Positions 1-64,000 of a stretch of DNA of 64,000 nucleotides are shown one piece after another (within the stretch, counting starts at the first letter, position 1; each line of letters opens with the position of its first letter). The stretch is from Natrialba aegyptia DSM 13077 (GTDB lineage Archaea; Halobacteriota; Halobacteria; Halobacteriales; Natrialbaceae), in the NCBI RefSeq assembly GCF_000337535.1, contig NZ_AOIP01000008.1, forward strand, positions 1-64,000. Reading direction: 5' to 3'. The translations under genes were made by a program, and so were the position numbers. A model generated the notes under the pieces. That model searched no databases. It saw only the letters and a list, made by a program, of their open reading frames with translations, and was not told where the DNA came from.

Positions 1-1
1 G

Positions 2-20
2 AGATGTGTATAAGAGACAG
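2..20 (+). other. Tn5/Nextera mosaic-end adapter remnant
   Basis: These 19 bases match the Tn5 transposase mosaic end used in Nextera libraries exactly. The preceding G at base 1 fits the read-2 adapter arm (the read-1 arm would have C). It is library sequence left at a contig end, so genomic sequence starts at about base 21. Confidence 0.95.
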
Positions 21-2028
21 TCGTTACGTCTCGCACTTCGATTCGGGTGCCGTTCGTCGCGTCGTCGACCGAGAGCGTCCAGTCGTGCGCATCGGCGATG
101 GCACGGACCAGCGTGAGGCCGAGGCCGTCCATTCCCCGTTCGTCGGCGGCCGTCGGATCGAACGCGCGCTCGTCCAGCGTTGCGGGCCGTTCTGCGGCGG
201 TATCGAGCAGGTAGAACCCGCGGGACTGTTCGCGGCCCGTCTCGGTGCCGATGACGGCCTGCGTTTCCTCGTGTGTCGGCTGGTCGTCGTCGATTCCGAG
301 GAGTCCGACGCTGACGCGAACGGGGTCGGTAGTGTCGTCGGGACCCTCACCGCCGGCCTCGGCCCCGTCTTCGGCCCCGACTTCGCCTCTCGTCTCGCTT
401 GCCCCCTCACTTTCCGATGCCTGTGCGCGGGCCGCGATGTCGTCGAACGCCGTTTCCAGCAGGTGGCCGAACCGCTCGGCGTCGGCTCGGAGCGCCGCCG
501 CGCACTCGAGTTCGAGTTCGAGTTCGAGCGTCGACTCGTCGAGTCGCGAGTTCGCCGCGGCGTCTCGGATGGCGCGTTCGAGGAGGATGCGGTTTCGCGG
601 GCCGACGGCGGTCGCGTTCCGGGCGAACTCGCGCACGTCGTCGACGAGGCGCTCGGTGCGGTCGAGCATCGTCGTGACTGAGTCCTCGGCGAGGGGAAAC
701 TCCCAGGTGTCGTTACCGGTCCGGGCTCGTTCGTCCTCGAGTGCGTCGGCGACGGCGTCGAGTTGGCGTTTCAGGTCGGTCGAGAGGACCTCGGCGATGC
801 CTTCGAGGCGTTCGGTCTGGCGTTCGAGTTCGGTTGTACGGTCGCGAAGCAGTTGTTCGCGGTCGGCCCGGTCGAGGGCTGCGCGGATGTTCTCGACGAG
901 CGTCGAGAGCAGTTCGACATCGGTATCGTCGAATCGCTCGGGTTCGAGGGAACCGGTCATCAGGACGCCGTGGGTGCCGATCGGGGCAATGATTTCGGAC
1001 CGGATCGGCGAGTCGGGATTGTACAGACCCTCGACTGCCGAGAGGTCGTCGAACCGCTCGACGCTGCCGGATTCGAACACGTCCCAGATGAGCCCCTCGG
1101 GCGGGGTAAACCGAGGGAGTCCACCGAACTCTTCGTAGGCCCCGGCGGTGCCGGCCACGGGATCGAGATACCCCTGTTCGTCGTCGAGCAACCAGACGCC
1201 GCTGATCGGCAGATCGAGCAGATCGCTGCCGGCGTGGACCGCAATCGAACAGATCTCCTCCGGATCGTCCGATTCGAGCAACCACCGGGTAATCTCGTGA
1301 AGCGAGGCCGCGACGCGCTCGTACTCGTGCTGATCGGTGACGTCGCGGACGATCCCGGCGATCGTCGCCCGAGTGTCCTCGACGGGGACGAATCTGAACT
1401 CGCCCACTCGATCCGCTCCACTGGCGTCGGTAAACGGCACCTCCACCCGGCGCGTCTCGGCCGTACCGATGTCTACGTCGGTAATCGCGCGCCCGATCTC
1501 GACGGCGTCGTCGTCGTTGATTGCGGCTCGCTCCGGAATGATCTCGACGTGTTCGCCGAGCAGCACCGCTCGATCGACGCCGAGGAACTGCTCCATGGCC
1601 TCGTTGACCGAGACGATCTCTCGGTCGCCGTTGAGCGTGACGACGCCGTCCGAAATCGCCTCGACGGCGGCCGCGTGCTGGGCGAGCGTCCGCTCCTGTT
1701 GTTTGCGTTCGGTCACATCGCGCATGTACACCGAGAGCCCGGTTTCGGAGGGGTAGGCCGTCGCCTCGAACCAGGTTTCGAGTCGCGCGTGATAGATGTC
1801 GAACGAAACCGGCGTCTGGGTATCCATAGCGCGATGAAATCCGTCCGGAAACTGCGTCTCGACGGTCTGGGGGAACTCGTCCCACATGACGCGCCCGATC
1901 AGATCCGCCCGCGAGCGTTCCAGCAGCGTCTCGGCTCGGTCGTTGAGGTAGGTGAACCGAAAGTCCGTATCGAGCGCGAAAAACGCGTCCGTGATACGGT
2001 CGACGACCGGCACAGACCGCAGTGTCAC
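21..2028 (-). CDS. PAS-PAS-GAF sensor histidine kinase-like protein, degenerate kinase core, C-terminus cut by contig end
   Basis: The GTG start at 2028 follows an in-frame TGA two codons upstream, which fixes the start. About 669 residues remain. The domains in order are PAS (about 10-110), PAS (125-235), GAF (250-385), a helical dimerisation region, and a HATPase-like end with a GLGLTLV box. The core looks degenerate: the HisKA position usually reading SHDL is STDL, the N-box Asn region reads ETAFDDIAARA, and the G1 box (usually DDGPGIP-like) is LDTAAERP. A run of Glu-Leu dipeptides comes from a TTCGAG hexamer repeat at 506-530. The frame runs into the adapter, so probably only a few residues are lost. 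It likely senses through PAS/GAF ligands in the cytoplasm (no membrane segment seen); phosphotransfer is doubtful. Confidence 0.85.
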
Positions 2029-2179
2029 GGTCGCTCACCCATCGTCACCGCTACGTCCACGTCGGACCCTCCCCCGAGGGAATTGGCTCTCGTGATAGCC
2101 ATTACCAGCTACTCTAGGGATACTTATCGAAGCCCGTATTTCAGTGTCGCGGCCGAGAACGCAAAACAGGGTAGACCGG

Positions 2180-3163
2180 TTAGAGTGCAACTTTCGTCCC
2201 AACGTCGCGCGACACCGCTCGATCGAAAATCGCCTCGGCGCTCGCCGCATCGAGCACCGCCGACCCGACGCTCTCGACGACGAGTATCTCCTCGTCCGCC
2301 TCGCGCCCGCGATCACCCGCGATGACGGCTCCGACCGGTTCGACCTCGCGGTCGACGTGGCCTCGAAGATCACCCGTTTCCGCGGCTTCTTCGGGCACGT
2401 CCCCGAAAATCCGGGCCGCGCGCTCGACCGTCTCGTCGTCGAGTTCACGCATCTCGGGCGTGTACGCCCCCACGGCGATCACGAGCGTCCCCGGCGCGAG
2501 TTCGTCGCCGGGGAACACCGGTTCCGAACTCGTCGTGGCGGTGACGACGACGGTCGCGTCAGCGACTGCATCGCGCGGGCTCGAAACTGGATGTGCGGGA
2601 ACGTCCAGTTCGGCCTCGAGTTCGGCGGCGCAGTCGACCCGGGAGTCGCTGGGGGCGTAGATGCGGATCGACTCGAGGGCGTCGGTCGCGGCGGCGATGG
2701 CGCGGGTCTGCCAGCGGGCTTGCTTGCCGGCACCGATGACGGCCAGGTCGATGGGGTCGTCGACGGCGAGTTCGCGGGCGGCGACCCCGCCGATACAGCC
2801 GGTGCGGGCGTTGGTGATGCGGTTGCCGGCGAGGTAGCCGACCGGTTGTCCGGTTTCCGCGTCCGTCAAGGCGAGCTGTGCGGTGACGGTCGGGAGTCCG
2901 CGAGCGACGTTGTCCTTGCAGACGGCGACGAGTTTCGTCGCGACGTAGTCTGCACCGTGGACGTACGCCGGCATACAGAGTCCGGTGCCGGTCGGTTCCG
3001 CGGGCGCGTCGGGGTCGAGACCGGTCCCGAACGGATAGTGCGGTCGATCGGGTCGTTCGACCGCGCCCGCGTGTTGCTTTTCGAACGCCTCGGCGACGAC
3101 GGGCAGGAGCGCGTCGATATCGAGCACCGACGCGACGTTATCGGCAGAGAGTACGCGAACCAT
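2180..3163 (-). CDS. Ornithine cyclodeaminase / mu-crystallin family protein
   Basis: The protein has 327 residues, the usual length for the family. It has the Rossmann motif IGAGKQAR at about 143-150 and the TKLV lysine near residue 77, which in ornithine cyclodeaminase contacts substrate. Family members deaminate ornithine to proline, reduce imino acids, or act as alanine dehydrogenase (Archaeoglobus), all with NAD(P)H in the cytosol. The exact substrate cannot be read from the sequence. It is divergent, across 138 bp, from a FAD-dependent amine oxidase, so the pair may share control and work in amino or imino acid catabolism (inference). Confidence 0.9.
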   Translation of the reverse strand: MVRVLSADNVASVLDIDALLPVVAEAFEKQHAGAVERPDRPHYPFGTGLDPDAPAEPTGTGLCMPAYVHGADYVATKLVAVCKDNVARGLPTVTAQLALTDAETGQPVGYLAGNRITNARTGCIGGVAARELAVDDPIDLAVIGAGKQARWQTRAIAAATDALESIRIYAPSDSRVDCAAELEAELDVPAHPVSSPRDAVADATVVVTATTSSEPVFPGDELAPGTLVIAVGAYTPEMRELDDETVERAARIFGDVPEEAAETGDLRGHVDREVEPVGAVIAGDRGREADEEILVVESVGSAVLDAASAEAIFDRAVSRDVGTKVAL

Positions 3164-3301
3164 TGCGCTGTTCTACTCGACCGTTGGTCGGCGGCTACTT
3201 CAGTCTATGTTGCCGATTGAGGCGACCCGATTCTGAACAGCGGGAAAGATCGATCGCAGCCGAACGCTTATTGATACCGTGGCGGTAACCAACAGCGTAC
3301 A

Positions 3302-4495
3302 ATGAAGGGAGTCGTCATCGGCGGTGGAATCGTCGGCCTCTCGAGCGCGCTCGAACTCGCCGAACGCGGTGTCGACGTGACCGTCTGTGAGCAGGGATCG
3401 ATCGGCACCGGGAGCACGGAACGGTCCGCCGGTGGCATCCGCGCACAGTTCTCGTCGCCGATCAACGTCGAACTCTCCCGCGAGAGCATGCGCGTCTGGG
3501 ACGAGTTCACGGAGCGATTCGACGCCGAAATCGACTACCGGAAGACGGGGTATCTCTTCCTCGCCCGAAGCGAAGAAACGGCCGCGGCGTTCGAAGAGCG
3601 AGTCGCGATGCAAAACGACCGCGGGGTTCCGAGCGAGGTTCTCGATCCGTCCGAGGCGTGTGAAATCTGTTCCGGGATCGATCCCGACCAGTTCGTCGCG
3701 GCGACGTACTCGCCGACGGACGGCTTCGCCGATCCGCACCTGGCGCTGCAGGCGTACGCCCGGGCTGCGGCTGCTGCGGGTGTCGATGTTCGGACGCAGA
3801 CGCCCGTTACCGACGTGATTCGAGCCGGCGACCGCGACCCCGGCGACGGTACTGGCGGGGCGCGGGTAACGGGTGTCGAAACACCTGACGGACGCCTCGA
3901 GGCCGACATCGTCGTCAACGCCGCGGGGCCGTGGGCGCGCGAAATCGCTGCGATGGCTGACGTATTCTTGCCGATCACGCCCAAGCGCCGGCAGATCGCC
4001 GTCGTCCAGCCGGAGACGCCGGTCCCCGAGACCGACCCGCTGGCGATCGACCTCGAGAGCGGCTCGTACTTCCGGCCGGACCGCGACGGCGACGCGCTCG
4101 TCGGCGGGCATTTCGCCGACAACGATCCGGCGTCGGATCCGGACGGGTATCCGCGGTCCATGGACTTCGAGTGGTCGATCGACGCGCTCGAAGCCGCCGC
4201 CGAGTGGACGACCTACTTCGGCCCCGAATCCGCGGTCAAGCGCGGCTGGGCGGGCCTGTACGCCGTGACACCCGACGATACGGCCATCGTCGAGGAGACG
4301 GTTCCCGGTTTCATCACGGCGGCCGGCTTCTCCGGGCACGGCTTCCAGCACGCCCCCGCGACCGGCCAACTCGTCGCCGAACTCGCCGTCGACGGCGAGG
4401 CGTCGCTGCTCGGTATCGACGCGCTCTCGAGCGACCGCTTCGAGGGGACGGACGAGGAGAGGGCTGCCGAACGAACGGAGCGCAATGTCGTCTGA
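3302..4495 (+). CDS. FAD-dependent oxidoreductase of the DAO / sarcosine oxidase beta type
   Basis: The 397-residue protein opens with the FAD dinucleotide motif GGGIVG (residues 7-12) and an acidic residue (E29) at the end of the second strand. The SAGGIRAQF stretch and the C-terminal GFSGHGFQHAPATG stretch are typical of the D-amino acid / sarcosine / glycine oxidase fold. It should oxidise a secondary or primary amine of an amino acid, giving an imino acid plus peroxide or reduced carrier. It lies divergent to an ornithine cyclodeaminase-family gene, which could reduce or rearrange imino acids, so a shared pathway is plausible. The substrate is unknown. Confidence 0.9.
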   Translation: MKGVVIGGGIVGLSSALELAERGVDVTVCEQGSIGTGSTERSAGGIRAQFSSPINVELSRESMRVWDEFTERFDAEIDYRKTGYLFLARSEETAAAFEERVAMQNDRGVPSEVLDPSEACEICSGIDPDQFVAATYSPTDGFADPHLALQAYARAAAAAGVDVRTQTPVTDVIRAGDRDPGDGTGGARVTGVETPDGRLEADIVVNAAGPWAREIAAMADVFLPITPKRRQIAVVQPETPVPETDPLAIDLESGSYFRPDRDGDALVGGHFADNDPASDPDGYPRSMDFEWSIDALEAAAEWTTYFGPESAVKRGWAGLYAVTPDDTAIVEETVPGFITAAGFSGHGFQHAPATGQLVAELAVDGEASLLGIDALSSDRFEGTDEERAAERTERNVV

Positions 4496-4534
4496 GCGCG
4501 GCCATCGGGTAACGCGACTACGTCAACTGAGACG

Positions 4535-5086
4535 ATGAGCGAACTGCTCCTCTACATCGCCGCGAGCGTCGACGGTTTCATCGCGACGCCGGACGGCGGC
4601 GTCGACTGGCTCGACGAGTTCCAACAGGAGTCGGACGTCGCGAATTCGGACGACGACGGCTTCGACGAGTTCTTCGCGAGCGTCGACTGCCTCGTCATGG
4701 GATCGCGGACCTACGAACAGGTGCTCGAATTCGGCGCGTGGCCCTACGAAGACCGGCCGACGTACGTTCTCACGAGCCGCGAGTTGCCCCTCGCCAGCGA
4801 CGCCGTGTCGCTGGTCGACGGGGAGCTAGCTGAACTCGTCGCCGACCTCCGAGCGAACCACGACAGAATCTGGCTGGTCGGCGGTGGCGCACTCGTCCGG
4901 TCGATGCTGCGTGCGAACTGCGTGGACGAACTTCGATTGCACCTCGTTCCGGTGATACTCGGCGGCGGGATCTCGCTGTTCGGGACGGACGAGCCGCGAC
5001 GCGACCTGGAGTTACTCGAGACGACGACCCGCGGAGGCGGTCTCGTCGAACTCCGGTACCGGATCGAGTCGGCGACCGAGCGCTGA
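4535..5086 (+). CDS. RibD C-terminal / dihydrofolate reductase-like protein
   Basis: The 183 residues start with the family's LYIAASVDGFIAT strand and loop and include VMGSRTYEQVL and WLVGGGALVRSML, the NADPH-binding features of the RibD-C/YyaP-like DHFR superfamily. Members reduce pterin- or pyrimidine-like substrates with NADPH, but most stand-alone copies have no assigned reaction. It lies 39 bp after the FAD oxidoreductase on the same strand and could share its transcript. It is not the canonical folA-type enzyme by length and motifs. Confidence 0.88.
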   Translation: MSELLLYIAASVDGFIATPDGGVDWLDEFQQESDVANSDDDGFDEFFASVDCLVMGSRTYEQVLEFGAWPYEDRPTYVLTSRELPLASDAVSLVDGELAELVADLRANHDRIWLVGGGALVRSMLRANCVDELRLHLVPVILGGGISLFGTDEPRRDLELLETTTRGGGLVELRYRIESATER

Positions 5087-5123
5087 CTCCGGTCGTGTCG
5101 CTTTCTGTATAGACGAGTAATAG

Positions 5124-5348
5124 TTACAGCCGATCCTCGTAGACTGAATCGAAGCGAGTGTATACTGCCGCAAATGCGATGAAGACGCCGATTGCTCCGA
5201 CAGCGACACCAATCCAGTCTCCGTATGGAACGCCGTATTCTAACAGGCCGATACCGAGTCGTTCTCCAACAACTGCCATCGCCATGATGACGCCGAATCC
5301 GAGGAGAAATCTCACAGCGAAATTCCGCTCTACGAAGTTATGTTCCAT
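5124..5348 (-). CDS. Small two-helix membrane protein, function unknown
   Basis: This 74-residue protein has two hydrophobic segments (about 10-28 and 44-66) joined by a short loop, and a charged C-terminus. It converges with the RibD-like gene and diverges from another two-helix protein 137 bp away. I do not recognise a family; small two-helix proteins like this are common and lineage-specific in haloarchaea. Confidence 0.65.
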   Translation of the reverse strand: MEHNFVERNFAVRFLLGFGVIMAMAVVGERLGIGLLEYGVPYGDWIGVAVGAIGVFIAFAAVYTRFDSVYEDRL

Positions 5349-5485
5349 ATTTAATGCTTCTCGTGAAACATTATAGGTTTTCCTCTGCTGTTCAGTGCAC
5401 CGGTCTCTTCTGTTATGGCGTCCTTTTGCAGCGGTTACTAGAGGGGACCAGCATCCTTTTCTCGTCCGTCTCGAAACAGGGCGCT

Positions 5486-5704
5486 ATGGGCCTTCAAGAA
5501 CACTTTGAATCCGATATCCGCTTTTATTACGCGATCGGAATGTTCATCATTCTGGTCTATCTCGGTGGCATCGCCGCGGCGGCGGTTCTGGAACTCGCCG
5601 TTATCGATAGACGACTGATTCCGCTCACCGCCGGCTTCTTCCTGTTCATGTTCGTTTACTTCATCGCGATCAGCGTCCAACGGCTCGAACCGGACGAGGC
5701 GTAA
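5486..5704 (+). CDS. Small two-helix membrane protein, function unknown
   Basis: A 72-residue protein with two strong transmembrane segments (about 12-33 and 44-64). I chose the ATG at 5486 (MGLQEHFESD), because upstream in-frame sequence is cysteine-rich and unlike haloarchaeal protein. Amphipathic residues precede helix 1, and the C-terminus (RLEPDEA) is acidic. No family recognised. Confidence 0.65.
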   Translation: MGLQEHFESDIRFYYAIGMFIILVYLGGIAAAAVLELAVIDRRLIPLTAGFFLFMFVYFIAISVQRLEPDEA

Positions 5705-5752
5705 CCGCCGCTCTAGTGAGTAGTGGGCAGAGAACACGGGCCGAAATGGCGT

Positions 5753-5902
5753 CTACCGTACTGCGAGTTCACAATCACAGTTCACAGTTACAGACTCGAG
5801 GTCGCCCAGTTGCTCGCGTCGCGATTCCGGGCCGAGTGCATCGACGGGTGCGAGTGTGGTGGGTTCGATGGTGATGGCGGTGGTGGTGATCGTCTCGAAC
5901 AC
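5753..5902 (-). CDS. Possible 49-residue ORF or frameshifted C-terminal part of the adjacent zinc-ribbon gene
   Basis: The minus-strand frame from GTG 5902 to TAG 5753 gives an acidic, GC3-biased protein (starting VFETITTTAITIEP, ending VNCDCELAVR) that looks like real haloarchaeal coding sequence. The same frame stays open upstream to a TAG at 6017-6019, inside a Thr-Pro/Asp-Thr hexamer tract where the neighbouring zinc protein's own frame is also low-complexity. It is either a separate small gene or the C-terminal half of the zinc protein after a frameshift in the repeat. Confidence 0.4.
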   Translation of the reverse strand: MFETITTTAITIEPTTLAPVDALGPESRREQLGDLESVTVNCDCELAVR

Positions 5903-5966
5903 CCGCCGGCACTCGGCTGGCCGCCGCGACGCGAGTTCAGTTCGGGTGAACTCGTTTCGCGGTGGC

Positions 5967-6245
5967 TTAGTCCGGCCCGGATCGGTCGGGGGCGGGGTCG
6001 GTGTCGGTGTCGGAGTCTAAGTCTGATTTTGAGTTGGAGGTGAGATCGGGATCGGGGTCCGGCGGGGCGACGCGACAGCCGCAGGGACCGGCGATGGCCT
6101 CGCCGGGGCCGATCATGGTTTTCTGTGCGATCGGCGTCCCACAGCGGGGACAGCGCGGCGGTTCGAACGGCTCGGAACGGCTGGGATGGTCGGTGTCGTT
6201 CGCACTGCTGCCGGTATCGCCGTCGGCGTCAGCGTTGTCACTCAT
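5967..6245 (-). CDS. Small CPxCG zinc-ribbon protein with repetitive acidic tail
   Basis: About 92 residues with the metal-binding pair CPRCG and CGC, of the kind seen in haloarchaeal zinc-finger micro-proteins. The ATG at 6245 is preferred over a GTG at 6257: a TATAAC box lies about 22 bases upstream and would give a leaderless transcript. After the zinc module the tail becomes Pro/Asp, then Asp-Ser/Asp-Thr repeats encoded by hexamers, and it ends at 5967. The tail may be out of frame relative to an ancestral longer protein (see the ORF ending at 5753). The role is unknown, perhaps protein or nucleic acid binding. Confidence 0.65.
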   Translation of the reverse strand: MSDNADADGDTGSSANDTDHPSRSEPFEPPRCPRCGTPIAQKTMIGPGEAIAGPCGCRVAPPDPDPDLTSNSKSDLDSDTDTDPAPDRSGPD

Positions 6246-6330
6246 CCCAACTGCCACCCGTTATACCCGCAATCGCGCGGAAGAAGCTCGCTGCTGGTCG
6301 AATCGCACGATACATCAGTCGTGCGGGATG

Positions 6331-6338
6331 TTTATATC
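6331..6338 (+). promoter_or_regulatory. TATA-like box for a candidate structured RNA
   Basis: TTTATATC sits inside a GGGAT/ATCCC dyad. A start about 27 bases downstream would fall near 6361, just before the predicted stem structures. Inference from spacing only. Confidence 0.4.
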
Positions 6339-6360
6339 CCGTGAGAATGTACGCAAACAT

Positions 6361-6441
6361 GGCTTCAACGCGAGCCGCGTTTGGAAGCCACGTCTCGGAT
6401 GCTCCTACATCCGGGACACTTTCGTGTCCGTTGTGGCTTCC
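6361..6441 (+). ncRNA. Candidate structured RNA with three stems and a competing 5' hairpin
   Basis: A perfect 9-bp stem (6383-6391 with 6433-6441) encloses two perfect 6-bp hairpins, 6396-6401/6408-6413 (6-base loop) and 6414-6419/6424-6429 (4-base loop), giving a three-way junction. The 5' strand of the outer stem can instead pair with 6361-6372 (GGCTTC and AACGCG with their complements), so two exclusive folds exist, as in attenuators or switches. A TATA box lies upstream. A 33-codon frame (6347-6448) also spans the region but is unconvincing. The region lies between a zinc-protein gene and the 3' end of an acetyltransferase gene, both on the minus strand, so an antisense role or a repeat element is possible. 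Confidence 0.4.
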
Positions 6442-6509
6442 GTTCTAATTTGTAACCTATAGTGACTTATATCTACCGCTGAACGTCGGGAAGGAGCCCT
6501 GCTGTCAGC

Positions 6510-7745
6510 TCAGAAGAACTCGCCGAGGTAGACGGGCGTCTTCGGCACGAGTTCAGCGAGCGTCGACACAACTTCTCGGTCCGCTGCCTCCAGTCGGTTC
6601 GTCCGCGCGAGGTCGGTCGCGGAGCGGGTGCCGACGGCGAGTTCGGAGAGCGCGGCGATGTCGAGTGTCGCATCGGCCGTCGCGTCGTTGTCGCGGGTTT
6701 CGCTCACACGCTCACAGCGACCGCGGCCGTCGGCCACCGTCAGCTCGAACAGCCCGTCGTTCCAATCCGCGAGCGGGTCCGTCACCGAAAGCGTGAGCGC
6801 GGTTTCTGAACTCGTCGGGTAGGAAAGCGCGGACAGCACCTCTGCAACGTCGACGATCCGAACCATCGGCCCGTTCGTCACCGTCGTCTCGACCTCGTCG
6901 GGAGCCCGGACCGCCTCGCGGAACGGGGCGTCCGCCGGCAGCCGAAGCCGCACGCGCTCGACCTGCGAATCGTGCGTGTGACAGAACGACAGCAGCGCCA
7001 GGAACGCCTCGTGGTCCGCGGCGACGAGTTCCGAAACGGCCATCGTCCAGTCGCCTCGGTCCCCGTCGATCGTGTAGACGAGATAGCCCGCGACGCGGCC
7101 GTCGCGCTCGAAGGCGTAGACGTAGGGATCGACGTCGTGACCGCCGAAGGTGCGGTGTCGCCACCAGTCCTCGTCGCGATCGATCGCGAGCGCGTACCGC
7201 TCGGCGTGGCGCTCGTAGACCGGCACGAGTTCGCCGAACTCGTCGGCCTCGACCGGCCGAAACGAGCCCACCGACGCCGCGTCCGCCGCCGTCGCGAACG
7301 AGCACACCTCGGGATCGAACTCGTGGGTGACGATCCGGTTGCTCGTCTCCCAGCCGTACTTGTGATAGAAACCGTAGGAAAACGGCCACAGGACGGAGAA
7401 CCGACGGTCCCGCTCGCGGTACTCGGCGAGCGAGTTCGCGAGCAGTTCGCGGACGTACCCCTGCCGGCGGAACTCGGGCGGCGTCGCGACGGAGGCGAGG
7501 CCGGCGATCGGATGCGTCTCGCCGCGGACGGTGGCGTCGAGCCAGTAGTGCCGACAGACGCTCCGCGGATCGTCGTCGGCCGCGTCCGCGCTTTCGTAGA
7601 TCCCGCGGCGCGAGCCGCGCAGCGCACGCGGCGTGTCGTGCTCGTCCGGTTCGTACGGCGAGACGCCCGAATCCGGTCTGAACGCGTAGCTTCTGAACTC
7701 GTGAAAGACGGCTCGCTGATCCGAAAGAGGGCGGTAATCGACCAT
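6510..7745 (-). CDS. Eis-like GNAT N-acetyltransferase
   Basis: The 411 residues fit the Eis family: an N-terminal GNAT domain with the acetyl-CoA loop (VATPPEFRRQGYVRELL, about 107-123), then a second GNAT-like domain, then an SCP2-like C-terminal domain. Eis enzymes use the protein's own C-terminal carboxylate in catalysis. This protein ends in a hydrophobic EFF, matching the buried aromatic C-terminus of the family. It probably acetylates amines on small molecules or peptides in the cytosol; the haloarchaeal substrate is unknown. It appears monocistronic. Confidence 0.88.
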   Translation of the reverse strand: MVDYRPLSDQRAVFHEFRSYAFRPDSGVSPYEPDEHDTPRALRGSRRGIYESADAADDDPRSVCRHYWLDATVRGETHPIAGLASVATPPEFRRQGYVRELLANSLAEYRERDRRFSVLWPFSYGFYHKYGWETSNRIVTHEFDPEVCSFATAADAASVGSFRPVEADEFGELVPVYERHAERYALAIDRDEDWWRHRTFGGHDVDPYVYAFERDGRVAGYLVYTIDGDRGDWTMAVSELVAADHEAFLALLSFCHTHDSQVERVRLRLPADAPFREAVRAPDEVETTVTNGPMVRIVDVAEVLSALSYPTSSETALTLSVTDPLADWNDGLFELTVADGRGRCERVSETRDNDATADATLDIAALSELAVGTRSATDLARTNRLEAADREVVSTLAELVPKTPVYLGEFF

Positions 7746-7810
7746 ACGAACGCAAGCGGGGGCGACCGGGAAGAACGTTCCTGTGGTGTGTGGGTGCGTG
7801 GCCCGCCCGT

Positions 7811-8968
7811 CTAGACGTGTTCGTCGACGAACGCTTCGATTCGGTTCAACGCCTTGCGGAGGTCACCCAGCCCGGTCGCGTAGGACACCCGGAGGTGACC
7901 CTCGCCGCCCGCGCCGAAGACGTCTCCCGGCACGACTGCCACGCCCTGCTCGCGGAGCACGTCCTCGGCGAACTCCTCCGCGGTCCAGCCGTCGGGGACC
8001 TCGGGGAAGCAGTAGAACGCGCCTTTGGCCTCGAAGACGTCCAGCCCGATCTCGCGAAAGCGCGAGAGGACGAACTGGCGGCGGCGGTCGTACTGACCGA
8101 CCATCTCGACCACGTCGTTCGCACAGGAGTCGAGCGCCTCGATCGCCGCGTGCTGGGCCGTCGTCGGTGCCGAGAGCATCGTGTACTGGTGGATCTTGTT
8201 CATCGCGTTGATCGCCGCCGACGGGCCGAGGGCGTACCCCAACCGCAGCCCCGTCATCGCGTGGGCCTTGGAGAACCCGTTGAAGACGATGGTGCGCTCG
8301 CGCATCCCCTCGAGCGTCGCGATCGAGGTGTGTTCCCCGTCGTAGGTCAATTCGGCGTAAATCTCGTCCGAAAGCACCGTCAGGTCGTTCTCGCGGGCGA
8401 ACTCGGCAACCGGTTCGAGTTCAGCCTCGCTCATGATGGCCCCGGTCGGATTGTTGGGATAACAGAGGACGAGCAGGTCCGCGTCGGCGGCCCCGGCCAC
8501 GTCGAGTCCCTCCGCCGTGAGTTTGAACTCGTCGGCTTCCCTGGTGGGGACCGACAGCACCTCGCCGCCGGCGAAGATCACGCCGGGTTCGTAGGAGATG
8601 TACGACGGCTGGGCGATCGCGACCGTGTCGCCGGGATCGACGAGCGCGCGGAAGGCGAGGTCGACGGCCTCGCTCGCACCCGCGGTGGTGATGATCTCCT
8701 CGGCGGGGTCATAGCCCAGGTCGAAGCGGTCCGCGACGTAGTCGGAAATCTTCTCCCGGAGTTCGCGTTTGCCCCGGTTTGCGGTGTAGGAGGTCTTCCC
8801 CGCCTCTAAGGAAGCGATCGCGGCGTCGCGGGCGGCCCAGGGCGTCGCGAAGTCGGGTTCGCCGACGCCGAGCGAGATCACGTCGTCCCGTTCCTCGGCG
8901 ATTTCGAAGAACCGCCGGATACCGGAGGGCGGAACCGTCTGCACGCGGTCTGAGAGTTCGATAGGCAT
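7811..8968 (-). CDS. Class I/II pyridoxal-phosphate aminotransferase
   Basis: A 385-residue aminotransferase of fold type I with the usual features: YTANRGKRELR (about 61-71), NNPTG (172-176), DEIY (201-204), the Schiff-base lysine K234 in FNGFSKAHAMTG, and R242 in GLRLGY for the substrate carboxylate. It resembles aspartate/aromatic/methionine-type aminotransferases of archaea; specificity cannot be fixed. It lies 10 bp after an Lrp/AsnC gene on the same strand, so the regulator probably senses an amino acid connected to this reaction. Confidence 0.93.
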   Translation of the reverse strand: MPIELSDRVQTVPPSGIRRFFEIAEERDDVISLGVGEPDFATPWAARDAAIASLEAGKTSYTANRGKRELREKISDYVADRFDLGYDPAEEIITTAGASEAVDLAFRALVDPGDTVAIAQPSYISYEPGVIFAGGEVLSVPTREADEFKLTAEGLDVAGAADADLLVLCYPNNPTGAIMSEAELEPVAEFARENDLTVLSDEIYAELTYDGEHTSIATLEGMRERTIVFNGFSKAHAMTGLRLGYALGPSAAINAMNKIHQYTMLSAPTTAQHAAIEALDSCANDVVEMVGQYDRRRQFVLSRFREIGLDVFEAKGAFYCFPEVPDGWTAEEFAEDVLREQGVAVVPGDVFGAGGEGHLRVSYATGLGDLRKALNRIEAFVDEHV

Positions 8969-8978
8969 ACTAATACTA

Positions 8979-9464
8979 TTAGGGAGAGAACGAGAGTCGG
9001 TCGTCGTCCTCGCCGTCGCCGAACTCGATCCCGTGTTCCTTGTAGGAGGTCATCACGTAGTGGGTGACCGTCTGGGTGATCTCGGGGACGGGCGCGACCT
9101 GTTCGCTGATGAACTGCGACACTTCGCGGATGGAGTCGCCCTCGACCTCCATGTCGAAGTCGTAGTCGCCGCTGACGAGTCTCAGGGCTTTGACCTCTGG
9201 GAATCGGGCGAGGCGCTCTGCGATGTCGTCGTAGCCGGTTTCGCGGTCGAGGCGGACGTTCAACTCGACTTCGGCTCGGACGCGCTCGGTTTCGAGTTCG
9301 TCCCAGTCGACGACAGCCTGGTAGCCGCGGACGACGCCTGCTGCCTCTAGATCGTCGATTACGGCGGCGACCTCGTCCTCCTCGAGGTCGGTCATTCGCG
9401 CGATATCGGCCGTCGAATAGCGCGCGTTCTCACGAAGCAACTCGAGCACCTCGCGTTCGCTCAT
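8979..9464 (-). CDS. Lrp/AsnC family transcriptional regulator
   Basis: The 161 residues have an N-terminal winged helix-turn-helix (about 1-50, ending MTDLEEDEVAAVIDDLEAAGVVRGY) and a C-terminal RAM ligand-binding/oligomerisation domain (about 65-140, with the GDYDFDMEVEG turn). Family members form octamers and bind amino acids. It is the first gene of a two-gene unit with the aminotransferase 10 bp downstream, so it likely controls itself and amino acid transamination. Confidence 0.93.
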   Translation of the reverse strand: MSEREVLELLRENARYSTADIARMTDLEEDEVAAVIDDLEAAGVVRGYQAVVDWDELETERVRAEVELNVRLDRETGYDDIAERLARFPEVKALRLVSGDYDFDMEVEGDSIREVSQFISEQVAPVPEITQTVTHYVMTSYKEHGIEFGDGEDDDRLSFSP

Positions 9465-9563
9465 ACCACTGCGAAGCGCGACCGCGAGTAAAAACGTTGT
9501 TCTTTGTCGTTTTTCGTTATAGTGGTCGCGGCGGACGAGGATCGCGAACTGCGATCCGGCAGA

Positions 9564-10166
9564 TTACCGATAATTCTTGAACAACAGCGCCCGCACGTCG
9601 TCTTTCGTCTGCACGTCCTCCGTCGACCCGTCGGGAAGGGTGACGGTGTAACGGTAGTCCGACGAAGACGACTCCTCCCACTTGTCGTCGTGGGTTTCGA
9701 GGAGGCTCATCATCTCGTCTAACATCTCGTCGTCGTCGGCGTCACCGCCGTCCTCGCTCTCGCTCTCTCCCTCGTCGTCTCCACCGTCTTCCGCGTCGCT
9801 ATCGGCGTCGCCGCCCGTCTCATCACTACTGTCGGCCGAATCTGCAGCGGTATCGCCATCGCTCTCATCGTCATCGTCGTCACCGCCGAGTTCACCAGAC
9901 TCGTCGTAGGAAATCTCCTCGAGCGCGTGGGGATCTGCCTCGCCGTCGATCGCCGCGCCGACGGACGCCGCCACGTCCTCGGTCGCCGAAAACTCCGCGT
10001 CGATGTCGATCGCGTCCGCAACCTCTTCGTCGATGTTGTCGATCAGGAACTGTAACGCGTCCCGCTCGCGAACGAACCCGTACCGGCCGACAACGTCCCG
10101 AGAGATCTCCTCGCGGAGTCGTTGGATGAACTCGTACTGTTCGTCGGTAACTTCGAGCGTTTGCAT
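9564..10166 (-). CDS. Haloarchaeal conserved protein with long Asp/Glu/Ser linker
   Basis: About 200 residues from ATG 10166 (MQTLEVTDEQYEFIQ). A 60-residue helical N-terminus has the look of a small DNA- or protein-binding module. The middle is a highly acidic low-complexity linker (about 90-150). The C-terminal ~40 residues (YRYTVTLPDGSTEDVQTKDDVRALLFKNY) look like a small folded domain. No enzyme motif is visible. I recognise the type as a conserved haloarchaeal hypothetical but cannot assign a role. Confidence 0.75.
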   Translation of the reverse strand: MQTLEVTDEQYEFIQRLREEISRDVVGRYGFVRERDALQFLIDNIDEEVADAIDIDAEFSATEDVAASVGAAIDGEADPHALEEISYDESGELGGDDDDDESDGDTAADSADSSDETGGDADSDAEDGGDDEGESESEDGGDADDDEMLDEMMSLLETHDDKWEESSSSDYRYTVTLPDGSTEDVQTKDDVRALLFKNYR

Positions 10167-10334
10167 ACCCCATCGATGCGGCGGCGGGTACAAATATGTA
10201 GGTTGTCGTGGAACACACGAGCGCTGACCGGTCGCTCGCGCGTACTCTCGTTTCGCTCACTCTCCCGGCACGGAACCTCGTCTCTCCGCTCGCCTGCGCG
10301 GTCCCCCGTTCATACTCGCGCCCTTGCGTCGGGA

Positions 10335-10342
10335 GTTATATG
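10335..10342 (+). promoter_or_regulatory. TATA-like box deciding the thioredoxin-like start
   Basis: GTTATATG lies about 28 bases before the ATG at 10367 and overlaps an earlier in-frame ATG at 10340. Leaderless transcription from here would exclude the earlier ATG, so 10367 is the preferred start. Confidence 0.55.
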
Positions 10343-10366
10343 ACGGAACCTGACAAAACGATTCGT

Positions 10367-10960
10367 ATGGCGAAAGAATCCGATACCGAACTCGCGGCCG
10401 GCGATACCGCCCCCGCGTTCGAACTCGAGGGCACGGACGGCGAGACGTACACGCTCGAGTCGTTCGCCGACAACGAGGCGCTGCTCGTCGTCTTCACCTG
10501 TAACCACTGCCCGTACGCGCAGGCGAAGTTCGACCTGTTGAACGACCTCGCCGCCGAACACGACGAGGTCGCCGTCGTCGGCATCAACCCCAACGACGAG
10601 GTGGAGTATCCGGATGATTCCTTCGAACGCATGCAGGAACTCGTCGACGACGGAACGGTCCGGTACGACGCCTACCTCCGCGACGAGTCCCAGGATGTCG
10701 CCGCGGCTTACGGTGCGGCCTGCACGCCGGATCCGTTCCTCTTCCGTCGGACCGACGGCGACGGGAGCGACAGCAGCAGCGACGGTACCACCGCATTCAG
10801 TCTCGCCTATCAGGGTCGACTCGACGACGCCCTGAACCCGGACGAGGAGCCGACGCGCTTTCACATCCGCGAAGCCATCGACTCGGTCCTCGCCGGCGAG
10901 GAGGTCGAACTCGAGTGGCAGCCCTCCCGCGGTTGTTCGATCAAGTGGAAAGACGAGTAG
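10367..10960 (+). CDS. Thioredoxin-fold redox protein (peroxiredoxin/TlpA-like)
   Basis: From ATG 10367 it has 197 residues. The AhpC/TSA-like N-terminus (AGDTAPAFELEG) leads to the active-site CNHC (C45 and C48), a CXXC variant followed by Pro-Tyr. GINPNDEVEYPDDSFERMQ and the C-terminal QPSRGCSIKW are typical of the single-domain thioredoxin-family proteins annotated as redoxins in many prokaryotes. It should carry out cytosolic dithiol-disulfide exchange or peroxide reduction. A short Asp/Ser insertion sits around residue 130. Convergent with the halocyanin gene. Confidence 0.88.
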   Translation: MAKESDTELAAGDTAPAFELEGTDGETYTLESFADNEALLVVFTCNHCPYAQAKFDLLNDLAAEHDEVAVVGINPNDEVEYPDDSFERMQELVDDGTVRYDAYLRDESQDVAAAYGAACTPDPFLFRRTDGDGSDSSSDGTTAFSLAYQGRLDDALNPDEEPTRFHIREAIDSVLAGEEVELEWQPSRGCSIKWKDE

Positions 10961-10981
10961 CTGAGAACTGGGTCCGCGGCG

Positions 10982-11533
10982 TCACTCGCTCACGATCCGA
11001 ACGTCCCCTTCCATGGTGTCGTGTGGCTTACACCGATAGGTGGCGATCTCCTCGCTCGCCGTGACGCCGTCTAACGTCTGCGTTTCGCCCTGTTTTTGCA
11101 TCAGATCGGTTCCGTAGTCGTCATCGACGAGTTCACCGGTTTCGTCCCAGAGTTCGATGTTGTGCGGGCGGCCGTCAGCGTTGGTCCAGGTGAACGTATA
11201 CTCCCGACCGGCAAAGAGGACGAGCGTGGGGTTGGTCTCGCCGGCGATCGGGTCGGGGGCGACGCCCTCCCAGCCGTTCATGACGCCGCGGAGTTCGATC
11301 GTCTCGACGTCCGTCCACGCCTCGGGGTTGACGTGCTGGTCGGTTTCGCCCTCGTCTTCAGCGTCCGCATCGTCGTCGGTCGTGCCGTTCTCGCCGCCGT
11401 TCTGGGTTTCGGTCTCGTTTTCGGTTCCGTTCCCGTCGTCAGCCCCGCTCAGACAGCCGGCCGCGAGGACGGTTCCCGCCGTCGCACCCACGGTCCGCAG
11501 GACGGTCCGCCGGCGCTGATTTCGATTGCTCAT
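10982..11533 (-). CDS. Halocyanin-like blue copper lipoprotein
   Basis: The 183-residue precursor has a Tat-type twin-arginine start (QRRRTVLR) and a lipobox LAAGC with Cys27 as the lipid anchor. A long acidic Asn/Glu/Asp linker precedes the cupredoxin domain. The type 1 copper ligands are visible: H124 (RPHNIE), C168, H171 and M174 in the CKPHDTM loop. It should sit outside the membrane as a one-electron carrier, like halocyanins of haloalkaliphiles. Its redox partner is not evident nearby. Confidence 0.93.
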   Translation of the reverse strand: MSNRNQRRRTVLRTVGATAGTVLAAGCLSGADDGNGTENETETQNGGENGTTDDDADAEDEGETDQHVNPEAWTDVETIELRGVMNGWEGVAPDPIAGETNPTLVLFAGREYTFTWTNADGRPHNIELWDETGELVDDDYGTDLMQKQGETQTLDGVTASEEIATYRCKPHDTMEGDVRIVSE

Positions 11534-11661
11534 CGTGTCGTCTTCGAGTATCCGCCCGAGATAGTTGAAGCGCAGTGGACACTCTCACTCACTGAAACCT
11601 GCCCTCTGAGATCTGAAACATGAAACGTCTATTCACTTGGAGCGTGGCCGGCGTCGCAGGC

Positions 11662-12777
11662 TTACTGAACCGCCCGGCGATACTGAATCGGCCACGCCGA
11701 TTCACCCTCCCCATCGAGTTCATCCGCGGCCCGCAGGCCGAAGTACGGATCGCGCAGGAACTCGCGGCCGACGAAGACGAGGTCGGCGCGCCCGTTGCGG
11801 ACGAGCGCGTCCGCCTGTTCGGGTTCGGTGATGCCGCCGACGGTGCCGACGGCGAGGTCCGCGCCCTCATCGACTCGTTCGGCCAGCGGCACCTGGAAGT
11901 TCGGCCCGCCATCGATTCGCTCGTCGGGGTGGAGGCCGCCGGAGCTAACGTCCATTAGGTCGATCCCGATTTCGGCGAGGTCTGCCGCGAGGCGGGCGGA
12001 CTGCTCGGCGTCCCACGACTCGCGGTCGTCGAGCCAGTCGGTTCCCGAGATGCGGACGAAGACCGGCTTGTCGTCCGGCCAGACCTCGCGGACGGCCGCC
12101 GCGACTTCGCGGACGAACCGCGTGCGGTTCTCGAAGCTGCCGCCGTAGTCGTCCTCGCGGTGGTTCGTCACCGGCGAGAGGAACTCGTGGAGCAGGTAGC
12201 CGTGTGCGGCGTGGACCTCGGCGATTTCGAAGCCGGCGTCGAGCGCTCGTTCTGCGGCGTCGCGGTAGGCGTCGATGACGCCCTGAATGTCTTCGACGGT
12301 CGCCTTTCGCATCGCCGGCCGATCGCCGGGGAAGGAGGGGTAGGCGTCGGGCGACGGCGAGAGCACCTCCCAGCCGCCGTCGTCGGGCTGGAGCGGCAGG
12401 TTGCCCTCCCACGGTTTTGCCTTGCTCGCCTTCTGCCCGGCGTGGGCGAGTTGAATCGCCGGGACGGATCCCTGCTCGCGGATGAACTGGGTGATCGGCT
12501 CGAGTTCGGCGGCGTGTTCGTCCGTCCAGATGCCGAGGTCGTGGGGGGTGATCCGCCCGCGCGGTTCGACGGCGGTGGCCTCGGTCATGACGATGCCCGC
12601 GCCGCCGACGGCGCGGCTACCGAGGTGGACGCGGTGCCACTCGGTCGGGAGGCCGTCGGTCTCGCAGGAATACTGACACATCGGCGAGACGGCGATTCGG
12701 TTCGGAATGTCGAGTTCGCGGAGCGAAAGCGACGATCGCAGATCGGCATCGTCGACATCGGAGTCGGTGGTTGCCAT
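11662..12777 (-). CDS. NADH:flavin oxidoreductase, Old Yellow Enzyme family (YqjM-like)
   Basis: From ATG 12777 (MATTDSDVDD) the protein has 371 residues, the right length for the short OYE/YqjM class. It starts with the barrel strand LSLRELDIPNRIAVSPMCQY and contains EIAEVHAAHGYLLHEFLSP, the substrate-binding His/His and Tyr region of FMN-dependent ene-reductases, and FVGREFLRDPYF near the C-terminus for FMN phosphate. It reduces activated C=C bonds of enones with NAD(P)H. The earlier in-frame starts are rejected because they encode Arg-rich low-quality sequence. Confidence 0.93.
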   Translation of the reverse strand: MATTDSDVDDADLRSSLSLRELDIPNRIAVSPMCQYSCETDGLPTEWHRVHLGSRAVGGAGIVMTEATAVEPRGRITPHDLGIWTDEHAAELEPITQFIREQGSVPAIQLAHAGQKASKAKPWEGNLPLQPDDGGWEVLSPSPDAYPSFPGDRPAMRKATVEDIQGVIDAYRDAAERALDAGFEIAEVHAAHGYLLHEFLSPVTNHREDDYGGSFENRTRFVREVAAAVREVWPDDKPVFVRISGTDWLDDRESWDAEQSARLAADLAEIGIDLMDVSSGGLHPDERIDGGPNFQVPLAERVDEGADLAVGTVGGITEPEQADALVRNGRADLVFVGREFLRDPYFGLRAADELDGEGESAWPIQYRRAVQ

Positions 12778-12905
12778 CGACGGGTCTAGCGATGGCGCGA
12801 AGAAAACGCCCGGGGACGGCGATGGCCTTGCCGACTCGCGATCACGTCGGCATGGCGCACGCTTGAGAGTGCCTCCTTTATCGGTCCCGCGACGGAGTCT
12901 GCAAC

Positions 12906-13736
12906 ATGGCACCACGGATTTCGCTTTCGGACCGGTTCGACAGCGACCGGCCGGTGATCGGCATGCTTCACCTCCCAGCGCTCCCCGGCGCTCCCGACTC
13001 GAGCGGGGATCGGGATGCGATCCGCGAACGCGCACTCGAGGACGCGAGACGGCTCGAATCGGGCGGCGTGGATGCGATTCTCGTCGAGAATTTCGGCGAC
13101 GCGCCGTTCTATCCCGACGACGTACCCGCTCACGTCGTCGCCGATATGACCGCGCTGGCGTCGGTCGTTCGGCGCGCGGTCGACGTGCCGCTCGGAATCA
13201 ACGTCCTCAGGAATGACGCAGACGCGGCGCTCTCGATCGCGGCCGCAGTCGACGCCGCCTTCGTTCGCGTCAACGTCCACGTCGGCACAGCCGCGACCGA
13301 CCAGGGGGTTCTCGAGGGACAGGCGCACGAGACCGTCCGACTCCGCGACCGAATCGCACCTGCCGTGACGATTCTCGCGGATGTACACGTCAAACACGCC
13401 ACGCCCGTTGGCACGCCCTCCCTCGAGCGGGTCGCACGCGAAACCGTCGACCGCGGCAAGGCCGACGGCGTCATCGTCTCCGGGTCAGGGACCGGTTCCC
13501 AGACCGATCGCGGCGACATTGAACGCGCCGCCACTGAACTCGCGGCACGGGATAGCCACGCCCGGCCGCCGGTCTTCGTCGGCAGCGGCGTCACCGAAGA
13601 CACCGTCGCCACGTACTTCGATGCCGGCGCGGACGGCGCTATCGTCGGCACGGCGCTCAAGGAAGACGGCGAGACGACCAACCCCGTGTCGACGGATCGT
13701 GTCGAAGCGGTCGTCACGGCCGCACGTAACCCCTAG
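12906..13736 (+). CDS. BtpA/SgcQ family TIM-barrel protein
   Basis: The 276 residues carry the BtpA hallmark IGMLHLPALPGAP near the start, VDAILVENFGDAPF, and the phosphate-binding-like C-terminus VFVGSGVTEDTVATYFDAGADGAIVGTALK. The fold is a TIM barrel. BtpA was linked to photosystem I stability in cyanobacteria, but haloarchaeal homologues have no assigned reaction. Divergent from the OYE gene; a TATA-like TTTATC lies about 30 bases before the start. Confidence 0.9.
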   Translation: MAPRISLSDRFDSDRPVIGMLHLPALPGAPDSSGDRDAIRERALEDARRLESGGVDAILVENFGDAPFYPDDVPAHVVADMTALASVVRRAVDVPLGINVLRNDADAALSIAAAVDAAFVRVNVHVGTAATDQGVLEGQAHETVRLRDRIAPAVTILADVHVKHATPVGTPSLERVARETVDRGKADGVIVSGSGTGSQTDRGDIERAATELAARDSHARPPVFVGSGVTEDTVATYFDAGADGAIVGTALKEDGETTNPVSTDRVEAVVTAARNP

Positions 13737-13842
13737 CCGCTCAGACGGACTGCTAGCACCGGCAGTCAGTTCCGAACAGCCGCGACCGTCGCGCCCGTCT
13801 GCGAGTGCACCGGCAACTGACAAATCGGTACCGCAGACCGTC

Positions 13843-15084
13843 TCAGAAACCGACCACCAACGGGCCGATCAGAACGCCCATCAGGTGAACTCGGCGGGCG
13901 CGCAACCGGACCGGGACCAGCCCGACCACGGTCGCGCCGACGAATATGGCGATGCCGAGCGGCCCCGTGAACAGATACGAGAGCGCGAGCAGCAGTCCCA
14001 GGACGGCCGTCGAAATCTTCCAGTACGCAACGCGGCCGGCGAGTTCGAGATACGTCTCGCCGACGACGATCACGAGGACGAACCCGATCAGCCCGGCGAG
14101 GACGACAGCCACAAGGAGGATCGGTAGTTCGAGCGGCGCGTTCACGTTCTCGAAGGCGACCATGACGCCAGTGCGCGGCTGGCCGATGGCGACCAGTGCG
14201 AACAGCGCGAAGATCGTATTCGCGGTGTCGACGCCGCTCGTCGCGACGATGTAGCCGCGATCGCCGGCGTTTCCAGGAACGAAGACGAGCACTGCAACGG
14301 CGGCGATAGCGGCCGAGATTCCCGGTATGTAGCCGACGATCGCACCCGCCAGCGCACCGGCGAGGGCCGTCGCACCGACGAGTCGACGAGACATCGCAAT
14401 CTCGCCGTCGTGCTGTCGTGGAATGCCCGACCCGACGAGTGCATCGATCAACACCGGCGCTCCGAAGAGGCCGGCGAACAGCGGTGCGAGGGTACCACCC
14501 GCCTCGAGCGGTGCGTCCGGCGAGAGATCGAGCGTCAATAGTCCCAGACCCGCCGCGAGCGAAAACGAAAGCAAGCCGGCGAGGCGAGCCCGCCAGGTGA
14601 ACTCCGAGGCAATTAGCGCGACGACGACCATGGCCAGCACGAGCGACAGATTCGCTCGAATCGTCGGATATACCGCCGTCATCACCCGTGTGACCGGAAT
14701 CGCGAGCGGCACCGCAACGAGGACGGCGAGCACGCTCCCGAGCGCCGACAGCCGGATCGCCTCGTATCCGCGTCCGTCACGCACCATTCGATGTCCCGGT
14801 AGCGCCGTCACCGCCATTTCTGCATCCGGCACGCCGAGTGCCATCGCCGGAACAACGTTGAGAAAGGTATGGACGACGCCGGCTGCAAGCATCGCACAGC
14901 CGATGAACAACGGCGGTCCAGGGACCGAGACCGCGACGCCGGCAAGCAGGAGCGCAAAGTTATTGGCGTGGATCCCGGGAATCAGTCCGCTCAGACTCCC
15001 CAGGCTCGCCCCCGCCACCGTCCACGCGAGCAGTTGCAGGGTCAGGGCTGGGTCCGCGACGAACTCGACCGGGGCAACAGCCAT
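13843..15084 (-). CDS. TctA/DUF112-type membrane permease
   Basis: From ATG 15084 (MAVAPVEF) the 413 residues are almost wholly hydrophobic, with roughly ten membrane segments. The LSGLIPGIHANNF motif near the start and IVGYIPGISAAIAAV in the middle are the two PGI repeats of the TctA family (COG1784). Bacterial TctA proteins transport tricarboxylates with TctB and a binding protein. No such partners are nearby, as is usual for this archaeal branch, so the substrate is unknown. Confidence 0.88.
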   Translation of the reverse strand: MAVAPVEFVADPALTLQLLAWTVAGASLGSLSGLIPGIHANNFALLLAGVAVSVPGPPLFIGCAMLAAGVVHTFLNVVPAMALGVPDAEMAVTALPGHRMVRDGRGYEAIRLSALGSVLAVLVAVPLAIPVTRVMTAVYPTIRANLSLVLAMVVVALIASEFTWRARLAGLLSFSLAAGLGLLTLDLSPDAPLEAGGTLAPLFAGLFGAPVLIDALVGSGIPRQHDGEIAMSRRLVGATALAGALAGAIVGYIPGISAAIAAVAVLVFVPGNAGDRGYIVATSGVDTANTIFALFALVAIGQPRTGVMVAFENVNAPLELPILLVAVVLAGLIGFVLVIVVGETYLELAGRVAYWKISTAVLGLLLALSYLFTGPLGIAIFVGATVVGLVPVRLRARRVHLMGVLIGPLVVGF

Positions 15085-15174
15085 CGCTTCATCTGGCCGC
15101 GTCTTCGGATTTAAACTCGCGCCCGCGGCGCGCGCTCTCGCCGATTCGCTTCCGTTCGGCTCGTCCCGACCCAC

Positions 15175-15864
15175 CTACGCCTGCGATGCGAACGGCCCCT
15201 CGAGCGCCGCGGGAAGCGAATCGTCGTCGAGCAACTCACCGACGCTCGAGACGATGCCGTCCGCAGCGGCGGCGTCCTCGGCGGCGATCGAGCCGCCGTC
15301 GACGTACACGGTCCGAAAGCCGGCCTCGCGAGCCCCGACGATGTCCTCGTCGTAGCTGTCGCCGACGTAGACGAACTCGTCCGCATCGAGGCGGGCTTTC
15401 GCGAGTTCAAAGAGTTCGCGGTCGGGTTTGCGCACGCCGTTGCTGTTCGAGACGAGGACTTCGTCGACCCGGTCGTCAAGCCCGTGGAACTCGAGTTTCG
15501 CTCGCTGTTGCTCGCCGTCGCCGTTGGTGATGATGCCGGTCGGATTCGTCGCGGCGACAGTATCGAGGACGCGTTTCGCATCCGCCGTCACGACCGTCGC
15601 GTCGACTTCGATGTCGCAGTAGTCGGCGGCGAGCGCGGCCGGCGTCGCGTCGAGGTCGATCTCCTCTGCGACGGTTTCGAACCCGCGACGGTAGGGGTCG
15701 GGTTCGCAACGATCGAGCGCGGTGAGCAGGCGCTCGACGTAGGCTTCGTACGCCGCGTCGGTCGGCGTTCCGTGGGGGGAGACGGCCCGTCGAAACAGCG
15801 ACTCGAACGACTCGTCGTACGTACAGAGCGTCCCGTCGAGATCGAAGTACACTGCGGTTGTCAC
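15175..15864 (-). CDS. HAD-superfamily hydrolase
   Basis: The 229 residues have all HAD motifs: DLDGT with nucleophile D8 and acid/base D10, the motif II ITNGDGEQQRAKL, the lysine in SNSNGVRKPDRELF, and GDSYDEDIVGAREAGF (motif IV). The helical cap lies between motifs I and II, as in phosphoglycolate phosphatase-like subclass I enzymes. It is a cytosolic phosphatase with unknown substrate. It is on the same strand as, and upstream of, the permease, 90 bp apart. Confidence 0.9.
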   Translation of the reverse strand: MTTAVYFDLDGTLCTYDESFESLFRRAVSPHGTPTDAAYEAYVERLLTALDRCEPDPYRRGFETVAEEIDLDATPAALAADYCDIEVDATVVTADAKRVLDTVAATNPTGIITNGDGEQQRAKLEFHGLDDRVDEVLVSNSNGVRKPDRELFELAKARLDADEFVYVGDSYDEDIVGAREAGFRTVYVDGGSIAAEDAAAADGIVSSVGELLDDDSLPAALEGPFASQA

Positions 15865-15957
15865 GAGTACGCCGTTACGCGAGACCGAGAAGTAACTGTC
15901 GGCGGTGGACGTCGAAAGAAATCGGGATTGACCGTGTCGTCGCGATAGCGGGCCGAC

Positions 15958-16299
15958 TTAGCCGAAGAGTTCGCCGAGGCCTTCGCCGTCTGCCTCGTCG
16001 TCTTCGTCGTCTTCGTCCGTGGTGTCCGGGACGTCGCTGGTTTCTTCTGCTTCGTCTTCGCCCTCGTCAGCAGCCTCGTCGGCTGCGGCGGCACCGCCTG
16101 CAGCGCCACCGGCGGCGGGGACGGCGGCGGCCTCGGAGACGGCGTCGTCGATGTCGACGTCTTCGAGTGCGGCGACGAGTGCCTTGACGCGGGATTCTTC
16201 GACGTCGACGCCGGCGGCGTCGAGTACGTCGGTGAGGTTGTCTTCGTTGATCTCTTCGTCCGATTCGTTCAGGATGAGTGCAGCGTAAACGTATTCCAT
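15958..16299 (-). CDS. rpl12: Ribosomal stalk protein P1 (archaeal L12)
   Basis: The 113-residue protein has the helical dimerisation domain ([22 protein letters not shown]), an Ala/Gly hinge, a very acidic stretch and the C-terminal GLGELFG tail that binds translation GTPases. It sits last in the L1-L10-L12 operon, 24 bp after L10. Several copies bind the P0 protein to form the stalk of the large subunit. Confidence 0.97.
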
Positions 16300-16323
16300 T
16301 GGTGTATCCTCCAGTTGTGTTGA

Positions 16324-17370
16324 TTAGCCGAACATTGCGCCGAGTCCTTCCGCACCGTCACCGTCGTCTTCGTCGTCATCATCGTCATCGTCGGTGTCGG
16401 CCTCGGCGTCCTGGTCGTCTACCGATTCGTCTGCATCTTCGCCCTCATCGTCCGCGCCGGCCGCGCCTGCGGCGGGTGCGGAGACGTCCTGCAGTTCGTC
16501 AGGCAGGGCCTCCTCGTCGTCGATCTGGGCGGCGAGCGCACGAAGCTGTGCGTCGGCCTTGCTGACGAGGTCGGGCATGAGGTCTTCGTCCTCGATGGCG
16601 GCCTGCAGGCCGAGGCTCTTGGCCTCGCCCGTGGCCTTGGCGATGAGTGTCGGAGCCGTCGTCGCGGTCGGGAACGGCGCGTTGAGCGAGAGGTTCCGGG
16701 CGCGAGCGGCGGCCGTCTGCACGTCGCTCTCGTAGGCCTCGATGTCGATGTCGAGGTCTTCGGGGTCGAAGAGCACGCCCTCGGCGACGACTGCGCGAAG
16801 GTCGAGCCCGACTTCCTTGGGCTCGATGCCGAGTTCGTTGAGGACGTTCGCCAGATCCGCAGAGACTTCCCCGCCGGCCTCTAAGACCGTCGAGTCCTCC
16901 ATGACCTGGATCGAACCGTCCTCGATGCGTGCGTTCGCGCCGATGCTCTGGAGTTCACCGACGAACGGTCCCGGGTCGACACCGGTGTCACCCTCGGGGA
17001 TGACGATGTCGTTCGGGGCGACCTCGCCCTCGTTGATCGGGGCGGGCGTCTTCGAGGCCTCGAGTTCCTTGTAGAGGGCGAACGGATTGTCGTTCGTTCC
17101 GATCAGGCCGACCTGGCCCTCGACGTCGTCGACGAGATCGTCGAGACCAGCGGTTTCGAGCGCACGGACCTGCAGCGTGTTGCGGCTGACGCGCAACTCT
17201 GCGGTGCCGTGGAGATCACGGCGCATGTCCTGGAGCTGCTTCGAGGGAATGCCGGCGATGCCGACGATGCCGACGCTCTCGTAGTTCTCGATGAGTGCTT
17301 CGAGGTCGGCGACTTCCTCTTGCTTCCACTGGGGAAGGTTCTCCGTTTTGCGATCTGCCTGGGCGCTCAT
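16324..17370 (-). CDS. rpl10: Ribosomal protein uL10 (P0), stalk base
   Basis: At 348 residues it has the archaeal P0 layout: a 23S rRNA-binding N-terminal domain ([17 protein letters not shown], then RVSRNTL), the archaeal insertion domain, the P1-binding helical spine, and the acidic C-terminus ending in EGLGAMFG, shared with P1. It lies 1 bp after L1 and 24 bp before L12, a tight three-gene operon. Confidence 0.97.
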
Positions 17371-17371
17371 A

Positions 17372-18004
17372 TTAGGCCACCTCCACGGATGGGCCCATGG
17401 TCGTCTTTATGTAGACGGCATCGATGTTCTGGGGCCCCTTCTCGAGGTCGGCGTGCAGGCGACGCAGGATAACGTCGATGTTGTCGGCGATGTCTTCGGC
17501 GTCCATATCTTCGGCGCCGACGAGCGTGTGGAACGTCCGCCGGTCGCCGGAGCGAAGCTGCACGGTGTTCTTGAGTCGGTTGACGGTCTCGACGACGTCG
17601 TCGTCGGGCGAGAGCGGGTCCGGCATCTTCCCTCGCGGACCGAGGATAGTACCGAGATGCCGGGCGATGTCTTGCATCATCGCCTCTTCGGCGATGAAGA
17701 AGTCGGTCTCGTCCGCCATATCTTTGGCGTCGTCGTCGTCCAGATCCGCGACGTCGTCGACCGAAAGGACCTCGTCCGCAGCCTCTTCGGCGCGGACACC
17801 GGTCTCTCCTTCGGCGATAACGACGATACGCGTCTCCTGTCCGGTGCCGGACGGGAGGACGACGGACTCGTCAACACGATTCGACGGTTCGTTCAGGTCA
17901 AGGTCGCGCAGATTTATCGCGAGGTCGACCGTCTCGGTGAAGTTCCGATCGGGCGCGTCCTCGAGTGCGCGATCCACTGCGGTTTCGATATCCGAATCTG
18001 CCAT
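17372..18004 (-). CDS. rpl1: Ribosomal protein uL1
   Basis: The 210-residue protein matches archaeal L1, with [20 protein letters not shown] near the N-terminus and [11 protein letters not shown] in the middle. L1 forms the mobile stalk near the E site. It is the first gene of L1-L10-L12. A strong Shine-Dalgarno GGAGGTG precedes ATG 18004 and overlaps a leader hairpin, matching the known archaeal control in which L1 binds its own mRNA leader and stops translation of the operon. Confidence 0.97.
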
Positions 18005-18013
18005 CGTTCACCT

Positions 18014-18040
18014 CCGTAGTACGCAGGAGTGCTCCTACGG
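18014..18040 (-). promoter_or_regulatory. L1 autoregulatory leader hairpin
   Basis: On the minus strand this 27-base segment folds with a 6-bp lower stem (CCGTAG with CTACGG) and a short upper stem (GGA with TCC) separated by an asymmetric internal loop, like the L1 site in 23S rRNA. Its last bases are part of the Shine-Dalgarno of rpl1. An L1-binding leader of this kind was described for the equivalent Halobacterium operon. Confidence 0.75.
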
Positions 18041-18049
18041 GTCAGTGAA

Positions 18050-18064
18050 ACAGGCAATGCCTGT
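18050..18064. promoter_or_regulatory. 15-bp palindrome in the L1 leader
   Basis: ACAGGCA and TGCCTGT are perfect inverted arms around one base. It lies between the L1 hairpin and the likely promoter (TTTAAG near 18091-18096 on the minus strand). It could be a DNA operator or a tiny RNA hairpin; neither is proven. Confidence 0.4.
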
Positions 18065-18228
18065 CTCTGTTGAGAGAAGTGCCATGTCGAACTTAAACCC
18101 GTCGAACTGGAGTCCCGACCGGTTCAGTGTTCGACTCTCGGTCTCCGCAGAGCGTGCACCGACCAGAAGTTCTATGAAGAGTGACAGTGATGAATTCGAA
18201 TATGTGGCCAGCAGATTTATACGTGGGG

Positions 18229-18819
18229 ATGGGTGCATCCGAGTCCGGGTCCAAGTCCGCGGTCATTGAGGTGCTCACGTCGGGGGCAGCGGTTGAGGCG
18301 TATCGATCACTCGGGTCGCTCGGGCGGGTCGGGTTTCAGTTCGCCGCAACGGTCGTTCTCGCGTTGGTCGTCCTGGGATTGGTTCAGGGATACGGCACGC
18401 GGACCGTCGAAACGGCGCGACGAAGTCCCGTGATTTCGATCTGTATCGGCCTTCCGAGCGGGCTCGTCCTCGCCGGGCTCGCAAGCACCGGCTATGTTCT
18501 CGTCGGACAGAGCGTCGGGATCTTCTTTGGCATTCCACTGGTTCTCCTCGGGGGAACGACCCTCCCGATACTCCTGGTGCTCGGATTCGTTGCTGTCGGA
18601 CGGGCAACGATGGCCCGACTCGGCCGAGACCGGCTCGGCTCCGGAATTCTCGCTGGGGGAGCGCTCTGTGGCGTCGCAGGGTTCTCGATAGGGATCACCA
18701 TCCTCCTCGCTGTCCTGGTTGCCTCGCTCGGTATCGGCGCGTTCGTTCGCGTGCTGATGAGTGCCGGCGGCACGACTGCTCCGGATGAGCGCACCGTTCC
18801 GCCCGCGAACAAGATTTAA
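18229..18819 (+). CDS. Membrane protein of unknown function
   Basis: From ATG 18229 (MGASESGSK) about 196 residues, with four hydrophobic segments (roughly 38-60, 74-96, 102-124 and 140-166), Gly/Leu/Val-rich, and a polar C-terminus ending in ANKI. A TTTATAC box at 18215-18221 lies so close to this ATG that a shorter start may be used. I know no function. It is inserted, on the opposite strand, between the L1 operon and the L11 gene. Confidence 0.7.
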   Translation: MGASESGSKSAVIEVLTSGAAVEAYRSLGSLGRVGFQFAATVVLALVVLGLVQGYGTRTVETARRSPVISICIGLPSGLVLAGLASTGYVLVGQSVGIFFGIPLVLLGGTTLPILLVLGFVAVGRATMARLGRDRLGSGILAGGALCGVAGFSIGITILLAVLVASLGIGAFVRVLMSAGGTTAPDERTVPPANKI

Positions 18820-19028
18820 AAACTAATTGCCGCCTCTTTCCAGACACCTGTGTTCTGCAGCCCCATCACTTACCGCCCGCTACGGCGGTATTTCAGCTAT
18901 TTACATCCGCGACGTGGGTGGCCGTGACAGACGGGTCTCGATCCTCGATATCGACGGGTGAAAAATGAAATAACTCGTGACCACGGCCCGCCATCACGCG
19001 CCGTTATTAGCGGTCAGCGATATCCCGA

Positions 19029-19502
19029 TTAGGCGAGCGCGTCGTCGTACTCGCCGTCGTCGACTTTCGCTTTGAACTCGCGGGCGTCGACGCCTTCGAT
19101 AGTCACGCCCATGGAGGCGCAGGTGCCGACGACTTCCTTTGCAGCGTTTTTCGTATCGTACGCGAGCAGGTCGGGATGTTTCTGCTCGGCGATCGTCTTG
19201 ACCTGGTCGATCGAGAGGTCCGCGACGAAGTCCTCTTGGGGTTCGCCACTCCCTGTCTCGAAGCCAGCCTCGTCCTTGACGAGTGCCGCCGTCGGTGGGA
19301 CACCAACGTCAATTTCGAAGGAGCCGTCGTCCTCGTAGTCGACGGTGACGGGCACTTCAGTGCCGTCGAACGCTTCCGTCTGGTCGTTGATATCCTGTAC
19401 GACCGCCTGCACGTCGACGGGGGTCGGTCCGAGCTCGGGACCGAGCGGTGGGCCAGGGTTGGCCTGGCCACCCGGAACGAGCACTTCGATGGTTCCAGCC
19501 AT
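19029..19502 (-). CDS. rpl11: Ribosomal protein uL11
   Basis: From ATG 19502 the 157 residues include the N-terminal PGGQANPGPPLGPELGP loop that contacts the GTPase-associated centre and the C-terminal rRNA-binding domain (TIAEQKHPDLLAYD, CASMGVTIEGVDAREF). A TTAAAA box about 27 bases upstream suggests a separate, nearly leaderless transcript, as known for L11 in halophiles. Longer in-frame starts are rejected as Arg/Ser-rich read-through. Confidence 0.97.
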   Translation of the reverse strand: MAGTIEVLVPGGQANPGPPLGPELGPTPVDVQAVVQDINDQTEAFDGTEVPVTVDYEDDGSFEIDVGVPPTAALVKDEAGFETGSGEPQEDFVADLSIDQVKTIAEQKHPDLLAYDTKNAAKEVVGTCASMGVTIEGVDAREFKAKVDDGEYDDALA

Positions 19503-19608
19503 ACCCGTCACAACCCGTGCGCGAGTTTTAAGGGTTGCTTTTTCGGGCAGTCCTCGTCTGTGACGGTCTGACGCACGCCTCGCAGTAAACCGCGGACACG
19601 CGACGGTG

Positions 19609-19911
19609 CTACTCGACGCTCTCCGCACGCCACGCCGCGAACGACTCGAGTTCAGCCGTCTCGTCGAAGCGTTCGATACACGGAACATCGTAGGGGTGGG
19701 CGTCCTCGACGCGGGCGACGAGTTCATCGTAGGCGTCGTCGGTGGTCTTCGCGAGGAGGATGGTCTCCTCGTCGCGGTGCACGTCGCCGTCCCAGCGGTA
19801 CGTCGAGGTCGTCGAGAGTCGGTTGACGCAGGCGGCCAGGCGCTCATCGACGAGCATCTCGGCGAGTTCAGTGGCCGATTCGGGCGGTGCGGTGATGTAG
19901 ACTGTTGGCAT
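19609..19911 (-). CDS. cutA: CutA-like divalent cation tolerance protein
   Basis: The 100 residues show the CutA1 pattern: MPTVYITAPPESATELAEMLVDERLAACVN, then YRWDGDVHRDEETILLAKTT, and HPYDVPCIERF. CutA forms very stable trimers with a ferredoxin-like fold and was named from copper tolerance in E. coli; its molecular role remains unclear. It is downstream of L11 on the same strand with about 100 bp before it. Confidence 0.93.
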   Translation of the reverse strand: MPTVYITAPPESATELAEMLVDERLAACVNRLSTTSTYRWDGDVHRDEETILLAKTTDDAYDELVARVEDAHPYDVPCIERFDETAELESFAAWRAESVE

Positions 19912-20105
19912 CGAGCGTCCTGTACGGCGTCGGGATACAAAGATGGAGCCACGGAGACGGCCGGGTCGGCGCGAGAGCGACCGACGGGCATCGACGGGCG
20001 CGCTGTTCGAGTGTCCCCGAACTGAATAGCGCCCCTGGAGAACTCGCTTGCTGCTGGCTGTCGAGTGGCAGCGATCGGCTGTCGCCTTCTGCAGCCGTTT
20101 TCCCG

Positions 20106-20294
20106 TTACTCGTCTGTCGCGACCGGGTTGAAGTTCCCGTTGATGTCCCACTCGTGGAGACAGTGCGGGCTGCCGACCTGTTTTGTGCCGCTCTCGCGGG
20201 CGATCTGCCAGGCTTCGAGGTCGTCGTCCCAGTGCTCAGCGCGCCCGCACGACTCACAGATTCGTGCGGTTGGTTTTCGCAACTGTACGCTCAT
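20106..20294 (-). CDS. HEWD family small zinc-ribbon-like protein
   Basis: From ATG 20294 the 62 residues carry CESCGRAEHWDDDLEAW and the signature HEWDINGNF that gives the haloarchaeal HEWD family its name. One CxxC pair and a C..H pair could bind one zinc. Function unknown; it is one of several micro-zinc proteins in this window. Confidence 0.85.
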   Translation of the reverse strand: MSVQLRKPTARICESCGRAEHWDDDLEAWQIARESGTKQVGSPHCLHEWDINGNFNPVATDE

Positions 20295-20478
20295 GGCCGG
20301 TGATGGGAACTGGACGCACATAACAGTATGGCTGTCCGGCAAGGTCTGCCTTCGACGTTCGTGAACTCGACGCCGGGTTTCGAAATCGATCGTCACGTTT
20401 CTGATGCCGTTCCGGATACTGGAATTCCCGGATTCCATTCGGGCTCCGACACCGACCGACCGTTCGACTGTTCAACGC

Positions 20479-21990
20479 TCAGTAGACGGCGTCGACGATG
20501 TCGTCGCGAAGGTCCTCGAACTGGGCGAGATACTCCCGTCGTTCGGCGCGGAGTTCAGCGATTGCTTCGTCGTAGTCGTCGACGTGATCGGGGACGTAGT
20601 AGTCCTCGATATCGAGTTCGGGAACGGATTCGGGGATGGTCAGGTCGGTTCGGTCGTCGTCGGTCCACTCGATCGTGCCGCGGGCGGCTTCGGTGAGGAT
20701 CGTGACCGATTCGGTGACGCCGATGTCCTTGGATTGTTCACCGAGGTAGCCGGTGTTGATGACGTAACAGTCGACGTCGAGGATGTCGATCAGGTCGTGG
20801 AAGATGTTGCCCTCCTCGCCCTCGGAGCCGATGATGAACGGGTTCGTCCCGACGACGCGGATCGACTCGCCGGCCCGCGAGGGATCGCCGGCGCTGGTTT
20901 CGATCGATTCGCCGAGCATGAACGCGACGGCGGCCTGGTCGTTGCTGAGCTTCGCGACGGGGGGCATCAACGGGTTTCGGGTGATGAAAAAGACCTGGTC
21001 GATGTCGTCCAGATCGATCTCGTCGTCCGCGCTCTCGAGTTCGTCGCGGCGGACGACCGCGCGCGAGTTCGTGGTGTATCGGTCCTCGTCGAAGTGGACG
21101 GTGCCGTCGTCGTCGACGGCGACGTTCTCGAGAATGGCGGAGTCGTCGGTGGCGGCGCGGTAGAGGCCGGGCTGTTCGTCCTCGTCGAGGCCGATGGTTT
21201 TGATGAAGAGACCGGTGGCCTCGCTACCGGCGACCGAGCCGTCGGGGAGGAGCGCACAGACGTCGTCCTGGCGCATCGAGGCGTCTTCGGGGTCGTCGAG
21301 CCAGCAGCCGTGGGAGGTAAGCGTCGACTTGCCGGTCGCGGAGAGGCCCATGAACGCCTGGCCGACGCTCTGGAGGTCGCCGTCTTCGTCGCGAACGCGA
21401 ACGTGCTTGCTGCCGGCGTGAAGGCCGAGCCCGCCCTGTTGTTTGATCCGGTACATGAACAGGCGGAGGAACGACTTCTTGGCCTCGCCGATGTAATCGG
21501 TTCCGAGAACGGCGGTAAAGCCGATTTCGGGGAGGACGCGGATCGCTCGCTCCTCGTAGTCCGGCAGGTGGACGGTGTACAGATCGGGCTCGCGCCCATC
21601 GGACGGCTCGAATAAGTTTGCCCAGCCCAGTGCGAGACGGGCGTGTTCGACGGGGACGAACAGTCGGCAACAGAAGGTCGCTTCCGGATGTCGCCCCATC
21701 AGCCGGTCGACACAGACCAGTTCGCGCTCACCCGCGAGTTCGACTGCATCCTCGACGAGCGCGTCGTCGGCCGCGGTGAACTCGTGGTCGACGGCGTTTT
21801 TCGTCCGGTCTGCGCTCCGCGAGCGGACGTCGCTGACGTAGGATGGCGATCCGAACTCGGTGGTCGTCTCTTGGTGGGAGGCGAGGTCGCGAAGTTCGGT
21901 GAGCGATGGATTGTGCCGAACGTTCGACGCTGTTACTGGGTCGGGAAGCTGTTGATCCAGCGGACGGGGTTCCGTCCCGGTTTCGGACAT
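20479..21990 (-). CDS. pckA: Phosphoenolpyruvate carboxykinase (ATP)
   Basis: From ATG 21990 (MSETGTEPRPL) the 503 residues include the kinase-1a P-loop GLSATGKST, the ARGTIEW end, and FLRLFMYRIKQQGGLGLHAGSK. It converts oxaloacetate plus ATP to phosphoenolpyruvate, CO2 and ADP, the entry to gluconeogenesis, in the cytosol. ATP-type enzyme is inferred from the P-loop family and length (GTP-type enzymes are about 600 residues). Single gene, with a 336-bp AT-richer region upstream that probably holds its control. Confidence 0.93.
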   Translation of the reverse strand: MSETGTEPRPLDQQLPDPVTASNVRHNPSLTELRDLASHQETTTEFGSPSYVSDVRSRSADRTKNAVDHEFTAADDALVEDAVELAGERELVCVDRLMGRHPEATFCCRLFVPVEHARLALGWANLFEPSDGREPDLYTVHLPDYEERAIRVLPEIGFTAVLGTDYIGEAKKSFLRLFMYRIKQQGGLGLHAGSKHVRVRDEDGDLQSVGQAFMGLSATGKSTLTSHGCWLDDPEDASMRQDDVCALLPDGSVAGSEATGLFIKTIGLDEDEQPGLYRAATDDSAILENVAVDDDGTVHFDEDRYTTNSRAVVRRDELESADDEIDLDDIDQVFFITRNPLMPPVAKLSNDQAAVAFMLGESIETSAGDPSRAGESIRVVGTNPFIIGSEGEEGNIFHDLIDILDVDCYVINTGYLGEQSKDIGVTESVTILTEAARGTIEWTDDDRTDLTIPESVPELDIEDYYVPDHVDDYDEAIAELRAERREYLAQFEDLRDDIVDAVY

Positions 21991-22332
21991 ATACATAACC
22001 CACCATCATCCTGATGTATAAACGTGGAGGATTTTGCGCTGAGTGTGTCATGACTTCCCGAACCGGGATTCAGTGTTTGGTGTCTCATACGTCTCTACGA
22101 CCGATATATAGTCGCTCCCTTCCTAGCGTTATAATCATCTGATATCAGAGGTGTTCCGATGAGAACTCACATCAGAAATAATTCTAACTCCGAGGGAAAG
22201 ACGTGCCGTTGTTTCGCGGTCTGCTGTGTTTTCCTCGGCAGTAACCCGTGCGTTCTAGCCTGTGGTGAGTTGTCAACCACCAACTGAAACTAATGGGCAT
22301 ACATAAACGATAGTATCTCGTTACTACGCGCG
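21991..22332. other. Intergenic region between pckA and the MOSC gene
   Basis: About 340 bp, clearly AT-richer than its surroundings. It holds TATA-like boxes at 22105-22111 (ATATATAG) and 22129-22135 (TTATAAT), a CTGATATCAG palindrome near 22138-22147, and one possible 42-codon cysteine-rich ORF. I see no RNA gene. Confidence 0.6.
22159..22287 (+). CDS. Possible 42-residue cysteine-rich micro-protein
   Basis: ATG 22159 to TGA 22287, with a TTATAAT box centred 27 bases upstream, which suits a leaderless transcript. Six cysteines (CRC, CC, PC, AC) lie in 42 residues. Codon use is AT-rich and not haloarchaeal-like, so it may be foreign or merely open by chance. Confidence 0.25.
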   Translation: MRTHIRNNSNSEGKTCRCFAVCCVFLGSNPCVLACGELSTTN

Positions 22333-23205
22333 ATGGCCTCCCTGGATCGAATCCGTATTCACCCGATCAAGTCCCTCGATGCAGTGACGCTTCAGACAGC
22401 CACAATTCAGACTGGGGGTGGTCTGGCGTGGGATCGGCGCTACGCGATCGTCAAGCGAAACGGTGAGAACGAACCCCTCGACGATACGCCACCGATTTCG
22501 AGTTCGGATCACGCTCTGCAGGCAAGCGATACCTACGTCAACGGCAAGCGCGAACCGGCGGTTCACGGACTGCACATTGAGTACGATCTCGAGCGCGAGA
22601 CGGTGTCGCTCTCGGATACAGGCGACCCGCCTGCAGACGGCGATACGTTTCACCTCGAACTCGACCGGGACTGTCTCGCCTCGTGGCTCTCCGAGTATCT
22701 CGGCTATCCCGTTGAACTCGTTCGCAACGAGGCGGGCGGATTTCCGGACGATACGGACGCGTCCGGCCCGACCGTAATCGCCAGGGCGACGCTCGAGACG
22801 GTTGCATCGTGGTACGACGATATCGATTCGGCGGAGCTGTGTCGTCGGCTTCGGCCGAACCTCGTGGTCGAGGGCGTTCCGGCGTTCTGGGAGGACCGCC
22901 TCTACGGCCCTCCCGGACAGGGAGTTTCGTTCACTATCGGCGCAGCCACGTTCCAGGGGATCAACCCATGCCAGCGGTGCGTGGTTCCGACGCGAAACCC
23001 CGACACCGGCGAGCAGACCGACGGGTTTCGAGAGACCTTCATCGAGCGCCGCCGGGAGACGCTGCCGGACTGGGCGAGCGAGGAGTGGTTCGATCACTAC
23101 TTCCGGTTGATGGTCAACACGACCGTCTCCGAGTCGTCGTGGGGAACAGCGATCGAGACCGGGGACGCGGTTTCGGTCGGTGAGCGACAGCGCGTTCCGC
23201 AGTAA
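22333..23205 (+). CDS. MOSC domain protein (mARC/YcbX-like)
   Basis: The 290 residues begin with the MOSC N-terminal beta-barrel (DRIRIHPIKSLDAVTLQTA) and contain the MOSC core with GINPCQRCVVPTRNPDTG; the conserved cysteine there ligates molybdenum in mARC/YcbX enzymes. These reduce N-hydroxylated compounds using a ferredoxin-like electron source. No fused ferredoxin domain is present (YcbX has one), so it needs an external donor. It reads in the same direction as the following actin-like gene, 81 bp apart. Confidence 0.9.
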   Translation: MASLDRIRIHPIKSLDAVTLQTATIQTGGGLAWDRRYAIVKRNGENEPLDDTPPISSSDHALQASDTYVNGKREPAVHGLHIEYDLERETVSLSDTGDPPADGDTFHLELDRDCLASWLSEYLGYPVELVRNEAGGFPDDTDASGPTVIARATLETVASWYDDIDSAELCRRLRPNLVVEGVPAFWEDRLYGPPGQGVSFTIGAATFQGINPCQRCVVPTRNPDTGEQTDGFRETFIERRRETLPDWASEEWFDHYFRLMVNTTVSESSWGTAIETGDAVSVGERQRVPQ

Positions 23206-23286
23206 CTCCGTCAGCAGCCCCGCGCCCGTTTTCACATCTGGTACTCACGGGCAAAGTACCAAGAGTAACCCCTGGGTTGTCGTCGC

Positions 23287-25941
23287 ATGGACTACGGTCT
23301 CGATATCGGTGCGGACGCGATCCGACTGGCGAGCGGCCAGCCTGCCTCACCGTCCGTCGCGTCGACACCCGCACTCGTGCTTGCGACCTCAGCACTCGAA
23401 GCGACGCCGCCAGCGGGCGATGCTGAACTCGTCGAAACCGCTGACGCGGCGTATCGCGTCGGCTCGGACGCACTCGCGGCGGCGGAGGCGGAAGACGACG
23501 AACCCGAGTCGCTGTTCCGGAACGGCGTGCTCCCGCCTGCTCCTCACGGCGACGCCGCGTTTGCCGCACTCGTTGAGAGCGTCTTCGCCGAGCAGGAGAC
23601 CCAGGGGCAGGCACAGGCACAGTCGGCCGAAACCGGCGGTCGACTCTATTACACGATACCGGGTACGCTCGTCGACGCCGGCGCACCGACCGACGCCCAC
23701 CGAGAGACCGTCGCCTCGACGCTCGAAACTGTCGTGAATCGTCACGGTGACGAGAACAAGAATGAGAGCGAGAGCGGAGGCGGGGACAGGAACGAGGACG
23801 AGTTCGGTGTCGGTGTGACGCCGATCAGCCGGGGCTTTGCGGTCGTCTACGACCAGTTCGCTGCGGACAACTACACCGGACTCGGCATCTGTCTGGGACC
23901 GCAGACGACGAGCGTCGCGCTGGCGTACTACGGCGTCCCGGTCCTCGCGTTCGCCGTTCCGCGGGGCACCGACTGGATCGTCGACCGGGCGGCCGATGAA
24001 ACCGGTCACACACCCGAACGGGTCCACAGCGTGCTCGAAACGTTCGAACTCGACCCCGACGCGGACACCGGCCCGATCGAGCGTGCACTCGCCGCGGCGT
24101 TCGACGACCTCGTCGGTGAACTCGGCGACGCACTCGGTGTGCAGGCGACCGAGGCCGACCTTCAGCGGGGCGTCGCCGTGCCGATCGCAGTCGCAGGCTC
24201 AGGTGCCGTCGAAGGGCTCGAGTTCCTGCTGGGCGGTCGATTCGATGCGGCGGGACTGCCGCTCTCGATCCGCGGCGTGCGACTCGCCGACGATCCCGAG
24301 TCGAGCCCGGCGCGCGGCGCGCTCGCAGCCGCTGCGGACGAAGTCGAGCCCTACGAGGACGTAATCTGGGACGATGGGCCGAAGGACGGACCGTCGGCCG
24401 AGGTCCCAGAAAGCGAGCGCACAGCGCCGGCGGCACAGGCCGATGACGCGACGCTGTCGTTCGACGATACGGGCACCGATAGCGCCGCCGTCGGAGATGC
24501 CGCGGACGCCGCTATCGACACCCTGTTCGACCGACTCGCGAACCGGGACGACGAGATTCAAGGCCTCACGGCCGACCTCGAAGGGCTCGAAACCACCGTC
24601 GAAATCGAACTTGAGCGCGTCCGGGAGCGCATCGACGACCTCGAAGCCGCGAGTGACGACCGCGCCGAGGCGGACACCGTCGCCGCCCTCGAATCGACAG
24701 TAGAATCGCTCTCCGAGCGTGCCTCGGACCGCGAAGACGAGATCGACACCGCGCTCGAAACCGCCGAAACGCGCGTGGACGGCGTCGCCGGTCGGCTCGA
24801 AGAACAGGCGACCCGACTCGACGCCGTTTCCGGACGGATCGAAGAACTCTCGGCCCGTACCGACTCGCGCATCGACGACGCCGACGCTGCGCGCGATGAA
24901 CTCGCCGCGGACCTCGACGCGATCGAAGAGCAACTCGCGGAGACGACGGCGGCGCTCGAAACGGATCGTGACTCCCTCGAGACGCTCGAAGCAACGGTCG
25001 ACCGACTCGAAGCGGACACGTCGACGACGGCTCTCGACGACCTCGAAGCCCGCGTCGACGAGTGCAGAACCGATCTCGACGACCATCGGGAGCGCGTCGA
25101 CGACCTGGACGAGACTCTCGAGACAACGACGACGGCCCTCGGTGCAGTCGAAACCAGGACCGACGACATCGCGGCCGATACCGACCGCCTCGCAGACGAG
25201 TTCACCGCACTTGCCGATCGCTGTCCGGAGGGTGAACTCGCAACCCGCAGCGCAGTTACGGCGCTCGAAGACGAACTCGAATCCGTTCGGACGACTTTCG
25301 AAGAGCTCGAGGAACTCGAGGATCGCGTCGCAGCGGCCGAAGCGGCCAGCGAAACCGTAGACGCGGCGTTCGAGGACCGACTCGCGGCCCTGGCCGACCG
25401 ACTCGACGCGATCGACGAGCGAGTGACCGACTCCAGCGACCGCCTCGAATCCGTCGCCGCCGACGCGGATTCCGTCGAAGCGGACGTGACGGGCGTTACC
25501 GATGACGTAGACGACATTGAGAGTGACCTCGAGACGCTCTCGGCTGCCGTCGAATCCACCCCTGACGCCGCAACGGTCGACGACCTCGCCGCTGAGACGG
25601 ACCGGGTAGCCGCCGATATCGACGCGGTCCGCGAAACCGTCTCGGCAGTCGACTCCGAGCAGACCGCACTCGAGGAGCGACTCGACGAACTGAACACCGC
25701 CCTCGAGGACACCGTGAGCCGAGACGAGTTCGCCGCGCTCCGTTCGGAACTCGAAGACCGCGAGGAACGGGCGCCGTCGCCGAGTTCACTCGGCGGCCCG
25801 CTGCTCGCCGGTGGCGGCGGCGCTGGCGTCGTCGCTGGCGCGCTCGTCGCACTCGCGGTACCCGGAACGGGCGGGGTCGGCGTCGCCGCAGCCGCGATCG
25901 GTGTCGCGTTGCTCGCGGCCGCCGTCGCGGTGACTCGGTAG
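23287..25941 (+). CDS. Actin-like (ASKHA) domain fused to long coiled coil and C-terminal membrane hairpin
   Basis: 884 residues in three parts. Residues 1-340 look like an actin/Hsp70-fold domain: phosphate-1 strand YGLDIGADAIRLAS (3-16), phosphate-2-like ICLGPQTTSVALAYYG (201-216), and adenosine-loop-like VAGSGAVEGLEFLLGG (302-317). The phosphate-2 aspartate is replaced by Cys, so ATP hydrolysis is uncertain. A charged insertion lies at 153-173. After a disordered linker (340-405), residues 410-825 form an almost unbroken Glu/Asp/Leu/Arg coiled coil. The last 45 residues form two Gly/Ala/Val membrane segments. The protein should be anchored in the membrane facing the cytosol. Actin homologues (salactin, volactin) shape haloarchaeal cells; relation to them is not shown. 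No partner gene adjoins. Confidence 0.75.
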   Translation: MDYGLDIGADAIRLASGQPASPSVASTPALVLATSALEATPPAGDAELVETADAAYRVGSDALAAAEAEDDEPESLFRNGVLPPAPHGDAAFAALVESVFAEQETQGQAQAQSAETGGRLYYTIPGTLVDAGAPTDAHRETVASTLETVVNRHGDENKNESESGGGDRNEDEFGVGVTPISRGFAVVYDQFAADNYTGLGICLGPQTTSVALAYYGVPVLAFAVPRGTDWIVDRAADETGHTPERVHSVLETFELDPDADTGPIERALAAAFDDLVGELGDALGVQATEADLQRGVAVPIAVAGSGAVEGLEFLLGGRFDAAGLPLSIRGVRLADDPESSPARGALAAAADEVEPYEDVIWDDGPKDGPSAEVPESERTAPAAQADDATLSFDDTGTDSAAVGDAADAAIDTLFDRLANRDDEIQGLTADLEGLETTVEIELERVRERIDDLEAASDDRAEADTVAALESTVESLSERASDREDEIDTALETAETRVDGVAGRLEEQATRLDAVSGRIEELSARTDSRIDDADAARDELAADLDAIEEQLAETTAALETDRDSLETLEATVDRLEADTSTTALDDLEARVDECRTDLDDHRERVDDLDETLETTTTALGAVETRTDDIAADTDRLADEFTALADRCPEGELATRSAVTALEDELESVRTTFEELEELEDRVAAAEAASETVDAAFEDRLAALADRLDAIDERVTDSSDRLESVAADADSVEADVTGVTDDVDDIESDLETLSAAVESTPDAATVDDLAAETDRVAADIDAVRETVSAVDSEQTALEERLDELNTALEDTVSRDEFAALRSELEDREERAPSPSSLGGPLLAGGGGAGVVAGALVALAVPGTGGVGVAAAAIGVALLAAAVAVTR

Positions 25942-25977
25942 ACGGCTCCCGTTCCGGCTGCGGGTGGTCGCTTCCTC

Positions 25978-26367
25978 TCAGCTTCGAGCCGTCGTTTCGT
26001 CTTCGACGATCGAATCGTCCGCGACGTTCGGCGCACCGATCGCGAGCACGCGACTCTCCTCGACGGCCTCGAGTTGCCGCCAGGACTCGGGCGGGACGAC
26101 CATGAACTCGTGTTTCGTGAGCGTGACGACGTCGCGTTCGGTCTCCCGTTCGACCGTCACATCGACGGTTCCCTCGAGAACGACGTACAGTTCCTCCTGC
26201 TCGTCTTGCCGGTGGTAGGTGCTTTCCTCGCCGCGGTCGTAGTGCCAGACGCTCGGCCGCATCTGCTCGGGTTGCAGGTCGAGTCCGACGGGAAACAGCG
26301 TCGGTTCGAGTTCGTCCAGTTCGCGCGACTCGACGGTATCGAGGGACGCAACCGAGTACAGCGACAT
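25978..26367 (-). CDS. Cupin domain protein
   Basis: From ATG 26367 (MSLYSVASL) the 129 residues form a single cupin barrel with STYHRQDEQEELYVVLEGTVDVTVE as motif 1 and HEFMVVPPESWRQLEA as motif 2. The metal-binding set is H..Q..E with a weak second motif, so metal binding may be partial. Such stand-alone cupins may be sugar isomerases, dioxygenases or sensors; the role is unknown. It follows the zinc-ribbon ORF by 54 bp. Confidence 0.85.
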   Translation of the reverse strand: MSLYSVASLDTVESRELDELEPTLFPVGLDLQPEQMRPSVWHYDRGEESTYHRQDEQEELYVVLEGTVDVTVERETERDVVTLTKHEFMVVPPESWRQLEAVEESRVLAIGAPNVADDSIVEDETTARS

Positions 26368-26421
26368 GGACGATAGGTCGACGACCGGGGGCAAAAAACC
26401 GCGGCAGGGACAGGAGTCTAC

Positions 26422-26553
26422 TCAGTCGTGGATCGGTTCGACGTTTCGCATCTCGCCCCCGCACTGTCGACAGGTACTGACGAGTGCGTCGGCAACCGCT
26501 TCCCGGCGGCCGCACTGGACGCACTCGAACTCGACCGGTTCGACGAGTGTCAT
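26422..26553 (-). CDS. 43-residue rubrerythrin-like zinc ribbon protein
   Basis: ATG 26553 to TGA 26422 encodes CVQCG and CRQCGG, two CxxC knuckles about 19 residues apart, ending MRNVEPIHD. This is the isolated rubredoxin/rubrerythrin-like zinc ribbon that is common in haloarchaea. It follows the MFS gene by 24 bp and precedes the cupin gene, all on one strand. Confidence 0.8.
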   Translation of the reverse strand: MTLVEPVEFECVQCGRREAVADALVSTCRQCGGEMRNVEPIHD

Positions 26554-26577
26554 ACCACCCGTAGGGATTGAGGTGTG

Positions 26578-27822
26578 TTAACTCTTTTCGTGATGTGCGG
26601 GTCGGTCAGTATGCCAGAGAACGATGGCGAGACCCGTCGCGACGATAATGGAGGCGGTCAGCAGCCAGAACGCCGGCTGGAAGCCGGCGGCGTCCGAAAT
26701 CACGCCGACGATCGCCGGCGAGATCGCACCGGCCGCCATGAGCAGCGTTCGGACGACGCCGAGTCCTCCGCCGGCCACGTCGTCCGGAATCGCCGACATC
26801 AGATACGCGCCCCTGACAGGCCGAAACCCGTGCGAGCCGATGCCTGCAGCGATGAGCGCGCCGCCGAGTACGATCGGACCGGCGGCGTTCGTCAGCGAGA
26901 CGAACGCGATCAGCGCAAGCGACGCGAGACCAAGGGTTGCGGTAATAAGCGGCAGTCGGCCGACCCGGTCGCTCAGATCGCCGGTCACCAACTGCACCAG
27001 ACTCGCCAGAAAGAGCCCGCTGAAGAGGACGTTCGCCATCCCGTCGGTCAATCCGGCTTCCGTCGTTAGATACTGCGGTGCGAACGAGACCAGGCCGTTG
27101 TACGTAAACGAAAACAGCACGGTCAACAGTGCGAAGGCCGCAAACCGCGGGTCGCGAAAGAGCGACGCGTACTCCCTGAACTCGTCGAGACTGACGCCAC
27201 TGGTCGTGCCGCCGTCCGTCGTTTCGTCCGGGACCCGCTGTGGCACGCGGGTCCAGAAGAGCGCGGCCAGGACGAGTCCACAGAGCCCGGCACTCAGGAA
27301 GACCAGCCGCCAGCTTGCCCCGAGCACGAACGGCACGCCTGCAACGAGCACGACGGCCCAGGGCGCGACGACGCCGGCGAACGCACCGAACGTATCCAAA
27401 ACCCCGAGCGCGCGGCCGGTTCGCGCCGGATACGCTCGCGAGAGCAGTCTGACGGCGACGGTCTTGTGCGCGCCAGTCCCCGCGCCCATAACGAGCATCA
27501 CGCCGACGAGGACGAGAAACGACGAGTCGACGACGAGGGCGAGTGCGGACCCCGCGGCGACGAACACCCCGGTCGTGATGACCGTCACCGAGCCGAGGCG
27601 GTCGGCGAGCACGCCCGACGGAAATTGCATCGCCGCGTACACCAGCATGAATCCGGAAAACGCCGTCCCCAGGGCGGCGTTCGAGACGTGATACGTTTCC
27701 TGAAACGAACCGAAAAGCGGCGGGAAAACGTATCGCAGAAACTTCGCCAGAAACCAGATTCCGGCCGTCAGTAACAGCGCATCGAAGTGGCCGACTCGTC
27801 GTACCGCCGTCCTAACCGACAT
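26578..27822 (-). CDS. MFS transporter
   Basis: From ATG 27822 (MSVRTAVRRVGHFDA) the 414 residues hold twelve hydrophobic segments and the MFS loop motif GVLADRLGSVTVI after helix 2, repeated weakly as GDLSDRVGRLPLI in the second half. Major facilitator proteins act as proton- or sodium-coupled transporters. Sequence resembles the general sugar/drug/nitrate group, substrate unknown. Longer in-frame starts are Cys/Arg-rich and overlap the promoter of the divergent gene, so they are rejected. Confidence 0.9.
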   Translation of the reverse strand: MSVRTAVRRVGHFDALLLTAGIWFLAKFLRYVFPPLFGSFQETYHVSNAALGTAFSGFMLVYAAMQFPSGVLADRLGSVTVITTGVFVAAGSALALVVDSSFLVLVGVMLVMGAGTGAHKTVAVRLLSRAYPARTGRALGVLDTFGAFAGVVAPWAVVLVAGVPFVLGASWRLVFLSAGLCGLVLAALFWTRVPQRVPDETTDGGTTSGVSLDEFREYASLFRDPRFAAFALLTVLFSFTYNGLVSFAPQYLTTEAGLTDGMANVLFSGLFLASLVQLVTGDLSDRVGRLPLITATLGLASLALIAFVSLTNAAGPIVLGGALIAAGIGSHGFRPVRGAYLMSAIPDDVAGGGLGVVRTLLMAAGAISPAIVGVISDAAGFQPAFWLLTASIIVATGLAIVLWHTDRPAHHEKS

Positions 27823-27987
27823 TCGGTTCTCGTTTCCCGTAGGACGGGCAGCCGACGAGAAGCCTCCGGTCCCGGCAGATCTCTTGGCTACCGCCACGGA
27901 GACATGGACGCATCGCGATCGGCACTCGATCTGAAATGAGAATGTGGTTAAATCACATATTATTGTATTCTCCCCTAGCAGGCAGCA

Positions 27988-27996
27988 TTTATATAC
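27988..27996 (+). promoter_or_regulatory. TATA box for the small zinc-finger gene at 28022
   Basis: TTTATATAC centred 30 bases before the ATG, in an AT-rich stretch. This is a near-consensus haloarchaeal TATA element for a leaderless transcript. Confidence 0.7.
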
Positions 27997-28021
27997 GGAT
28001 TCGCCGTACTCCGCTCTACGC

Positions 28022-28201
28022 ATGGCAGTAACTACAACCGACTGGTCCGATCCCGTTTCGTGCCCGTTCTGCGGCGACGAGCTCGCCTCGCCGGGCGCTG
28101 GCTTCGTCGATCACATCCACGAGAACGAAGCCTGTGAGGACGAGTTCACGTTCTGGCGCGAGAACGTAAGCGGGGACCTAGCGGGAGAGTGGGCGGGCTA
28201 A
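28022..28201 (+). CDS. 59-residue zinc-finger-like protein
   Basis: MAVTTTDWSDPVSCPFCG opens the protein. A CPFCG knuckle is followed by DHIHENEAC, a likely C2HC or C2H2-type zinc site, and a tail WRENVSGDLAGEW. It resembles a small conserved haloarchaeal family. A strong TATA box makes it probably well expressed. Function unknown, perhaps a regulator or translation-related micro-protein. Confidence 0.8.
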   Translation: MAVTTTDWSDPVSCPFCGDELASPGAGFVDHIHENEACEDEFTFWRENVSGDLAGEWAG

Positions 28202-28235
28202 GCCGAGACTGGACCGACGACAAACCACCGAGCTG

Positions 28236-28703
28236 TCAGTCGAAATCCGGCAGGTCCTCCGGCGGTTCGTACGCCGCCTCCCAGTCGATGTACTCTGCTT
28301 TTAAGATCACCGAGACGACCTGTCCGAACTCGGTCAGCGCGGCGTTGATCGCCGAGACGGTGCCCCAGGTATCGAGTTCGGGATGGTACTCCCGCGCCTG
28401 CCAGTCCTCCGGAATACCGGGTGCGTGGTAGCCGACTCGGTCGGCAAAGTCGTCCCAGAAGAAGTCGAATTCCGCGAAGAGATCGAGGTCGCGAGCGATA
28501 CCGAACTCGCGCTGATCGAGGTCGGTGTCGGCTCGCCACTCCTCGAAGGCGTCCTCCCAGGCACCGTTCTCGAGGAACTCTTGGAGTTCTTCGCGGCGGT
28601 AGTCGATCTCTTCGGAGCCGCCGCTGATCGTCGCGTCCTCGTACTCGTTGGGATCGACGAAATCGAGCGTCGGCGGTTCTGGGGGGTCGACCGCGAGTGT
28701 CAT
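28236..28703 (-). CDS. Haloarchaeal conserved acidic protein, function unknown
   Basis: 155 residues, very acidic and aromatic-rich (WEDAFEEWRADTDL, AEFDFFWDDFADRVGYH). No signal, membrane segment or catalytic motif is seen. It converges with the zinc-finger gene at 28022. The family is not one I can name. Confidence 0.75.
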   Translation of the reverse strand: MTLAVDPPEPPTLDFVDPNEYEDATISGGSEEIDYRREELQEFLENGAWEDAFEEWRADTDLDQREFGIARDLDLFAEFDFFWDDFADRVGYHAPGIPEDWQAREYHPELDTWGTVSAINAALTEFGQVVSVILKAEYIDWEAAYEPPEDLPDFD

Positions 28704-28837
28704 ACGTCACGCTCGGACTGCCGAGGGGTAAATACCATCGGTCGTTCGACGAGTTCGACGTTCGTTCGATGGGTTCGTTCGGCAGCCCGGGCGTTGGTTT
28801 CCCCCACAGTTATTCGGCTCGCCCGTGACACTCCCGT

Positions 28838-29287
28838 ATGGGCAATCGTAGCGGGCGCGGCGCTGAGCGGGCCCCCGAAACCGGGAGCCGAGGTTACGGC
28901 TACAGCCTCCCGGAAATCTTTGCAATTACGTTCGTCCTTGCGGACGTGATCGTCATCGCGGTGGCGCTGTTTGCCGGTCCCCTGTATGCGGTCGTTCTCA
29001 CGGTGTTGCTCGTCGCCAGCGCATTTCTCGTCTGGTTTCTCGCGCGACAGGCGTCCAAACAGGACCGCGAGGCCGAGATCGGTCGGTCCACCGACCGCGA
29101 GACGAGCGAGGACGCCGACTCGCCCACCGGAACCGATCCGGTGACGACGCTCCAGCGCCGGTACGCCGAGGGCGAACTGACGGAAGCCGAGTTCGAGCGC
29201 CGACTCGATCGCGTTCTCGACGCGAACGAGCGCGCGGCCGACGCGGACATCGATACTGCCGATCTCGAACTCGAGCGCTCGTCGTAA
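28838..29287 (+). CDS. Membrane protein with C-terminal SHOCT domain
   Basis: The 149 residues have two membrane segments (about 26-46 and 50-70), a charged Ser/Asp linker, and a SHOCT module (LQRRYAEGELTEAEFERRLDRVLD, about 106-129). SHOCT is a short helical oligomerisation motif often found at the ends of small membrane proteins. The role is unknown. Confidence 0.85.
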   Translation: MGNRSGRGAERAPETGSRGYGYSLPEIFAITFVLADVIVIAVALFAGPLYAVVLTVLLVASAFLVWFLARQASKQDREAEIGRSTDRETSEDADSPTGTDPVTTLQRRYAEGELTEAEFERRLDRVLDANERAADADIDTADLELERSS

Positions 29288-29340
29288 CAGGGGTACGACG
29301 GGGTATCCGTTTCGACCGACGACACGTAGAATCCTGCTAA

Positions 29341-29348
29341 TATTTATG
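29341..29348 (+). promoter_or_regulatory. TATA-like box deciding the start at 29372
   Basis: TATTTATG centred about 27 bases before ATG 29372 favours that ATG, rather than the upstream GTG at 29354, as the first codon of a leaderless mRNA. Confidence 0.55.
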
Positions 29349-29371
29349 AGTAGGTGACACGAATCGCAAGT

Positions 29372-29809
29372 ATGGAACGGCTCGCCCGCACGATCCGAAC
29401 GAGTTCGTACGCGCTTGCACTCTTCCTGGTGGGTGTGATTCCAGGGAGCATCGTCCTCGGGTCGATAGTAGGACTCTTCGGCTGGTCGCTCGCTGGCCTC
29501 CCGATCGATGGTGAGACGGTGACGCCCATCGTGTTTGTCGTGGTGCCAGCGTTGCTTCCGCTGTCGTTGGTCGCCTGGGCGGCAGTCGGTGGGAGCGCCG
29601 TCGAGAAGGTGTTTGCGGCGCTTTCGGTGCCGTGTCTTTGCGTCTCGCTGTGGGCTGGCTATAGCAGTGTCGCTGTGTCCGGAATCGGCGGCATCAGCGG
29701 GGTAGTCTCGTTCGGGGCGGGCGTCTTCCTCGCCCTCATCGTGCTCGCCGACGCCGTCATCGAGTGGCGGCTAGCGGACCCTCGCGCGTCGGCGCAGCGC
29801 TCCGGATAA
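29372..29809 (+). CDS. Four-helix membrane protein, function unknown
   Basis: 145 residues from ATG 29372 (MERLARTIRTSSYALAL), with four hydrophobic segments and a short basic C-terminus. It has the look of a small conserved haloarchaeal inner-membrane hypothetical. No motif identifies a function. Confidence 0.7.
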   Translation: MERLARTIRTSSYALALFLVGVIPGSIVLGSIVGLFGWSLAGLPIDGETVTPIVFVVVPALLPLSLVAWAAVGGSAVEKVFAALSVPCLCVSLWAGYSSVAVSGIGGISGVVSFGAGVFLALIVLADAVIEWRLADPRASAQRSG

Positions 29810-29871
29810 ACAGTGTGAACACGGAACAATGGTGCGGTAGCATTATACAATTCTACTGAGCAGTAGTCGCC

Positions 29872-30924
29872 ATGCCGTCGTTTGTAATCCCACCGCCGCT
29901 CGAACGCGGTGACGAGATCGCGGTGATCGCCCCGTCGTCGAACCCGACGACCGAGTTCAGCGAGGTCTACGAACTCGGTCTCGAACGCCTTCGCGAGGTG
30001 TTCGACCTCGAGCCGGTCGAGTTCCCGACGGTATCGCACGATGACGAGTTCCTGCTGGAGCACCCGGAAGCCCGTGCACGGGACATCATGGACGCGTTCG
30101 AAGACCCGGATATCAGCGGCGTTATCGCCGTGATCGGTGGGAACGACCAGATTCGAGTTCTCGAACACCTCGATCCCGACGTTCTCCGGGAGAATCCGAC
30201 GCGGTTCTACGGCTACAGCGATAACACGAACCTCGCGCTCTACCTCTGGAACCTCGGCATCGTCTCCTACTACGGCCCGACCGTGATGGCCGAACTCGCG
30301 ATGGACGGGCACCTGTTCGAGCACACCGTCGAGTTCACCGAGCGCGCGTTCTTCGAGGAGTCGGTCGGCGAGATCCGCCCCGCCGGGGCGCTCACGGACG
30401 AACCCGGCGACTGGGCGACGCCCGAACTGCTCGACGAGCCCCGCGAGACCGAGCCGAATCCCGGCTGGCGGTGGGCCGGCGGCGACGAGCGCGCCGCGGG
30501 GCGACTCTGGGGCGGCTGTCTCGAAATCCTCGATCAGCAGTTTCTCGCGGGACGATACCTGCCGGACGAGACCGAACTCGACGGAACGATCCTCGCGCTC
30601 GAAACCTCCGAGGAGTTGCCCGAATCATCCTGGGTCGCGGGCGTCCTTCGGGCGCTGGGCGAGCGCGGACTGCTCGAGCGGTTCGACGGCGTTCTCGTCG
30701 GGCGACCGCCGGCGCGGTCGCATCTCGATGATCGGCCGGCCGAGCGCCGCACGCAGTACCGCACCCAGCAGCGGACGGTGATCACGGAGGCCTTCGATCG
30801 GTACAATCCCACCGCCCCGATCGTCTTCAACGTCGACTTCGGGCACACCTGGCCGACGACGCCGATTCCGATCGGTGCGCGCGTTGAACTCGAGCCGGGG
30901 ACCGAGACGGTTCGGTTCTCGTAA
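29872..30924 (+). CDS. S66-family serine peptidase (LD-carboxypeptidase/MccF-like)
   Basis: 350 residues with the S66 features: GDEIAVIAPSS at the start, the GGND turn (89-92), the nucleophile in GYSDNTNL (S116), and the catalytic His in NVDFGHTWP (H325). Bacterial relatives cut muropeptide LD bonds, while MccF cleaves the acyl-sulfamide or phosphoramidate of microcin C. Haloarchaea lack murein, so an MccF-like detoxification or a peptide-recycling role is more likely (inference). It stands alone. Confidence 0.88.
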   Translation: MPSFVIPPPLERGDEIAVIAPSSNPTTEFSEVYELGLERLREVFDLEPVEFPTVSHDDEFLLEHPEARARDIMDAFEDPDISGVIAVIGGNDQIRVLEHLDPDVLRENPTRFYGYSDNTNLALYLWNLGIVSYYGPTVMAELAMDGHLFEHTVEFTERAFFEESVGEIRPAGALTDEPGDWATPELLDEPRETEPNPGWRWAGGDERAAGRLWGGCLEILDQQFLAGRYLPDETELDGTILALETSEELPESSWVAGVLRALGERGLLERFDGVLVGRPPARSHLDDRPAERRTQYRTQQRTVITEAFDRYNPTAPIVFNVDFGHTWPTTPIPIGARVELEPGTETVRFS

Positions 30925-31035
30925 GACTCTCAACGAGCATCTCAGGCAATACCGGGATTTCGAGTTTCGGTGGCCGAAGAACCGCAACCGAGTTCAGTAT
31001 CAGTATGAAAGAGAGTTGGCTTCGGTTTGGTGCTG

Positions 31036-31494
31036 TCAGTCCCGGTTCCGATACTCGCGCTGTTCGTTCGCAAGCGCCCGTTCGCGCCGCCGCGCTCCCT
31101 CGTCGGTACTGACCGTGAGTTCGGGAACCGTTGTCGGCTCGTTGTCCTCGTCGATCGCGACGTAGACGAAGTACGACTCGGTCGTCTTCTCGCGCTCGCC
31201 GGTTCGGGGGTCCTCGCGCTCGGTGATCAGGCGAACGCGGACGCTCGATTCGCCCGCATCGTAGACGTAAGCCGTGATGTGTGCCGTGTCGCCGACGGCG
31301 ATCGGTCGTTCGAAGTTCATCTGGTTGACGCGGGCGGTGACGCAGGTTTCGCCCGAGAACCGCATGGCCGACATCGCGCCGACTTCGTCCATCCACTTCA
31401 TGACGTTCCCGCCGTGGGCCGAGTCGAGCATGTTGGCGTGGTTCGGCTGTACCATCTCTCGGTTCTCGACGAGCGTCTCCATCAGATCGGTCAT
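31036..31494 (-). CDS. Acyl-CoA thioesterase, hotdog fold (YciA-like)
   Basis: From ATG 31494 (MTDLMETLVENREMV) the 152 residues show the hotdog thioesterase pattern: NMLDSAHGGNVMKWMDEVGAMSAMRFSG, with the Asp that activates water, then VNQMNFERPIAVGDTAHI. It hydrolyses acyl-CoA to free acid and CoA in the cytosol. It is divergent from the TraB gene with 114 bp between them. Confidence 0.9.
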   Translation of the reverse strand: MTDLMETLVENREMVQPNHANMLDSAHGGNVMKWMDEVGAMSAMRFSGETCVTARVNQMNFERPIAVGDTAHITAYVYDAGESSVRVRLITEREDPRTGEREKTTESYFVYVAIDEDNEPTTVPELTVSTDEGARRRERALANEQREYRNRD

Positions 31495-31608
31495 TGCCCG
31501 CAGTTTCCCCACGACGACAATCAGTCTTGCCGTCGCCGTACACGGCTGGGACGCGCTACCATCGCGCAGTTCGATACTGGTAAAAGTCGTGGCCGAGTTG
31601 ATCCGGTA

Positions 31609-33399
31609 ATGAGTAATGCAGGCGACGCCGACGCGCCGGACCTCCCCGATCCCGTCGCGGCCGGCGAGACGGATACGTCGCAGGACGGTTCCGTCACCGT
31701 TCTCGGAACTGCTCACGTCTCGCAGGCGAGCGTCGACGACGTTCGCGACGCCGTCGCGGAAGAGCAACCCGACGTGGTCGCCGTCGAACTCGACGAAGGC
31801 CGGTACAATCAGATGCAAGGCGGCGCTCCCGACGACATCGAATCCCAGGACCTCCTCTCGGGAAACACGGTCTTTCAGTTCCTGGCCTACTGGATGCTCT
31901 CGTACGTCCAGTCACGGCTCGGCGATCAGTTCGACATCGAACCCGGTGCCGACATGCGCGCCGCGATCGATGCGGCCGAACGCAACGGGAGCGGCGTCTC
32001 GCTCGTCGACCGAGACATTCAGGTGACGATCCAGCGATTCTGGAACGGCCTCTCGTTTACGGAGAAACTGAAGATGGTTGGCGGTCTCGCCCTCGGTATC
32101 ACCGATCCCCGAACGATCGGTCTCACCTTCGGGGCCGTCGTCGGCCTCCTTACTGGCCTCCTCTTTGCCATCTTTATCGCCCCGATGGTCGGTCTCGGTG
32201 ACTTCTTCTTGCTCGGGTTCACCGAATCGGCGGCGCTTCAGACCGTCGGTGCGCTCGGTCTCGGAACGATCGCCGGTGCGTTCGTTGGTCTCCTCTTCCT
32301 TCCCTCGATCAAGGCGGCCGACCGCTACGGCGGCGAGTTCGTAAACGGCGTTTCGGCTCGCACGCTCGTCGGCATCGTAATCGGGGTCGGCGGGTCGCTG
32401 GCGCTCGTCGAGACGGGGACGTTCGTCGGCCCGATCTCGGCGACGCTGTTCGAGAACGCCGGCAGCTACTCGCTCCGTAGCGTGGTCGGCGCGCTCACCG
32501 GGCTCGGCGTCGGCGTCTCGGTCGGGGCTCTCCTCGGAGTTCTCTTCGGCCTGCTTAGCGGCGATGTCGAGGAGGTAGAGGAGATCGATATCGAGGAGAT
32601 GACCGACGGCGACGTCGTCTCCGCGATGATGGAGGAGTTCCGCCAGTTCAGCCCGCGCGGGGCGAACGCACTGATCGACGAACGGGACGCCTACATCGCA
32701 CACAACCTGCATACGCTGCGCGAACACGGGTACGACGTGCTGGCGGTGGTCGGTGCCGGCCACAGAGCCGGTATCGAGCGATACCTCGAGCACCCGGACG
32801 AACTCCCGCCCATGGAGTCGATAACCGGGACTGCCTCAAGTCGACGCTTCTCGCCGTTGAAGATACTCGGCTACCTGGCTATGGTCGGTTTCGTCGGCTT
32901 TTTCTTCCTGCTGATGATGGCTGGCGTGCAAGATACGTTCTTGCTCCAGCTGTTTGCGGCGTGGTTCCTGTTCAACGGCATCTTCGCGTTCACGCTCGCC
33001 CGACTCGCCGGCGCACGCTGGACCAGCGCCGGCGTCGGCGGCGCGGTCGCGTGGCTGACCAGCATCAATCCGCTGCTTGCGCCGGGCTGGTTCGCCGGCT
33101 ACGTCGAACTCAAACACCGCCCGGTCAACGTTCGCGACATCCAGACGCTGAACGAAATCGTCGGCGACGCCGACCGCCCGATCTCCGAGGCGATTGATGA
33201 CATGTTCAACGTGCCGCTATTTCGACTGATCATGATCGTCGCGCTGACGAACATCGGCAGCCTGATCGCGACCATCCTGTTCCCGTTCGTCGTCCTCGAA
33301 TGGCTGGCCCCGGGTATCGGCGGCGTCGACGCCCTCCTTGCCGAACTGCTTCACGGAGCCGAAAACAGCCTCGAACTCCTTCGAGGGTTGCTCCCATGA
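31609..33399 (+). CDS. TraB/PrgY family membrane protein (TIKI-like metalloprotease fold)
   Basis: From ATG 31609 (MSNAGDADAP) it has 596 residues. The N-terminal domain has the family GxxH motif in VLGTAHVS (G33-H36) and the acidic VAVELDEGRY, the metal-ligand set of the TIKI/TraB/EreA group. The middle and C-terminal parts hold about eight hydrophobic segments around a soluble loop (VGAGHRAGIERYL). Eukaryotic TIKI proteins are membrane proteases that clip Wnt; archaeal substrates are unknown. Its stop overlaps the start of a site-2 protease gene, suggesting joint membrane proteolysis. Confidence 0.88.
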   Translation: MSNAGDADAPDLPDPVAAGETDTSQDGSVTVLGTAHVSQASVDDVRDAVAEEQPDVVAVELDEGRYNQMQGGAPDDIESQDLLSGNTVFQFLAYWMLSYVQSRLGDQFDIEPGADMRAAIDAAERNGSGVSLVDRDIQVTIQRFWNGLSFTEKLKMVGGLALGITDPRTIGLTFGAVVGLLTGLLFAIFIAPMVGLGDFFLLGFTESAALQTVGALGLGTIAGAFVGLLFLPSIKAADRYGGEFVNGVSARTLVGIVIGVGGSLALVETGTFVGPISATLFENAGSYSLRSVVGALTGLGVGVSVGALLGVLFGLLSGDVEEVEEIDIEEMTDGDVVSAMMEEFRQFSPRGANALIDERDAYIAHNLHTLREHGYDVLAVVGAGHRAGIERYLEHPDELPPMESITGTASSRRFSPLKILGYLAMVGFVGFFFLLMMAGVQDTFLLQLFAAWFLFNGIFAFTLARLAGARWTSAGVGGAVAWLTSINPLLAPGWFAGYVELKHRPVNVRDIQTLNEIVGDADRPISEAIDDMFNVPLFRLIMIVALTNIGSLIATILFPFVVLEWLAPGIGGVDALLAELLHGAENSLELLRGLLP

Positions 33400-34025
33400 G
33401 CGTTCAAACCGGTCGTCGGTCCGAACCCGAACTCTCCTTTAGCGACAAGGAACTGCTCGACCTGGCGCTTTCCTGGATCACGCTCAGCGTCGCGTTCGCG
33501 CTCATGCTCGCCCCGATCCACCGCGGGGCCACCATGGGAAGTTTCATCCTAATGGTCGGACTGAGCTTCGTCACCGTCGGCGTCGCCTTCCTGCTTCACG
33601 AACTCGCACACAAGGTCGTCGCCATCGAACACGGCCAGATTGCGGAGTTTCGCGCCGACTACCAGATGCTTTTCATGGCGATCATGAGCGCCCTGATCGG
33701 CTTTCTCTTCGCTGCACCCGGGGCCGTCTACCATCGCGGCCGGATCACGAAGCGCGAGAACGCGATGATCTCGCTCGCGGGCCCGGTCACGAACCTCCTG
33801 CTCGCATTGTTGTTCCTCCCGCTGATGATCTTCCCCAATCTTCTCGGGACGATCGGCCAGATGGGCGTCTGGATCAACCTCTTCCTGGCCGCGTTCAACA
33901 TGATTCCGTTCGGCCCGCTCGACGGCAAGTCAATTTACAACTGGAACAAGGGCGTCTTCGCACTCGTCTTCATCCCGAGCATTCTGCTCGCGGGGTACGT
34001 CGTGTTGTTCGTCGGGCTGTTCTGA
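33396..34025 (+). CDS. Site-2 protease family (M50) membrane metalloprotease
   Basis: The 209-residue protein has the zinc motif HELAH (H68, E69, H72) in a membrane helix and the second motif FNMIPFGPLDGKSI, where the Asp is the third zinc ligand, as in minimal-core site-2 proteases. It should cut transmembrane helices within the membrane. The ATGA overlap with the TraB gene implies translational coupling. It lacks PDZ or CBS domains. Confidence 0.92.
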   Translation: MSVQTGRRSEPELSFSDKELLDLALSWITLSVAFALMLAPIHRGATMGSFILMVGLSFVTVGVAFLLHELAHKVVAIEHGQIAEFRADYQMLFMAIMSALIGFLFAAPGAVYHRGRITKRENAMISLAGPVTNLLLALLFLPLMIFPNLLGTIGQMGVWINLFLAAFNMIPFGPLDGKSIYNWNKGVFALVFIPSILLAGYVVLFVGLF

Positions 34026-34111
34026 TCTGCGCCGGCCTTGATTCTTCCACTTTCCTGCTGTGGCTTCGACGGACCGGTGATCTTTTGCTCGCCCCGCGCG
34101 GTCGTTCCCAC

Positions 34112-35116
34112 ATGACGGAGTCCGCGGACGACGGGAACCAGCACGACGACGAAGAACGGCTCACCTACGCCGACACCGGCGTCGACATCGACGCCAGCGA
34201 GGACGCGACCGCGGCCCTGCTCGAGGCCTTCGGCAGCGACCTCACGACCGAGTACGCCGGCCTGCTCGACATCGGCGACCGATACCTCGCCCTCGCCACC
34301 GACGGCGTCGGCACGAAACTCCTCGTCGCCGAAGCCGTCGGTGACGCTTCGACCATCGGCATCGACTGCATCGCGATGAACGTAAACGACCTCGTCGCTG
34401 CAGGTGTCGACCCCGTCGGCTTCGTCGACTACCTCGCGATCGACGACCCCGACGAAACGCTGACCAACGAGATCGGCGAGGGACTGGCCGTCGGCCTCGA
34501 ACGGGCCGACCTCACCATGCTCGGCGGCGAAACCGCCGTCATGCCCGACGTCGTCGAGGGCTTCGACCTCGCCGGAACCTGCGTCGGACTCGCCGACAAG
34601 GACGCCGTCTTCGACGGCGAGGCACAGGTCGGGGACGCGCTCGTCGGCTTCCCCTCGAACGGTATCCACTCGAACGGCCTCACGCTCGCCCGCGAAGCCG
34701 TCACGCGCGAGCACGACTACGACGACGAGTTCCCGCTCGCTCCCGAGCGAACCATCGGCGAGGAACTCCTGCGACCGACCCGGATCTACACGGACCTCCT
34801 CGAACCGATGTGCGACCACGGCGTCCACGCGGCCGCCCACGTCACCGGCGGCGGCTGGACGAACCTGCTGCGCATGGGCGACCGACGGTACGTGATCGAC
34901 GAGCCACTGCCGGCACAGCCCATCTTCGAGTTCATCCAGCGGGAGGGCGCGGTGACCGACGCGGAGATGCACCGCACCTTCAACATGGGTACCGGGTTCG
35001 TCGTCGCACTTCCCGAGGAGGCGGCGAGTGAACTCGCGGCCGAGACGGACGGTCGGATTATCGGCCGCGTTGCGGAAGGGAAGACGGTCGACATTCGCGG
35101 GCTATCGCTGTCCTGA
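34112..35116 (+). CDS. purM: Phosphoribosylformylglycinamidine cyclo-ligase (AIR synthetase)
   Basis: From ATG 34112 (MTESADDGNQ) the 334 residues contain the PurM nucleotide site LATDGVGTKLLVAEAV and the family stretches GIDCIAMNVNDLVAAGVDPVGFVDYLA and SNGIHSNGLTLAR. It makes aminoimidazole ribonucleotide from FGAM with ATP, step 5 of purine synthesis. It lies 86 bp after the site-2 protease and may have its own promoter. Confidence 0.96.
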   Translation: MTESADDGNQHDDEERLTYADTGVDIDASEDATAALLEAFGSDLTTEYAGLLDIGDRYLALATDGVGTKLLVAEAVGDASTIGIDCIAMNVNDLVAAGVDPVGFVDYLAIDDPDETLTNEIGEGLAVGLERADLTMLGGETAVMPDVVEGFDLAGTCVGLADKDAVFDGEAQVGDALVGFPSNGIHSNGLTLAREAVTREHDYDDEFPLAPERTIGEELLRPTRIYTDLLEPMCDHGVHAAAHVTGGGWTNLLRMGDRRYVIDEPLPAQPIFEFIQREGAVTDAEMHRTFNMGTGFVVALPEEAASELAAETDGRIIGRVAEGKTVDIRGLSLS

Positions 35117-35136
35117 GCGGTCTGGGCGGGTACTCG

Positions 35137-35676
35137 CTATCGATCGGCAGCCCCGGTATCGTTCATTTCGGACTGTTCTGCCGTCCCGGTCGCAGCGCGG
35201 ATCGTCTCGTACTCCGCGTCGCCGTACGCGATGAATCGAACGTCCGTCAGCGAGTTCGGGTCGGAGACGGCGATTTCGTCGCCGATGATCGCTGCGCCGT
35301 CGGCGAGATCGAACCCGGCGACGCCGCAGCCGAGCGCCGGGATCACGAGCGACTCGCAGCCGAGTTCGTCCGCTCGCTCGAGCGCGTTTCGGGTCGCATC
35401 GCGAATGCTTTCGTCGGTCGCTTCCCCGTCGCCATAGTGAGGCATCGCGGCGGCGTGGATGACGTACTCGGCGTCTAAATCGTAAGCGTCCGTGACTGCG
35501 ACTGCCCCGAGCTCGACCGGCCCGCGTTCCATCGCCTCGTCGTTAATCTTCTCGCCCGCACGTTGGCGGAGCGCCCCGGCGACGCCGGAGCCCATCCGGA
35601 GGCTGGTGCCGGCCGCGTTGACCAGTGCGTCTGCGGACTGTGCGGCGATGTCGCCCTGGATCACGTCGAACTCCAT
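35137..35676 (-). CDS. Macro domain protein (ADP-ribose binding)
   Basis: The 179 residues are a single macro domain: GDIAAQSADALVNAAGTSLRMGSGVAGAL carries the ADP-ribose loop with the catalytic-type Asn and GSGVAGA glycine loop, and VIPALGCGVAGFD is the second loop. Related proteins hydrolyse O-acetyl-ADP-ribose or remove ADP-ribose from proteins. It converges with purM and is not linked to a sirtuin here. Confidence 0.9.
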   Translation of the reverse strand: MEFDVIQGDIAAQSADALVNAAGTSLRMGSGVAGALRQRAGEKINDEAMERGPVELGAVAVTDAYDLDAEYVIHAAAMPHYGDGEATDESIRDATRNALERADELGCESLVIPALGCGVAGFDLADGAAIIGDEIAVSDPNSLTDVRFIAYGDAEYETIRAATGTAEQSEMNDTGAADR

Positions 35677-35763
35677 ACAGTACGTATCCGGACCGAGGCC
35701 AATGAATCCGGGTGTCGCTTCCGCTTCGAGAACAGTACTCTCGCCGGCGAGTAGCCGGTCCGC

Positions 35764-36090
35764 TTACGCCGTGTGAATCCAGTTCCCGGCCGCCTGCCGG
35801 TCGTCGATGTCGTCGTTGGCGACGCCGTAGAACTTCTCGCGGCCGACCGGCGTCCGGAGTCGCAGTACCATGGTGTACTCGGTGACGGCGAACGCGGTAA
35901 TCTCCCGATTCGAACCACGACACTCGAGTGTGAACTCTCGGGAGGCGTCGTCGTCAGTGGTCACACGAGTGCCGAGGGACCAACTCAGCGATTCGATGTT
36001 TTCGGGATCGATTCCGAACACCTGGGCGATCGCTGCCCGTCCGCGGTGTCGACTGCCCGACCCCTGTGAGCAGCCATCATGGGAACTCAT
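35764..36090 (-). CDS. Haloarchaeal conserved protein, function unknown
   Basis: The preferred start is ATG 36090 (MSSHDGCSQGSG), giving 108 residues. A possible upstream start at MVGFVRLA has a weak fit. The core is beta-rich (SREFTLECRGSNREITAFAV, TMVLRLRTPVGREKFYGV) and ends NWIHTA. It is divergent from the 55-residue gene at 36182, 91 bp apart, so an iron-box-like dyad there could affect both. No family recognised. Confidence 0.7.
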   Translation of the reverse strand: MSSHDGCSQGSGSRHRGRAAIAQVFGIDPENIESLSWSLGTRVTTDDDASREFTLECRGSNREITAFAVTEYTMVLRLRTPVGREKFYGVANDDIDDRQAAGNWIHTA

Positions 36091-36158
36091 AGCCAAACGA
36101 ACGAAACCAACCATGAAAAAAGATCCCATTTCGAAAGGCGACCAAAACCCTTTTAGAT

Positions 36159-36172
36159 TTAGGCCCACCTAA
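36159..36172. promoter_or_regulatory. Iron-box-like dyad, DtxR-family type
   Basis: TTAGG and CCTAA form perfect inverted arms around four bases, between a TTTTAGAT TATA-like stretch (36151-36158) and the ATG at 36182. The half-sites match those of DtxR/IdeR-type metalloregulators. Repression under high iron is inferred from position. Confidence 0.5.
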
Positions 36173-36181
36173 TCCCTCGTA

Positions 36182-36349
36182 ATGGACGTGCCTGCCCGTA
36201 ACGTGGACCCGACGACCGACGATGAACTCGATCTCCCCGCTGTGGCCGTCTCCTGTCACGAAACCCGGCCCGGCAAGATCGTCTTCACTGAGCAAGACAA
36301 CAACGACGGGTGGATCGCGACGGACCTAACCGTCGATCTCGAGCCGTAA
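36182..36349 (+). CDS. 55-residue haloarchaeal micro-protein (DUF7331-like)
   Basis: ATG 36182 to TAA 36349. It reads MDVPARNVDPTTDDELD, then VAVSCHETRPGKIVFTEQD and DNNDGWIATDLTVDLEP, a pattern I associate with a small haloarchaeal DUF family. It directly follows the iron-box-like dyad, and the next gene downstream is dpsA on the other strand, so a link to iron state is possible. Confidence 0.8.
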   Translation: MDVPARNVDPTTDDELDLPAVAVSCHETRPGKIVFTEQDNNDGWIATDLTVDLEP

Positions 36350-36569
36350 GTCTGTCCCAGTCAGATACGCTCGACGATCTGGTACCGCTGGTTGGACTCA
36401 GTTATCGCCTTCGTTTCTGCAACGTTCTCTACCGGGTGGCCCCAGACACCGCGACAAGATCTCTCCTTCAGTAGATACTGGATGTCGCCGTGTCGACGGT
36501 CCGTCGTCTATTGTAGGCACATAAACGGACAAAAATAATCCACCGTCGGCGCGGTCGGCTCCCGATTCC

Positions 36570-37115
36570 TTAGTGTGTCGCCTCTTCGAGCACCAGCGTG
36601 TCGTCTTCGAGGTAGTGCTCGAAGTGGTGGCCGTCGTCCTCGAGCGTCACGAGGATGTCCCGGAGGATTTCCGCAGTCGCGTAATCGCCGAGGTTCTCGG
36701 CGAGTTCGATGCTGTCACGCATCGACTCGATGATGTCGCCGTACATCTCGAGGTCGTTCTCGAACGCGGACCGGATGTCGAGGACGTCTTCGCCCTCGAA
36801 CTCGACGGTTGCCCGCTCTTCCTGGTTCGATGGCCCGGAGACCGGGACGCCGCCGAGGGCCTGCGCGCGCTCTGCGATCTCGTCGGCACCCTCTTCGACG
36901 TGCTCGTAGGACTCTTCCAAGAACTCGTGGAGCGGCAGGAACTCGGCGCCCTCGACGACCCAGTGGTGCTTCTTGAGCTGGTGGTAGAGGACGTACGAGT
37001 TCGCCAGTTCGGTGTTCAACGCGTCGACGATCTGCTCGGCTTTGTCCTGTTCGAGGCGGAGTTCGTTCTCCTCGACGGTATCGGCCGATTGACGGACGGT
37101 CTTCTGAGTGCTCAT
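36570..37115 (-). CDS. dpsA: DNA-protecting ferritin-like protein DpsA
   Basis: From ATG 37115 (MSTQKTVRQSADTVEE) the 181 residues form the Dps four-helix bundle with the inter-subunit ferroxidase residues in YHQLKKHHWVVEGAEFLPLHEFLEESYEHVEE (His, His, Asp/Glu). Dps dodecamers oxidise and store iron and protect against peroxide. A CTTTAAG box about 28 bases upstream gives a near leaderless start. In Halobacterium, DpsA responds to iron. Confidence 0.94.
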   Translation of the reverse strand: MSTQKTVRQSADTVEENELRLEQDKAEQIVDALNTELANSYVLYHQLKKHHWVVEGAEFLPLHEFLEESYEHVEEGADEIAERAQALGGVPVSGPSNQEERATVEFEGEDVLDIRSAFENDLEMYGDIIESMRDSIELAENLGDYATAEILRDILVTLEDDGHHFEHYLEDDTLVLEEATH

Positions 37116-37318
37116 CTCATTCGGTGATACACGCGCTTTCCACTTAAAGGTTTCCCCAACACAGAACATTTTTTTGGCTATCCGAAAACAGAGTTCTTGC
37201 AGCGGCGCTATTATTTGCTATAGTGGAACCGACGTATCGTTCGCCACTACGGTCAAAAATTGTGCCGTTTTTTCGGGGCTGAGTAAACATTTTCAGTGTG
37301 GGGGTCGAAAGGGAACGT

Positions 37319-38788
37319 ATGGCAACAAGAGCGGCACAGCGGCGAGAGCGGATCTTCGTCGACGGGGACTGGCTCGAAACCGACGAGACCATCGCAGTCT
37401 CGGACCTCGCCGACGGCGGAACCTTCGCTCAGGTCGGCGCGACCGGGCCGGCCGCAGCGCGAACGGCACTCGAAGCGGCCCACGAGATCAAACCCGAACT
37501 GCGCCAGACGACCGTCGTCGAACGCGCCGGGTGGTGCGAAGCGATCGCCGAAGGTCTTCGCGAGCGCGAGGAAGAACTCGCCGAAGTTATCGTTCGTGAG
37601 GCGGGCAAGCCGATCTCCTCGGCTCGCGGCGAGGTCGGCCAGGCGGCGGAGCGCTTCGATCGCGCCGCCGAGGAGGCCCGAAACATCGTCAGCAAGGGCG
37701 AGTTCCGCGAGGGATCGACCGCGGGCCACGAGGGCTGGAACGCGATCGTCAAACACGAGCCGATCGGTGCGGTGCTCTGTATCACGCCGTACAACTATCC
37801 ACTTGCGACGACGGCATTACAGGTTGCCCCTGCACTCGCCGCGGGTAACAGCGTCCTGCTCAAGCCCGCAAGCAAGACGCCCGTCTCGGCTGCGATACTC
37901 GCCGATGTCATCGCCGACGTCGACGGCATCCCGGACGGTGCGTTCAACTTCGTTCCCGGTGACGCGAGCGAGATCGGCGACGTCCTGTCCGGAGACGACC
38001 GCATCAACGCGATCGCGATGACCGGTTCCTCGGGCGCGGGGAAACACGTCGCCGGCGAGAGCGGCATGGTCAATCTTCACATGGAATTGGGCGGCAATGC
38101 ACCCGCTGTCGTCTTCGACGACGCCGACCTCACGGACGTTGCCGGCAACTGTGTCAAGGGCTCGCTGAAATACGCCGGCCAGCGTTGCTCGGCCGTCTCC
38201 CGCGTGCTCGCTCACGAGTCGGTCCACGACGATCTCGTCTCGCAGATCGACCGCACGATGGACGCCTGGGAGGCCGGCGATCTCTTCGACGAAACCACCG
38301 CCTTCGGTCCGCTCATCAGCGAAGACCAGGCCGAGTGGGTCCAGGAACTCGTCGACGACGCCGTCGAGAAGGGCGCAGACCTCGTCCGCGGCGGGGAGCG
38401 ACGGGCCCCCGAGGGCGTACCGGACGAACTCGCCGACCAGTTCTTCGAACCGACCCTGCTCGCCAACGTCCCCCACGACGCCCGTATCGTCGACGAGGAG
38501 CAATTCGGCCCCGTCGCCGCTATCACGACGTTCGAAGACGAGGACGAAGCGATCGAACTCGCCAACGGTTCGGATCTCGCCCTCGACGCCGCGGTCTTCA
38601 CCTCCGACTACGATCGCGCGATGCGACTGGCCGATCTGATCGACGCCGGTGCCGTCCGCATCAACGGCGCCCCCTCCCACGGCCTCGGCGACGTTCCCTT
38701 CGGCGGCAACAAGGACTCGGGTATCGGTCGCGAGGGCCTCGACGCCTCGATCCACGAGATGATGCGCAAGAAGAGCATCATTCTGTAG
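37319..38788 (+). CDS. Aldehyde dehydrogenase, GapN/lactaldehyde dehydrogenase-like
   Basis: 489 residues of the ALDH superfamily: PYNYPL with catalytic Asn (N159), MTGSSGAGKHVAG, general base E256 in MELGGN, and nucleophile C290 in YAGQRCS. The C-terminus has GGNKDSGIGREGLD. The overall sequence is closest in style to non-phosphorylating glyceraldehyde-3-phosphate or lactaldehyde dehydrogenases, but the substrate is not fixed by motifs. A TAGTGG/CCACTA inverted repeat (37221-37226, 37244-37249) lies in the 203-bp gap shared with dpsA. Confidence 0.9.
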   Translation: MATRAAQRRERIFVDGDWLETDETIAVSDLADGGTFAQVGATGPAAARTALEAAHEIKPELRQTTVVERAGWCEAIAEGLREREEELAEVIVREAGKPISSARGEVGQAAERFDRAAEEARNIVSKGEFREGSTAGHEGWNAIVKHEPIGAVLCITPYNYPLATTALQVAPALAAGNSVLLKPASKTPVSAAILADVIADVDGIPDGAFNFVPGDASEIGDVLSGDDRINAIAMTGSSGAGKHVAGESGMVNLHMELGGNAPAVVFDDADLTDVAGNCVKGSLKYAGQRCSAVSRVLAHESVHDDLVSQIDRTMDAWEAGDLFDETTAFGPLISEDQAEWVQELVDDAVEKGADLVRGGERRAPEGVPDELADQFFEPTLLANVPHDARIVDEEQFGPVAAITTFEDEDEAIELANGSDLALDAAVFTSDYDRAMRLADLIDAGAVRINGAPSHGLGDVPFGGNKDSGIGREGLDASIHEMMRKKSIIL

Positions 38789-38926
38789 CCAACGCGACAG
38801 CCCCGCGTTGCTCGGCTCTCCGGCTCTTTGTAGTCTTTTAGCTGTTAGTTCCTCTCGGACCAGGTCGCACTCACGGGTACGTCTCAACCGCCTGCCACAC
38901 GGGAACGGCGATCGCTACAGAGCGAT

Positions 38927-40147
38927 CTAGAACGCGACCGATCGGCTGGCAACGACCGTTTCAGTCTCACCGGCGACCGCGATCGCCCGTACCGTCGTTT
39001 CGTCGCCCTCGTCGTACGCAAACGTCACGCTCTCGCCGACCGCAGCGATCGCGTCGCTTCTTCCCGCCCCGTCGATGATCTCGACCCGGTCGGCGTTCCC
39101 GAGCGATGTGACTATCGTCGTGACGCGCCGGTCCACGCTATCGACATCGATGGTGACTCCCGCCTGTGCCTCCTGTTCGACCCGCTCTCCGCCCCAACTC
39201 GAGAGGGACGGAAGTTCAATTTCGGCGGTCGGAACCGTCGTCTCCGCCACGGCAACCGAGTGCAGCGCCTCGACCGAGAGCGTCTCGAACTCGTCCGCCA
39301 GGGAACTCCGTTCGAACTGGTCGGCGAGCGCAGCGGGGTCGGTGCCGTCCCCGGGTACCGCAACGAACGACACCGTCGACGTTTCTCCCGATACCGAAAC
39401 GGCGTGACTGTATGCCGCAGGGTCCGACTCGCCGCCGTCTCCCACTCGCCCGACCGCGATCGCCGTCGTCTCGAGTCGATCGAGTACCGTCTCGAAGTCC
39501 GCGTCGGTTGCGACGCGCCGCACCGCGTCGTTTCGTCCGGCGTCGAGGATGGCATCGACGCCGACCCCCGCCGCTCGACTGGCGAGGAGCCACTCCGTCG
39601 AGACGGCGACTGCGCCGTCCTCGCCCTCGTAGACGGCGAACTCGTCGACCGACCACGTCGGCTCCGTCTGGACCCCGTCCCGGTCGAACGAGCCGGCGAT
39701 AGCGACGTTGTCGTTCCCGCTTCCGGTGCCGAACGAGAGCGCGGCGTCGAGTTCAGCGTCGGCGAACCGGTCGGCAGCCGACACGCCGAGATCGTCGAGG
39801 CTGAACGCCGTCGACTCGCGAACGTCGGGACTGAACTCGGCGTCGTGCGCGCGAAGCGCGTCGAGGTCCGCGTAGTGGAAGACGAACTCGTCGTCGCCGG
39901 TCGTTTCGTCCGACGTGAGCGAACTGGGAACCCATCGTGCCAGTGCGGAGACGTCAACGCTAGCCCCGATCTCCGTCTCGAGGGATCCAGTCCCGTTCGC
40001 GTCGTCCGTCGTTCCGTTCGAGTCGGACTCTGCTGGCGTCCCCGACTCGGAACCGCCGAGACAGCCTGCACTGATTGAGAGAGCACCGATACTGCCGATC
40101 CCACCGGTCGTCACCAACAATCGGCGACGCGAGTACTCGTCAGTCAT
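38927..40147 (-). CDS. Tat-exported lipoprotein, function unknown
   Basis: From ATG 40147 (MTDEYSRRRLLVTTGG) the 406 residues have a Tat signal (SRRRLL) and a lipobox SISAGC, then an acidic Ser/Asn/Asp linker, a common haloarchaeal anchor. The body has several Asp/Ala-rich alpha/beta stretches and a C-terminal beta domain (ADRVEIIDGAGRSDA, VTFAYDEGDETTVRAIAV). No catalytic motif is visible. It is convergent with the aldehyde dehydrogenase gene. Confidence 0.8.
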   Translation of the reverse strand: MTDEYSRRRLLVTTGGIGSIGALSISAGCLGGSESGTPAESDSNGTTDDANGTGSLETEIGASVDVSALARWVPSSLTSDETTGDDEFVFHYADLDALRAHDAEFSPDVRESTAFSLDDLGVSAADRFADAELDAALSFGTGSGNDNVAIAGSFDRDGVQTEPTWSVDEFAVYEGEDGAVAVSTEWLLASRAAGVGVDAILDAGRNDAVRRVATDADFETVLDRLETTAIAVGRVGDGGESDPAAYSHAVSVSGETSTVSFVAVPGDGTDPAALADQFERSSLADEFETLSVEALHSVAVAETTVPTAEIELPSLSSWGGERVEQEAQAGVTIDVDSVDRRVTTIVTSLGNADRVEIIDGAGRSDAIAAVGESVTFAYDEGDETTVRAIAVAGETETVVASRSVAF

Positions 40148-40281
40148 CTCTGCTTCCACAAATTATAATTATAACAGGATATAATCCACGATCAGTCTCT
40201 GCGGATAGACGCGGCCCTCGAACGCGAGCAAGAGAGAAAAAGAGCGAACGGGAGGCTGTATCTATCCGATCGTCCTACTCT

Positions 40282-41277
40282 ATGAGTACTGATCCGTCCA
40301 TCCTCGTCGCTGGCGAAACGCTGATCGACTTCCTGCCGGAACGGCCCGGATCGCTCACCGCGGTCGATAGCTTCGACCGTCGCCCCGGTGGCGCACCCGC
40401 AAACGTGGCCGTCGGCCTCGCTCGACTCGGAACCACACCGCTGTTCTGGACCCGCGTCGGCGACGACCCGTTCGGCCACTATCTCCGGGAGACGCTCACC
40501 GATGCCGGCCTCTCCGACCGGTACATCGAGTTCGATCCCGCGGCGAAGACGACGCTCGCGTTCGTCACCCACGATTCGGACGGCGACCGCGAGTTCACCT
40601 TCTATCGCGACGGGACGGCGGACACGCGACTCGAACCGGGTCGGATCGACGACGAGACGCTCGCCGCGCTCGAGTGGGTTCACGTCGGGGGCGTCACGCT
40701 CGCCAGCGGCCCCGCCCGGGCCGCGACGCGCGACCTCATCGACCGGGCCGGCGAGGCCGGCTGTACGGTTTCGTTCGACCCGAACGCCAGACCGGAGCTG
40801 TGGCACGCCGAGGAAACGTTTGCAAGCGTCTGTCGCGACGCGCTCGAGGGCGTCGACGTCTGCAAGGCAACCGCGGGTGAACTCGAGGCGCTCGGCTTTA
40901 CCGGGGCGACGCCGACTGAACTCGGGCAAGCGGTGGTCGCTGGATCGGCGGGTCCCCACACCGCCTTCGTCACGCGGGGCAGTGAGGGGGCCGTGGCCGT
41001 CGCCGGGCCGGATGCACCGTGGGGTAGCGGACACGCGGGAGCGTCGTCACTGGCCGTCGTCGAAACCGACGGCTACACCGTCGAGACGGTCGATACGACG
41101 GGGGCGGGCGACGCGTTCGTCGCCGGCATAATCACGGCGCTTCAGGGCGGCAAATCGGTGTCCGAAACGCTCGCTAGTAGCAGCGCTATCGCCGCGATTA
41201 CGACAACTGAAACCGGTGCGATGACCGCGTTGCCGGACCGCGAGACGGTACGGGCGTTCCGCCGAGAGCGCTCGTAG
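40282..41277 (+). CDS. PfkB family sugar kinase (fructokinase-like)
   Basis: The 331 residues have the two PfkB signatures: RRPGGAPANVAVGLARLG near residue 38, and VDTTGAGDAFVAGI near the C-terminus with the catalytic Asp. Substrate is a phosphorylated or free ketose/nucleoside; the GAPAN sequence and length fit fructokinase or 2-keto-3-deoxygluconate kinase. It is 116 bp before the BrkB gene, on the same strand. Confidence 0.92.
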   Translation: MSTDPSILVAGETLIDFLPERPGSLTAVDSFDRRPGGAPANVAVGLARLGTTPLFWTRVGDDPFGHYLRETLTDAGLSDRYIEFDPAAKTTLAFVTHDSDGDREFTFYRDGTADTRLEPGRIDDETLAALEWVHVGGVTLASGPARAATRDLIDRAGEAGCTVSFDPNARPELWHAEETFASVCRDALEGVDVCKATAGELEALGFTGATPTELGQAVVAGSAGPHTAFVTRGSEGAVAVAGPDAPWGSGHAGASSLAVVETDGYTVETVDTTGAGDAFVAGIITALQGGKSVSETLASSSAIAAITTTETGAMTALPDRETVRAFRRERS

Positions 41278-41393
41278 ACCCCGCTTCGAGAGGCAGACCG
41301 CGGTGCACCGTTCGAGACGGTGGCGATAGCACCGACGACGCATTGGGCACATCCAGGCGAACCACATATCTGGATTGACGGTGTGGCTTCGCT

Positions 41394-42539
41394 ATGGCAA
41401 CCGAACGCGAAGACGGCGGTGTCGCCTCGTTTGGCAAGACCGTAGTCGCCGGCATACAGGAGAAAAACGTTTCCTTCATGGCCGCTGGAATCGCCTATCA
41501 GGCGTTCATCTCGCTGCTTCCCCTTCTCGTCCTCGTCTTTTTCGTCGTCACCGTCGTCGGCGACGAGCAGTTCGCGGCCGAGGTCGCAACGGCAACGAGT
41601 GGCTTTCTGCCCGAGAGCGGTCAGGTCATGGTCGAGAACGCCATCTCCGAATCGCCGGCAACGGCGGGATCGACGCTCATCGGCGTCGTCGTTCTCGTGT
41701 GGGGGGCGCTCAAAATATTTCGCGGACTCGATACCGCGTTCTCAGAAATCTACGATTCGGCCGCGGAGAGTTCATTTGTCGGACAACTTCGCGATGCGGT
41801 GATCGTCCTCGGTGCGATCGGTGGTGCGTTGATCGCGGCAGGCGCGGCGAGTCTCGTCGTCGCGGTTTTCCCGGACGTTCCCCTCCTCGAGTTGGTGAAC
41901 CCGATCCTTCTCGTGATCGTGCTCACGATCGCGTTCCTGCCGATGTACTACTACTTCCCGGACGTCGACGTCTCTCCCCGCCAGGTGCTTCCCGGCGTCG
42001 TCGTCGCGGCGGTCGGCTGGACGGTGCTCCAGTCGCTCTTTCAGGTCTACGTCTCGTTCGCGGGGAGTTCGGATTCTGCAGGCCCGGTGGGTGCGATCTT
42101 GCTCTTGCTCACCTGGCTTTACTTCGGCGGACTCATCTTGCTCGTCGGTGCCGTCGTCAATGCCGTCAGAAGCGGTCACTTCGACCAGTCGGACGCGGAC
42201 GATCCAGTCCTGGAGACGTCGATTACCGCAACGGACCGTCCGTCCTTCGTCGACGACGCACAGCGCGACCGGACCCGTCTCCTCGATCGGATCGACCGCC
42301 TCGAACGCGAACGCGACCAACTTCGAAACGACCTCGCCGCCCAGCGCGCACGGCGATACCGCCTCGAAGATCGCGTCACCCACCTGGAAACGCTCACTCG
42401 CGATCTCGAAGACGAGACCGCGACCCTCCAGCGCGAACTCGACCAGCACGAGGACCCGCCGTGGAAACAACAGTTCCAGACGGCCCTCTCACACGTCGAG
42501 ACCATCCGTATCGGTGTCGTCGAAGATCGAGGCGACTGA
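41394..42539 (+). CDS. YihY/BrkB family membrane protein with C-terminal coiled coil
   Basis: The 381 residues have the BrkB core: NVSFMAAGIAYQAFISLLPLLVL, YYYFPDVDVSPRQVLPGVVVA and LYFGGLILLVGAVVNAV, with six membrane segments up to about residue 265. Residues 290-360 form a coiled coil (LLDRIDRLERERDQLRNDL onward) that extends beyond the bacterial core. Family function is uncertain, although some members were once mistaken for RNase BN. It follows the PfkB gene. Confidence 0.9.
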   Translation: MATEREDGGVASFGKTVVAGIQEKNVSFMAAGIAYQAFISLLPLLVLVFFVVTVVGDEQFAAEVATATSGFLPESGQVMVENAISESPATAGSTLIGVVVLVWGALKIFRGLDTAFSEIYDSAAESSFVGQLRDAVIVLGAIGGALIAAGAASLVVAVFPDVPLLELVNPILLVIVLTIAFLPMYYYFPDVDVSPRQVLPGVVVAAVGWTVLQSLFQVYVSFAGSSDSAGPVGAILLLLTWLYFGGLILLVGAVVNAVRSGHFDQSDADDPVLETSITATDRPSFVDDAQRDRTRLLDRIDRLERERDQLRNDLAAQRARRYRLEDRVTHLETLTRDLEDETATLQRELDQHEDPPWKQQFQTALSHVETIRIGVVEDRGD

Positions 42540-42626
42540 CGGCGGCCACGACTGCGACCGCGCGACCGGACACGGGAGTCGTACTCGAGAGCGCTTATTA
42601 CGCTCCCCGCCGACACCCCACACATC

Positions 42627-43052
42627 GTGTCTCACCCAGTACGGGCCGCCAGGCGACGGCTCTGTGACGACCACGCAGATACTATCGCAGCGATCGACGA
42701 CTGTGCGGATCGCGTCACTACCTCCTGGGACACCGCTCGAACGACGAACCGCGACGCACTCGTCGACTCCCTGCGCGCCGAACTCGTGGCCGCAGGCATC
42801 TTCGATCGACTTCCGGCGGTCCTGGAAGCGGCCGTCGATGCGACAGCATCGGACCTGCAGGCAAGCCCCGTCCCTGCAGCGCCGTACGTCGTCGTAACGA
42901 GTCGCGGGCCGCTCCTTCGGGCGACGATCGATCCCGGGCGACTCGTCATCAGATTCGATGTTTTCGAAATCGTCCGCTCTGACGGTGCCGGTCATCGACC
43001 GGAGTACCACCGCGTAGACGGCGTTCGGCTGCACGTTTCGCTCGAACACTGA
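42627..43052 (+). CDS. Haloarchaeal conserved protein, function unknown
   Basis: 141 residues from GTG 42627 (GTGTCTCACCCA). A helical N-terminal half (RAARRRLCDDHADTIAAI, ATSWDTARTTNRDALVDSL) is followed by a beta-rich half (APYVVVTSRGPLLRATIDPG). It has the look of a haloarchaeal DUF with no motif of catalysis. It lies 87 bp after the BrkB gene on the same strand. Confidence 0.75.
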   Translation: MSHPVRAARRRLCDDHADTIAAIDDCADRVTTSWDTARTTNRDALVDSLRAELVAAGIFDRLPAVLEAAVDATASDLQASPVPAAPYVVVTSRGPLLRATIDPGRLVIRFDVFEIVRSDGAGHRPEYHRVDGVRLHVSLEH

Positions 43053-43122
43053 ACGGATCACAACGGAAAGTAAGTCGGAGACGAGTCAGCGTTTTTACGG
43101 TGCAGTCGAAAGATGCCATCGA

Positions 43123-43608
43123 ATGTCAAACATGCACCCACGCGCACGGGCGTTCGCCGATCGGGCGCGCGACGAGTTCAGTTTCGAGCCGACGGTCGAG
43201 GAGTTCCCGGAGGGAACGAAGACGGCGGCAGACGCAGCGGCGGCAGTTGGCTGTCGGAAAGCCCAGATCGCGAGTTCGCTCGTCTTCGACGTGGACGGCT
43301 CGCTGGTGGTGTCGGTGACGAGCGGCGCGAATCGCGTCAGCGAGGCGGCGCTCGGCGAGGTCTTCGACGCGTCGGCGGCCGCGGTGTCGATGGCCGATGC
43401 CGAGCGGATTCGAACTGAACTCGGCTGGTCGATCGGCGGTGTGCCGCCGTTCTGTCACGAGCGGACGGTCCCGGTCGTGCTTGACGAGACGTTGCTCACG
43501 TTCGAGACGGTCTGGGCGGCTGCGGGGACGCCGGAGGCGGTGTTTTCGATCGATCCGACGGCGTTGCAACAGTATGCAGATGCAGAGCCGGTGGCTGTTA
43601 GTGAGTAG
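43123..43608 (+). CDS. YbaK/EbsC-type aminoacyl-tRNA deacylase
   Basis: The 161 residues match the YbaK/ProX editing fold: EFPEGTKTAADAAAAVGCRKAQIASSLVF with the conserved Lys, then TSGANRVSE, and IGGVPPF with the GxxxP loop. These enzymes remove wrongly attached amino acids (Cys, Ala or Ser) from tRNA in trans. It appears monocistronic. Confidence 0.93.
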   Translation: MSNMHPRARAFADRARDEFSFEPTVEEFPEGTKTAADAAAAVGCRKAQIASSLVFDVDGSLVVSVTSGANRVSEAALGEVFDASAAAVSMADAERIRTELGWSIGGVPPFCHERTVPVVLDETLLTFETVWAAAGTPEAVFSIDPTALQQYADAEPVAVSE

Positions 43609-43667
43609 GCGACGGTTCAGTTTTTCGTCGTCACCGATGGGGCCTCCTGGTGAGCTACCGCCGAGTA

Positions 43668-43707
43668 GTTATTAATCTACCGTGCTGTGTGATGGCTGAG
43701 TTATTAA
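43668..43707. promoter_or_regulatory. Paired GTTATTAA sites upstream of the zinc transporter
   Basis: GTTATTAA occurs at 43668-43675 and 43700-43707, 32 bp apart (three helical turns), ahead of the TATA-like ATATTTAG at 43730-43737 and ATG 43760. The placement fits a metalloregulator operator. Inference only. Confidence 0.4.
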
Positions 43708-43729
43708 CAACAAGGTGCCGTATAATAAC

Positions 43730-43737
43730 ATATTTAG
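43730..43737 (+). promoter_or_regulatory. TATA-like box for the metal ABC operon
   Basis: ATATTTAG sits about 26 bases before ATG 43760, in an AT-rich stretch, so transcription is likely to begin at or next to the start codon of the binding-protein gene. Confidence 0.55.
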
Positions 43738-43759
43738 TCGACGGGCAATTGGTTCGGAT

Positions 43760-44857
43760 ATGGAACTCGAACGACGGACGTTTTTGGCGGCGAGTTCAGG
43801 ATCACTCGCGGCCGGGGCACTGGCGGGGTGTCTCGATGACGTGGCTCGCGGGAGCGATGGGATCGAGTCGGGGTATGCCGCATTTTTTGCGCTGTGGGAT
43901 TGGGCCGATACCATTGGTGGCGATTCGGTGACGTTCGAAAACCCGGTCGGGACCGGCGAGGTTGGGCACGGCTGGGAGCCCGAAGCGGACTTGCTCGCGG
44001 AGATTGCAAAGAGTGACGCGTTCGTCTACCTCGATCTGCCGGAGTTCGCCTGGGCGCAGGAGGCGGCGGCGACGCTCGAGTCGGACTACGAGACGGTAGC
44101 CGTAATCGATGCGCTCGAGGGACTCGACGACGAGTTACTGGCGTGGAATCACGAACACGATTCCGACGAACACGACGGGCACGATCACGACCATGAACAC
44201 GAGGAGGACTCCCACGACCACGCTACCGGTGAGGGAGACGACGCTGAGAATGACCACGACCACGACGACGGAGGATCTCACGATGGGCACGACCACGGCG
44301 CTATCGATCCCCACGCCTGGGTCGACCCGGTCCTCGCCCAGCGTATCGTCACGACTATCGCGGATGGCCTCGCCGACGCCGACCCCGACAACGAAGAGAC
44401 GTTCCGGGAGAACGCCGAAACGTACACCGACCGGCTCGCCGAACTCGACGACGAGTTCAGCACCATCACTGGGGAAGCCGAGCACGATGTCGCCATCCTC
44501 GCCGGACACAACTCCTATCAGTACCTCGAACACCGCTACGATATCGAGGTGCACACGCCGTCCGGCGTGTCACCGCAGGACGAACCGAGTATTACCGATA
44601 TTTCGGAGACGATCGACCGCATCGAGGACCACGACATCGACACGATTCTCTACGATCGCTTCGAGGTCACGTCCGAGGATGAACTCCCGCCGCTCGCCGA
44701 GACGATCCTGGCGGAGAGCACCGCGACGAACGCGGTTCCGGTCACGTCCGGGGAGGGGACACTCCGGGCCTGGCAAGAATCGGGCTGGGGGTACGTCGAA
44801 CAAATGGAAGAGCTAAACGTTCCCGCGTTCAGAGAAGCACTTGGAGCGGATCACTAG
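43760..44857 (+). CDS. znuA: Zinc/manganese ABC transporter substrate-binding lipoprotein (ZnuA-like)
   Basis: From ATG 43760 (MELERRTFLAAS) the 365 residues have a Tat signal (ERRTFL), lipobox LAGC and the cluster-9 metal-binding fold. The mid-protein His/Asp/Glu-rich loop (about 130-188, HEHDSDEHDGHDHDHEHE onward) is typical of zinc-specific ZnuA proteins. Conserved AIDPHAWVDPVLAQ and AGHNSYQYLEHRY follow. It collects zinc outside the membrane for the permease encoded downstream. The next gene starts at its stop codon. Confidence 0.93.
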   Translation: MELERRTFLAASSGSLAAGALAGCLDDVARGSDGIESGYAAFFALWDWADTIGGDSVTFENPVGTGEVGHGWEPEADLLAEIAKSDAFVYLDLPEFAWAQEAAATLESDYETVAVIDALEGLDDELLAWNHEHDSDEHDGHDHDHEHEEDSHDHATGEGDDAENDHDHDDGGSHDGHDHGAIDPHAWVDPVLAQRIVTTIADGLADADPDNEETFRENAETYTDRLAELDDEFSTITGEAEHDVAILAGHNSYQYLEHRYDIEVHTPSGVSPQDEPSITDISETIDRIEDHDIDTILYDRFEVTSEDELPPLAETILAESTATNAVPVTSGEGTLRAWQESGWGYVEQMEELNVPAFREALGADH

Positions 44858-45597
44858 TGACTGCAGTCGTCTCTCTCGAGAACGTGACGTTCGCCTACGG
44901 CGAGCAGCCGGCCGTCCGCGACGTGTCCCTTACCGTCGATCAGGGCGATTTTCTCGGTCTTATTGGCCCGAACGGCTCCGGAAAGACGACGCTCTTGCAT
45001 CTCATGCTCGGTCTGCACAGTCCCGACAGCGGCTCGATCGAACTCTTCGGCGAGCCCGCCTCGGCGTTCTCCGAGGGCGAACGGATCGGCTACGTTTCCC
45101 AGCAGGCGACCAGCCGCGGCGGCACGATGCCCGTTACCGTTCGCGAGGTCGTGACGATGGGCCGGTTCGCCCACGTGGGCCACGGTCGGCTGACCGAGGC
45201 AGATCACGACATCGTCACGGACGCCCTCGAAACGGTCGGCATCACCGCGCTCGCCGATCGACAGGTCACGCAGCTCTCGGGCGGCCAGCGCCAGCGGGCG
45301 TTCATCGCTCGCGCGCTCGCCTCCGAGGCCGACCTGCTCGCGCTCGACGAACCAACCGTCGGCGTCGACGCTGAGTCCCGTGACGAGTTCTACCAGTTGC
45401 TCGACTCGCTCAACGACTCGGGCATCACGATCATCCTCATCGAACACGATATCGGCGTCGTCACCGACCGGGCAAATCGTATCGCCTGTCTCAACACGGA
45501 GCTATACCACCACGGCGATACCGAATCGTTCGTCGAGAGCGACGCGCTCACGGAGGCCTACGGGACGACCGGACACGTCGTCGAACACCATCATTAG
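44857..45597 (+). CDS. znuC: Metal ABC transporter ATP-binding protein (ZnuC-like)
   Basis: GTG at 44857 overlaps the TAG stop of the binding-protein gene, so translation is coupled. The 246 residues have Walker A GPNGSGKTTLLHLM, signature LSGGQRQR and Walker B ADLLALDEPTVGVD, with EHD as the switch His. It powers zinc uptake. A 9-bp gap leads to the permease. Confidence 0.94.
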   Translation: MTAVVSLENVTFAYGEQPAVRDVSLTVDQGDFLGLIGPNGSGKTTLLHLMLGLHSPDSGSIELFGEPASAFSEGERIGYVSQQATSRGGTMPVTVREVVTMGRFAHVGHGRLTEADHDIVTDALETVGITALADRQVTQLSGGQRQRAFIARALASEADLLALDEPTVGVDAESRDEFYQLLDSLNDSGITIILIEHDIGVVTDRANRIACLNTELYHHGDTESFVESDALTEAYGTTGHVVEHHH

Positions 45598-45605
45598 TCG
45601 AACGA

Positions 45606-46733
45606 ATGCGGGACCTCACGTCGCTCATTGGCAGCGAGATCGGCACCGAGACGAGTGCCGATGCCAACGCCGACACCGACGCCGACACGACCACCAACAC
45701 CACTGACACACACCACACACGGATGCACGACACCAGACGACGACTCGAACTCGGCGGAATCGCGCTGACCGGCTTGCTCGCCGTCGCGATGCTCGGATTT
45801 CTCACCCTCGATTGGCTACAGGAGTATCCGTACGCGTCGGCGCTGTACGAGCAGTTCCGGATCGCCGGACGGTTACTGGACTACTACCTCGGGACGAACG
45901 TCTTCTCTCACCCCTACCTGTGGCGGTCGATGGCGACGGGTGTTCTCATCGGCGTCGTCGGGCCGCTGGTCGGGACCTATCTCGTCCACCGCGAGATGGC
46001 ACTGATCGGCGAAACGCTCGCGCACACGGCGTTCGCCGGCGTCGCGATCGGACTGTTGTTCAGTTCGACGACGGACTGGAGCGGCTCGCTCTTGCTCGTC
46101 GCGCTCGTCGTCGGAATCCTCGGTGCACTCGGCGTGCAGTGGCTCACCGAACGCACGGACACGTACGGCGACGTGCCGATCGCGATCATGCTCACCGGCA
46201 GTTTCGCCGTCGGCACGCTCATCATCAGCTACGGACGCGGACTCACGGGGCTTAACATCCAGAACTTTCTTTTCGGCAATCTCTCCGTGATCACGCCCTC
46301 CGGAGCGCGGCTGATGGGAATTCTGAGCGTCGTCGTCGTGGCAGTCGTCGCGGTGACGTACAAGCAACTGCTCTTTATCACGTTCGACGAGCAGGCCGCT
46401 CGCGTCGCCCGGCTGAACGTCACCTGGTACAACACGCTGTTGATCGTGATGACGGCCGTCGTCGTCGTCGGCGCGATGCAGGTCCTCGGCGTGATCCTCG
46501 TCGCGGCGATGCTCGTCATTCCCGTCGCAGCCGCAACGCAACTCGCACACAGTTTCCGCGAGACGCTGTATCTCTCGATCCTCTTCGGTCAGGTCTCGAT
46601 CATCGGGGGCTTCGCGCTCTCGATCTCCCAGAGCCTTCCCGCCGGCGGCTCGATCGTCGTCGTCGGAATCGTCGCCTACCTGCTCGCCGTTCTCGTTTCG
46701 GACCAATCCGCAGCTGCGGTGTCGGTTCACTGA
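45606..46733 (+). CDS. znuB: Metal ABC transporter permease (ZnuB-like)
   Basis: The 375 residues form an ABC-3 family permease with about eight membrane segments (including GPLVGTYLVHREMALIGETLAHTAFAGVAIGLLF near 120-155 and DEQAARVARLNV, the ATPase-coupling loop). The N-terminal extension (about residues 16-40) is Asp/Thr/His-rich from hexamer-like repeats and may bind metal or be disordered. ATG 45606 is a reasonable start; an internal ATG at 45723 would remove the extension. It completes the operon. Confidence 0.92.
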   Translation: MRDLTSLIGSEIGTETSADANADTDADTTTNTTDTHHTRMHDTRRRLELGGIALTGLLAVAMLGFLTLDWLQEYPYASALYEQFRIAGRLLDYYLGTNVFSHPYLWRSMATGVLIGVVGPLVGTYLVHREMALIGETLAHTAFAGVAIGLLFSSTTDWSGSLLLVALVVGILGALGVQWLTERTDTYGDVPIAIMLTGSFAVGTLIISYGRGLTGLNIQNFLFGNLSVITPSGARLMGILSVVVVAVVAVTYKQLLFITFDEQAARVARLNVTWYNTLLIVMTAVVVVGAMQVLGVILVAAMLVIPVAAATQLAHSFRETLYLSILFGQVSIIGGFALSISQSLPAGGSIVVVGIVAYLLAVLVSDQSAAAVSVH

Positions 46734-46894
46734 CCGCTCGGCCCTCCTTCCGTTTCCCGCTCGGCACGATCGTCGATCCACCACCGGTTCGTCTCGTCAG
46801 CAGCCATGGTCGTCTTCTAATTCGGTATCGTTCATCGCCAGCACGTGGGAACGTCACCCTACGTTTAACACGACTCTCGGCGAATTCACTCACG

Positions 46895-48994
46895 ATGGGA
46901 CGGTTATCCGAGCTGTTCGCACCCGATACCGTCGGCGTGATCGGCGCAACCGACCGCGAGGGCGCAGTCGGCCGCGCGATCCTCGAAAACCTGCGCGACG
47001 AGTTCAGCGGCGAGGTCGTGCCGGTCAATCCGAGCCACGACACGGTGCTCGGGATCGACGCGTATCCGGATGTAAAGAGCGCGCCGGCACTCGATCTCGC
47101 GGTCGTCGTCGTCCCGCCGCCCGTCGTCCTCGAGACGCTTCGTGAACTCGGCGAGTCGGGGACCGAACACGTCGTCGTCATCACGGCGGGGTTCGCCGAG
47201 ACGGGCGGCGAGGGAGCCGACCGGGAGCGAGAACTCCGCGAGATCGCCGCCGAGTACGACCTCAATATCGTCGGCCCGAACAGTCTCGGCGTGATGTCGA
47301 CGCCGATCGACCTGAACGCGACGTTCGGGCCGGAGGGCGCGTTGGACGGATCTATCTCGTTTATGAGCCAGTCGGGGGCGTTCATCACGGCCGTCCTCGA
47401 CTGGGCGAACGAGCAGGGGATCGGCTTTCAGGACGTCGTCTCGCTCGGCAACAAGACGGTGCTCGACGAGACGGATTTCGTCCGCGAGTGGGGCGACGAT
47501 CCGGAGACGGACGTCGTCATCGGCTATCTCGAAGACATCGACGCCGGCGACGAGTTCATCCGGACGGCCCGCGAGGTCACCGACGACACGCCGATCGTGC
47601 TCGTCAAGTCGGGTCGGACCGATGCGGGGGCGCAGGCTGCCTCCTCGCACACGGGCGCGATCGCCGGGAGCGAGCGGGCCTACGAGGCCGGGTTGGAGCA
47701 GGCCGGCGTCCTGCGAGCGAACTCGGTCCAGGAACTGTTCGATGCGGCGCGGGCGCTCTCGGGACTGCCGGAGCCCGACACCGACGGGGTCGCCGTCGTG
47801 ACGAACGCGGGCGGGCCGGGCGTGTTGACCACGGATGCAGTCGGCGACTCGACGCTGGGGATGGCCGAGTTCAGCGACGAGACGATCGCGGCGCTGACCG
47901 AGGCGATGCCCGATGAGGCGAACGTCTACAACCCGATCGACGCGATCGGGGATGCTGACACCGACCGCTTCGGCGATGCGCTCGAACTCGCGCTCGACGA
48001 TCCGAACGTCGGGAGTGCGGTCGTCGTCAGCGCACCGACGGCGGTGATCGAGTACGACGAACTCGCCGAGGTCGTCATCGAGAAGTGCGAGGAATTCGAC
48101 AAGCCCGTCGTTACCTGTATGATGGGCGGCGAACGGGCCCGAAACGCCGAGTCGGTGCTTCGCGAGTTCGGGATTCCGAACTACTTCGACCCGGCCCGGG
48201 CGGTCGGCGGACTCGACGCGCTCGCGCGGTACCGGGATATTCGCGACCGAACGGCCGACGACCCCGAGCGGTTCGACGTCGATCGCGAGCGAGCCCGAGA
48301 GATTTTAGAGCGAGTCGAGCGGCGAGACGACAACCGCCTCGGAATCGAATCGATGGAGTTGCTCGAGGCCTACGGCATCCCGACGCCACCGGGAGAGATC
48401 GTCGACGATCCGGCCCGCGCTCGCGAAGTCGCCGAGGGCATCGACGGCGATGTCGTCATGAAAATCGTCAGCCCGGACATCACCCACAAGTCCGATATCG
48501 GCGGCGTGAAAGTCGGGGTGAGCGACGACGAGGTGTACGACGCCTACGAAGACGTGGTCGCCAGAGCGCGCAACTACCAGCCCGATGCGACGATCCTCGG
48601 CGTGCAGGTCCAGGCGATGCTCGATCTCGAGGAGACGACCGAAACCATCGTCGGGATGAACCGCGATCCGCAGTTCGGCCCGCTCTTGCTGTTCGGTCTC
48701 GGCGGCATCTTCGTCGAAATTCTCGAGGATACGTCGGTTCGCGTCGCACCGATCGGCGAGCGCGGGGCCCGCGAGATGATCGACGAGATTCGGGCTGCCC
48801 CGCTGTTGCGCGGGGCGCGCGGTCGCGAGCCGGCAGCAACCGACGCCATCGTCGAAACGATCCAGCGACTCTCCCAGCTGGTGACCGACTTCCCGGCGAT
48901 TCTCGAACTCGACGTGAACCCGCTCGTCGCCGGCCCGGACGGCGTACAGGCGATCGACCTGCGATTGACCGTCGACACGGAGGAACTCCGATGA
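46895..48994 (+). CDS. acd: ADP-forming acetate/acyl-CoA synthetase, fused alpha and beta subunits
   Basis: The 699 residues combine a CoA-binding and ligase alpha part (TVGVIGATDREGAVGRAI, GPNSLGVM, then phospho-histidine H252 in SSHTGAIAGS) with an ATP-grasp beta part from about residue 465 (ESMELLEAYGIPTPPGEIV, KIVSPDITHKSDIGGVKVG). It converts acyl-CoA, ADP and phosphate to acid, CoA and ATP. Fused forms are typical of haloarchaea. It overlaps the next gene by an ATGA. Confidence 0.94.
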   Translation: MGRLSELFAPDTVGVIGATDREGAVGRAILENLRDEFSGEVVPVNPSHDTVLGIDAYPDVKSAPALDLAVVVVPPPVVLETLRELGESGTEHVVVITAGFAETGGEGADRERELREIAAEYDLNIVGPNSLGVMSTPIDLNATFGPEGALDGSISFMSQSGAFITAVLDWANEQGIGFQDVVSLGNKTVLDETDFVREWGDDPETDVVIGYLEDIDAGDEFIRTAREVTDDTPIVLVKSGRTDAGAQAASSHTGAIAGSERAYEAGLEQAGVLRANSVQELFDAARALSGLPEPDTDGVAVVTNAGGPGVLTTDAVGDSTLGMAEFSDETIAALTEAMPDEANVYNPIDAIGDADTDRFGDALELALDDPNVGSAVVVSAPTAVIEYDELAEVVIEKCEEFDKPVVTCMMGGERARNAESVLREFGIPNYFDPARAVGGLDALARYRDIRDRTADDPERFDVDRERAREILERVERRDDNRLGIESMELLEAYGIPTPPGEIVDDPARAREVAEGIDGDVVMKIVSPDITHKSDIGGVKVGVSDDEVYDAYEDVVARARNYQPDATILGVQVQAMLDLEETTETIVGMNRDPQFGPLLLFGLGGIFVEILEDTSVRVAPIGERGAREMIDEIRAAPLLRGARGREPAATDAIVETIQRLSQLVTDFPAILELDVNPLVAGPDGVQAIDLRLTVDTEELR

Positions 48995-50172
48995 CTGATA
49001 CTGATACCGATACCGACACCAACACTGATACCGACACTCAATCCGGCACCGACACCGGAACTGAAACCGAACTCGACACGGACGCCACGACGACCGAAGC
49101 CGGGACCGATACCGAGACGCTCCTCGTCGCCTCGCTCGAGGAAAGCACCGGCAAAACCGCGATCACGCTGGCCCTCGCCCGCCTCGCACGGGATCGCGGC
49201 GAGCGGGTCGGCTACATGAAGCCGAAGGGCACTCGTCTGCAGAGCAACGTCGGCAAGACCCTCGACGAAGATCCGTTACTCGCGCGCGAACTCCTCGACA
49301 TCGACGCCGAGATGCACGACTTAGAACCCGTCGTCTACTCGCCGACATTCATCGAGCAGGCCATTCGGGGACGCGAGGACCCCGCCGAATTGCGCGAGCG
49401 GGTCGTCGAAGCCTACGAGACACTCGCCGCGGACTGCGATCGCATGTTTCTCGAGGGCGGCGGCCGGTACGACCTCGGCGGAATCGTCGATCTCACCGAT
49501 GCCGATATTTCGGCGACCCTCGACGCCCGCGTCGTCCTCGTCTCTCCCTACCAGAAACCCGGCGACATCGACACCGTTCTTACCGCCGCCGACGCGTTCG
49601 GTGATCGCCTCGCCGGCGTCGTCTTCAACCGCGTCTCTGACGTTGCCTACGACCAACTCGAAACCGATGTCGTCCCCTTCCTCGAAGGTCGCGGCGTTCC
49701 CGTCGTCGGAATCATCCCCAGCGAACGGTCCCTCTCCGGCGTCACCGTCGCCGACCTCGCGGACGAACTCGGTGGAACACTCGTCGCCGAAGCCGGCACC
49801 GACAGCTACGTCGAGCGCTTCGCCGTCGGTGCGATGGGTGCCGACAGCGCCCTGCGATACTTCCGGCGAACGAAAGACGCCGCCGTCATCACCGGCGGCG
49901 ACCGAGCCGAAATACACACCGCGGCGCTCGAAGCACCCGGCGTCAAGTGTCTCATCCTGACCGGCGGCCACCGCCCATCCGGCGCTATCGTCGGCGAGGC
50001 GACCGAGCGAGAGATCCCGATCATCTCCGTCCAGACCGACACCCTCACGACCGTCGAACGCGCCGAAGATATCGTCCGAAGCGGTCGAACCCGCGATGCC
50101 ACGACGGTCGACCGGATGGAGACGCTGCTCGCCGATCACACCACAGTTACGTCGCTACTCGACTCGATGTAA
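48991..50172 (+). CDS. Pta-N-like P-loop protein with DRTGG domain
   Basis: The 393 residues start with a Thr-Asp repeat tail (about 2-40), then a BioD-like P-loop (LVASLEESTGKTAITLALA) and a C-terminal DRTGG domain (GDRAEIHTAALEAPGVKC, SGAIVGEATEREIP). This is the COG0857 architecture, the regulatory N-terminal half of large phosphotransacetylases, here without the catalytic Pta domain. ATGA overlap with acd implies coupling, so it may tune acetyl-CoA/acetate flux (inference). The repeat tail comes from hexamers and may vary in length between strains. Confidence 0.85.
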   Translation: MTDTDTDTDTNTDTDTQSGTDTGTETELDTDATTTEAGTDTETLLVASLEESTGKTAITLALARLARDRGERVGYMKPKGTRLQSNVGKTLDEDPLLARELLDIDAEMHDLEPVVYSPTFIEQAIRGREDPAELRERVVEAYETLAADCDRMFLEGGGRYDLGGIVDLTDADISATLDARVVLVSPYQKPGDIDTVLTAADAFGDRLAGVVFNRVSDVAYDQLETDVVPFLEGRGVPVVGIIPSERSLSGVTVADLADELGGTLVAEAGTDSYVERFAVGAMGADSALRYFRRTKDAAVITGGDRAEIHTAALEAPGVKCLILTGGHRPSGAIVGEATEREIPIISVQTDTLTTVERAEDIVRSGRTRDATTVDRMETLLADHTTVTSLLDSM

Positions 50173-50487
50173 GCCATCCTGTGAGGAAAATCCCTGGCGC
50201 GTCGTCGGGCAGCCCACACGCCAGGATCTGCCGGTTTGTCAGAGGCACCCCGGCACTGACCGTTGTCCTCGAACTCTTATCCCTTCATCTGTCGAAATCT
50301 GACCCAGATCATTCTTCTTCAACTTAACTGTTTCTGTGGTTTATATACTAGTAGGCGATTCGAGTTCAGATACCTCGTTCCAGCGGACCACGATTCACCC
50401 GACTGCGCCGCCGTCTTCAAACATTGCCTGGTAGCACCGACCGCAATCGGTCACCAGCCTTATACCGCTGTCACCCGACGACTCCCT
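50173..50487. other. Intergenic region ahead of the FilR1-like regulator
   Basis: About 315 bp. It holds a strong but orphan TATA-like TTTATATAC at 50340-50348 with no good ORF or RNA at the expected start near 50370, and the CTTATACC box at 50459-50466 that suits the regulator gene. The rest shows no structure to me. Confidence 0.55.
50459..50466 (+). promoter_or_regulatory. TATA-like box for the FilR1-like regulator
   Basis: CTTATACC lies about 27 bases before ATG 50488, supporting that ATG and a leaderless transcript and excluding longer upstream in-frame sequence. Confidence 0.55.
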
Positions 50488-51573
50488 ATGGTCGGAGCGC
50501 CGCGATTGCTCGCCCTCGTGGACCGACGCGAATCGCTACTCCGCCACCTCGCAACCACTCCCGCTCGCCCCAGCGACCTCGCCGCTGCACTCGAGTGTTC
50601 CCGTTCGACGGTCGACAGAGCCCTCTCGGAACTCCAGGACGCCACCCTGGTCGAACGCGACCCCGATCGGGACTCGTATCACCTCACCGTCGCCGGTGAA
50701 CTCGCACTCGAAGAGTTCGGCCAGTTTTCGACGCGACTCGAGCGAACGGCGTCTGCGAGCGGCCTGCTCGCATCGTTGTCGACTGACGGCGGTTGCCGGC
50801 TGCCGTGGCAATTCCTCGACGCGGCGACCGTCGTCACGAACGCCCGCGATCCGGCACGACTTGCAGCGTCGCTTCCGGCGGGAATCGACCGGCAGACGCT
50901 GCGAACTCGTGCTGATTGTACTGGCGAGTCGGATGGAGAGAGCACGACTGAGAGCGACCTTCCAACCCGGACGCTCGAAGCGCTGCTCGACCTCGGACGC
51001 AATCCACACCATCAGGTGCTCGTCCCCGGCCCCATGCCCTGTCTCGCCAGCGCCTACCGCGCCACGGCTCCTCCGACCCCGGACGCAGCCGCTTCCGACG
51101 ACGCTGACCCCTCCCGTCGTGAATTCGAGATTATCGGCCCCAGTGCAGTCATCCAGGGCCTGCTCACCGAGTTCCGGGAAGCCACCGCCGACGCCCTTTC
51201 GAGGGGCGACCTTTCCCTTCACGAACTCGACTCAGCACAGATACCACCGTACGGGCTGGTCGTCATCACGTGGGAGACAGCGACTGCCACCGGGGTATCC
51301 GAGACCCCTGAGACACCCGAGACATCCAAAACATCCGTAACTACCGACCCGACCGCCGGCAGTCCGTCCCCCGCTCGCGGCCCCTCCTCACCGGCGTCGG
51401 CCACCCGCTCACCGTCGCCAGCCGCTGAACTCGTGATCCTCCTCGTCTGCCCCGACACCGAACTCGAGGGCTTGCTCGTCGCGACGACTCACGAGGCGTG
51501 TACGTGGGCTCGGGAGTTGATCGCGTCGATGCAAGAGGCGGCACAACCGCTATCAGCGCCCGCTCCGGAATGA
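50488..51573 (+). CDS. Winged-helix regulator with FilR1-type middle domain
   Basis: 361 residues. A winged HTH (RPSDLAAALECSRSTVDRALSELQDATLVERD, about 25-60) is followed by an extended domain (about 95-290) of the FilR1 middle-domain type found in many haloarchaeal regulators. From about 270 to 320 there is a Thr/Pro/Ser-rich low-complexity insert, again from hexamer-like repeats. The C-terminal ATTHEACTWARELIASM completes the family pattern. It likely senses a small ligand and represses or activates adjacent genes; targets are unknown. Confidence 0.85.
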   Translation: MVGAPRLLALVDRRESLLRHLATTPARPSDLAAALECSRSTVDRALSELQDATLVERDPDRDSYHLTVAGELALEEFGQFSTRLERTASASGLLASLSTDGGCRLPWQFLDAATVVTNARDPARLAASLPAGIDRQTLRTRADCTGESDGESTTESDLPTRTLEALLDLGRNPHHQVLVPGPMPCLASAYRATAPPTPDAAASDDADPSRREFEIIGPSAVIQGLLTEFREATADALSRGDLSLHELDSAQIPPYGLVVITWETATATGVSETPETPETSKTSVTTDPTAGSPSPARGPSSPASATRSPSPAAELVILLVCPDTELEGLLVATTHEACTWARELIASMQEAAQPLSAPAPE

Positions 51574-51660
51574 CGAGTGTGGGTCACTAGCACGAGTCCG
51601 TCAACGAGTGACTGTCGCGTCTGACCAACAATTAAGAGTTAGCCGCGCATGGACCCAGAC

Positions 51661-51954
51661 ATGGACGACACACCCCAGGAGATCACCTCCCTCGTCGGCC
51701 GCGAGGTCTACTCGAACAGCGGCGTCTTCGTCGGCGAGGTCGAAGACCTGCAACTGAACGTTGACGGCCAGACCGTCACCGGGCTTGCACTCGGCAGCCT
51801 GAACTCGGAGCTATTCGCCGAGGAGTCGACGACTGGACAGGGCGTGATCGTGCCCTACCGGTGGGTTCGGGCGGTCGGTGACGTGATTCTCATCAACGAA
51901 GTTGTCGAGCACGTTCGGGACCCGGACGAAGAGGAGTCGGAACTGGTGGCCTGA
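51661..51954 (+). CDS. PRC-barrel domain protein
   Basis: From ATG 51661 (MDDTPQEITSLV), 97 residues with the PRC-barrel pattern (GREVYSNSGVFVGEVEDLQLNVDGQ, VPYRWVRAVGDVILINEVVE). AATTAAGA at 51630-51637 is placed about 27 bases upstream, favouring this ATG over 51649. PRC barrels bind RNA-processing or membrane/division partners in archaea (CdpB proteins are PRC-barrel); whether this one does is untested. Confidence 0.85.
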   Translation: MDDTPQEITSLVGREVYSNSGVFVGEVEDLQLNVDGQTVTGLALGSLNSELFAEESTTGQGVIVPYRWVRAVGDVILINEVVEHVRDPDEEESELVA

Positions 51955-52046
51955 TACGGACTGCTGTCAGTCATTTTCGGAGCGACCGGGAGCCGTCCTG
52001 CGGTCGCTCCGGGAAACAGTGACAGCAATCCGTATGAGTTGGGTCG

Positions 52047-53495
52047 TTAGCTGCCGTTCGATCCTTCCGTTCCGTCGACGCCCATCGCATCGAACAGCGT
52101 TCGCTTGACCGCTTCCTCGGTCAACTCGAGCAGCGTATCCCGCGTGTCCTCCGAAATTTCGATGCCGGTAAAGATGCCGAGCGGGATCTCCGCACTGGCC
52201 TGGGTCGAGTGGCCGGCGGTTTCACCCATCTCGCCGTAGGCGTCGTCTAACACCTTACCGATGTTGATCCGGATGTCCTTCGAACGGCCCGCGAGGAAGA
52301 TCGTCTCGTCGGCGATGCCGAAGACGGCCGTCGTCGTGACGCCCTCGAGATCCAGTAGGTGGCTCGCTGCCTGCGTCAGCGCCTCACGGTCGCGGACGAG
52401 ACCGGCGTTAGAGACGAGGTGACTCCCCTGGACATCGCGGTTGGTGATCGCCTCGGCGAGCACGTCCAGCGTCTCCGGGGACATCGACGGTGATTCGACC
52501 TGTTCGAGGGTGTCGTGATTGGCAAACGGATAGAGATAGGCCGCAGCGGTGAGATCGGCGGGGGTTGTGTCGCGTTTGAAATCCAGCGTCTCCGCGCGGA
52601 TGCCGTAGAGCAGGGCCGTCGCAACCTCCTCGGAGACGTTCATATCGAATTCCTGGATGTACTTCGTCATGATCGTCGAGGTCGAGGACATGTTCGGCCG
52701 GATGTCGACGAACTCGGGCTCGAACTCTTGTTCGGCCTCGCGGTGGTCGATCACGGCATCGACGGAGAGATCGAGTGCGGTCGACGTTTCGCGGTCGACC
52801 AGCGCGACGGTGTCGTAGACCGAGTGGTCCTCGATTTCGTCCCACTGGACGAGGTCGATGCCGAGGAGATTGACGAACGCGCGGTTTTCCTGGTGGCCGA
52901 CGTCGCCCAGGTAGATGATGTCGGATTCGACGCCGAGATGGCTGGCGATCGCCTGTAATGCCGCGGCGCTCGCGATGGAGTCCGGATCGGGGCTGTCCTG
53001 GGTGATGATCCCGAGCCGCGTGCCGGTTTCTTCGACGAGTTGGGCGAGTTTGCCCGCGTTGTACTCGAGTTCACCTGACTCGAGAGCGCGGAGTGCGGAT
53101 TCGGCGATGACGGAGGAGGGGTTGATGACGATGTCAGCGCCGAGGTCGGCGAGTTCGTCGCCGGAGACGGGATCGCTCGCGCGGGCGACGAGGAACTGGT
53201 TGTCGTTGTTGGCGCGGATGTGTTCGACGGCCTGTTTGTTCGCTTCGACGTTGGACGCGAGGATGAGGACGACATCGCGATCGGCGACGAGATCGGCGGC
53301 TTCGGGTTCGCGGATGTCGGCGGTACGTGCGTCTAAGTCCTGATCGCGGAGGGATTCGACGCGGCTTTCGTCGCGGTCGATGATCAGAACGTCCTTGCCC
53401 TGTTCGACGAGTTCTTCTGCGACGGCGTACCCGACGCTCCCGCAGCCTAAGATAGCGTAGTCAGAGATCGATGAAATGGTTACCCCCGTACTCAT
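52047..53495 (-). CDS. TrkA-N domain fused to DHH/DHHA1 phosphoesterase
   Basis: From ATG 53495 the 482 residues contain an NAD(H)-binding RCK/TrkA-N domain (ILGCGSVGYAVAEEL, about 15-29, then IIDRDESRV) and a DHH/DHHA1 nuclease-phosphodiesterase part (PDPDSIASAAALQ as motif I; IDHREAE at the DHH site). The third residue of the DHH triad is Arg instead of His, so catalysis could be altered. Fusions like this are archaeal relatives of cyclic di-AMP phosphodiesterases; with TrkA-N they suggest control of potassium or redox state (inference). Confidence 0.85.
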   Translation of the reverse strand: MSTGVTISSISDYAILGCGSVGYAVAEELVEQGKDVLIIDRDESRVESLRDQDLDARTADIREPEAADLVADRDVVLILASNVEANKQAVEHIRANNDNQFLVARASDPVSGDELADLGADIVINPSSVIAESALRALESGELEYNAGKLAQLVEETGTRLGIITQDSPDPDSIASAAALQAIASHLGVESDIIYLGDVGHQENRAFVNLLGIDLVQWDEIEDHSVYDTVALVDRETSTALDLSVDAVIDHREAEQEFEPEFVDIRPNMSSTSTIMTKYIQEFDMNVSEEVATALLYGIRAETLDFKRDTTPADLTAAAYLYPFANHDTLEQVESPSMSPETLDVLAEAITNRDVQGSHLVSNAGLVRDREALTQAASHLLDLEGVTTTAVFGIADETIFLAGRSKDIRINIGKVLDDAYGEMGETAGHSTQASAEIPLGIFTGIEISEDTRDTLLELTEEAVKRTLFDAMGVDGTEGSNGS

Positions 53496-53808
53496 GTGAA
53501 CGTGTGGTCGGACCGACCGCACTTAACCTTCCCGAAGAGTGTGACGTTATGGTACGGTGGATAGTTCTCCGATCGTGAGTTGGTGTTCGTTATAGCATTG
53601 TAGCGGGTGTCGTGACTGTGGCGTGTGACGGAACGCGTTTCCGGGTTGGTTTTCGGCTCGGAGCAGAGGGGGTGGAACTCGTGTGAGTGGAGACGAGACG
53701 ATGTGGGCCGCTATCGAGCAACCGGTGGTGGGACGTGCGTGGGCCCCTCTGTCATAACGGTCCTCAAGGGAAACGTATTTTACCGGCCGAGAAAAACTCG
53801 GGAGTGAA
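53496..53808. other. Intergenic region before tRNA-Lys
   Basis: About 313 bp. A TATTTTAC box at 53777-53784 fits the tRNA promoter. The rest is GC-rich with no ORF of convincing composition (a 60-codon frame is Arg-rich and rejected) and no repeat of note. Confidence 0.5.
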
Positions 53809-53882
53809 GGGCCGGTAGCTCAGTCCGGCAGAGCGTCTGACTCTTAATCAGACGGTCGCGTGTTCAAATCGCGCCCGGCCCG
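53809..53882 (+). tRNA. tRNA-Lys (anticodon CTT)
   Basis: A 74-base cloverleaf: acceptor stem GGGCCGG/CCGGCCC, D arm, anticodon arm TCTGA-CTCTTAA-TCAGA with anticodon CTT, variable loop and T arm with GTTCAAATC, then discriminator G. CCA is not encoded. The 3' part is repeated downstream. Confidence 0.95.
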
Positions 53883-53927
53883 CTTTTGCTCCGAGCAATC
53901 ACGCGAGGAGCAACGCGACTAGCGTGA
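53860..53927 (+). repeat. Direct repeat copy 1 (tRNA-Lys 3' end)
   Basis: The 41 bases from 53860 (T loop to beyond the acceptor) recur exactly at 53977, and about 27 more follow with five mismatches. This is the normal end of tRNA-Lys plus flank. Confidence 0.9.
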
Positions 53928-54230
53928 TGTGAATCGCAGGGAGGTCGCGCCCAGCGGAGCGAGCACGTCCGACCGTGTGTTCAAATCGCGCCCGGCCCGC
54001 TTTTGCTCCGAGCAATCGCGCGAGGAGCGATGCGGCTGGCGTGAGTTGACGGAGACGAGTCCCAGCCCGTGAACGAGCGGAGCGAACGAGCCAACGTTGA
54101 TAGCCCGGACACACTATTCCGCATCGCGCTCAACGCACTACCAGCGACACGCAAGAATATAGTTCTGCTGTCGCCACTCACTTCGAGTTCAAAAAATCGA
54201 GCGGACTGTCAATCGAGTTCCGAAGGCCGG
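53883..54230. other. Intergenic region after tRNA-Lys with duplicated tRNA tail
   Basis: About 348 bp. It holds the second copy of the tRNA 3' tail (53977-54044) and GAGCGGAGCGA-type short repeats. I see no integrase gene, no ORF and no other RNA. Confidence 0.6.
53977..54044 (+). repeat. Direct repeat copy 2, duplicated tRNA-Lys tail (att-like)
   Basis: 63 of 68 bases match copy 1, including the T loop, acceptor 3' strand and the flank CGCTTTTGCTCCGAG. It lies 117 bp downstream with no tRNA 5' half, as expected for an att site remnant of an integrated element that was lost, or a local duplication. Confidence 0.8.
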
Positions 54231-55742
54231 TTACCGGTCGTCTCGAACGCCGGCGGGGAACTCGTTGCCCGATAACTCCACGGCACCGGAGTCGCTCGTG
54301 ATGCGAAGCGAGTTGGCGTTCGCGATCGGCTGGGCGGCGGAGTTTTCGATCGTCACGTCGGCCGCGCCGTTGACGACGATCGGGGTGTCTCGCGTTTCGA
54401 ACTCGCTGTCGGAGATGGTGTAGTTCTCGCCGCGGAGTTCGATGCCGCGCCGTTTGGTGTCGCCGGGTTGGTCGATGTCGAGCCCGGTGAACTGGCAATT
54501 GTGGCGCTGGCAGAAGATTGCGTGCCGAAGCGTGGTCCCGGGTGCATCGCCGGTGACGCGGACGTTCGACAGGTCGACGCCGCCGCCGTCCTCGCCGAGG
54601 ATGCGAACGGCATTTGCACTCCCGGCCATGTCGACGGTGACGTTTTCGATGGTCGTCGGCCCGTTGCCGGAATCGAGTCGGATCCCGTTTGCGGGTTGTG
54701 CACCGACGCTGATATCGGTGTTCGAAATGGTCGTTTCGTCGACGTCGCTCATGACTCTGATGGCGTCGCCGTTTGGTTCCGGGACGGCGATCGTCGCGTC
54801 TTCGATGGTAAACCGATCGCCGCCGTCGAGTCGAATCGCGTGTTGGCCCGCCGAGCCGTGCGGGTCGTCGTCGACGACGACCGTTGCGCCGCTGACCGCC
54901 GCGGTCGAGCCGTTGAGCCGGATCGAGGCGGTCCCGCTGTTTCGGAAGTAGCCGCCACTGATGCCGACTCGACCCGTCTGGTTCGAAGAGTACAATCCGT
55001 TATCCGGGAAGCCGCCCAGAATACAGTTCTCGAACACGAGCGTCCCGCGGTGGTTCCCGTTGACGTGGATGCCGGTCGCGCCGCGCCACATGTTGCCCTC
55101 GTTCGGCGTCTCGTCGACGTGGACGGCCCCGTCGGGCGCGTGGAAACAATTGACGAGCCCCTCGCCATCGGGGTCGAGCACGTTGAACAGGCCCGGACCC
55201 CAGGTTCCGCTGTCGTGGACGCCATCAATTGTCACGTTTCGAACGATAAGGCCGTCCTCGACCTCCGCGTTGATAACTCGAATACCCGTTTCCGATGCGG
55301 TCTGGTCGACGTCGAACCCTTCGAACCGAAGATCGTTGCCGGGAACCTCGTGTGTTCCCAGTCGGAATAGTCGGTATTGTGGGCCGTCGAACTCGTGATA
55401 GTTTGCCGGAACGAGCGTCGCGTCCTCCCCCACGAAACCGACGTTCTCGAATCCAGTGAACCGGAGCTGTTCGTCCATGTAGTATCGCCCTTCGGGGAAC
55501 TCGAGGAGCGTATCGTCTCCAACGTGCTCTCGAAGGACGGGCGTAATTGATTCGTTTCCGTCGGGGTCTGCACCGGCTTCGACGACGTCGATGACGGTGT
55601 CGTACTGACTCCGTACATCGTCGTCGGCCGCTGCTACCGAGCCGACGCTGGCAAGTGAGGCCACCGACCCGGCCGCAACGAGACTGCCTTTTAGATACGA
55701 TCGTCGACTGAACTGCTGACTGCGTCCGTCGTTTGAAGTCAC
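54231..55742 (-). CDS. Tat-exported right-handed beta-helix protein
   Basis: The 503 residues carry a Tat signal (SRRSYLKG, about 12-19) with AAADDD cleavage region and many repeated beta-helix turns (GIRVINAEVEDGLIVRNVTIDG; GIRLDSGNGPTTIENVTV; NGAADVTIENS) of the pectate-lyase-like parallel helix type. It should be secreted and may bind or cut polysaccharide; no catalytic Asp/Arg set is obvious. The tRNA-tail duplication lies just beyond its 3' end. Confidence 0.85.
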   Translation of the reverse strand: MTSNDGRSQQFSRRSYLKGSLVAAGSVASLASVGSVAAADDDVRSQYDTVIDVVEAGADPDGNESITPVLREHVGDDTLLEFPEGRYYMDEQLRFTGFENVGFVGEDATLVPANYHEFDGPQYRLFRLGTHEVPGNDLRFEGFDVDQTASETGIRVINAEVEDGLIVRNVTIDGVHDSGTWGPGLFNVLDPDGEGLVNCFHAPDGAVHVDETPNEGNMWRGATGIHVNGNHRGTLVFENCILGGFPDNGLYSSNQTGRVGISGGYFRNSGTASIRLNGSTAAVSGATVVVDDDPHGSAGQHAIRLDGGDRFTIEDATIAVPEPNGDAIRVMSDVDETTISNTDISVGAQPANGIRLDSGNGPTTIENVTVDMAGSANAVRILGEDGGGVDLSNVRVTGDAPGTTLRHAIFCQRHNCQFTGLDIDQPGDTKRRGIELRGENYTISDSEFETRDTPIVVNGAADVTIENSAAQPIANANSLRITSDSGAVELSGNEFPAGVRDDR

Positions 55743-56107
55743 GTCCTCCCTTCTGGAGGTTGGGTTATTACGTATATTCTGCGTAAATTTTCTGTTAATT
55801 CCCAGAGTATTCGAACGACGATTGACCGTTCGTCAACAGCGACGATAGCTTGCGATTTTGCGAGCTGCTCGCGTTCGGTTTCGCTGTTCAAAACAACGTG
55901 ACTGTCTCCGCTACTGTGGTGAGCGAAACAGTTCTGCTTCCAGAACGATTTTAGCGCGCTGCAGGCCATCGTTTTTCACGCTGATTTCGACGTAACTGAC
56001 TCTAATGCTGGTTTATATACCATCGATAGTGACTGTCAAGATTGTCATTGCTAATATCTTTGGATGAGGGGTTATTGCGCTCCTTATCCTACGATTGAAC
56101 CGAATCC
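55743..56107. other. AT-rich intergenic region between the beta-helix and HTH-10 genes
   Basis: About 365 bp and AT-rich. TTTATATAC at 56012-56020 is a strong TATA-like box, but it would give the HTH-10 gene a leader of roughly 66 bases. CTTATCC near 56082 could serve it closer. A 76-codon frame here is rejected for composition. No repeats or RNA structure stood out. Confidence 0.5.
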
Positions 56108-56776
56108 ATGACATCGATCGCAGACATCGAGTTCACGGCTGACGGGACCGGACTGGGCGACCTCTTCGAGGCCGTTCCCTCACTGACCTGCGAGATGGAG
56201 AGTGTGATCGCCTCGCAAGGGCACGGGCTCTGGCTCTCGGGGCCCTCCCAGGAGATGATCGACGACGCGTTGGCGACCTCGTCCGCGATCGATGAGTACT
56301 CGCTGATCAACAGCGACGACGACCGCTGGCTGTACGACATCGAGTTCACACCGGAAACGGTCAACGTCTTCGAGCTGGTTATCGAGGAGGGCGGGACCGT
56401 ACTGAGCGCCTCCGCATCGAACGGCACCTGGCTGTTGAGCATCCGTGTTCTCGAACGGGACCACGTGAGTTCGCTCTATGATCGGCTCACCGAAGACGAC
56501 GTCTCGCCGACGATCGTTCGCCTCTTCGATCTGGAGTCGGAGAGTAACTCCCAGTGTGGGCTGACCGCTCGACAGTACGAAACACTGGTGGCCGCGATCG
56601 ATCACGGGTACTTCGAGATCCCACGGGAGGTCTCGATGCAAGAACTGTCGGAAGAACTCGATATCTCTCATCAGGCGCTGTCCGAGCGATTACGGCGTGC
56701 CTACCGTGCACTCGTCACGTCGGAGCTCAACGTTACCGAAGAGGCACCGATTACTGAACCGATGCCCTCCGACTGA
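56108..56776 (+). CDS. HTH-10 (Bat-type) family transcriptional regulator
   Basis: The 222 residues have an N-terminal sensor-like domain (about 1-135) and a C-terminal HTH-10 domain (about 150-215: LTARQYETLVAAIDHGYFEIPREVSMQELSEELDISHQALSERLRRA), as in bacterioopsin activator proteins. It should bind DNA; the ligand and targets are unknown. The next gene, an enoyl-CoA hydratase, has its own promoter 82 bp on. Confidence 0.92.
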   Translation: MTSIADIEFTADGTGLGDLFEAVPSLTCEMESVIASQGHGLWLSGPSQEMIDDALATSSAIDEYSLINSDDDRWLYDIEFTPETVNVFELVIEEGGTVLSASASNGTWLLSIRVLERDHVSSLYDRLTEDDVSPTIVRLFDLESESNSQCGLTARQYETLVAAIDHGYFEIPREVSMQELSEELDISHQALSERLRRAYRALVTSELNVTEEAPITEPMPSD

Positions 56777-56858
56777 CGGACTGCCGATGCAGGTGGAACC
56801 GCCGTCGAGGAGCGGGCTGAAACATCACCATTAATAGTTGGCCGTCTGTCTATCCGGT

Positions 56859-57626
56859 ATGGATATCGACAGCGATGGTGGCGTCCTGACAATCACTTTT
56901 GACCGGCCCGAGGTCCGCAATGCGATTTCTCGCGAGACGGCTACAACCCTGGCGGAGACGATCGCCGACGCGTCCCCCGATGAGTATCACGCGATCGTTA
57001 TCACTGGCGAAGGCGATGCCTTCAGCGCCGGCGGCGATATCGAGGCGATGGCGACGGAGCCCGACCCGCCGCGTGAGGCCTACGAAGACATCACGAACTC
57101 GTTCGGCCGCGTCGTCGAAGCCATGCTCGAGTGTCCGGTTCCGATCGTCGCGAAAGTGTCCGGCGACGCGGTCGGTGCCGGCCTCGCGGTCGTCGCTCTC
57201 TCGGATATCGCCTACGCCTCCGCGGAGGCGACCTTCTCCTGTGCGTTCGTCCGCGTCGGCCTCATTCCGGATACCGGCGGCACCTTCATGCTCCCGCACC
57301 TGATCGGCCTGCGCGCGGCGAAAAAACTCGCGTTCACCGGCGAGTTCGTCGACGCCGAGCGCGCCGCGGACCTCGACCTGATCAACGAAGCGGTTCCTGC
57401 GAGTGAACTCGACGGGCGAGTGGCCGAAACCGTCGAGCGACTCGGCCGACGACCGACGGATGTGATCGGCATAACGAAACAGGCGCTACACGAGAATCTG
57501 GGCCGTCAGTGGTCCGAGGCGTTGGATTACGAGAATCTGCTCCAGGGACACGCTCGTGCGACCGATTCCCACGAGGAAGGTGTTGCTGCGTTTCTCGAGG
57601 GTCGCGATCCGGCGTTTAACGAGTAG
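56859..57626 (+). CDS. Enoyl-CoA hydratase/isomerase family protein
   Basis: From ATG 56859 (MDIDSDGGVLTITFDRPE) the 255 residues have the crotonase oxyanion-hole loop AFSAGGDIEAM and IPDTGGTFMLPHLIG, with the catalytic Glu position of hydratases changed to Asp (DTGG), so the reaction may be isomerase- or hydrolase-like. TTAATAG near 56831-56837, about 25 bases upstream, suggests a leaderless mRNA. It acts on acyl-CoA in the cytosol, likely in beta-oxidation or related degradation. Confidence 0.92.
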   Translation: MDIDSDGGVLTITFDRPEVRNAISRETATTLAETIADASPDEYHAIVITGEGDAFSAGGDIEAMATEPDPPREAYEDITNSFGRVVEAMLECPVPIVAKVSGDAVGAGLAVVALSDIAYASAEATFSCAFVRVGLIPDTGGTFMLPHLIGLRAAKKLAFTGEFVDAERAADLDLINEAVPASELDGRVAETVERLGRRPTDVIGITKQALHENLGRQWSEALDYENLLQGHARATDSHEEGVAAFLEGRDPAFNE

Positions 57627-57760
57627 GCTCTAGATTACGATCGATAGAGAGACACTATTCTCACTGTTTCTCCAGTCCAGCGGGCTATCGCTGTGGTATG
57701 GACACGCAAGCCAGCGCAAGCAGCACCGTCTTGGTCGTCTTTGACGGACATTTGAGTGCA

Positions 57761-58288
57761 ATGTCTCCACAATTTACGGACGACGACGTCGGCAAGAGCG
57801 TCATCAACGCCGAGGGTGATGAGGTCGGTATCATCGCCGACGTCGAACACGGCACCGCGCACGTCGAACCGGACCCCGGAATCACGGATACGATCAAGGC
57901 GAAACTCGGTTGGGGTGGAACAGACGATGCGTATCCGCTGCAGGAGAGTTCAGTCGCGGATGTCACAGCGGACGAAGTCCACTTACAGAGTGATCTGTCC
58001 GGAACAGGGGCTGGTATGAGTAGTGACACAGCCGCTGGGGCTGGCACCGGTGCCGGCTCGAGTCGACCGCGCGATACCGGGATGGATACGGACACTGGGA
58101 GGGGTACCGATACGGAAGGACGGACGGGGACGACGCGCGAGGATCGCGAAGACGATAGTGGACTGACGGACGACGATGACGAACTGATCGGCGATAGTGA
58201 CGACGATAGCGGCTTGATGGACGATGACGACGATGATAGCGGGCTGATGAACGATGACGATGATGACCGTCGTAACGACACGCGATAA
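57761..58288 (+). CDS. PRC-barrel-like protein with repetitive acidic tail
   Basis: From ATG 57761 (MSPQFTDDDVGKSVINAEG) the 175 residues start with a PRC-like barrel (residues about 8-75), then a Gly/Thr linker and a tail of three DDDSGLM-type acidic repeats. Gly-Thr-Asp dipeptide repeats are again hexamer-encoded. Longer upstream start (57698) is rejected as it has no haloarchaeal character. Function unknown. Confidence 0.8.
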   Translation: MSPQFTDDDVGKSVINAEGDEVGIIADVEHGTAHVEPDPGITDTIKAKLGWGGTDDAYPLQESSVADVTADEVHLQSDLSGTGAGMSSDTAAGAGTGAGSSRPRDTGMDTDTGRGTDTEGRTGTTREDREDDSGLTDDDDELIGDSDDDSGLMDDDDDDSGLMNDDDDDRRNDTR

Positions 58289-58366
58289 CCCGCCGTCCTC
58301 ACCGATTCAGTGAACCAGTTCTCCATCCAGCAACGATTTCTCACCCGACGCGCCACCAGTTACCGT

Positions 58367-59197
58367 TCACTTCGGCTCGCCGTGTGACACGCCGTCGCGC
58401 TCGTCCGCTCGCCGCCGCCGCAGTGCCGCCCGTGCGTTCGAAGCCTCGTATCCAAAGAGGACGCTCTCGCCGTAGTGTTCTGCCACTTCGAGTGCGCGGA
58501 TCAGGTTCTCGACCTCGACGTTGACCGCGTACAACTCGATACTGAACGGCGTCTCGAGTTCACTTTCGAATCCCTTCGCGATCGTCTCGAGCCAGTAGGT
58601 CGTCTCGTAGGCCATATCGTACAGCGGCACGACGAACTCGTCGACGTACTCTTCGAGGGCCGCGAGGTCGAGGCCGGCCCGTTCGTAGAGGTGACCCGGA
58701 TACGGGTCAGGGTAGAGCGTTAGATAGACCCGCCCCGGTATGCGATCGGCGGCTTCGGCGACGAACTCGGTGATGACGCTCGCGCGCCACTCGTTTCGAT
58801 CTTCGTATTCGCTCTCTGCAAACGCCTGCTCACAGACGCCACAGCGACAGTATTCGGGACGAGGAAACCCGACGTCGTCGAGTCTCACGTCCTCGTTCGC
58901 CTCGACGCAATCGTCGATGATTTCGAACAGCCCCTCGCGATAGTCCTCGCGCGAGGGACAGATGTAGGCCCAGTCGAAGTACCGGCGATCCCTGGTTGCG
59001 GGTCGCCCCATGTCGTCGACCGGAACGAGCGACGGATCGGCGTCTGCGGCCGCGTTGTCGCCAAAACAGGAGACCATGTTCACCCCGTCCGCGATCGGCT
59101 CTGCGGACCGGCCGGTCACGTCCTTGACCTCGTAGAAGCCGCGGTCGAACTCCGGCCACTGGACCTCTTCAGCGTTGCGGGTGACGACGCCGTACAT
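58367..59197 (-). CDS. Putative TIM-barrel (glycoside-hydrolase-like) protein, haloarchaeal
   Basis: The 276 residues have the alpha/beta look of a TIM barrel (FDRGFYEVKDV, DWAYICPSREDYREGLFEIID, VRLDDVGFPRPEYCRCGVCEQAF, GRVYLTLYPDPYPGHLYERAGLDLAALEEYVDEFVVPLYDM). The CRCGVC pair could bind metal. A likeness to putative glycosidase-type families is only structural style. No signal peptide, so cytosolic. It has hexamer arrays upstream of its start. Confidence 0.6.
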   Translation of the reverse strand: MYGVVTRNAEEVQWPEFDRGFYEVKDVTGRSAEPIADGVNMVSCFGDNAAADADPSLVPVDDMGRPATRDRRYFDWAYICPSREDYREGLFEIIDDCVEANEDVRLDDVGFPRPEYCRCGVCEQAFAESEYEDRNEWRASVITEFVAEAADRIPGRVYLTLYPDPYPGHLYERAGLDLAALEEYVDEFVVPLYDMAYETTYWLETIAKGFESELETPFSIELYAVNVEVENLIRALEVAEHYGESVLFGYEASNARAALRRRRADERDGVSHGEPK

Positions 59198-59246
59198 AGC
59201 TCACGGTACGACGCCGTCCCCGTAAGCCGTTCGGATCGGGGTGATC

Positions 59247-59294
59247 GTAGTCGTAGTCGTATTCGTATTCGTATTCGTAGTCGTAGTCGTATCC
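59247..59294 (+). repeat. Hexanucleotide tandem array (GTAGTC/GTATTC)x8
   Basis: Eight contiguous 6-bp units: GTAGTC twice, GTATTC three times, GTAGTC twice, then GTATCC. It lies about 50 bp upstream of the start of the gene at 59197 (minus strand). Confidence 0.9.
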
Positions 59295-59330
59295 ACATCC
59301 GGACGCCTCCGTGTACTCACCCTCGGGGTC

Positions 59331-59372
59331 GTAGTCGTACGAGTATGACTATGAGCATGAGTACGAGTACGC
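59331..59372 (+). repeat. Second hexanucleotide array, degenerate
   Basis: Seven 6-bp units related to the first array: GTAGTC, GTACGA, GTATGA, CTATGA, GCATGA, GTACGA, GTACGC. The units here include ATG triplets that lead into the small ORF at 59351. Confidence 0.8.
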
Positions 59373-59470
59373 GAACCGACCCGATAACTCGCGCGTGGGT
59401 CAACTGTGAACTCGTGTGCGTTCTGTGCGGGTTCCAGAACTACGTCTCGGGTCGGTTCAGTCGTTTCTGA
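59351..59470 (+). CDS. Possible 39-residue cysteine-bearing micro-ORF
   Basis: ATG 59351 inside a hexamer array to TGA 59470. The product has three cysteines (NC, VC and LCG) reminiscent of a partial zinc knuckle, but the rest is unlike haloarchaeal proteins. It may be chance or a decayed zinc protein. Confidence 0.2.
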   Translation: MSMSTSTRTDPITRAWVNCELVCVLCGFQNYVSGRFSRF

Positions 59471-59498
59471 GACGATTCAGGGTTCGTTCTTACTCGGC

Positions 59499-59618
59499 TT
59501 ACTCGGCTGGCTCGTATTCGATTTCCTCGGTGTCGATCTCCGACGAGCTGGTGAAGACGACCTTCCAGAGGACGGCGATAACGACCAGGGCAAGCAGGAC
59601 TTTAACCGTACGTGACAT
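59499..59618 (-). CDS. 39-residue single-helix membrane micro-protein
   Basis: ATG 59618 (MSRTVKVLLALVVIAVLWKVVF) to TAA 59499. One N-terminal hydrophobic helix is followed by an acidic tail (SSSEIDTEEIEYEPAE). CTAAATAG about 30 bases upstream is a good TATA-like box. The strong haloarchaeal composition suggests a real gene; role unknown, perhaps a membrane-anchored regulator of a neighbour. Confidence 0.7.
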   Translation of the reverse strand: MSRTVKVLLALVVIAVLWKVVFTSSSEIDTEEIEYEPAE

Positions 59619-59755
59619 ATCCACCTAGAGTTTCGGTCGGCTCCTATTTAGCTATTCTGGATAGTCCTCTCGATTCGAAAATCCACACGTTCGACACCGG
59701 CGTGGGGTGTCGATAGCGCAGCCGATTGACGGGACTGGTGGGCCAGCCGTTCCGG

Positions 59756-60247
59756 TCAGGCTGTATCGATCAGCGCTGCGATCTCCTCTCGGATGATCGT
59801 CTCACAGTACGTACAGCGAACGCCGTCCGGGAGCACTTCGAACCGCGATGTCACGGGTTCGTCGCCGGTCGTGATGCAGTCCGCGTTCGGACACGACAAC
59901 ACGCCTTCGACGTACTCGGGGCGCTCGACGCGATGCTTTTCGACCACCTCGTAGTCACGAACGATGTTGATCGTTGCGTCGGGCGCGATCAGCGAGAGGA
60001 CGTCGACTTCGTCTTGACTCAACTCCCGACCCTCGACCTTGACGATGTCTTTGCGCGCGAATCGATTCGATGGGACGTTCATCCCGACGGAAACCTCCTC
60101 GCCATCGGTCCCGTCGATACCGAGAATCGCGAGGACGTTAAGCGCCTGGCCACCGCGGACGTGATCGATGACGGTGCCGTCCTGAATCTTGCTTACCCGG
60201 AGTTCGTGTGCCCCGTTGTCGTCGTGATGGTCGTGGTCGTCACTCAT
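59756..60247 (-). CDS. pyrI: Aspartate carbamoyltransferase regulatory chain
   Basis: From ATG 60247 ([16 protein letters not shown]) the 163 residues include [24 protein letters not shown] and the C-terminal zinc domain (CPNADC ... CTYC). It forms the allosteric dimer of ATCase. The start overlaps the end of pyrB by 8 bp, so translation is coupled. The His/Asp-rich N-terminus is a haloarchaeal extension. Confidence 0.95.
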
Positions 60248-61238
60248 CGGCTTCACCTCCGTCACCATTCGCGGCGTCAGCCGTCGCTGTCGCTGCCCCT
60301 GTCCTTGTCCCTGTTCCCGTTCCGTGATCGCGCAAGAACAGATCGAGCAACGCCATCCGTACCGGAACGGCATTGTGTGCCTGTTCGAAGTACGCCGCGT
60401 AGTCGGTATCGTCGATCTCGGGGGCGATTTCGTCGACGCGCGGAAGCGGGTGCATAACCGTCAGCTCGTCGCTTGCAGCCTCGAGCGTCTCGGTGTCGAT
60501 CTGGTACTCACCCGCGACCTTCTGGTACTCCTCTTCGTCCGGAAATCGCTCCCGCTGAATTCGAGTCACGTAGAGTACGTCGAGCGAGGAGAGGACCGGC
60601 TCGAGTGCGTCGTGTTCTCGAATCTGCGTGTCCTCGCCCTGCTGGTGGAGGTCGTAGACGACCTCACGAGGGAGTTGCAGGCTTTCAGGGCTGATAAAGT
60701 GCTGGCGCGTATCGAAGTTGGTCAGCGCGTAGGCCAGCGAGTGGACGGTTCGGCCGTACTTCAGATCTCCCATAATGCCGATAGTCAAGTCATCGAGTCC
60801 CGCGTTCTCCTGGATCGTATAGAGGTCGAGCAGGGTCTGGGTCGGATGGTGACCCGCGCCGTCACCGGCGTTCAGGAGGGGGACATCGACGAACTCGCTC
60901 GCCATTGCCGCGGCTCCCTGTTTCGGATGACGCAGAACGAGCGCATCGGTGTACCCCTCGATGACCCGAACCGTGTCTGCGAGCGTTTCCCCCTTTTTGA
61001 CGCTCGAGGACTCGACGGACCCCATGTCGACGACATCGCCTCCGAGCCGTTTCATTGCGGTTTCGAAGCTCATCTTCGTGCGCGTACTCGGCTCGAAAAA
61101 GAGGAGTCCGAGCAGCGCGTTCGCGTGGCGATCGGCGACCGCCTCCGGATCGGCGTCGATTTCGGCCGCCCGGTCGAGAACGGTCTCGATGTCCGCCCGC
61201 GAGAGTTGTTTGCTCGTGATGAGGTGATCGTGGCGCAT
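60240..61238 (-). CDS. pyrB: Aspartate carbamoyltransferase catalytic chain
   Basis: The 332 residues have the carbamoyl-phosphate loop [13 protein letters not shown], the mobile loop [10 protein letters not shown], the aspartate-binding [12 protein letters not shown] and HPLPRVDEI. It makes N-carbamoyl aspartate, the second step of pyrimidine synthesis. It ends with a repetitive Gly-Thr/Ala-Thr tail (about 305-332) encoded by hexamers, beyond the usual end of the enzyme. It overlaps pyrI by 8 bp, a two-gene operon. A possible promoter lies upstream near 61265. Confidence 0.96.
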
Positions 61239-61368
61239 TCGTTCGTGTTGGCTCCTCCATTCCCCTTGAATCCCCCCATTCCGACCGGCGTTGTGACTCG
61301 TCAGTCCGTCTCGCAGTACTCCAAAGGCAAAGAATTATACACGAACTACAGAAAGACACCACAACCGT

Positions 61369-61992
61369 ATGGTAGATCGGCTGGAAACCGGGATCGACGT
61401 GCTGGACCGAAAACTCGATGGCGGACTCCCCCCGGGCTGTCTCGTCGCGTACACCGCCGCCCCAGCCAGCCAATCGGAACTCCTGCTCTACGAGCTCACC
61501 GCCGCGCGCGGAACCCTGTATCTCTCGACCGAACGCTCCGAGGAAACCGTCCGTCACGCCGTTGAGAGTTCACCTTCCGATGTCGGCAACCCGACGATCA
61601 GACACGTCTCCAGCGACGCACCGATCGAGGAGACCATGCAACTCATCGGCGCGCTCCCCGACGGTGCAAACCTCATCATCGACACGATGAACATCCTCGA
61701 GCGAACGGACACGGACGAGTTCATCTCGTTTCTCGACGACCTCAAGACGCAGATGCTCGATAAGAACGGAATTGCCGTTCTTCACTGTCTTCGGGGCGAT
61801 GCGCCCGCGAACCGAACTCGGACCTACCACGCCGTCGACGCCGTGTTCGATCTCCAGACGGCAGTGTCCGGCGCTGAACTCGAGAACCATCTGACGATTC
61901 CGAAGTTCCGCGGTGGCGGGCAGCCGACGAAGGCGATTAAACTCGAGTTGGTTGAGGAGGTTGCGATCGATACGAGTCGGGATATCGCGTAA
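61369..61992 (+). CDS. RecA/KaiC-superfamily protein with degenerate P-loop
   Basis: The 207 residues follow the KaiC/RAD55 pattern (ETGIDVLDRKLDGGLPPGCLVAYTAAP, then ANLIIDTMNILERTD as Walker B and the C-terminal RTYHAVDAVFDLQTA strand), but the P-loop reads AAPASQSELLL with no Gly-Lys-Thr, so ATP binding is doubtful. Such proteins are abundant in haloarchaea and may act as regulators or sensors of signalling proteins. TTATAC near 61335-61340 gives a short leader. Confidence 0.85.
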   Translation: MVDRLETGIDVLDRKLDGGLPPGCLVAYTAAPASQSELLLYELTAARGTLYLSTERSEETVRHAVESSPSDVGNPTIRHVSSDAPIEETMQLIGALPDGANLIIDTMNILERTDTDEFISFLDDLKTQMLDKNGIAVLHCLRGDAPANRTRTYHAVDAVFDLQTAVSGAELENHLTIPKFRGGGQPTKAIKLELVEEVAIDTSRDIA

Positions 61993-62046
61993 GGCCGCGC
62001 CATACTTCTCGGTCTACGTCACGGGTGATCCACACCTTTCACCGAG

Positions 62047-63039
62047 TCACTTCTGCCCCGTCGTAAACGGCGTGATGGCTGCTGTCCGCTCCGTGACTGT
62101 CGCCGTTCGGAGAATGTACGAAAAGAGCAGTGCAGGTGGCAATGCTCCGATTGCGACGGCACTCGGGAAGACGACGAGTCGGACCTGGGATCCGAAGGGT
62201 GGACCCGTCGGCCCCGTCAACGAGAACAGCACTGCGATCGCGACCCCGATCGCAGGAACGCCGGCGTAGAACAGGTATCGGGAGAGTTGCGAGAGTTCGA
62301 CCTGCAGATAGACGGATTTCAGATACTGGCGGGTGATATCCATCTCTTGCAGCCTGTTTCGAAGGTCCTCGAACGCCGTATCGATGGCCGGGGGAAGATC
62401 GCTACCAGCCGTTCGCCGGGCTCGTTCGAGGCGGTAGATCTCGCGTGCAAAGTTGCTCTCGATCGTCGTTGAGAGGGCGTCGAAAATTCCGGTATCGGAT
62501 TTGTCGATATGCTGTTCAATTCGCTCGAGTGCGATCGTGAGATCGTCGGTTACGTCGCTGATTTCGTCGCGAACGTCCTCCGAGAGTACGTCCGACCCGG
62601 TGGCGGCATCATCGAGTCGAACTGTCTCCTGACGGGCGCTCGCGACAACGAGTCGCAGAAAGCCCGCCGGAACGGCTGGTGCAGCCGTATCCGCGACTTC
62701 TTCGACCTCCTGGCGGAAGTCGACCGTTTCTTCGATCTGTGACGTGAGTTCGCCGGGAGATTGGAGTTCTCGAGACAGCAGCAACTGGTTAATCGAGACG
62801 ACGACGGTAATGAGCGTCATATTGCCCGTAATCAGGCCGCTGAACACGTAGAACAGTGGTTGCGTATTCGAAAGCAGTGCAACGTGGGTGAGCGAGAGAA
62901 GCAGAGAGGCGACGCCGAACGTGATGGCGATGCCGGCAGCGATCACGAAGCGATTGCCGTCGAGCAGAAACCAACGAGTGATCGGTCCCGATTCGGGCTG
63001 GGATGGAGAGCTCTCGTCGTCGCTCGTCAGATCGACCAT
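62047..63039 (-). CDS. Four-helix membrane protein with central helical domain
   Basis: 330 residues: two membrane segments (about 28-50 and 62-84), a soluble helical domain of about 150 residues (with IEETVDFRQEVEEVAD and DLRNRLQEMDITRQYLKSVY), and two more membrane segments near the C-terminus (about 253-275 and 287-309). The topology places the helical domain in the cytosol. I recognise it as a haloarchaeal hypothetical family but have no function. It converges with the RecA-like gene. Confidence 0.8.
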   Translation of the reverse strand: MVDLTSDDESSPSQPESGPITRWFLLDGNRFVIAAGIAITFGVASLLLSLTHVALLSNTQPLFYVFSGLITGNMTLITVVVSINQLLLSRELQSPGELTSQIEETVDFRQEVEEVADTAAPAVPAGFLRLVVASARQETVRLDDAATGSDVLSEDVRDEISDVTDDLTIALERIEQHIDKSDTGIFDALSTTIESNFAREIYRLERARRTAGSDLPPAIDTAFEDLRNRLQEMDITRQYLKSVYLQVELSQLSRYLFYAGVPAIGVAIAVLFSLTGPTGPPFGSQVRLVVFPSAVAIGALPPALLFSYILRTATVTERTAAITPFTTGQK

Positions 63040-63241
63040 CGAAGGCCGATGAATACGAGTTCACGGGCGAAAAAGGAATCCCGTGCACAGTCGTGTACTG
63101 GAGTCGTCAGTCCGGTCTCCAGTCTGAGTTTACCACCATGTGATTCGGTACAGAATGAGCGACGGGTTTTGAGAGACGGATGCGTCTCAGTTGCCGTCGA
63201 TAACTGGCCGGAACGCTGCTGAGAACGACTGGCTTACCGAC

Positions 63242-64000
63242 TTACTCTTCGTCCGCTGCGCCTTCGAGTTCGTCGACGATCTCGTCGGCGTCGACGTCGG
63301 CGTCTTCGAGTGCGTCCTCGATGTCGCCGCCGCCCATGCCGCCGCCCATACCGCCCATCATGCCGGGCATGCCCATGCCGCCCATGCCGTCGATGACTTC
63401 CTGGACGATGACGCGGTCGACACCGATCTGGTCGATGATGTCCTGGCCGATCTGCTGTTTGCCCATCATCCACTGCTGGTTCATCGTCATCTGGGGCGTC
63501 GCTTCGAGGTACAGCGTCTCCTTCTCGACGAGTTCGGTTTCGAACTCGGGTTCGGCGTCTTCGTCGTCGTCCTCTTCGTCCTCGTCGGGTTCGACGGGGA
63601 CTTCCTCTTCGACTTCGTCGGTCTCGATCCAGAGTTCGGGTTCGAGACCGAGGTACATCTCGAACAGGCCGGCGGCCTGCTGCTCGCGGTCCTCGACTTC
63701 GTCGAGGATTTCGTACTCGTACTCGACGTCTTCGCCGGCCAGCGGGTGGTTGAAGTCAACGCGTGCGCGGCCGCCGATGATCGTGCTGATGTAGCCCTGC
63801 TGGCCGTCGACCTGGACGTTCGCACCGGGGTAGCGGTCGTCCTCGTCGATCTTCTCCGCGCTGACGGTTTCGACGTTGTCCGGGTCGTACTCGCCGAAGG
63901 CGTCTTCGGCGTCGATCGTCACGGTGCCGGAGTCGCCGGGCTCGCTGCCGACGAGTGCGTCCTCGACGCCCTCGAAGATGTGGCCCTCGCCGATGACGAT
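63242..64000 (-). CDS. FKBP-type peptidyl-prolyl isomerase, SlyD-like with long acidic insertion (5' end outside window)
   Basis: The frame enters from 64000 and ends at 63242, about 252 residues. IVIGEGHIFEGVEDALVG followed by GDSGTVTIDAEDAFGEYDP is SlyD/FKBP. The flap includes RVDFNHPLAGEDVEYEYEI. After an Asp/Glu-rich insert, a C-terminal alpha/beta extension (ETLYLEATPQMTMNQQWMMGKQQIGQDII) ends in a Gly/Met tail (GMGGMGMPGMMGGMGGGMGG), then DVDADEIVDELEGAADEE. It isomerises prolines and chaperones nascent proteins. The N-terminus lies outside. Confidence 0.9.
   Translation of the reverse strand: MVIGEGHIFEGVEDALVGSEPGDSGTVTIDAEDAFGEYDPDNVETVSAEKIDEDDRYPGANVQVDGQQGYISTIIGGRARVDFNHPLAGEDVEYEYEILDEVEDREQQAAGLFEMYLGLEPELWIETDEVEEEVPVEPDEDEEDDDEDAEPEFETELVEKETLYLEATPQMTMNQQWMMGKQQIGQDIIDQIGVDRVIVQEVIDGMGGMGMPGMMGGMGGGMGGGDIEDALEDADVDADEIVDELEGAADEE

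Follow-up and report, generated by a model that had tools for sequence, protein, structure and literature searches.

A volactin paralogue with a predicted coiled-coil stalk and membrane hairpin in Natrialbaceae

One open reading frame of Natrialba aegyptia DSM 13077 joins a volactin-family head to a linker, a long coiled coil and a C-terminal membrane hairpin, and represents a paralogous volactin subfamily with a new architecture. The gene lies in the first 64,000 nucleotides of contig NZ_AOIP01000008.1, the stretch of DNA analyzed here and referred to as the window. An earlier note, made from the DNA letters, had read the frame as an actin-like head, a linker, a coiled coil and a membrane hairpin, and this layout is borne out by the Pfam family PF25216, structure prediction, hydrophobic periodicity and hydropathy. 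The literature searched, which took in few subscription papers and no preprints, describes no volactin paralogue that carries a coil or a membrane anchor, in line with the note’s view that the protein may be undescribed.

Gene and domain layout

The complete gene occupies 23287..25941 on the + strand, beginning with an ATG at 23287 and ending with a TAG at 25941, and encodes 884 residues. Five regions, all on the + strand, follow one another along the chain. The actin-fold head (residues 1–352; 23287..24342) is defined by the PF25216 profile match, the predicted model and fold comparison. It is followed by a disordered linker (residues 353–402; 24343..24492), identified by the model and by alignment, which is the least conserved stretch of the protein among Natrialba species. 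A conserved junction helix around AIDTLFDRLANRD (residues 405–421; 24499..24549), supported by alignment, model and motif scan, leads into a heptad coiled coil (about residues 422–827; 24550..25767) recognized by hydrophobic periodicity and in the full-length model. The chain ends in a Gly-rich two-helix membrane hairpin (residues 836–884; 25792..25938), assigned from hydropathy, the model and relatives.

The reading frame is conserved across genera, and whole-gene dN/dS values against N. taiwanensis and N. asiatica are 0.36–0.39, which together show the frame to be a genuine gene, as opposed to a GC-rich frame arising by chance. With the head alone at 0.32–0.34 within Natrialba, sequence comparison indicates that the gene is under purifying selection in this genus.

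Upstream of the fused gene lie a PEP carboxykinase gene (20479–21996, − strand) and a MOSC-domain gene (22333–23205, + strand); a cupin gene (25978–26394, − strand) and an MFS transporter gene (26578–28023, − strand) lie on its other side. All four recur near many fused genes, and these neighbours, conserved in some of the family, suggest no partner or functional link for the fused protein. Alignment also revealed a conserved upstream DNA block, TTTTCACATCTGGTACTCACGGGCAAAGTACCAAGAG (TTTTCACATCTGGTACTC...CAAAGTACCAAGAG; 23227..23267, + strand), strongly conserved in most Natrialbaceae fused loci, which is a possible promoter or regulator site of the fused gene’s own.

Family and fold of the head

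In a Pfam profile search, PF25216 (Volactin) matches the head up to residue 349 with an E-value of 1.2e-98 and 331 bits, against a curated cut-off of 35 bits; the match falls in two stretches (profile positions 1–142 and 142–321), and the family is likewise matched by all 24 members of alignment A1. A profile search of the organism’s own genome gave no match of MreB_Mbl (PF06723) to the fused gene, and no NCBIfam model matched the head. Searching the PDB with the head sequence alone gave no actin match, and a head profile run against the PDB matched FtsA, MamK and BeeR at E-values of only 0.01–0.06 (MamK ~0.04). Given such weak matches, a comparison at the level of fold was needed. The AlphaFold2 model of residues 1–431, built with 36 relatives, has a pLDDT of 81.7 and a pTM of 0.78, with residues 359–399 disordered. 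VIA-align superposed the head model on MamK (5ljv) with a Z-score of 27.1 over 295 residues and an rmsd of 3.3 Å; structural comparison gave Z-scores of 25.6 for T. maritima MreB (1jcg), 25.5 for BeeR (8r2n) and 25.0 for crenactin (4cj7). The actin fold suggested earlier for the N-terminus thus agrees with the predicted structure (Z 25–27), and the head is, by prediction, an actin fold and, by sequence, a volactin. The earlier note had also set this layout apart from salactin and volactin as a possibly undescribed cytoskeletal protein; a separation of the head from volactin does not hold, as the head is a diverged PF25216 member and the same genome has an ordinary volactin.

The closest known system is volactin itself (VolA, HVO_2015, of Haloferax volcanii), which resembles the fused protein through PF25216 over most of the head and through the same predicted actin fold; G4, D6, T197-G198, the YYxVP motif, G304 and G310 are common to both. 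Volactin is ~340 residues long and has no coil or membrane segment, whereas the fused form adds the linker, junction, coil and hairpin. MamK, MreB, BeeR and crenactin, for all their likeness in predicted head fold, share only 13–20% sequence identity with the head and lack the C-terminal stalk and hairpin of the fused protein. FtsA and PilM are similar in using an actin fold near the membrane. FtsA, however, attaches to the membrane through a short C-terminal amphipathic helix, where the fused protein has a disordered linker, a long coil and a hydrophobic hairpin after its head. The RodZ–MreB pair is alike in concept, linking an actin filament to the membrane, but RodZ is a separate protein that has no actin head, and the fused protein holds anchor and actin fold in one chain. 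Salactin of Halobacterium salinarum is likewise a haloarchaeal actin-fold protein, whose filaments grow from the poles of the cell; it consists of one actin domain bearing a charged N-terminal tail and is reported to be most like MamK (PMC10746226). Neither a coil nor a hairpin has been described for it, in contrast to the fused protein.

Changes at the active site

Active-site positions were mapped by profile alignment to MamK, in which E143 corresponds to residue 182 and the phosphate-2 Asp to C202. The connect-1 region VTPISRGF (residues 177–184; 23815..23838, + strand) places R182 at the catalytic Glu site of MamK and volactin, and the head model, with a strand at 176–181 followed by a helix at 182–190, fits this position. 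The connect-1 Glu is present in 19 of 19 stand-alone volactins and in none of the 45 fused heads, which carry R (15), K (15), T (5), Q (4), S (3), P (2) or A (1) in its place. The adenosine-type loop AVPIAVAGSGAVEG (residues 297–310; 24175..24216, + strand) has AGSGA where volactin has an invariant TGGTSS, so that volactin keeps, and the fused form does not, both the Glu and this loop.

In the phosphate-2 region, GLGICLGPQTTS (residues 198–209; 23878..23913, + strand), C202 replaces Asp and Q206 replaces Gly; most fused heads have Q or E at the position of this second phosphate-2 Gly. The earlier note had pointed to the Cys as loss of a key acid. The residue was correctly identified, but the loss is not a special one, since residue 202 is Ser in 19 of 19 stand-alone volactins, which also lack an acid there, and mostly Cys in fused heads. 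By sequence, the clearer difference of the fused heads is the connect-1 catalytic position.

Part of the site is retained. The phosphate-1 motif GLDIGADAIR (residues 4–13; 23296..23325, + strand) keeps D6 in 43 of 45 fused heads, its remainder being degenerate, and the alignment shows that D6, G183, G200, T208, G304 and G310 are kept, residues compatible with a folded and possibly nucleotide-binding head. Preferential erosion of the active site was not seen: 8 of 28 volactin-invariant active-site positions are kept, against 38 of 166 elsewhere (Fisher p 0.48). The claim is accordingly limited to loss of the catalytic Glu and does not extend to selective decay of the whole site. Because the Glu, the second phosphate-2 Gly and TGGTSS are lost, ATP hydrolysis by fused heads appears unlikely.

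Junction, stalk and hairpin

Between the disordered linker and the coil sits AIDTLFDRLANRDDEI. The near-invariant junction motif AIDxLFDRLANRDEEI (24499–24549 in the window) is absent from stand-alone volactin; 24 full-length relatives show almost no variation at F414, D415, R416, L417, R420 and D421. A simple pattern for the motif, run within the residues scanned, matched 33 of 45 fused proteins but not the fused forms of families f7 and f10. The junction may mark the start of the coil, acting as a coil trigger, or may be a partner-binding site.

Over residues 409–824, hydrophobic periodicity peaks at ~3.5 residues, 21.6 s.d. above composition-matched shuffles, and there are only two prolines in 416 residues. 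The full-length model has a near-continuous helix from 405 to 809 (helices 405–418, 420–459, 462–576, 581–756 and 761–809) with pLDDT of about 45–76, modest values that are expected when one strand of a coiled coil is modelled alone. Periodicity and model both favour the coiled coil claimed earlier. The stalk is 32% D/E against 9% K/R. By arithmetic (0.15 nm per residue), a coil of ~420 residues would extend about 60 nm. Total length of the fused protein ranges from 505 to 1313 residues in 45 copies, and almost all of the difference is in the coil; steps of seven residues appear repeatedly among the coil indels, but many others do not fit a multiple of seven, and gap placement is uncertain. 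Natural short-stalk forms occur at L065:1492-3006 (505 residues) and L042:3873-5597 (575 residues), with head and hairpin kept and little coil.

The last 50 residues show hydropathy peaks of 1.93 at residue 840 and 2.55 at residue 864, in segments joined by PGTGG; the model places helices at 836–857 and 862–883, where local pLDDT is only 40–59. In each of the 45 fused relatives the chain ends in a strongly hydrophobic segment and a second, weaker one is present, which together with the two peaks upholds the membrane segments first read from the sequence. In most relatives the C-terminal segment carries a AGGGGAGVVAGG-like signature, and the hairpin searched alone matched no Pfam family. For a head inside the cell, a two-helix hairpin would place both ends in the cytoplasm.

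Paralogy, divergence and distribution

An ordinary 340-residue volactin is encoded in the same genome (G000:C6:61334-62350), at a site that does not neighbour the fused gene, and the two heads are ~32% identical. In an unrooted tree of 64 heads, one branch with support 100/99 splits 45 fused from 19 stand-alone heads; since the two kinds fall on opposite sides of this branch, the fused protein is, on sequence grounds, a volactin paralogue and not a VolA orthologue. Between genera, stand-alone volactins are 90–98% identical, whereas fused heads from the same genome pairs are 27–66% identical: relative to volactin, the fused form evolves fast.

The survey for the same fusion that the earlier note had called for covered 391 haloarchaeal genomes drawn from the class. 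A PF25216-family match was present in 233, and the fused form, counted when confirmed by long open frames, in 80: 75 of 101 Natrialbaceae and five in two other families (G058, G170 and G261 in f7; G060 and G279 in f10). Carriers include Natrialba, Natronorubrum, Haloterrigena, Natrinema, Natronococcus, Halovivax, Haloarchaeobius and Halorubellus; the fused form is absent from 26 of 101 Natrialbaceae genomes and from most other volactin-bearing families. Stand-alone volactin is also present in all 80 fused-form genomes, which is weak evidence of a link because volactin is near-universal in Natrialbaceae.

Volactin is reported to be probably essential in H. volcanii. In one Natrialbaceae genome (G378:C54, genus g3) the stand-alone volactin gene is split by an 8,861-bp element (L109:2006-10867), flanked by a 13-bp direct repeat, GATGAAACTCATC, which is itself part of volA; the element has a gene judged from sequence to be tyrosine-recombinase-like (L109:9263-10237, − strand). 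Joining the flanks gives a 347-residue open frame, and a second intact volactin was not found in this genome. At another locus (L112; G142:C4), an additional volactin copy, disrupted by a frame change, lies on a 13-kb contig of a genome with two intact copies.

Proposed role and alternatives

We tentatively favour, at somewhat less than even confidence, a membrane-tethered, hydrolysis-defective volactin paralogue serving to anchor or nucleate volactin filaments; the anchor role suggested in the earlier note is plausible. The coiled coil would dimerize or oligomerize, and the hairpin would anchor a stalk that keeps the heads in the cytoplasm, tens of nanometres from the membrane. These heads, similar enough in fold for pairing with volactin subunits yet defective in ATP hydrolysis, would bind or nucleate the end (or side) of a volactin filament. 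As bound heads would not release on hydrolysis, a dynamic filament would gain a stable hold on the membrane. This proposal draws on the PF25216 head, the MreB/MamK-like predicted fold, the universal loss of the Glu, the coil, the hairpin and the co-occurrence with volactin. Against it, the fused gene and the volactin gene lie at separate sites, the fused form is missing from 26 of 101 Natrialbaceae, and volactin-invariant positions are lost across the whole head, so that filament-contact surfaces may also have changed. In H. volcanii, volactin filaments bind the membrane by their tips, for which volactin-binding factors yet to be found were proposed (PMC10869688), and volactin is reported as the only identified actin homologue (PMC7617734); tip anchoring there therefore does not need the fused protein.

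Nearly as likely is an adaptor outside the filament system, in which the head would be a non-polymerizing pseudo-ATPase platform for another partner, such as a division, surface or signalling protein, much as FtsA and PilM employ the actin fold in a scaffold linked to the membrane. The fast divergence of fused heads (27–66% between genera, against 90–98% for volactin) fits such a role, as do changes throughout the head, including the RRPM loop invariant in volactin, and conserved features, the junction motif and YDQ, that are specific to the fused form and absent from volactin. The core strands and the YYxVP motif are kept, however, and the fused form occurs only in volactin-holding genomes, though volactin is near-universal in Natrialbaceae.

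Rather improbable is a membrane-bound actin that would polymerize with itself into a filament or sheet hung on coiled-coil spacers. The predicted fold is intact, the phosphate-1 Asp and several loop glycines are kept, and hydrolysis-dead actins can still polymerize; yet loss of both the catalytic Glu and the second phosphate-2 Gly speaks against it, and a stalk on each subunit would be sterically costly.

The membrane–chromosome tether with an SMC-like stalk raised in the earlier note is unsupported and very improbable: SMC, Rad50 and archaea-specific SMC-related models do pick up the coil, but these scores cover nothing else and lie far below cut-off (64.6 bits against 300 for ASRP, 52 against 567 for SMC), profile searches found no ABC-ATPase head, hinge or DNA-binding domain, and the stalk is strongly acidic (32% D/E against 9% K/R). 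Least probable of all is a functionless decaying duplicate, for although divergence is rapid and length variable, open frames of 505–1313 residues persist in the 45 copies examined, dN/dS is 0.32–0.39 within Natrialba (head and whole gene), and hairpin, junction and upstream DNA are conserved.

Returning to the anchoring of volactin filaments, a more specific form of the proposal, which we consider possible if somewhat unlikely, is a cis-anchored filament-end receptor made from the filament’s own subunit: hydrolysis-dead, membrane-anchored, with a variable stalk, capping or nucleating volactin filaments. We know of no described counterpart of this kind among prokaryotic actins.

Implications for haloarchaeal actins

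Volactin filaments are dynamic and act in haloarchaeal shape change and in compression-induced tissue formation, and the available text of the two studies names no membrane partner for volactin (PMC10869688, PMC7617734). The fused paralogue offers a concrete candidate for filament-to-membrane coupling in a large haloarchaeal family and brings this coupling within reach of direct tests. In eukaryotes, actin-related proteins took on regulatory roles in filaments; if the fused protein is indeed an anchor, it would be a prokaryotic parallel to them.
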